DNA of 21,548 bases from a virus: IMG/VR virus record IMGVR_UViG_3300037728_000008, positions 1-21,548 of that record. One strand, given 5' to 3'. This document shows, one piece after another, positions 1-21,548 of this stretch; position 1 is the stretch's first letter, and each line of letters starts with the position of its first letter. The notes beneath the pieces are model-generated. The model saw nothing but the letters and a program-made list of their open reading frames with translations. It was not told the origin of the DNA and did not search any database. Made by a program: the position numbers and the translations under genes.

Positions 1-1198
1 CGTTATATGATACTTCAATATCCCCCCCACCTCCAATGTTAACCGTAACACTTGGATTTACAGTATTGTTAACGAAAATTTCAACAGAAGACCCTTGAAC
101 ATCTACAGTAGTAGAAGAGGCTTTTAGCTGTATTCTTGGAGTGAGAAGTGTAGACTCGATAAGGTCAGAAGAAAGCCCAACTCCTCCACTATCTTTTTTG
201 ATTTCTAGTCCCCCACCCGCTTTAAATGTTCCTATGTCAGTAACAGTTAAATTGCTATCAAATTCATAAGTAACACCACCGCCTGTTGACTGAAAGGTTC
301 CAGATGCAATATCTGAAGCGTCAAGGTCAAGGTCTTGTGAAACTGCATTTAGATCCGTGGCTTGAAGTCCACCACCCGTATTTGCAAGAAATTGGCCGCT
401 TGTTATTTCTTCGGACTTCAAGTCTCCACCATCTCGAATAAGAACAGAGTTTGTCCCAATTTGAAACCCGGATAAATCGCTTCCTCCTTCACGAAGAATG
501 AGGCTGTTTTGGTCCACAGAAACGTCTTGAAGCTCGTTTGAAGAATCTGTAGCGAGAACCGTATTTGCCCCGAAAGTAAGAGAACCCAAGTCAGAATTGT
601 TTCTTACCAAAAGAGAGTTTGAAGGAACGGTAAACGAGTCTAAATCCGATCCAGTTCTAGCCAAAATTGAGTTTTGGTCAACTTCAATAGAGTCAAAATC
701 TCTTGAATCCCCCGACCCGGAACTGTTATTTAAAAGAACTTCATTTTGGTTTCCATCAAGGGCAACTCCCGCTTTTACAACACCTGAAATGAAAGACCCC
801 GGATTTAAGTTTGAAAAAGTAGATCCAAAAGCAATTGTTTCATCTGACTCGATATTGAATATAACACCCGCACCACCTCCAGCTCCACTTGCCAAAATGT
901 TTAAGTCGATTACGTTTTGCGAAGGATCTCCTTGGTCGTCAACAAAATCAACGCCCGGAAGAAACGCCCCGTTCATAATCACAACATACGCATTTGACGG
1001 GACCTCAATTTGCCCACTCGCGGTGTACGTCCCCTGTTGGAATGTAATTTGCGTTTGACCTCCAAGAGACGTTTCGTCAATAAATGTTTGAATGTCAGAC
1101 AAAGAAGCGTTTACCCCAAGTGGAGATTGAATCGTTTGACTTACAGAACGGACCTCTGTATTGGGCTGAACACTTGATATCTGCGGTACAATTGCCAT
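1..1198 (-). CDS. tail fibre protein, 3' end beyond window
   Basis: The reading frame is open from the ATG at 1198 to the left edge, giving 399 codons without a stop. The protein is probably a receptor-binding or shaft fibre. Residues 30-100 look like the start of a right-handed beta-helix, with the segment GTYTASGQIEVPSNAYVVI typical of pectate-lyase-like phage spikes. Residues 173-283 form about six 18-19-residue repeats with the pattern V-x-x-N-S-x-L-x-R, then D-L-x-S. The visible C-terminal part is rich in Gly, Asp, Val and Thr, and there is almost no Cys. The gene is last in the fibre group and lies 53 bases after its upstream neighbour. Its start has no Shine-Dalgarno sequence, only an A-rich leader. 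I cannot see whether it ends in a chaperone domain. The fibre call rests on repeat architecture and neighbours, not on a recognised family. Confidence 0.7.
   Translation of the reverse strand, partial: MAIVPQISSVQPNTEVRSVSQTIQSPLGVNASLSDIQTFIDETSLGGQTQITFQQGTYTASGQIEVPSNAYVVIMNGAFLPGVDFVDDQGDPSQNVIDLNILASGAGGGAGVIFNIESDETIAFGSTFSNLNPGSFISGVVKAGVALDGNQNEVLLNNSSGSGDSRDFDSIEVDQNSILARTGSDLDSFTVPSNSLLVRNNSDLGSLTFGANTVLATDSSNELQDVSVDQNSLILREGGSDLSGFQIGTNSVLIRDGGDLKSEEITSGQFLANTGGGLQATDLNAVSQDLDLDASDIASGTFQSTGGGVTYEFDSNLTVTDIGTFKAGGGLEIKKDSGGVGLSSDLIESTLLTPRIQLKASSTTVDVQGSSVEIFVNNTVNPSVTVNIGGGGDIEVSYN
350..682 (-). repeat. 18-19-residue protein repeat in the fibre gene
   Basis: Six consecutive units of 18, 18, 19, 19, 18 and 19 residues cover residues 173-283 of the fibre. 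Units begin with beta-strand-like segments such as VDQNSILARTGSDL, VPSNSLLVRNNSDL and IGTNSVLIRDGGDL. The fixed positions are N, S/T, a hydrophobic pair, often R, then D-L-x-S. The repeat is clear in protein but diverged in DNA, so it is an old structural repeat rather than a recent tandem duplication. Confidence 0.65.
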
Positions 1199-1251
1199 TA
1201 TGTTTTCTTATTCAATATGAATTGCTAAAAGCGTGTAACATATTTTCGTCT

Positions 1252-2199
1252 CTATCCGGTAAACTCTATGGTTCCACCGCCAGCATTTGAATCTATAGGA
1301 GCTGAAAATGAAAAGCTCGTTATTTCATTGTATATGGGCTGTTCATTTTCCGGGATTCCAGTTTGAAATGTACTGCTAATACTTTCTCCCGAAGATGAAA
1401 TTGAACCAGTAACGGTATTTAAAGGTGGTGCGGGGAACGAGTTTGGATTTGTATTATTTACAATAGCGGTTACAGTTATGTTATCAAGAGGGCTTGATTC
1501 TACCAAATCTTCAAAATTAAAAGACACAGAAACATTAACGGTTATTTCCACGTCTTTAAATCCAGTGCCTCCCCCAAGTCCACCATTACCTCCGGGATTA
1601 AGTTCGATTAAATTGGAATTTGCGCCCATTCCTATATTCGCAAACAAAATCTCTTTTGACACTTCAATCGGGGAAGAACTCTTAACGCCATATTCATCGC
1701 TATATTCTACAACAAGGTCGTCTCTAGACATTTCCCCTTCTCTTGGTTTTAACCTAAAGAAGTAGCTAGCAACAGAGATTGGAGATCCAAATCCTGAAGC
1801 AGTATGGTCTAAGCTATTTGTGTCCCAATCAAAATTATTATCAACTGTCACAAACCCATTCCCAAATTTCATGTTTTCAACCGCCTGTTTGCCGAAGGAA
1901 AGCGTTTGAGTCGTTCTTCCGTTAATGGGTTCTACAAATGATCCGTTATTTCCCGTTATACTAACATTTCCAACGGTTCCATCAATTTCTGGAACTGCGG
2001 CGATATAGTCCGGCCCGGACATGGTTATTGAAGAGTCAGACATGTCGTAGTCTTCAAAGGTTCTTGTCGTTGGGGTGGACGTTAAACCTTCAAGCTCGAC
2101 AGCTAGGTCTTCTCTAAATTCAATATTTGTTTGAGAGGGGTTGAACCCATATGCATATTCTAAAAGTGTATCTAAGCTTAAATCTTCACCGTTTGCCAT
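1252..2199 (-). CDS. beta-rich virion protein, probable fibre or adhesin component
   Basis: This 315-residue protein is not one I recognise as a named family. It starts 7 bases after the S74 fibre gene ends and precedes another fibre gene, so a role in the distal tail is likely. Residues 7-37 look helical and could be an attachment segment. The rest is rich in Ser, Thr, Gly and Asn with alternating hydrophobic residues, as in beta-sandwich adhesins. A Gly-rich linker around residues 203-213 separates two domains. The C-terminal domain contains strands such as DVEITVNVSVSFNF and ends in GGGTIEFTG. There is no signal peptide or membrane segment. The start codon lacks a Shine-Dalgarno sequence, and the short gap suggests co-transcription with the S74 gene. 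Confidence 0.6.
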   Translation of the reverse strand: MANGEDLSLDTLLEYAYGFNPSQTNIEFREDLAVELEGLTSTPTTRTFEDYDMSDSSITMSGPDYIAAVPEIDGTVGNVSITGNNGSFVEPINGRTTQTLSFGKQAVENMKFGNGFVTVDNNFDWDTNSLDHTASGFGSPISVASYFFRLKPREGEMSRDDLVVEYSDEYGVKSSSPIEVSKEILFANIGMGANSNLIELNPGGNGGLGGGTGFKDVEITVNVSVSFNFEDLVESSPLDNITVTAIVNNTNPNSFPAPPLNTVTGSISSSGESISSTFQTGIPENEQPIYNEITSFSFSAPIDSNAGGGTIEFTG

Positions 2200-2206
2200 T
2201 TCAACG

Positions 2207-3259
2207 CTATATTCTATTTTTTAATTTGTTTTTCAAATTTTGAATCTCTTCTCTTTGAGACTTAACTTCTTCGATAAGAACAGGGATAAGCGCATTGTAA
2301 GATACTCCCTTCTCCCCGTTTGGTCGCTCAACAACCGCATCCGGCATAACCTTTTCGACCTCTTGTGCTACAACTCCATAGTCATAACCGCTTTTCGAAA
2401 GGGTTTGGCTCTCGTCTTTCCATTTGAAGTGATACCCGGATATTTGAGATAGAATGTCTGTAGAGTTGTCAATTCGAGTGATATCTTCCTTCATTCGAAT
2501 ATCCGATGAAGGGTTTGCAATGATGTTTCCGGTAACTTTCAAGTCGTAAGCAGTAGATCCAATTTCCCCCACAATAACTTCGTTGGCCCCGGAATCAAAC
2601 GTTGTCATGATTTCAGTTCCATCCTTTATCTCCACAGAATTCCCGGAATCGGGAAGAATCTGCGACGTTGAAAGCTGATTTCCAACGGTCGCGTTTGTTA
2701 CGGAAATATCGTTTTCTAAAGAAACAGTATAGTCGCCTCCAGATTGTGAAACATTAATGTCGCTACCTTCCGAAACGGTTACTTGATCCGGAATGTTAAG
2801 GGCAGATTCATTTACTTCTAAGTCTGACCCGTTCCAGTCAATTGTGGAAGAACCGTCTGCCAAGTCTGTTCCAACATCCCCGATATCCACTTCAAGCGTT
2901 CCACCGTTAAACTCAAGACCAAAACCTTGATCTACAGATATGGTTGTGGGGTTGGACCCGGAAAAAGAAATACCGTCCCCTGCTGATCCAGAAAATCCAC
3001 TACTTACAGTTCCAGCAATCGCTTCAATAGCTTGGCGAAATTCAGAACCTACATGATTGTTTGGGTTCCCGGTATAATTTGGAATTTCAAAAGTTTCGGA
3101 TCTCGTTTCGTTGTTAACAAGAATTGAACCGTCAATGTTAACTTCAAACATGCTTTCAGGCGCACGCGACCCGGTAAGAACTTCGTAGAGCCGAAACACG
3201 TGGTTTGCTTCAATTGTCTTTCCGGTCTGTACTTCCGATAAGTTAAGTCCAAAAGGCAT
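2207..3259 (-). CDS. tail fibre protein with C-terminal S74 intramolecular chaperone
   Basis: This 350-residue fibre has a C-terminal peptidase_S74 (endosialidase-type) chaperone domain from about residue 250. The conserved signature appears as SDIRMKEDI, with Ser252 and Lys257 as the expected Ser-Lys dyad and Arg255 also conserved. YGVVAQEV follows at 294-301, and a final helix at 325-350 looks like a coiled coil. In this family the domain drives trimer folding and then cuts itself off just before the Ser, so the mature fibre would be about 251 residues. The body at 85-245 is Gly/Ser/Asp-rich beta structure, and the N-terminal 30 residues probably attach to the tail. The gene starts 25 bases after the nuclease-fusion gene, and a CTATATATAA motif overlaps that upstream stop codon. 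Confidence 0.88.
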   Translation of the reverse strand: MPFGLNLSEVQTGKTIEANHVFRLYEVLTGSRAPESMFEVNIDGSILVNNETRSETFEIPNYTGNPNNHVGSEFRQAIEAIAGTVSSGFSGSAGDGISFSGSNPTTISVDQGFGLEFNGGTLEVDIGDVGTDLADGSSTIDWNGSDLEVNESALNIPDQVTVSEGSDINVSQSGGDYTVSLENDISVTNATVGNQLSTSQILPDSGNSVEIKDGTEIMTTFDSGANEVIVGEIGSTAYDLKVTGNIIANPSSDIRMKEDITRIDNSTDILSQISGYHFKWKDESQTLSKSGYDYGVVAQEVEKVMPDAVVERPNGEKGVSYNALIPVLIEEVKSQREEIQNLKNKLKNRI

Positions 3260-3284
3260 ATGAATTTTTGGTTAAAGTGACTGT

Positions 3285-3294
3285 TTATATATAG
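3285..3294 (-). promoter_or_regulatory. candidate phage promoter before the S74 fibre gene
   Basis: The minus strand reads CTATATATAAAC, ending 25 bases before the fibre ATG at 3259 and overlapping the TAA stop of the nuclease gene. The same CTATATATWAA core occurs at 11456-11466 and 20529-20538, each time upstream of a structural gene. It resembles, but does not equal, the T4 late promoter TATAAATA. No -35 element is evident. Confidence 0.4.
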
Positions 3295-6200
3295 GTTACT
3301 TTGCTCTTTTCGCTTCCCGAAGACCGGATCTCCATAAGGTCGTCAACCATATCCCTCATCATATCCACGTGAGAAATCACAACCGCAAATTGAAATTGAG
3401 TCTTCAAGTAGTCAAAAAGAAGTCCCATGTTGTTTAGGTTCGTCCGGTCTGCCGACGAAAAGCCCTCGTCAATTGCAAGAAAGTTTGGGCTTGGAAGGTT
3501 TGCAATATTGATAAGAGCAATCCGAATGGCAAGGCTTGAAATGAACCTTTCGAAATTTGAAGCGATCTCTAACGGCCACGTGTCTTCTTCGTTATAGCTG
3601 ATGAATGCGTCTACGTTTTTTCCGTCAAGCTCCATTGAAACGGTAAATTCGACCATGCTTGAAAGAATAGAGTTCACCTCGCTTTCAATCGTTGGCATAG
3701 CTCGACCGATAAGCTCGTACGGAACGCCGTCTCTTTTTGTGGCTTCAAGATAGTATTCGTAGGCGCGGTTTTCTTTCTTTAGCTTCCGGTATTTCTTTAA
3801 CTTCCGGGTCGCTTCTTTTTTGTCTCTCTCTGCCACCTTCATATCGGAGTGCTTTTCACGAGCCTCTTTTGAAACTTTCTTTTTTTCTTGCTCAAGATTG
3901 GAAATTTCCTCCTTTACTGGATCGATTTTTGTTCGGATCTTCCGGTTATGTTTTAAGTCTTCTTTCTTCTTTTCATACTCTTCAATCCGGGACTGGACAG
4001 TTGAAAGCTCACCCTTCACTTTTGACAGTTTTACCTCTTTTTCGTTGGCTTTTGATTTGAATTTTTCTACTTTACCCCCAATAGACTCGATTTTATCTTG
4101 AATCTCTTTTACCCGCTCGAAGTTTTCTTTGGGGCTTTCGTCTTCTACCTCTTGTTTAAGCGTTTTCGATTCGGACATGACGGTTTGGAATTCCGATTCG
4201 ACCGACCGAAGGTCTTCTTGGTATTCTTCAAGCTTCTTTGCATCCTTTTCGTTCCTCCGGACGCAATACTTACAGTCCGGGTCAAACTCCGAATGAGACT
4301 TAATGTGCTCGATAGAGTCTTTAAGCTGCCTTCTTCTTTCTTTTAGGTTTTTGGCACGAGACTTGTTGCTGGATAGCTTCTCTTTTTTGTCTTTCCACTT
4401 TTCGTAGCGGTTTTTGACCTCTTCTACGTCAAAAGAGTTTTCAAGAAGCTCTTTATACCCTTCAAGCGGCTGTTGGAGTTCCCTCTTTTTGATGTGAAAA
4501 TACTTAACGTCTTCGGCCACAGATTCTTTTTTGTCTTCGAGTCGGGATTTCTTTTCTTTAAGGGAAGAAATGTCCACATCTTCGACCGAAACGTCTTTTA
4601 ACTTCTGGTTTAAGGAAACCAGCTTTTCGTTTTTAGCCTCGATCTTTTCTTCAAGGGCCTCTTCTTTGCTTGAAAGCTTTTCGTAGGCGTTTAGAGCCGC
4701 TTCATGGCGCTTCTCTGCCGAAGATATGTCTTGGGATAGGCTATCCCCTTCGTACTCTTTAAGAAGCGTTGTGGCCTCTCTACGACGGTCTTTGGCCTTA
4801 CTATGGAGCTTGTCAAACACGTCAATTCCGATGAACCTCGAAAGCATGTCCTTCCGCTCCGCTTGGGTCTTTTCCACAAACACCGTTCCGTCTGTCTGTG
4901 TAGAAAGAGCCGTTGTAATAAATTCTTCGTATTCCCCGATATATTCCCGGATGTTCTTGTTCGTTTTTCTTCTTCTCTCTCCGTTCAAAGACGTTGTATT
5001 ACCCCCATCTTCTTTCACGTAGAAGTTTACGTCAACAGGAACACGGCCTTGGTGCCCCTTCTTTTCTCCGCTTCTTTCAATTACGTACTCTTTCCCATTG
5101 ATTTCAAGAACGGCTTTAGAGGAAAACCAGTCGGAGTCGTTGTTTAAGACCTTCTTTGATTTCCTTGTTCTAGAACACCTGTCAAACAGGCAGTAGCTAA
5201 TCGCGTCAAGAATTGAAGACTTCCCGCTTGCGTTATCTGCAAAGATTCCGATGATCCCGTCTGCTTGGGTAAAGTCAATTGTGTTGCCCTCCCCATAAGA
5301 GAACATATTCGAAAATTCAAACCGCTTTAACTTCCAATTCAAGCTTCGGTTTTCCCACTTTTTGACCTCTGAATTTAAGTCTCTATTAATTGAACGGATA
5401 TTTTGAAGAATCTCTTCGCTTACGTTTTGAGATTCAGTTAAGTAGCTTTCAATAAGTTCGTTTTGGCGCTCTACGTCTTGAACGTTTCCGATTTCAAGGG
5501 AAGAGTCTCCGCTTTCGTTTTCTAAACTCGAAGAAATCCCGGACCTATTCACGGAAACCTCCTGCACGTCATACATTTTGCGAAGGTCTGCAACGATCCG
5601 TTTCGTTTCTACCGGGTCTGTGTTTTGCACCCGAAGCCGAAGCCTTGGCTTTTTTGGAACGTCTTCTGGAACCGGATACGCGCCGTTTTCTACATCTAAG
5701 GTGTAGAACCCATATTCGTTTTCAACCGGAATAAACTCTACGTCTTCGCTTTCAACCGCCCACAAATTTGTTCCGTGACCGGAAACAGGCTCCCCGTGGT
5801 TCTGTTGAATCAAGCTACCGGAGTACAAGACCTTTTCGTTTGAGTCCAAGAATTGTCGTTTATGAATGTCTCCCAGAAGAGCCATGTCGTATCCTTCAAA
5901 CATCCCGACGTTTACCTCTTCAGAACTTAACGTCCATCCGGTATCTGTCGTTGCGCCATTTACAACCCCGTGATAAAGCGCAACTTTCGGTTTCAAGTCC
6001 GGAATAGAGTCTGCCTTTGGGTAGTTTTTTGGCTTGTCAAGTTGGCTCATGTGAGCAAAAGCCACACCACCTACCTCAAACGTTTCTGTCTCTCTACTGT
6101 AGTAGATCCGGGACGTATCAATGTTTTTAACAATCGGAGTGAGACTGTCCATCCGGTCGTGGTTAACTAAATTTTCGTCATGGTTTCCCGGAATCAAAAC

Positions 6201-6458
6201 CGTTGGGGCAACAGAAGAAAGACGCCTCAAAAAGTTCGACGCCACATCCACAAGCTCGGGCGTAAGATCCGTTTTGGCGTGAACCACGTCCCCTAAAACG
6301 GCAACAATGGTTCCTTCGGTTTTTCTTTTTTCAATTTCTTCATACAGATTTTCAAAAACCTTTTTGTACTCGTCGTGCCTTTTTAGCGTCCGGATGTGAA
6401 CGTCTGCGATTTGAAATATCTCTGTTACGTTTTCGATTCCAATGTCAACCTTTTTCAT
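3285..6458 (-). CDS. single-chain Mre11-Rad50 (SbcD-SbcC, gp47-gp46 type) recombination nuclease
   Basis: This 1057-residue protein combines both subunits of the Mre11-Rad50 complex, which resects double-strand ends for recombination. Residues 1-260 are the metallophosphatase: DVH at 19-21, GD at 56-57, GNHDE at 91-95, His163 and GDIHK at 196-200. Residues 260-370 contain a capping-like region and a charged helical segment. Residues 375-1057 are the Rad50 ATPase: a Walker A at 407-415 reading ADNASGKSS, a Lys/Glu-rich coiled coil at about 550-900 with a CKYC zinc hook at 729-732, a signature region at 967-974 reading SNFERFIS, Walker B LAIDE at 994-998, and an H-loop at His1030. T4 gp47 and gp46 are separate proteins of about 339 and 560 residues. 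The gene lies 59 bases after the primase and shares a leader motif with the resolvase gene. Domain assignments are secure; activity of the altered motifs is inferred. Confidence 0.93.
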   Translation of the reverse strand: MKKVDIGIENVTEIFQIADVHIRTLKRHDEYKKVFENLYEEIEKRKTEGTIVAVLGDVVHAKTDLTPELVDVASNFLRRLSSVAPTVLIPGNHDENLVNHDRMDSLTPIVKNIDTSRIYYSRETETFEVGGVAFAHMSQLDKPKNYPKADSIPDLKPKVALYHGVVNGATTDTGWTLSSEEVNVGMFEGYDMALLGDIHKRQFLDSNEKVLYSGSLIQQNHGEPVSGHGTNLWAVESEDVEFIPVENEYGFYTLDVENGAYPVPEDVPKKPRLRLRVQNTDPVETKRIVADLRKMYDVQEVSVNRSGISSSLENESGDSSLEIGNVQDVERQNELIESYLTESQNVSEEILQNIRSINRDLNSEVKKWENRSLNWKLKRFEFSNMFSYGEGNTIDFTQADGIIGIFADNASGKSSILDAISYCLFDRCSRTRKSKKVLNNDSDWFSSKAVLEINGKEYVIERSGEKKGHQGRVPVDVNFYVKEDGGNTTSLNGERRRKTNKNIREYIGEYEEFITTALSTQTDGTVFVEKTQAERKDMLSRFIGIDVFDKLHSKAKDRRREATTLLKEYEGDSLSQDISSAEKRHEAALNAYEKLSSKEEALEEKIEAKNEKLVSLNQKLKDVSVEDVDISSLKEKKSRLEDKKESVAEDVKYFHIKKRELQQPLEGYKELLENSFDVEEVKNRYEKWKDKKEKLSSNKSRAKNLKERRRQLKDSIEHIKSHSEFDPDCKYCVRRNEKDAKKLEEYQEDLRSVESEFQTVMSESKTLKQEVEDESPKENFERVKEIQDKIESIGGKVEKFKSKANEKEVKLSKVKGELSTVQSRIEEYEKKKEDLKHNRKIRTKIDPVKEEISNLEQEKKKVSKEAREKHSDMKVAERDKKEATRKLKKYRKLKKENRAYEYYLEATKRDGVPYELIGRAMPTIESEVNSILSSMVEFTVSMELDGKNVDAFISYNEEDTWPLEIASNFERFISSLAIRIALINIANLPSPNFLAIDEGFSSADRTNLNNMGLLFDYLKTQFQFAVVISHVDMMRDMVDDLMEIRSSGSEKSKVTYI

Positions 6459-6475
6459 ACTGGCAAGAAATTTGT

Positions 6476-6500
6476 GGTGAATGTGTTCAACCCATAGATA
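6476..6500 (-). promoter_or_regulatory. shared leader element before the nuclease fusion
   Basis: The minus strand reads TATCTATGGGTTGAA, then CACA, then TTCACC, and exactly 17 bases later the ATG at 6458. The resolvase leader at 8148-8167 has the same TATCTAT, TTGAA and TTCACC blocks and also ends 17 bases from its ATG. It could be an early or middle promoter, an operator, or a translational control site. TTCACC is not a Shine-Dalgarno sequence. Confidence 0.4.
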
Positions 6501-6517
6501 CAGTTTCAGGCGTGAAG

Positions 6518-7462
6518 CTAAAGTGAAACCTTGTGTTTGATAAGTTCTTCAAACCCAAGAGTGGGTTCGTTTTTCATCCGTTTCCAACTTCCGGAAAACC
6601 CAAGGTCTGCCGGGTCTTCATCTTCAAGTCGAACAAGCCGAACGTCTTGGCCTTGGTTCATAAGCTTCTCGGAGATTTCAACTCCCGCCTCAAATGCGTC
6701 CCCGTCAAGCATCAAATTGATGTGTGGTGGGTTGGTAAGCAAAATCTTGTTGAAGAGTCTAGAGTGAATCTTTTTGCTCATAAGGCAGGTAGCGTTTCGC
6801 CTACACGCCATAGCGTCAAATACCCCCTCCACGATTGTAAGCGGCTCTGACCAATCGATAAGGCTATCAAATATAATGACGTTTCTTGACGTTTTCGGGT
6901 TAAGATACTTCAAAGACGAACTTCCAAAAAAGTCCCTTCCGGTGAAATAGTTTAAGTCCCCGTCTTCGTCGTAACTTGGAATGATGATTCGGTGTTGATA
7001 CTTTCCCTCTTTGCACCATCCAATTTTGTATTTAATCATATCTCCACGAGTGATTCCGCGCCTTTGGAGATAGTTGTACGCATAGTTCCATTCGTAGCCG
7101 GGGTGCTCTTTCCACATCGGCTTATATTCTTCTGGAAGGGAGAGAACGTCAACGCTAGAAGAGGGTTTGTCCTTCTTCCCCCCATAGGAAGGCCGATCCA
7201 AAGCCTCTGAAAGCTTCTTGAAAAGATGTGACGGGGCATTTAGTTTCTTTAAAAGAGTAAACAGACTCTTCCCACTTTCTTTACATACCCAACACTTATA
7301 GAACCCAAACTCTTGTTTTGACGGGTCTAAGTTCACCGAAAGCTTCTTTTTGTGGTGCCCACAGAACTTGCAGTGAAACAGGTGTTCTCCTTTGTTTACC
7401 TCCCGGTAATCGTTTCCTAAAACGGTTGTGAGAACGTCTAAAACCTTTTTCTTTTTGTTCAT
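6518..7462 (-). CDS. DnaG-type DNA primase
   Basis: This 314-residue primase would make RNA primers for lagging-strand synthesis. An N-terminal zinc-binding domain has CKFC at 31-34 and CWVC at 57-60. This is a Cys4 set rather than the Cys-His-Cys2 arrangement usual in bacterial DnaG. Residues 125-195 match the DnaG core, with YLQRRGITRGD, GWCKEGKYQHRIIIP and a GRD segment. The TOPRIM domain follows, with Glu212 in TIVEGVFDA, Asp253 and Asp255 in MLDGD, and DPADLG at 283-288. There is no helicase domain, so it resembles a stand-alone T4 gp61-type primase with a partner helicase outside this window. A stem-loop lies between the resolvase gene and this one. The leader contains a TATACA that might be a -10 and an AGG about 9 bases from the ATG, one of the few Shine-Dalgarno-like sites here. 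Confidence 0.92.
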   Translation of the reverse strand: MNKKKKVLDVLTTVLGNDYREVNKGEHLFHCKFCGHHKKKLSVNLDPSKQEFGFYKCWVCKESGKSLFTLLKKLNAPSHLFKKLSEALDRPSYGGKKDKPSSSVDVLSLPEEYKPMWKEHPGYEWNYAYNYLQRRGITRGDMIKYKIGWCKEGKYQHRIIIPSYDEDGDLNYFTGRDFFGSSSLKYLNPKTSRNVIIFDSLIDWSEPLTIVEGVFDAMACRRNATCLMSKKIHSRLFNKILLTNPPHINLMLDGDAFEAGVEISEKLMNQGQDVRLVRLEDEDPADLGFSGSWKRMKNEPTLGFEELIKHKVSL

Positions 7463-7507
7463 AGTGTTACCTGTATAACTTGTTAATTCGTTTTTAGATG
7501 GAAATAG

Positions 7508-7547
7508 AAGAGCCTCTACCCACGTCTGCTTATAGGTAGAGGCTCTT
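7508..7547 (-). terminator. stem-loop, probable Rho-independent terminator or processing site
   Basis: A 13-base-pair perfect inverted repeat (AAGAGCCTCTACC with GGTAGAGGCTCTT) encloses a 14-base loop. It lies in the 116-base gap after the resolvase gene and before the primase gene. On the minus strand the stem is followed by a weak U-rich tail (TCTATTT), and on the plus strand by TTGTTT. It most likely ends or attenuates the upstream transcript. With only a short U tract it could instead stabilise an RNA end. Confidence 0.55.
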
Positions 7548-7578
7548 TGTTTGCCGTATGTTAAGAAGGCTTCAAGCT

Positions 7579-8130
7579 TTATTGAAGATTGTGTTCAACG
7601 TAACTGCTTGCCAATACGATGCTATCAGCGGCGTCGTCTGTGCCCGGACGCGGGTTTCCAGACCGGGTAAGTTCCCACTCAATATTGTACCTATTGGAAG
7701 CTTCTTCGATAACCCAACCTTTTGAGTCTTTGTACGTAGACCACGGGCTATTGTAAGAAGACGGTACCCTTCCACGATCTAGAAAACTTCTCTTTTTGGC
7801 CGTGGATGGATGAACCTTCATGACAGCATCTTTTCCAAGACGCTTGACAAGCTCGTATTCGATGATTGCGTTAAATTGAAGCAAAACCGAAATCGACGTT
7901 GTTGTTGTCATTCCACCATAGTTTTTCAAGGCGTCTTCTAAAACAACCACGTCTGCGTCTTTAATTTCCGGCCATACGTGCTTGTCAAACTGTTCGACCA
8001 AATCTATAAGGTCGTAGTCGCTGTCTTTTTTGAATTTGTGCCAGTCGTAAGAAATAAGTTCTCCGTCCCCAGACATTAAAGCAAATCCGGCGACGGTTGT
8101 TGATAGGTCAAGTCCTGCAACTGTTTTCAT
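7579..8130 (-). CDS. RuvC-like Holliday junction resolvase
   Basis: This 183-residue protein has the RNase H-like fold of RuvC-type junction resolvases, which cut four-way DNA junctions. The acidic catalytic set is visible: Asp8 in GLDLSTT, Glu65 in VVLEDAL, and the C-terminal Asp165, Asp166 and Asp169 in GTDDAADSIVLA. The central region at 70-115 (QFNAIIEYELVKR, then KVHPSTAKK) matches the helical part and the strand carrying basic residues in this family. In a T4-type phage this role belongs to the unrelated gp49 endonuclease VII, so the gene would be a functional substitute, trimming branches before packaging. Its leader shares an element with that of the Mre11-Rad50 fusion, and a stem-loop follows it. 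RuvC-fold proteins also include transposases and other nucleases, but size and motifs favour a resolvase. Confidence 0.85.
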   Translation of the reverse strand: MKTVAGLDLSTTVAGFALMSGDGELISYDWHKFKKDSDYDLIDLVEQFDKHVWPEIKDADVVVLEDALKNYGGMTTTTSISVLLQFNAIIEYELVKRLGKDAVMKVHPSTAKKRSFLDRGRVPSSYNSPWSTYKDSKGWVIEEASNRYNIEWELTRSGNPRPGTDDAADSIVLASSYVEHNLQ

Positions 8131-8147
8131 ATTAACATAACTTTAAA

Positions 8148-8167
8148 GGTGAATTCAACAATAGATA
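8148..8167 (-). promoter_or_regulatory. shared leader element before the resolvase
   Basis: The minus strand reads TATCTATTGTTGAA followed directly by TTCACC, then 17 bases to the ATG at 8130. The same blocks at the same distance from the start occur before the Mre11-Rad50 fusion (6476-6500). A looser relative, TATCTAT followed 9 bases later by ACCTTTA, occurs at 20496-20518. The function is unknown; co-regulation of the two DNA-metabolism genes is inferred. Confidence 0.4.
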
Positions 8168-8171
8168 TGAA

Positions 8172-9074
8172 CTATGTGTCAAACCGAACAACAATCGTGA
8201 ACGGACTGTTTTTTGGCTTTTGCACAGGTTGAGACAGTTTCCCAACCGCAATCAAATTCAAAAAGTCGTCATAAAGCCCAACAGTTGTGATAAAAGGTTG
8301 GAAGTCCTCGCTTTCAAAATAATCAATGAACCCGCCTTCTCCATCTCGAACTGACGGGTTGCTTACCCCGTTGAATTCGTGTTGCTCGATTACGCACCGG
8401 ACTTCGTGCTCGTAAAGGTCAACGGTGTTGTCAAACTCAAAAGTAAATTCTTTGAAGCTTTGAAAGTCAAACTGGTCTGCCGAAAAATCAGCGTAGTGTG
8501 GAAAGAACGTATAAACATCTGACTCGTTTGTGTTTGCTGTCCTTCGGGTGAACACAATTGTTCCGTTTGCGTAAAAGACGTTTCCAACTTGAACGCCGTT
8601 TTCGGCAAACAGATTTCCGTTCCCGTCGTCTACAACTACGAAGTTTCCTTCAAGAAGGCTCGTCGAACCGGGGCCTCCTTCAAACGTAAACTTGACAGAC
8701 CCCGGAACGATTTTTCTTCCATACTCGTTTGGAGAAACTTTCACGACCCAAATCCGGTCTTGGCCTTCACCAAACGTTGAAAGGTCCACTTCCGAATAGT
8801 TTTCGATCCCGTGTTTATCGTACGGGTCTTTTTGTTTGTAATAGAAATGGTTGATCAGGTCAAAAACGTGCTTTTTGTACGTCCCGTTTGGATTTATATT
8901 TGACGGGTTTTCATAATAGGACTGAAGGGTTGGTCTTTGCGCTCGAACCCCCTCAACAAAGTCAATTTCCGGAGAAAGCTCCGGTGTGGAGCGATTAAAA
9001 TCGACCGTAATCGTTTTACTTACCGTGTAAGGGGTTACGCTATAGTCGTCCGGTCTTAGGTTCTTAAAAGCCAT
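8172..9074 (-). CDS. phage structural protein with conserved C-terminal GLYDD domain
   Basis: This 300-residue protein is probably a virion component. Its last 40 residues, starting FITTVGLYDD at 261, match the last 40 of the next gene upstream (9186-10706) at about 23 positions by my count. The similarity continues more weakly for about 40 residues before that. I recall the same C-terminal pattern from structural proteins of T4-type cyanophages. The N-terminal half contains YYENPSNINPNGTY and beta-rich segments such as GSVKFTFEGG and GNVFYANGTIVF, which suggest stacked sandwich domains. There is no signal peptide or membrane segment. The gene sits in a 111-base gap behind a good extended -10 promoter candidate, and it is the last structural gene before the DNA-metabolism island. 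Confidence 0.65.
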   Translation of the reverse strand: MAFKNLRPDDYSVTPYTVSKTITVDFNRSTPELSPEIDFVEGVRAQRPTLQSYYENPSNINPNGTYKKHVFDLINHFYYKQKDPYDKHGIENYSEVDLSTFGEGQDRIWVVKVSPNEYGRKIVPGSVKFTFEGGPGSTSLLEGNFVVVDDGNGNLFAENGVQVGNVFYANGTIVFTRRTANTNESDVYTFFPHYADFSADQFDFQSFKEFTFEFDNTVDLYEHEVRCVIEQHEFNGVSNPSVRDGEGGFIDYFESEDFQPFITTVGLYDDFLNLIAVGKLSQPVQKPKNSPFTIVVRFDT

Positions 9075-9110
9075 TATAAACGTTTGTGAAGCTTTTTATG
9101 AGTGAAATGG

Positions 9111-9119
9111 ATTATATCA
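9111..9119 (-). promoter_or_regulatory. extended -10 promoter candidate
   Basis: The minus strand reads TGATATAAT, an exact TG-N-TATAAT extended -10 box. It lies about 36 bases before the ATG at 9074, in a non-coding gap of 111 bases. No convincing -35 hexamer sits at the usual spacing. Its core also resembles the TATATAA motif found before other structural genes. Confidence 0.4.
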
Positions 9120-9185
9120 ACTCTTTTTACAACTATCTTACAACATCATTGCCAAGAGAATCCACTTAATCATGAAGAGAACTAA

Positions 9186-10706
9186 TCAATAATCGAGCTT
9201 TATCTTTATAAGCTGCTCGGATTGAAAGTCTTTTTGAACTGGATTTGAAAGCTTTGCGGTTGCAACCAAGTTGTTATCGTCGTCGTAAAGACCAACGGTC
9301 GTAATAAACGTCTTTGGGTCCCCTTCGAACTCTTCAATTGCCAAGGTCCCGTCTTCATTTGTGAACGTCGGGTTATTCGAGAAGTTAAAGTCTGTGTTTC
9401 GGACCCGGACAAAGTAGTTTGTGGAAACAATTTCCTCGGCAGACCTTCCGACAAAGTATCCCCCGTTTTTCATGACGTTAAACAGCTTCTCTTGGTTTTT
9501 ATAGTTATCGTCTTTATCCGTCTCCGGTCGAATACTGTCAACAATAACGTCTATTAATTGAAGATCAGAAGGGCTAGCTCCGCTAACGTCGCTCGGTCCC
9601 GTAATGATGTTGTAATTTGTGGAGTCGTCGCTAAATGTGACAAGATTTGTAAAGCCTTCATATTGGCCTGTAGACGAGTTAAAGTTTCTGTCCGGGCCTT
9701 GCCCTCCAAACACAGCCGCGTGGCGTTGAAGCATGTTCGGGTCAAGCACGATGATTCCAAGGTCCGGGTAAAACTCCCCATACGGCTTTGCGGGAAGATA
9801 CTCAGAAAGTTCGGCGTAGTCTTCTGGTTGGATTACATCTGGATTCGAAGTTACAGGATTATCCAGATTCAAAGATCCTTGATAGACTTCGTATCTGTTC
9901 CCAATGTTCCCGGCATTTAGCTGTTGGTTGTTGAAGTCTGTGTCTGCGGTTTCGTCAACAAGGGTAAGAACAGAATACTCCGAATTGTTTGCAAAGTCTG
10001 GATACGTTCCATTTTGTTCTGGCCCGTCAAATCCAGAGGGGGTCCCGGCAGAAAAAAGAAGTCGAAGTTCCCAATTTCCCGGATCAACTTTTTGTTTATA
10101 CTGTGCTCTTGCTATGTTAATAACGTAAAGGTCTTCACTTTTTGTGAAATCAACCTTTCCGGGTCCTCCATTGTCAATCTCCCCGCCTTCTGAATCAAAA
10201 AAGCTATCCCTTGTTTCATTTACGTCAAACAAAACGTTTTTGTGTTGTGCGTATACGCCTGCAGTAGATTCTAAGGCTTCAACGTTTCCAGTGTCAATTT
10301 CTTCGCTTCCACCGCCGTCTTCGTTTCCGTATGCTACGGCAAACTGGATTCGCGCTGCTTCAAGGTCAATGTTCGGGTCTTTATCGTAAACTTCAAAGAA
10401 GTATTTTCCGTTTTCGGAATCTTTTTGGCCTTGAAGCGTAAACATCGAGTCATAACCAAGACGACCGACACCCTCGGACCAAAGACCTTGAGTTACGATT
10501 TGCCTTCGATTCCGAACAATGTCGTTCCGGTCAAATCGCTGGAAGAAACTCGTTACGCTTTCTTCAACGTCAAGTGTAGAACGGCGAACAAAGTCGTCTT
10601 CACCGTTTTCTGAATTTAGAAGCGCAACGATTTCTTCCTCGGTCAGATCCTCTTCATTTTGAATCTGTTGTAAAAGTTGCGCCCTCAAATCTTCTGACAG
10701 AGCCAT
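9186..10706 (-). CDS. phage structural protein, paralogue of the next gene at its C-terminus
   Basis: This 506-residue protein is a likely baseplate or tail component. It begins with a short acidic helical segment (residues 1-35) and contains many Asn, Asp and Gly residues. Recognisable pieces are QGLWSEGVGRL near 74, the segment KPYGEFYPDLGIIVLDP, and the C-terminal domain with VRVRNTDFNFSNNPTF followed by FITTVGLYDD at 467. That C-terminal domain is shared with the 300-residue protein downstream and resembles conserved T4-type marine phage structural proteins that I recall. It also shares the GxxFYxxGxIV type of strand with its neighbour, so the two may be diverged copies with different inserted domains. 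A weak TATAA-type box (minus-strand GTTATAAG, 10735-10742) lies in the 71-base gap before it. Confidence 0.65.
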   Translation of the reverse strand: MALSEDLRAQLLQQIQNEEDLTEEEIVALLNSENGEDDFVRRSTLDVEESVTSFFQRFDRNDIVRNRRQIVTQGLWSEGVGRLGYDSMFTLQGQKDSENGKYFFEVYDKDPNIDLEAARIQFAVAYGNEDGGGSEEIDTGNVEALESTAGVYAQHKNVLFDVNETRDSFFDSEGGEIDNGGPGKVDFTKSEDLYVINIARAQYKQKVDPGNWELRLLFSAGTPSGFDGPEQNGTYPDFANNSEYSVLTLVDETADTDFNNQQLNAGNIGNRYEVYQGSLNLDNPVTSNPDVIQPEDYAELSEYLPAKPYGEFYPDLGIIVLDPNMLQRHAAVFGGQGPDRNFNSSTGQYEGFTNLVTFSDDSTNYNIITGPSDVSGASPSDLQLIDVIVDSIRPETDKDDNYKNQEKLFNVMKNGGYFVGRSAEEIVSTNYFVRVRNTDFNFSNNPTFTNEDGTLAIEEFEGDPKTFITTVGLYDDDNNLVATAKLSNPVQKDFQSEQLIKIKLDY

Positions 10707-10777
10707 TTTACGTGTTTTTATCTATTGATGTGTGCTTATAACTTAATTTAAGTAGTATGTTTTAACGAATGTTTGCT

Positions 10778-11413
10778 TTACTCGTCCGGGCCTTCAACGG
10801 TGACTTCAACTGTAGCGGAGCCACCTGTTTCATTTCCAATAATCGTAATCGTTGTAGAGCGAGATCGTCCCGGCCTAACTGTTTGTGCGGTAATCAAAAA
10901 CTTCCGGCCAACAGCCGTTTGAGTTCGAAGGTCGTCGTTATCGGAAAGAAAGTTTGGAACTGTTCCGGTGTTTGTGGACACTTGACCTCCTGCAGCTACT
11001 CCAATTGTCACAACGCTGTTATCTTGAACAACAGCCGTGTATCCAAGCGTGTCGTTCGAGCCGTTTCTCGTGAACGGAACAATTTCGTCTTGTTGTCCCG
11101 GTTGCAAAGTAGAGCTTTCACTTGGAACCGAAACAATTGGAACGCGAACGGTGCCTCTAGGAAGTGTAATAAGTTTGTACCGAAGCGATTGGCTTTCCTC
11201 GGTGAACGCTTCAAACATCGGAATGTTTGAAATAACGTTTCCGGAAAATTCGCTTCCTGCAGGGTGTGAACTTTCCCACAAGCTATAGTCTACTTCGTCG
11301 TCTGAAAGCGCAAACTTTGTAATTCCAAGGCTTTCCCCATTGGCAAGCTTTTCTCTTCCTCTGGAAGTTAAAACCGCCTCTACAGTTACCTCTTCTGAAT
11401 TTAAGTATCCCAT
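10778..11413 (-). CDS. virion structural protein with C-terminal Ig-like region
   Basis: This 211-residue protein has an N-terminal region (1-90) with LTSRGREKLANG, ITKFALSDDEVDYSLW and YKLITLPRGT. I recall this pattern from small structural proteins of T4-type marine phages. The C-terminal half (95-211) alternates hydrophobic and polar residues and ends in strands such as STTITIIGNE and SATVEVTVEG, as in the Ig-like domains common on phage surfaces. It contains no Cys. It lies between the 1307-residue protein and the 506-residue protein, with a CTATATATTAA motif in the 64-base gap before it. It may be an attachment or decoration component of the baseplate. No enzymatic motif is visible. Confidence 0.6.
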   Translation of the reverse strand: MGYLNSEEVTVEAVLTSRGREKLANGESLGITKFALSDDEVDYSLWESSHPAGSEFSGNVISNIPMFEAFTEESQSLRYKLITLPRGTVRVPIVSVPSESSTLQPGQQDEIVPFTRNGSNDTLGYTAVVQDNSVVTIGVAAGGQVSTNTGTVPNFLSDNDDLRTQTAVGRKFLITAQTVRPGRSRSTTITIIGNETGGSATVEVTVEGPDE

Positions 11414-11455
11414 ATTTTATTAAGTTTAAAGTGCTTTAAGTAATTTCTTCTTCAT

Positions 11456-11466
11456 TTAATATATAG
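11456..11466 (-). promoter_or_regulatory. candidate phage promoter before the 211-residue protein gene
   Basis: The minus strand reads CTATATATTAA, ending 42 bases before the ATG at 11413. It is the second of three CTATATATWAA copies, all in intergenic gaps or at gene ends upstream of structural genes. A late-type promoter is the simplest reading. Confidence 0.4.
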
Positions 11467-11477
11467 TGAACCGAAAT

Positions 11478-14400
11478 CTATTCAACGTCAAGAACCGGAC
11501 CTTCACCACTTTCTCTATCGCTCGGTGAAACAATAAGCCTGTCACTTGTCGTCTCGGTAACTTCAACCGCTGGCCCGTCAACATCGGTATTCCACTTGAC
11601 GCCTTCATATTTCATTCTTTTCGTAGACGTTCGGAACTCTCGGTTGAATATGTAGTGTCTATAAAGTTTATACGGGCGAACCGGAGGCTGAATTTCCCCA
11701 AACGGAGTTTGAACAAGATTTTGCTGGTTTACGGTGCTGTAAATAGCCGATCCGTACGTGGATCTCTGGTCCCCGTAAGCAAACCCAAATCCAAACACTT
11801 GAAAATAATTCAAATGTGAATACTCGAACGGATTTGTAATCGGGTTGATAAATTGAATTGTCTGTTTGAACGGGACTCTACGGAATCTCTTTAAAGACTT
11901 CCAGTTTCTGTATCCCGGAAGGTCTGCGATAACGTCGTCAAAACCGTCGATGATTAAGTTAAAAAGGCTGTATGAAGTTTCAAAACTTGGGATTTCGCTA
12001 TTTGGAAATATTTCAACTGTTGTTGAGTCTACGGTCGAGTACGTCCCGAATAAACTTCCATTTCTAAGAACGTCTCCGTTATTTTCAATTCGAAGCGTTA
12101 CGTTGTCTTCTGGTGGAATCTCCCAAAATTCGTCTTCGGTATAAAGGCTTTCATCTTGTCTAGTTCTCCCCTTTGTCGAGTCAAGAAGCGTTCCGGCAAA
12201 TCGGTAGTCTCTTTGAGATTTCTTTAAAACTCGACCGCTTGTTCCTTTTGTGTAGGTCGGGTAAAACCCTGTGGCCTCGATTTCTTCGACCACGTTTGCA
12301 AACGTTTCTTCTGTTAAGTAGTTAGAATCCGGAAGAGCAACGTCGTCTGTAACGTTTATGTCTGTTTCTTTTTGAAGGTCTTCTTTTTCAATGCCTGTGT
12401 TCTTTGCCCGATATCTTTCTAAAAAGTGTGGTTCGAGAAGTGAGCCGTATGTTAAGCTGCTTCTAGCGGGAATGATGTTTTGAAGCTGCTTAAAGAACGC
12501 TCGGTTAAACTGGTCAATGTAACGAAAATACGTGTTCCAGTCAATATCGTCCGGGTACTTCTCCCAATATTTTTTGTTTAGAGATTCAAGTTCTTTGTAT
12601 CTTTCGCGCCGAAGATTTTCCGGGTCTGCAAGAAGATCGTTTAGATCGTCGTATCCAACCAAAGCGTTTATGTCTCTGTTGACCGCTTCATTTGGAGAGA
12701 AGTAGACTCCAATCTTGTTGCTGTCCTTTCTGTTTAGGTCAAACTCTCCACGCTCTCTTTTCTCTGTTGGGCTAAGAGATCCAAGAAGGTTAGACTCTTC
12801 GATTCGAACCTTCGTTGAAGAGTTTGATAGGCTCCCAATCTTTAAAGGCGTTACGTAGTTTAACCTGTTGTAGTTAACGAAGTCTTCACTTATGTCAATG
12901 TAGCCGTTTTCGGTGATTGTTCCAAGGTACGGGTTCGTTTGATTTGGGCTTTCATTTTGAAGATCGTTTTCAGAAAAGTCTAAGTTCACGTAAAGAAAGC
13001 GGTTTAAACCAACGCTAAGGTCTTTTCTTTCCGGCCCAAGAATAGACTCTTTGTTATCGTAGTCGTACTTGTATGGGGCCAACACGTGCTCTTTGAACTT
13101 CGATTCGTTCAACTGCCGCCTCCATATCTTCACGTTATCTACCTCTCCACGGAAAGACTCTCCAACAAAAAGCACGTCTCCGGAAGAAAGGTCAAAACTT
13201 GGGTCAAACGTAAAGTCTTCGAAGTACCAAGTTACGCCCTCGGAAGCTGTTTTCGGGTCGTCAAACTCGTATGGCCCAAGTTCCCCAACCTTTCCAAGTC
13301 TTAAAGAAATAAAGTCTTCATCCGGGTTGTAATTAACGTTTAGAGAGTTGAAGTTTCCATCAAAAATGGGAACCTTGTCTACCCCTGTCCCCACAGAAAG
13401 AGTATCCCCACCAATGTTCATCTCGACGTAGCCAAACTCTTCTTTAACAGCCGGGGATGAAAACTTCTTTAAGTCTACGGTAAGAACGTCTCCACCTCCA
13501 GATTCAAGACGCAAAATTCGAAGATCCGAAGACCCTTTGTACTCTGTCCGGAAGCGAGCCTCGATGCTTTGAACTTTGTCGTCGGGGAACGTCCAATCGA
13601 TTTCTACGTTTTGACTCCCCATAAATTCCAAAGCCGAAGTTTCGTCTTCGTACTCGAAAAACCCCGGATCTGCCTCGGAACTTCCACCCCCATACTCTCG
13701 GATTGTAAGGCCGATCTTTGGAACCCCATACATCGAAAGAAGAGCTTGAACAGACCTCCGTGTTCCCTTTGTTTTTCCAATGTACGGAACGTTATTTAGA
13801 ACGCGCCTCCAAATTTGTTTTTGAACGTCTTCTGCCTCGTTTTCTCCACCAAGAAGAACTTTTTGAAGGTCTTGTTCGCTAAATCCGTTGTAAACTTCAA
13901 ACCCGAAGCTGTTTGTGATAAACTGCGTCAAGTCTTTAGAAAGACTTTCTACTTCATCTATGTCTTCGGAACGGTCTTTGATGTACTGGACATGTTTGAT
14001 GTATGTGTAGATAATATCAAAGTAGTGGCCGATCATTGAAATGAAAAGCTCAAAGTTTTCATTTCTCTGGTCGGTCTTGATGTACTCCGGAAGGTTTGTT
14101 TGAAGGCTTGAATCGTTATTTCTGTCGTATAGGTCAGCCTCTTTTTTATACTCTTCAAGGAAGTTTTGAACGGCTGTGTCACTTGTTGGAAGAAGGTCCC
14201 CATTTCCATCCCGGATCTCTTCAGACTCGAAAAGAAACGTTTCAAATCCGTCTAAGCCTTCAATAAGTGTTGATTTTCGGTCTTGAAGCCGTTGAAGTTT
14301 GTTTTGCTCGATAGGGTTGCTTGGGTTGGCTACAGACCCGGAAAAAACCAAAATTTCATCTATGTCTTGGTTGATGCTTTCGATAAGTCCAAGCTTGTAC

Positions 14401-15401
14401 TCGAAATTTAAGACCCGTTCTTTCGCGCTTGAAAACTTTACGAAGTTTTCAAATTCAGAATAATCTACATTTAGGTCAACCGAATCTTCATTTTCAAAGA
14501 TTTGCTCGATGGTTTCTCCACTTGTTTCTTCTTGGCTGTCAAGAAGCGATTCCCACGTTTGAACGCCTGTGTCTCTTAGGTCTGTCCCGTCTACATCCAC
14601 AGAAAAGTCCGGTCCCCGAAGAACGGTTTTCGGCTCTTCTTCTCTTTTTTGCACAAAACGCACGCGATCTATGTACGCCGGGAAGACTTCTTCGTTTACC
14701 CAACACTCGCCTCCAGCTTCCACGTCTGGTGGAATTGTTTCATACGTCTTCAAAACAACAGAGTTTGGGTACTCTGGAAACGTTTGCCGATCAATCGTCC
14801 AGTTTACGACATGGAAAGCCGTGTCGTTTCCAAAATTAAGCACATAGCGGAATTCTTTTCCGCTTGCGGGTTGGTTAAAGAAAGAGACGAAAGTTTCTTG
14901 AAACGGAATATCATACGCCTCAGAGCCAATAAGTTTCGGGCGAACCCGAATCTCTTGCCTTGTTTGTGATATCTCGTCAACAACAAGTTTCATTCCAACC
15001 TCTGACCCCAAATTTTTGCGAAGAAGCTGCCTCCTTCTCGGTCCCCGGATGTTCGAGAAGTCTTGGGGAAGGCTCGGATAAAAGACCTTTCTTAGAAACT
15101 CATACTTCAAAATATAGCTTGTTTCATTGAGAAGATCAAGACCGTCTAAATGCCTGTACGTCGGAAGAAGAAGTTTTCCTTCTTCGTCAATCTTAAACGA
15201 GTCTGTGTTTTTCCAGTCTACAAGTTGTCTGTCTTGGTTAAACACAGAAATTTCAAGAAAGTCAGACGTTGTATCCCCGAAAAACGCAGTTTCTTTCCCG
15301 CGCCCGAACTTTTTTAAGTCCCGTTGAGATACAATTCTCCCTTTAAACGGTTCAAATGGGTTTTGATCTACCTGCGAAATGTTTTCTATATTTTGAAGCA
15401 T
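11478..15401 (-). CDS. large baseplate/tail structural protein with LamG-like domain (positional gp7 analogue)
   Basis: This 1307-residue protein is the largest in the window and follows the wedge genes, where T4 has gp7 (about 1032 residues). I see no direct gp7 signature, so gp7 is a positional guess. Residues 1-330 are beta-rich. Residues 330-530 are helical and charged and contain the run GHYFDIIYTYIKHVQYIKD at 458-476. Residues 543-572 carry KTKGTRRSVQALLSMYGVP followed by IREYGG, a signature I recall from large structural proteins of T4-type marine phages. Residues 588-765 form a LamG/concanavalin-like sandwich, ending in FRGEVDNVKIWRR, which suggests sugar binding. The C-terminal 500 residues are mixed, with many aromatic residues. 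The gene starts 3 bases after a small gene, implying translational coupling. Confidence 0.75.
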   Translation of the reverse strand: MLQNIENISQVDQNPFEPFKGRIVSQRDLKKFGRGKETAFFGDTTSDFLEISVFNQDRQLVDWKNTDSFKIDEEGKLLLPTYRHLDGLDLLNETSYILKYEFLRKVFYPSLPQDFSNIRGPRRRQLLRKNLGSEVGMKLVVDEISQTRQEIRVRPKLIGSEAYDIPFQETFVSFFNQPASGKEFRYVLNFGNDTAFHVVNWTIDRQTFPEYPNSVVLKTYETIPPDVEAGGECWVNEEVFPAYIDRVRFVQKREEEPKTVLRGPDFSVDVDGTDLRDTGVQTWESLLDSQEETSGETIEQIFENEDSVDLNVDYSEFENFVKFSSAKERVLNFEYKLGLIESINQDIDEILVFSGSVANPSNPIEQNKLQRLQDRKSTLIEGLDGFETFLFESEEIRDGNGDLLPTSDTAVQNFLEEYKKEADLYDRNNDSSLQTNLPEYIKTDQRNENFELFISMIGHYFDIIYTYIKHVQYIKDRSEDIDEVESLSKDLTQFITNSFGFEVYNGFSEQDLQKVLLGGENEAEDVQKQIWRRVLNNVPYIGKTKGTRRSVQALLSMYGVPKIGLTIREYGGGSSEADPGFFEYEDETSALEFMGSQNVEIDWTFPDDKVQSIEARFRTEYKGSSDLRILRLESGGGDVLTVDLKKFSSPAVKEEFGYVEMNIGGDTLSVGTGVDKVPIFDGNFNSLNVNYNPDEDFISLRLGKVGELGPYEFDDPKTASEGVTWYFEDFTFDPSFDLSSGDVLFVGESFRGEVDNVKIWRRQLNESKFKEHVLAPYKYDYDNKESILGPERKDLSVGLNRFLYVNLDFSENDLQNESPNQTNPYLGTITENGYIDISEDFVNYNRLNYVTPLKIGSLSNSSTKVRIEESNLLGSLSPTEKRERGEFDLNRKDSNKIGVYFSPNEAVNRDINALVGYDDLNDLLADPENLRRERYKELESLNKKYWEKYPDDIDWNTYFRYIDQFNRAFFKQLQNIIPARSSLTYGSLLEPHFLERYRAKNTGIEKEDLQKETDINVTDDVALPDSNYLTEETFANVVEEIEATGFYPTYTKGTSGRVLKKSQRDYRFAGTLLDSTKGRTRQDESLYTEDEFWEIPPEDNVTLRIENNGDVLRNGSLFGTYSTVDSTTVEIFPNSEIPSFETSYSLFNLIIDGFDDVIADLPGYRNWKSLKRFRRVPFKQTIQFINPITNPFEYSHLNYFQVFGFGFAYGDQRSTYGSAIYSTVNQQNLVQTPFGEIQPPVRPYKLYRHYIFNREFRTSTKRMKYEGVKWNTDVDGPAVEVTETTSDRLIVSPSDRESGEGPVLDVE

Positions 15402-15404
15402 CTG

Positions 15405-15659
15405 TTAAGAAATTTCTCGCGTCTGAATTTCTTCGTTAGACTCTTCGGAAAGCTCGGTAATTTCGGTGTTAACGGTTTTTCGAAGTTCTTCGTAATCATA
15501 TGTTTGGCGAAGAAGGTCTACTTGAAGTCTTTCGCTTGGGGCTTGCTCTCCGTCATACTTGATCTCCCCCTTTGGATTACGCTCGTATTCCGATATTGGA
15601 GTGTTTTCGGTTTGAATAATTACGTCTTCAAGCCGGGGATCATCTGTTGGAACTGCCAT
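15405..15659 (-). CDS. small acidic protein of unknown function
   Basis: This 84-residue protein overlaps the preceding gene by 20 bases and ends 3 bases before the large structural gene, so it is embedded in a tightly packed operon. It is highly charged and acidic, with little hydrophobic core at its N-terminus (VPTDDPRLEDVIIQTENTP). A predicted helix at 40-75 is rich in Glu, Leu and Arg. There are no Cys, no membrane segment and no motif I recognise. It could be a chaperone, a linker or an accessory of the baseplate protein that follows. That it is real is supported mainly by its position and by the lack of any competing frame; its function is unknown. Confidence 0.55.
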   Translation of the reverse strand: MAVPTDDPRLEDVIIQTENTPISEYERNPKGEIKYDGEQAPSERLQVDLLRQTYDYEELRKTVNTEITELSEESNEEIQTREIS

Positions 15660-16050
15660 CGATTGTTACCGTTGTTGTTTTGTCTTCTTGCTCAATTTTT
15701 GGACCGTTAAAAACTCTGTTAAAATACCGTTTATAAATCCGATTTCTTCTAGGTTCTGCCCGGTACTTCACGCCTCTCATGCCTGAACTTTGAAGGAAGT
15801 CCCGAATGATTTTCATATTTGTGCGAATGATCTTCATCGGGTTCCCTTCACCTGTAAGGTCGTTAAAGCCCCCTTCTTCGGTTTTGAAGCTCCAGTCTAC
15901 GTATCCCCCGCCTACGTCTTTAAATATCGTTTCATAGCTATTCTCGCCGCTCTCAAAGCCGAACACAATCGGCCACCTTGCCCGAACTTTACTGTATGGG
16001 TAGGTGTCTTTTAAAGCGGCTTCAGCTAGAAGGTCGTTGAAGCGTATCAT
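15640..16050 (-). CDS. conserved phage protein of unknown function
   Basis: This 136-residue protein starts within the stop codon of the preceding gene (ATGA overlap), which points to coupled translation. It has the layout of a small protein family I recall from several large phages: an N-terminal strand pair (ARWPIVFGFESGENSYETIF), then NDLTGEGNPMKIIRT, a helix with IIRDFLQ, and a C-terminal segment EPRRNRIYKRYFNRV. In that family the second half has the form of a helix followed by an Arg/Lys/Tyr-rich motif. No function is known to me. Its place between baseplate genes may mean it assists virion assembly, but it could be an unrelated enzyme. Confidence 0.6.
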   Translation of the reverse strand: MIRFNDLLAEAALKDTYPYSKVRARWPIVFGFESGENSYETIFKDVGGGYVDWSFKTEEGGFNDLTGEGNPMKIIRTNMKIIRDFLQSSGMRGVKYRAEPRRNRIYKRYFNRVFNGPKIEQEDKTTTVTIDGSSNR

Positions 16051-17066
16051 CGTGAAGAGACTTTGAATCTATTTGTGTTAGGGCTAAAGTCTACCGTTCG
16101 CCCATCGATGTGTTCAAACTGAAACTCGATAGAATAAAACCGCTCGGGCTGTACGTTTTTTAAGTCCACGTCAAAAAAGTACCCGTCTTCACCGAAGCTA
16201 CATTTTGACTGCTCGCTAAACGGAATAACCCTTCTTCCATTTCGAAGGTCTTTGATCTGGTATTTTAAGTCCCCGTTTTCGATTCTTACCGGATCTTTGT
16301 CTCTTTGAAATTCTTCGACAAATTGCTGCTTGATATACTTTTCTTTAACACTTAAACGAAACCTTTTAATTCCGTTTGGTCGATAGGTTCCCTCAATGTT
16401 TTTGATTTGGATCGTGGGGTTTGAGCCAATTCCAATAGACGTGCCTACCGACGTGTCAATAAACGAGTCGTCATACTTTACGACAAGCTCTGGCACGTAA
16501 ATTGTGTGCGTCTTATTGCCGAAGTATTTTAGCTCGTAATCAGTTTCATCAAACTCCGGGTCAGACTTTAAAAGAAACCCGTGGTTTTCAATGACATTTT
16601 CGATCCAAGCCATTACAATTGTTGTAACATCTAAAACAACATCTGTGTCTTGAAATTCGTCAAACGTTTTGAAATTGCCAAATGAAGAAATGAAGTCTCC
16701 ACCGGGAGAGTCCCAATCCTCCGGGCCTCTACTTTCCCAAGAGACGCCTTCGGTCGTTTGAGGCTCGTTAAACTTCCGTCCTCTTCCGCGCTCGAAGTCT
16801 TTTTCTAACGGATGCACGTCAATATCGTATTCTGCGGGAACGTTTGACGCTTCCACGGTGTAAAGACGTAAGTCGGCCTCGAACATTTGCCCGGAAATTC
16901 CGCTTCCAATATAATTTTCAACACGCTCTAAGTCAAACTTCGATACGATTCGGCGCTCGAATCCATTTTCTCTTCCAAGCTCTAAAACCTCGTTGACCCC
17001 CACGTTTTGCGTTGGCCTGTCTTCATAGAGGGTCGAGTCTTTAAGTGGATTTAAAAAATGATACAT
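16047..17066 (-). CDS. structural protein with DNRLRE-like N-terminal domain
   Basis: This 339-residue protein is a likely virion component. Residues 1-190 resemble the DNRLRE fold seen in surface and phage proteins: NPLKDSTLYE, then NVGVNEVLELGRE, a segment RRIVSKFDLER, EADLRLYT, and later GVSWESRGPEDWDSPGGDF followed by DTDVVLDVTTIVMAWIE. This order (starting strand, central W-rich loop, final strand) is typical of the family. Residues 215-339 form a second beta-rich region, including RFRLSVKEKYIKQQF and FYSIEFQFEHIDGRT. It lies 12 bases after the HiPIP-like gene and overlaps the next gene by 4 bases. Peripheral baseplate is the likely location, by context. Confidence 0.65.
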   Translation of the reverse strand: MYHFLNPLKDSTLYEDRPTQNVGVNEVLELGRENGFERRIVSKFDLERVENYIGSGISGQMFEADLRLYTVEASNVPAEYDIDVHPLEKDFERGRGRKFNEPQTTEGVSWESRGPEDWDSPGGDFISSFGNFKTFDEFQDTDVVLDVTTIVMAWIENVIENHGFLLKSDPEFDETDYELKYFGNKTHTIYVPELVVKYDDSFIDTSVGTSIGIGSNPTIQIKNIEGTYRPNGIKRFRLSVKEKYIKQQFVEEFQRDKDPVRIENGDLKYQIKDLRNGRRVIPFSEQSKCSFGEDGYFFDVDLKNVQPERFYSIEFQFEHIDGRTVDFSPNTNRFKVSSR

Positions 17067-17078
17067 ACAGCTTTTTCT

Positions 17079-17462
17079 TTATTCGTCTTCAACTTCGTGC
17101 CACTGGTTGCACCATCCTTCCGGCTTTACTTTGCCGCGAATTTGCGAGCAAATGTGGTCTCCAGTCGCAACTTCTTTATATAGATATTCACAGTTTAAAC
17201 ACTTCTGTTCTCCGCTGGCTTCGTCTACGTATTGAGAATCTTCTTTCGACATTTTATAGGGTGGAGTTCCAGACCCCAACAACCAATAAAGAAGAATGTT
17301 TGTGCTTCTTTCATCCGGGTCCATGTTTTTGAACCGCTCTATGGCCTGCTTTACTTCTTCGGGGGCGTTTTTCCCGGCGTCTGGATACTCGTATTCTTCG
17401 GACAGAAGCTTTTTTACCTCTTCCTCAACAACTGAACGAAGTTTCTTTTTTGAAAGATACAT
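17079..17462 (-). CDS. small protein with HiPIP-like iron-sulfur motif
   Basis: This 127-residue protein ends in a cysteine pattern C88-x2-C91-x13-C105-x12-C118, with the last Cys in GWCNQW. High-potential iron-sulfur proteins have C-x2-C-x16-C-x13-C and the same GWCxxW ending, and the upstream KEDSQYVDEA matches their conserved Tyr region. A 4Fe-4S cluster is therefore plausible; a zinc-binding site is the alternative. Residues 4-22 form a basic/acidic amphipathic helix (SKKKLRSVVEEEVKKLL) that resembles the N-terminus of the Gln-rich protein at 19757-20485. Residues 30-70 form a helical linker. It sits between gp6-like and DNRLRE-like genes with gaps of 21 and 12 bases. I recall similar small HiPIP-like proteins in phage genomes, with no established function. 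Confidence 0.7.
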   Translation of the reverse strand: MYLSKKKLRSVVEEEVKKLLSEEYEYPDAGKNAPEEVKQAIERFKNMDPDERSTNILLYWLLGSGTPPYKMSKEDSQYVDEASGEQKCLNCEYLYKEVATGDHICSQIRGKVKPEGWCNQWHEVEDE

Positions 17463-17483
17463 GGTGTGGTTTTTGTATTTGTG

Positions 17484-19364
17484 TTATTTAGCACTTCCCT
17501 TTATATCTCGATCCGGAAACTTGATTTCGAAAACTGAAGGATCTAAAGAGGGATAAATGATATTGTCTTTTGTTGCCGATTCAATGTCGTATATATTGTC
17601 TGAGTAGTCGTCTCCAGTCTTGTTTGTAATTTCAAACCTCGAAACGTTTTGAACTCCGTCAATTTCGTTAAGCTCCCGGATCACTTGGCCGATAATGATC
17701 GGCTCTGCAAACCCTTGATTGTCTATGTCAAACAGGTCTCGAAGCTTCGCTAAACAACGGGCAAGAACTTGGTTTTTGTTATACGTAGAAAAAACCAAAA
17801 CCTCAAAATTTATGCCAATATTGACCACGAACCCGTCTTTGATGTTCACCGCGTCTGTAAGCATCCGGAACTGCCGAAGGTAATTTTTCAAGTTCTGTTT
17901 GGTTGCGTCGTTTACAGGAGTAAGTTTTTTGTTATCGTCGTATCCTAAGACGTAAAGGTTAATTGCAAGCGGGTTTTCCTCTGTTCGGTTTGTAGATCCG
18001 GTTTGAACTTCGTCGTTTGTCACATACGCCTTTGCCACCGAACCGTACCTGCTTGGCATGTTTAGGCTTCGAACCACGTAGTCTTCTTTTGTCACCGCCC
18101 GGTCTTGTGCAGAGAAAAAAGCCCGTGCGTTATTTTTGATTTCTTGAACGGACTCCGGACCTCTACCTCCTGTTGCCGGAATCGGGTTTTGAACACTTAG
18201 GCTGTCTTGAACGTCTTGGACTTGCTGCTGTTTTGTTGAAGACAGAGCTTCAAAGTCTTGAACGTCAAAATCCACTTGGTCAACAACCGTCAAATCGCTT
18301 TTAGGAACGTTAGAGGACGCTCCACCTCCAGACGAATACTGGACCGTAAGCGTTGTGTTGTAAGGAACTTGTCCGTATGTATTCGTTTGAAGAAAGTTTG
18401 ACGGGTCAAGCGGTTCTTCAAGCTGCTGTTCGGGAGTAAGAACCGGGTTTCCGATGTTTTGTGGGTTTGGAACGATTTCTTCGTTTGGTTTGTCCGAAGC
18501 TCCGGAGCCAAACTGAAGAAACACGTCTCCGCTTCTGTCTACTCTTTGGATGAATCTTCTTGGGGTTCTTTCAAGTTTCAAAAGAGAACGAACGTCAACG
18601 TCGTCTGTGAAGTTCGGGTCAGTAACGTTTGTGTTCTTAAACTCTTGAAACGTTGTTTCTTGTGCTAGATACGGCACTTCAAACCAACGGTTTCCATCCG
18701 AATCGGTCACTTCAAGAATGTCAATGAAATCGTCGTCTCGAATGAAAATCTTTTGATACGGCTCTGGAGAACCAAAATCAAATGTTCGCGTCCGAATTTC
18801 ACCTGCAACAGCCGGAACCGTTTTTGAAAGCAAGTATTGAGTCGGTTCCCCGGAAATGTCCCGATTGAAAATTTCAACGTTCAAAGGGTCGTCAAACCGA
18901 TCAATGGTAAAGTCTACTTCTCTTGTTGTCCGAAACGTAACGTCAGGGTTGCTTGAACTTGTAACGGTCATTCCCTGCTCGATTGTAGGAACCACCGAAA
19001 AGTCCGGTTCAAGTTCTCCGGTTTGGCTGTTGTTTCGAACGGGTGCGACAACAAAAACTTCAATCTCTGTTTGTGCGGGTCTGTTTTGTTTGGGAGTATA
19101 CCCAAGGACTTGCGCTAAGTCCCGGACGTTCTCTTCTTCTTCAGCGTATTGAATTAAGTTCTCTCTAAACTGCTGGTCTGTGTAGTAGGAAAGAACGTCA
19201 CCAACATAAGATGAAAGCTCGATAAAGACATTTCCGATGCTTTCTTCGGAGAAGTCTTGATACGTCTCCGGGAAGTACGTCTTCGTAAATTCGATTAAAC
19301 CGTCTTTGATTGAATCAAAGTCGCGGTTGAGATATCGAATGTCTTTTGAATTTTCGTTGGGCAT
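17484..19364 (-). CDS. 6: baseplate wedge protein, gp6-like (baseplate J family)
   Basis: This 626-residue protein matches the T4 gp6 / baseplate J type, which forms the inner ring of the baseplate wedge. The N-terminal helical region has RYLNRDFDSIKDGLIEFTKT, then ELSSYVGDVLSYYTDQQFRE and VRDLAQVLGYTPK, as in marine T4-type gp6 proteins. Around residues 410-450 is the J-family segment RAFFSAQDRAVTKEDYVVRS followed by SRYGSVAKAYV. The C-terminal third (VNIGINFEVLV, then EPIIIGQVIRELNEIDGV) is the usual J-family end. T4 gp6 is about 660 residues, so this is full length. It starts 21 bases after the gp25-like gene, the conserved gp25-gp6 order. Confidence 0.9.
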   Translation of the reverse strand: MPNENSKDIRYLNRDFDSIKDGLIEFTKTYFPETYQDFSEESIGNVFIELSSYVGDVLSYYTDQQFRENLIQYAEEEENVRDLAQVLGYTPKQNRPAQTEIEVFVVAPVRNNSQTGELEPDFSVVPTIEQGMTVTSSSNPDVTFRTTREVDFTIDRFDDPLNVEIFNRDISGEPTQYLLSKTVPAVAGEIRTRTFDFGSPEPYQKIFIRDDDFIDILEVTDSDGNRWFEVPYLAQETTFQEFKNTNVTDPNFTDDVDVRSLLKLERTPRRFIQRVDRSGDVFLQFGSGASDKPNEEIVPNPQNIGNPVLTPEQQLEEPLDPSNFLQTNTYGQVPYNTTLTVQYSSGGGASSNVPKSDLTVVDQVDFDVQDFEALSSTKQQQVQDVQDSLSVQNPIPATGGRGPESVQEIKNNARAFFSAQDRAVTKEDYVVRSLNMPSRYGSVAKAYVTNDEVQTGSTNRTEENPLAINLYVLGYDDNKKLTPVNDATKQNLKNYLRQFRMLTDAVNIKDGFVVNIGINFEVLVFSTYNKNQVLARCLAKLRDLFDIDNQGFAEPIIIGQVIRELNEIDGVQNVSRFEITNKTGDDYSDNIYDIESATKDNIIYPSLDPSVFEIKFPDRDIKGSAK

Positions 19365-19385
19365 TTTGTCTTTACCTTAGCAGAT

Positions 19386-19751
19386 TTACTCTTCTTCTAA
19401 AAATATTTGCATGAATTCAGATGTACCCGGCGTAAAGTCTGTCGTGAATTTTAGTTGAACCTCTACACCGTTTGTAACAAAATTGATTTGCAAGTTCTCA
19501 ATTGTCAAATAGCTCATCCACCGCTCGGTTGCAGACCGAATTTCTTCTTCAATCCGGTCGCGAGTCCTCTCGGTTTGATTCGAGTAGGTGAGCGTGTGAA
19601 GATTTGTTCCAAACTCCGGTTTCATAAGACGCTCTCCTTTCCGGGTAGAAAGAAGGTTAAACAGGTTGACACGGACCTGCTCTAGATCCGTGTCCGTCCT
19701 GTCAAAATATCCGTCTCGGCCTCTACGTAATGGATAATCCAGTCCAATCAT
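19386..19751 (-). CDS. 25: baseplate wedge protein, gp25-like
   Basis: This 121-residue protein belongs to the gp25/GPW family of baseplate wedge proteins, which link the hub to the wedge and nucleate the sheath. The family core is visible: LFNLLSTRKGERLMKPEFG at 30-48, TNLHTL, then a helix RDRIEEEIRSATERW and the strand pair VTNGVEVQLKFTTDF. T4 gp25 is 132 residues, so it is full length. The conserved Glu-Pro-Arg-type loop reads KPEFG here. It begins only 5 bases after the Gln-rich protein ends and is followed 21 bases later by gp6, the usual order. No lysozyme-like catalytic residues are expected in this family despite an old database name. Confidence 0.92.
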   Translation of the reverse strand: MIGLDYPLRRGRDGYFDRTDTDLEQVRVNLFNLLSTRKGERLMKPEFGTNLHTLTYSNQTERTRDRIEEEIRSATERWMSYLTIENLQINFVTNGVEVQLKFTTDFTPGTSEFMQIFLEEE

Positions 19752-19756
19752 TTATT

Positions 19757-20485
19757 TTATTGGCCGTTTTTATCTCTGTTAATTTCTGCCTTTTTCGCTT
19801 TCGAGCGTTTTGGTTGGCGCTGACGTTTTTTCTCTTCTGTAAGCCGTTGTTTGGCGTCTTCGGAAAGCGTTTGGTCGTCATTGAACATTCCCGGTTTCCA
19901 ACTTTGGCTTACCTGTGAAGGGCTTGGGCCTTGTGCTCCACCTGCTCCAGCCGCTGGAGAGTGTCCTTTCTTGTTTTTCATTTTTTCATTTAGGTCTTTC
20001 CAACGATTTGTCAAGTTTTCATCAAGAGGAGCGGAGTGTTGGTTCATCGTCTCTTGAACTGGGTTTTGCCTGCCGCCACCTTGACGTTGCTGTTGCGGTT
20101 GGGCTTGCCCTTGACCCCCACCCCCAAAGTACTGCTGATCCATCATTTGTTTAAAACTTTGGCTTGGATCTTGCTGGGCGTTAATTTGCTGTTGGCCTTG
20201 ATTTCCTTGCCTGTTGTGGGCGTTAAGCATCTGATCTGCCTGTTGACTTACGCCACCACCTTGCTGCCCACCGCCTGCTTGACGTTGAGCATTTCTTCCG
20301 ATTTCAGACTGTTTGCGGCGTTTCATGATGTTGTTGACCATTTCATCCCCGGATTGAGACGGGCCAGAGCCGTTCACCTCGTTTAAGACTTCACGAACAA
20401 TCTGCTTTTTAAGCTGACCGCCCATTTTCTTAACTTCTTCTTTTACGATCTTGCGAATTACTCCTACTAGTTTTTTCTTGTTCAT
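19757..20485 (-). CDS. Gln/Gly-rich disordered protein
   Basis: This 242-residue protein has three parts. Residues 1-38 are a basic amphipathic helical region (KKKLVGVIRKIVKEEVKKM, then LKKQIVREVLNEV). Residues 60-150 are low complexity, with runs of Gln, Gly and Asn such as QGNQGQQQINAQQ and PQQQRQGGGRQ. The last 30 residues are strongly basic (EEKKRQRQPKRSKAKKAE). No globular domain or catalytic motif is visible. It precedes gp25 by 5 bases, so it is probably translated with the baseplate module. A scaffolding, tail-assembly or DNA/RNA-binding role is possible, but only by context. Its leader has both a CTATATATAA motif and a TATCTAT element. Confidence 0.65.
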   Translation of the reverse strand: MNKKKLVGVIRKIVKEEVKKMGGQLKKQIVREVLNEVNGSGPSQSGDEMVNNIMKRRKQSEIGRNAQRQAGGGQQGGGVSQQADQMLNAHNRQGNQGQQQINAQQDPSQSFKQMMDQQYFGGGGQGQAQPQQQRQGGGRQNPVQETMNQHSAPLDENLTNRWKDLNEKMKNKKGHSPAAGAGGAQGPSPSQVSQSWKPGMFNDDQTLSEDAKQRLTEEKKRQRQPKRSKAKKAEINRDKNGQ

Positions 20486-20495
20486 AATATTAATG

Positions 20496-20518
20496 TAAAG
20501 GTCTTATGAATATAGATA
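20496..20518 (-). promoter_or_regulatory. TATCTAT-type leader element, looser match
   Basis: The minus strand reads TATCTAT, 9 bases, then ACCTTTA, and 10 bases later the ATG at 20485. The resolvase leader has TATCTAT, 10 bases, then ACCTTTA. The match is shorter than that between the resolvase and nuclease leaders and may be chance in AT-rich DNA. Confidence 0.2.
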
Positions 20519-20528
20519 ACTCTTGTGA

Positions 20529-20538
20529 TTATATATAG
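20529..20538 (-). promoter_or_regulatory. candidate phage promoter before the Gln-rich protein gene
   Basis: The minus strand reads CTATATATAATC, ending 43 bases before the ATG at 20485, in the 59-base gap after the 179-residue protein. It also contains an exact TATAAT. It is the third copy of the CTATATATWAA motif and would drive the baseplate wedge operon. Confidence 0.45.
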
Positions 20539-20544
20539 AGGCTA

Positions 20545-21084
20545 TTATACATATCCTGTCCACGGGTATGGGACCGGAACAGGTGCTCCGGTCGGTTGTG
20601 GGGTTAAGCTAATTGTCACTCCCGAAACAGTTTGAAAATGTGCCCGTATAGACTGGATAAGTCCATCAATAAATATTTCTATTGATTCAGACTCTTGGGG
20701 AAGCGTATAGTTAAATGTTCCCGGAGACGTGACTTGATTGGACGTAACCTGAATGGAGGGGGGTGGAGGAACGGCAAACTCTAAAATAGCCCCGGTCCAA
20801 TACGTAATCACCCCTGTTTGAAAAGCCGTTGAAATAGTTTGATATGCAGACGCGGTTGTGTTTCCAAAGGCAGAGGAAAACGCTCCGGTAAGAGCGGTTT
20901 GAAGCCCTGCCGGGTTTGCTTGAACAACACCGTTTCCGTAAAGTTGATCTTGTCCACTTTTCACCAGAGAATCGTACCAACTTGTGATTTGGCGAGCCAC
21001 TTGGGGAATCTGTGGGTCCGAATCAAGATTCCCTTCCAATATGTCCTTTAGGTCTTGCTCTTGAGACTGGAAATTTATTGGCAT
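20545..21084 (-). CDS. small conserved virion-type protein
   Basis: This 179-residue protein overlaps the sulfotransferase-like gene by 10 bases. The N-terminal half is helical with Ala, Ser and Gln, and contains GVVQANPAGLQTALTGAF and the conserved-looking YWTGAILEF. The C-terminal half has VPPPPSI, a Ser/Thr-rich strand region, a helix IEIFIDGLIQSIRAHFQTVSG, and the ending PYPWTGYV. I recall this arrangement (YWTGA, a Pro-rich stretch, a helix with His, then WTGY at the end) from small structural proteins of T4-type cyanophages. No catalytic motif is visible. The WTGYV end may be a docking or assembly tail. Virion location is inferred from that resemblance and from the neighbouring baseplate genes. 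Confidence 0.55.
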   Translation of the reverse strand: MPINFQSQEQDLKDILEGNLDSDPQIPQVARQITSWYDSLVKSGQDQLYGNGVVQANPAGLQTALTGAFSSAFGNTTASAYQTISTAFQTGVITYWTGAILEFAVPPPPSIQVTSNQVTSPGTFNYTLPQESESIEIFIDGLIQSIRAHFQTVSGVTISLTPQPTGAPVPVPYPWTGYV

Positions 21085-21548
21085 ACGTTTTGATTGAAGT
21101 ATTGAATCTCTTCTTCGTAGTGTCTTTTAATCATTTCTTCTGTCTCGGGGCTGTAAGTGACCGAACTTCTATTTCTTACGTTCTTGTTGTTGTGTGGAAA
21201 AGAATCTGTGTTAGAAATGCCCGTCGCCTCTTTTAAGACTCTTTCCAAGTTTTCAAATCCGTTCTTTCCGTGCCAAATTACATGGTCTACATCTTCACAT
21301 TTCTCTCCCATATAATAGAAAAACCCGATGCGTCTAGGAATAAATTGCATACTGTAATCTCCGCTCATGTTTTCGGTGTTATACGATAAATACCAATCCA
21401 CATATTCTTTAAACGAATGGTCCTTTGCAAAATTGTAACACTTAGGGAACCATTTTCTTCCGTTTCTTTTTTGGCAGTATTTATACCCGGAGTGAAGCCA
21501 GTCTACATGATTTCTTGCAATTGAAAACTTTGTGTAATCCCGGTATTT
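21075..21548 (-). CDS. sulfotransferase-like protein, 5' end beyond window
   Basis: The frame is open from the right edge to a TAA at 21075, leaving at least 158 codons without the N-terminus. An internal GTG at 21401 is not the real start, because conserved sequence continues upstream of it. The segment FSIARNHVDWLHSGY fits the 3'-phosphate-binding motif of the sulfotransferase family (FxxRNPxDRxxSxY), where Arg and Ser bind the PAPS cofactor. Downstream are FKEYVDWYL, a GKNGFENLERVLKEATGI segment matching the family's RxENLxxD region, FPHNNKN, and YSPETEEMIKRHYEEEIQYF, the usual ending. Such genes are frequent in marine phages, where substrates are unknown; surface glycan or fibre modification is possible. 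The 5'-phosphosulfate-binding loop would lie outside the window. Confidence 0.7.
   Translation of the reverse strand, partial: KYRDYTKFSIARNHVDWLHSGYKYCQKRNGRKWFPKCYNFAKDHSFKEYVDWYLSYNTENMSGDYSMQFIPRRIGFFYYMGEKCEDVDHVIWHGKNGFENLERVLKEATGISNTDSFPHNNKNVRNRSSVTYSPETEEMIKRHYEEEIQYFNQNVCQ

Follow-up and report, generated by a model that had tools for sequence, protein, structure and literature searches.

Polypeptides in which the Mre11 nuclease is joined to the Rad50 ATPase were described by Yoshida, Claverie and Ogata in 2011 (PMC3175470). That account lists 13 fusions of Mre11-first order, Mimivirus R555 and 12 others. One of them is from a phage, Bacillus phage 0305phi8-36, and is without one P-loop segment and without the cap/helix-loop-helix region. 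Abundant aquatic-virus relatives of the fusions were also inferred there. The two proteins are usually separate, as a first-pass annotation of the DNA studied here had stated and as we found for E. coli, T4 and two further phages, one staphylococcal and one T5-like. We analyzed a viral stretch of 21,548 nucleotides (IMG/VR record IMGVR_UViG_3300037728_000008), referred to below as the window, in which that annotation had recognized such a fusion.

One frame encodes Mre11 followed by Rad50

An uninterrupted polypeptide of 1057 residues, with Mre11 ahead of Rad50, had been proposed. The frame was found at 3285-6458, running from ATG with 0 internal stops; it lies on the minus strand, which the first-pass annotation had missed, and the plus strand of the same interval holds 35 stops. 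Pfam returned Metallophos (PF00149) at residues 14-200 (E 7.6e-8) followed by AAA_23 at 383-621 (E 1.7e-15), both above the curated cut-off. The motifs stand in the same order: D19xH21, G56D57VVH60, G91NHD94, H163 and G196DIH199 for Mre11, then a Walker A ending in G412K413S414, C729xxC732, the signature region S967-E970, Walker B LAIDE at 994-998 and H1030 for Rad50. It is confirmed that the interval comprises an SbcD/Mre11 part, a joint of about 9 residues and an SbcC/Rad50 part in one frame (Table 1).

Table 1. Features of the fusion gene and its upstream neighbors, in window coordinates
Feature	Position	Strand	Basis
Mre11-Rad50 (SbcD-SbcC) fusion gene, 1057 aa	3285..6458	-	frame, Pfam, fold model
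Calcineurin-type phosphoesterase (Mre11/SbcD nuclease) domain, residues 1-257	5688..6458	-	PF00149 14-200
Cap domain (strand-helix-strand), residues 268-306	5541..5657	-	model E270-278 H282-295 E300-305
Flexible linker, residues 307-328	5475..5540	-	pLDDT <50 at 307-319; 7/22 residues differ vs L003
Helix-loop-helix, presumed Rad50-binding element of Mre11, residues 329-364	5367..5474	-	predicted helices H329-343, H348-364
9-residue connector (fusion joint proper), residues 365-373	5340..5366	-	between H348-364 and E374-383
Rad50 N-lobe with Walker A, residues 374-560	4779..5339	-	AAA_23; 375-1057 matches SbcC 7yzo_D
Coiled coil, residues 561-905	3744..4778	-	long helices in model
Zinc-hook motif C729-x-x-C732	4263..4274	-	alignment columns
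Rad50 C-lobe (signature region, Walker B, H-loop), residues 906-1057	3288..3743	-	motifs and fold match
DnaG/TOPRIM-type primase gene, directly upstream	6518..7462	-	phrog_47 E 2.6e-47
RuvC-like resolvase gene, next upstream of primase	7579..8130	-	phrog_159 E 1.4e-6

The structure model of the protein has a mean pLDDT of 84.2 and a pTM of 0.50, so the relative placing of the domains is not settled. SbcD structures match model residues 10/11-305 (Z 24.6-25.7), and the match stops at 305, the end of the cap; aligned with S. aureus SbcD (7dog_A) by VIA-align, the nuclease and cap (11-305) gave Z 25.7 and rmsd 2.9 over 274 residues. PF00149 and these structures identify a calcineurin-type phosphoesterase fold with a cap domain. 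In a structure search, the best match of the Rad50 part (375-1057) was E. coli SbcC (7yzo_D; Z 33.3, rmsd 3.1, 351 aligned), which together with AAA_23 identifies a bipartite ABC head with Walker A, signature and Walker B. The long helices of the model and C729xxC732 mark an antiparallel coiled coil. Two predicted helices, 329-343 and 348-364, occupy the position expected for the helix-loop-helix that binds Rad50 in the passage of PMC3175470 on T. maritima Mre11, and the first Rad50 strand of the model starts 9 residues after them. This predicted fold agrees with the earlier proposal of a nuclease anchored at the coiled-coil base; that the fusion sets a 1:1 stoichiometry may fairly be inferred.

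Conservation of the catalytic motifs

Columns were counted in an alignment of 69 sequences including the window (A2); of 71 loci remaining after dereplication, L026, L061 and L097 were dropped from it because their matched stretch crossed a stop. D19, D57, N92, H93, H163, D197, H199, G412 and K413 are each present in 69/69; Walker B D997 and E998 are each present in 68/69, the other row being a gap. Zinc binding is predicted from the hook, whose C729 occurs in 69/69 and C732 in 63/69 (gaps in the remaining 6). H21 is replaced by Gln in 11/69 relatives.

Among the Mre11 metal ligands (DxH, GD, GNH, H, GHxH), the window protein keeps all except the first His of GHxH, which is Asp (D197) in 69/69. 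The position corresponds to the second metal-site His, His206 of P. furiosus Mre11 in the numbering of PMC3175470. This Asp is ruled out as a hallmark of fusions: GHIH is found in the fused PAU protein, and GDLH in the T5-like SbcD, which is a separate protein. T4 and E. coli have GHxH. The ABC signature of the window reads S-N-F-E, with Asn at residue 968, where 66/69 sequences have Gly; the signature Gly is changed in the relative L003 too. Since this Gly is replaced in the window protein, its ATP chemistry may be altered.

The fusion is genuine and common

The Mre11 and Rad50 genes are near neighbors in E. coli, T4, one staphylococcal and one T5-like phage, so one lost stop could mimic a fusion, and the single frame might stem from two adjacent genes joined in error during sequencing or assembly. 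The data make this extremely improbable. The fusion gene of a 223,357-base contig (L002) is identical to that of the window base for base. In L003, whose protein is 86% identical, codons 258-373 over the joint show 10/6/46 differences at first/second/third positions and 12/116 changed residues, a coding-type substitution pattern. Among the matches listed in a viral scan, 80/80 loci have one frame >900 aa, in a set that favors full-length matches and includes the L003 contig again. These three results rule out an assembly artefact for the family. In addition, the fusion is a single CDS in five annotated cultured-phage genomes, those of Microcystis phage Mel-JY01 (WWT39521.1), Tenacibaculum phages pT24 and PTm1, Sphingomonas phage PAU (gp288) and Chryseobacterium phage MA9V-1. 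There it is annotated as 'AAA domain containing protein', 'metallo-phosphoesterase', 'DNA repair' or 'gp288'; hidden under such names, fusions may be missed or half-counted by surveys that seek a pair.

At least 589 relatives were found in one IMG/VR scan. We classified 180 loci, 9 of which were second fetches of contigs already present (all fused), leaving 171 contigs. Both parts are in one frame in 115 of these, 'fused' meaning that one frame opens at the nuclease start and continues past model position 440. Fifteen of the 124 fused loci encode <980 aa; 13 of them run off the locus, L107 contains a run of N and L174 a frame break. Nine contigs were left unclassified, 7 of which are in the viral-scan set and have a frame >900 aa there. 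A search for close relatives on plasmids gave 2/72,556 records, both matching only the Rad50 N-lobe, and with the pT24 protein as query no relatives were found among plasmid records. An interrupted copy in LR756508 gave no worthwhile match to a Group I or II intron in Rfam. The first-pass annotation had presented the fusion as unusual and had named many known fusions of the same layout as grounds against its view; such fusions are indeed many, in PMC3175470, in annotated cultured phages and in IMG/VR.

Relatives split between nuclease and cap

In 35 contigs the protein is split between nuclease and cap, not between Mre11 and Rad50, and the Mre11 cap and presumed Rad50-binding helices are on the Rad50 polypeptide. 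These phages, which do not figure in the first-pass annotation, have the same primase upstream. Their nuclease ORFs end about 14-15 residues past the last matched position and their Rad50 ORFs start with their own cap; a split intein as cause is thereby ruled out. Within our limited search this boundary appears to be new.

The most simple reading of the cap and presumed Rad50-binding helices on the Rad50 chain is fusion followed by re-splitting. On balance we favor that the fusion was re-cut between nuclease and cap, the Rad50-gripping part now being Rad50's and the nuclease a free subunit of ~270 aa; the direction from fusion to fission and the exchangeability of the nuclease are what we infer. 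A tree allows this without proving it. It was built from 152 sequences cut to 51 at 62% identity, so that only 9 split rows remain; it excludes split loci whose Rad50 ORF runs off the locus, is without the C. kluyveri plasmid fusion, the Bacillus phage 0305phi8-36 fusion and Mimivirus-type proteins, and carries a long-branch warning (MA9V-1 with the rest, T4 with the staphylococcal phage). In the free tree the split forms join pT24-type fusions with weak support (54/31); a tree joining them to window-type fusions was 0.65 log units higher (p-AU 0.561).

Alternatively, the fused form may not be ancestral to the split relatives: genes for a nuclease and for a cap-helix-loop-helix-Rad50 protein came first and were joined later in the fused phages. 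More than one branching order of the split forms relative to the two fusion types (window and pT24) is compatible with the data, and a topology that unites all fusions and leaves the split forms outside them is not rejected either (p-AU 0.092). However, fusions flank the split clade in both the free tree and the window-type-joined tree. Moreover, Rad50 of E. coli, T4, one staphylococcal and one T5-like phage begins at its own first strand, without cap and helix-loop-helix; had there been no fused stage, these elements would have had to be transferred separately to give the shifted boundary. We therefore regard this order of events as possible but rather doubtful, and prefer fusion followed by re-splitting.

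Gene neighborhood and proposed function

A primase homologue lies <=600 b upstream of the fusion in 96/104 loci, and a RuvC-like homologue was found in only 7/110 (window's gene as query). In the 223-kb contig the fusion is the sole phrog_77 (Rad50) match; a second metallophosphoesterase frame of 223 aa is present (PF00149 E 2.1e-10). The annotation of the cultured relative Mel-JY01 includes a RecA, PolB, a gp41-type helicase and a capsid resembling that of T4. With this RecA as query, homologues were found in 4/8 large records searched but none in the 223-kb contig, where RecA gave a sub-cut-off match only (PF00154 E 4.7e-7).

The fusion is very probably a complete SbcCD/Mre11-Rad50 DNA-end-processing enzyme in one chain, from a large tailed phage, working as an M2R2 dimer in recombination-dependent replication. 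Two chains would pair via their nuclease domains and ABC heads, so that a single gene yields the usual M2R2 machine, and the helix-loop-helix of each would act in cis, clamping the coiled coil of the same chain at its base. ATP would close the heads and gate DNA access to the two-metal nuclease, whose activity would be Mn-dependent, and the CxxC hook may tether a second coil. By analogy, a T4 gp46/gp47-like role together with the adjoining primase, in end processing for recombination-dependent replication, is the most likely function.

The fusion might instead have another job, such as host DNA degradation or action on competing elements, and be minor in phage recombination. A different role was suggested for cellular fusions in PMC3175470, where every cellular host of a fusion, Deferribacter excepted, is noted to have a separate canonical pair as well; the metal-site Asp and the altered signature Gly of the window and L003 point the same way. 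Yet the 223-kb contig offers no other Rad50 match, the primase adjoins the fusion and the core catalytic columns are nearly invariant, which makes such a job unlikely, and DNA-end processing for the phage remains our preferred reading.

With one gene and so short a joint from helix-loop-helix to Rad50, the fusion offers structural work on Mre11-Rad50 a naturally compact construct. The re-split relatives show that the subunit boundary is not fixed in evolution. If the preferred descent is true, gene fusion served as a bridge moving a domain between subunits, and it becomes testable whether nucleases can be exchanged while the Rad50 scaffold stays fixed.

Comparison with known systems

T4 gp47/gp46, the T5-type SbcD/SbcC of Proteus phage 1 and E. 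coli SbcD/SbcC are the same enzymes in the same order, but as two polypeptides with the usual Mre11|Rad50 boundary, whereas the window has one chain. Mel-JY01 has one CDS with both enzymes and groups in one clade with the window fusion in the tree. The pT24-type fusions also have both in one CDS but are longer (1301-1326 aa), and pT24 is distant (23% over one 728-column segment). Of the best ten BFVD folds, seven carry virus names (969-1389 aa; 1114-1426 alignment columns including gaps; E 5.4e-73 to 4.7e-47), two are nameless and the tenth is pT24; the seven names we take to be those of giant viruses of eukaryotes.

The window fusion agrees in layout with those of PMC3175470: both domains in one frame, N-terminal Mre11, a middle of cap/helix-loop-helix length (in most of those fusions), a short joint and C-terminal Rad50. 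An aquatic-virus distribution, and primases among the phage-like genes of the same scaffolds, are likewise reported there, as is GDxxH with the His206-to-Asp change in Mimivirus R555. Unlike R555, the window fusion is from a phage, and full-length phage sequences now place it in a recurring primase locus, for which the 2011 metagenome scaffolds were too short. The window fusion is a member of a type known since 2011 and common in aquatic phages.

Structure of the fused protein

The long frames of the window lie on the minus strand, and one of them had been read in the first-pass annotation as an uninterrupted Mre11-Rad50 fusion of 1057 residues. This was borne out: positions 3285-6458 encode a 1057-aa protein from ATG to stop, the ATG being the earliest start possible within the open frame, and no clear Shine-Dalgarno sequence was seen in the bases preceding it. 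A gene identical at the nucleotide level is carried by a 223-kb contig (L002), and the window, which is a complete virus record of 21,548 bases, is probably a piece of a larger genome. In L003 (protein 86% identical), the joint codons 258-373 differ at 10, 6 and 46 first, second and third positions respectively, a substitution pattern that indicates, at the codon level, a translated and constrained stretch.

Features of the window and of the fused protein
Feature	Position	Location or order	Basis
Fusion gene	3285-6458 (-)		
Primase	6518-7462	upstream of fusion in reading direction	phrog_47, E 2.6e-47
RuvC-like gene	7579-8130	upstream of fusion in reading direction	phrog_159, E 1.4e-6
Fibre-type protein with S74 chaperone domain		downstream of fusion gene	
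gp25- and gp6-like baseplate genes		farther from fusion gene	
Metallophos	residues 14-200		Pfam
phrog_77 SbcC	residues 316-1043		PHROGs, E 1.4e-54
AAA_23	residues 383-621		Pfam
Nuclease, last strand	residues 249-257	end of nuclease	AlphaFold2 model
Cap	E270-278, H282-295, E300-305		AlphaFold2 model
Low-confidence stretch	residues 307-319		AlphaFold2 model, pLDDT < 50
Helix-loop-helix	H329-343, H348-364		AlphaFold2 model
Connector	9 residues	between helix-loop-helix and first Rad50 strand (from 374)	AlphaFold2 model

The protein was modelled with AlphaFold2 from 69 aligned sequences (mean pLDDT 84.2, pTM 0.50). In VIA-align, residues 11-305 matched SbcD of S. aureus, nuclease and cap included (7dog_A, Z 25.7, rmsd 2.9, 274 aligned), and residues 375-1057 matched E. 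coli SbcC 7yzo_D (Z 33.3, rmsd 3.1, 351 aligned). On these results the window protein is predicted to hold every canonical Mre11-Rad50 part, and the model places the joint between the helix-loop-helix and Rad50. The claimed order, Mre11 then Rad50 in one polypeptide, stands by Pfam, PHROGs, AlphaFold2 and VIA-align. Two sites depart from the usual residues. The His206-equivalent metal ligand is Asp in 69/69 aligned sequences. The ABC signature region (window 3543-3563, residues 966-972) reads ASNFERF, the signature Gly being replaced by Asn in the window and L003; Gly stands at 968 in 66 of the 69 sequences.

Relatives split at a shifted boundary

Relatives with two genes were read against a fused-family profile. 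Their nuclease ORF (259-278 aa) matches the model up to about position 250, while the second ORF matches from about 243-280 through the end and measures 777-793 aa in the 32 loci containing it whole; the two lie 269-2666 bases apart. The extra N-terminus of the second ORF (21 sequences) aligned with the cap and helix-loop-helix of the fusions (45 sequences) over 98 columns (hhalign probability 96.0, E 4.4e-9). In an AlphaFold2 model of one such ORF, from L132 (28 sequences, mean pLDDT 83.8, pTM 0.56), the elements E5-11, H18-31, E37-43, H64-77 and H84-101 precede the Rad50 strand at 110, with pLDDT < 50 at 45-51, and match those of the window fusion in kind and order. Exactly two matches, the nuclease and cap-Rad50 genes, were found by whole-record profile search in 7/7 split records, which are possibly incomplete. 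In contrast to these relatives, whose second protein opens with cap and helix-loop-helix, Rad50 of E. coli, T4, a staphylococcal phage and a T5-like phage starts with its own first strand. In G003, a Bacteroidales MAG contig, the order of the two pieces is reversed and about 12 kb separates them. A small coiled-coil-looking ORF lies between the genes in several loci (L132:5785-6285, L136:5788-6315, L126:7119-7532 and others) and overlaps the nuclease stop in some; no clear family was found for the two such ORFs scanned.

A homologue of the window primase was present on the same strand within 600 bases upstream in 96 of the 104 loci having at least 1,200 bases upstream (110 loci examined, some of them near-identical or sharing a contig), and within 2.5 kb upstream in 39/45 loci of the split group. 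Because the primase is upstream in both groups, the two forms sit at corresponding positions. Elsewhere in the window, a 127-aa protein (17079-17462) matches high-potential iron-sulfur proteins (PF01355, E 1.3e-5, above the cut-off), which is unexpected in a phage baseplate region.

A 51-row, 587-column tree, with the canonical rows and MA9V-1 as long branches, grouped the window-type fusions (support 94/93), the split forms (100/99) and the pT24-type fusions with LR756501 (100/99); the branching order among the three groups was not settled. In the free tree the split forms grouped with the pT24-type fusions, though weakly (54/31). Constraining window-type fusions and split forms together scored slightly better than the free tree (p-AU 0.56), and a topology uniting all fusions to the exclusion of the split forms was not rejected (p-AU 0.092). 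On the boundary evidence we favour a single fusion and a single later re-splitting, which the tree does not prove.

Distribution

An IMG/VR pattern scan with an alignment of 12 fusions gave at least 599 stretches and at least 589 confirmed relatives; a single frame > 900 aa was found in 80/80 of the best loci kept, a sample biased to full-length matches. A scan using just nuclease domains, headed by a nuclease-only one, gave at least 599 stretches and at least 592 relatives, and the best 80 added 76 new locus ids (8 being contigs already in the set): 31 fused, 35 split, and 10 in which the nuclease ORF alone was identified. In all, 171 different contigs were sorted: 115 are fused, 35 are split, 12 show the nuclease ORF only and 9 remained unclassified, a ratio that is no frequency estimate, best matches having been selected by similarity. 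Among the 35 split contigs there are 28 distinct Rad50 ORFs that are complete. Among GTDB contigs, 33 pattern matches gave 13 loci, all in MAGs, perhaps phage contigs binned with their hosts. In one of the collected loci, L107 (WOR-3 bacterium chromosome, CP070664.1), the fused gene is interrupted by a run of N, and a similar C-terminal half lies about 1.4 Mb off on that chromosome; this is perhaps phage sequence mis-scaffolded into a bacterial MAG.

By tblastn, 625 of 50,697 INPHARED records had a match, and at least 80% of the query was covered only in the 484-kb LR756508, whose copy of the gene is interrupted. The fusion is annotated as a single CDS in Mel-JY01, pT24, PAU, PTm1 and MA9V-1. 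Seven of the ten best BFVD folds belong to named viruses, from Tupanvirus (E 5.4e-73) to Pyramimonas orientalis virus, which we take to be giant viruses of eukaryotes; of the other three, two are unnamed and one is pT24. A 1009-aa 'recombination exonuclease' of Listeria phage LMTA-57 (A0A068CB47) also aligned to the fusion model in BFVD (1138 columns), whereas staphylococcal phage Clo6, the one herellevirus read, has two genes.

Interrupted copies

In three split loci (L118:6475-10784, L120:7380-10812, L124:6012-8906) the Rad50 gene is broken within Walker A. The first ORF ends GGK/C... with a short N-intein-like tail, and the next opens with an intein-like domain (PF14890, E 4.5e-6 to 3.6e-5, under the Pfam cut-off) ending VSHN/TT. 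By these sequences the break looks like a split intein at the P-loop, presumably of the atypically split type. In L118 and L120 the halves are separated by an ORF of about 340 aa, which in L118 weakly matches DUF559 and an HNH family. In LR756508.1 (L013:4980-9205), the fused gene is interrupted shortly after GDIHKRQ by a 305-aa ORF, which carries a TnsA-like nuclease domain (PF08722, E 5.8e-6); no Rfam intron was found there. The 735-kb phage LR756501.1 carries a 1202-aa fusion and a second, stronger SbcC match (670999-672753) containing four stop codons in frame (1 TAG, 3 TAA). The fusion in L174:4956-8073 is broken within the coiled coil into two overlapping frames, by a frameshift or sequencing error.

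Comparison with known systems

The first-pass annotation had set the fused layout apart from the usual two proteins; it is not new, PMC3175470 already covering the architecture, a structural argument and sporadic spread, with likely phage origin for the marine homologues. Because architecture and spread are given there, the window fusion belongs to an already described kind of protein. Limited searches of open-licence PubMed Central, with passages of PMC7824862 and PMC2988022, turned up neither the shifted split boundary nor a split intein in a phage Rad50, which weakly hints that both are absent from prior literature.

The cultured Microcystis phage Mel-JY01, of the window clade, is annotated with RecA, a gp41-type helicase, PolB and a T4-like capsid. 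Homologues of its RecA were found in 4/8 large records searched and not in the 223-kb relative of the window, which has a 372-aa RecA-type frame under the Pfam cut-off. Mre11-Rad50/SbcCD is an ATP-gated two-metal nuclease by which DNA ends are processed and tethered, and T4 gp46/gp47 is described as helping to generate 3' ends for recombination-dependent replication (PMC3175470); SbcC and SbcD are, according to a 2021 survey (PMC7824862), conserved practically throughout jumbo phages and belong to their core recombination apparatus. The fusion would likewise process and tether DNA ends as an ATP-gated two-metal nuclease. By analogy with SbcCD and T4, and because of the jumbo-phage survey and the recombination genes of Mel-JY01 and relatives, it should be the phage's own gp46/gp47.
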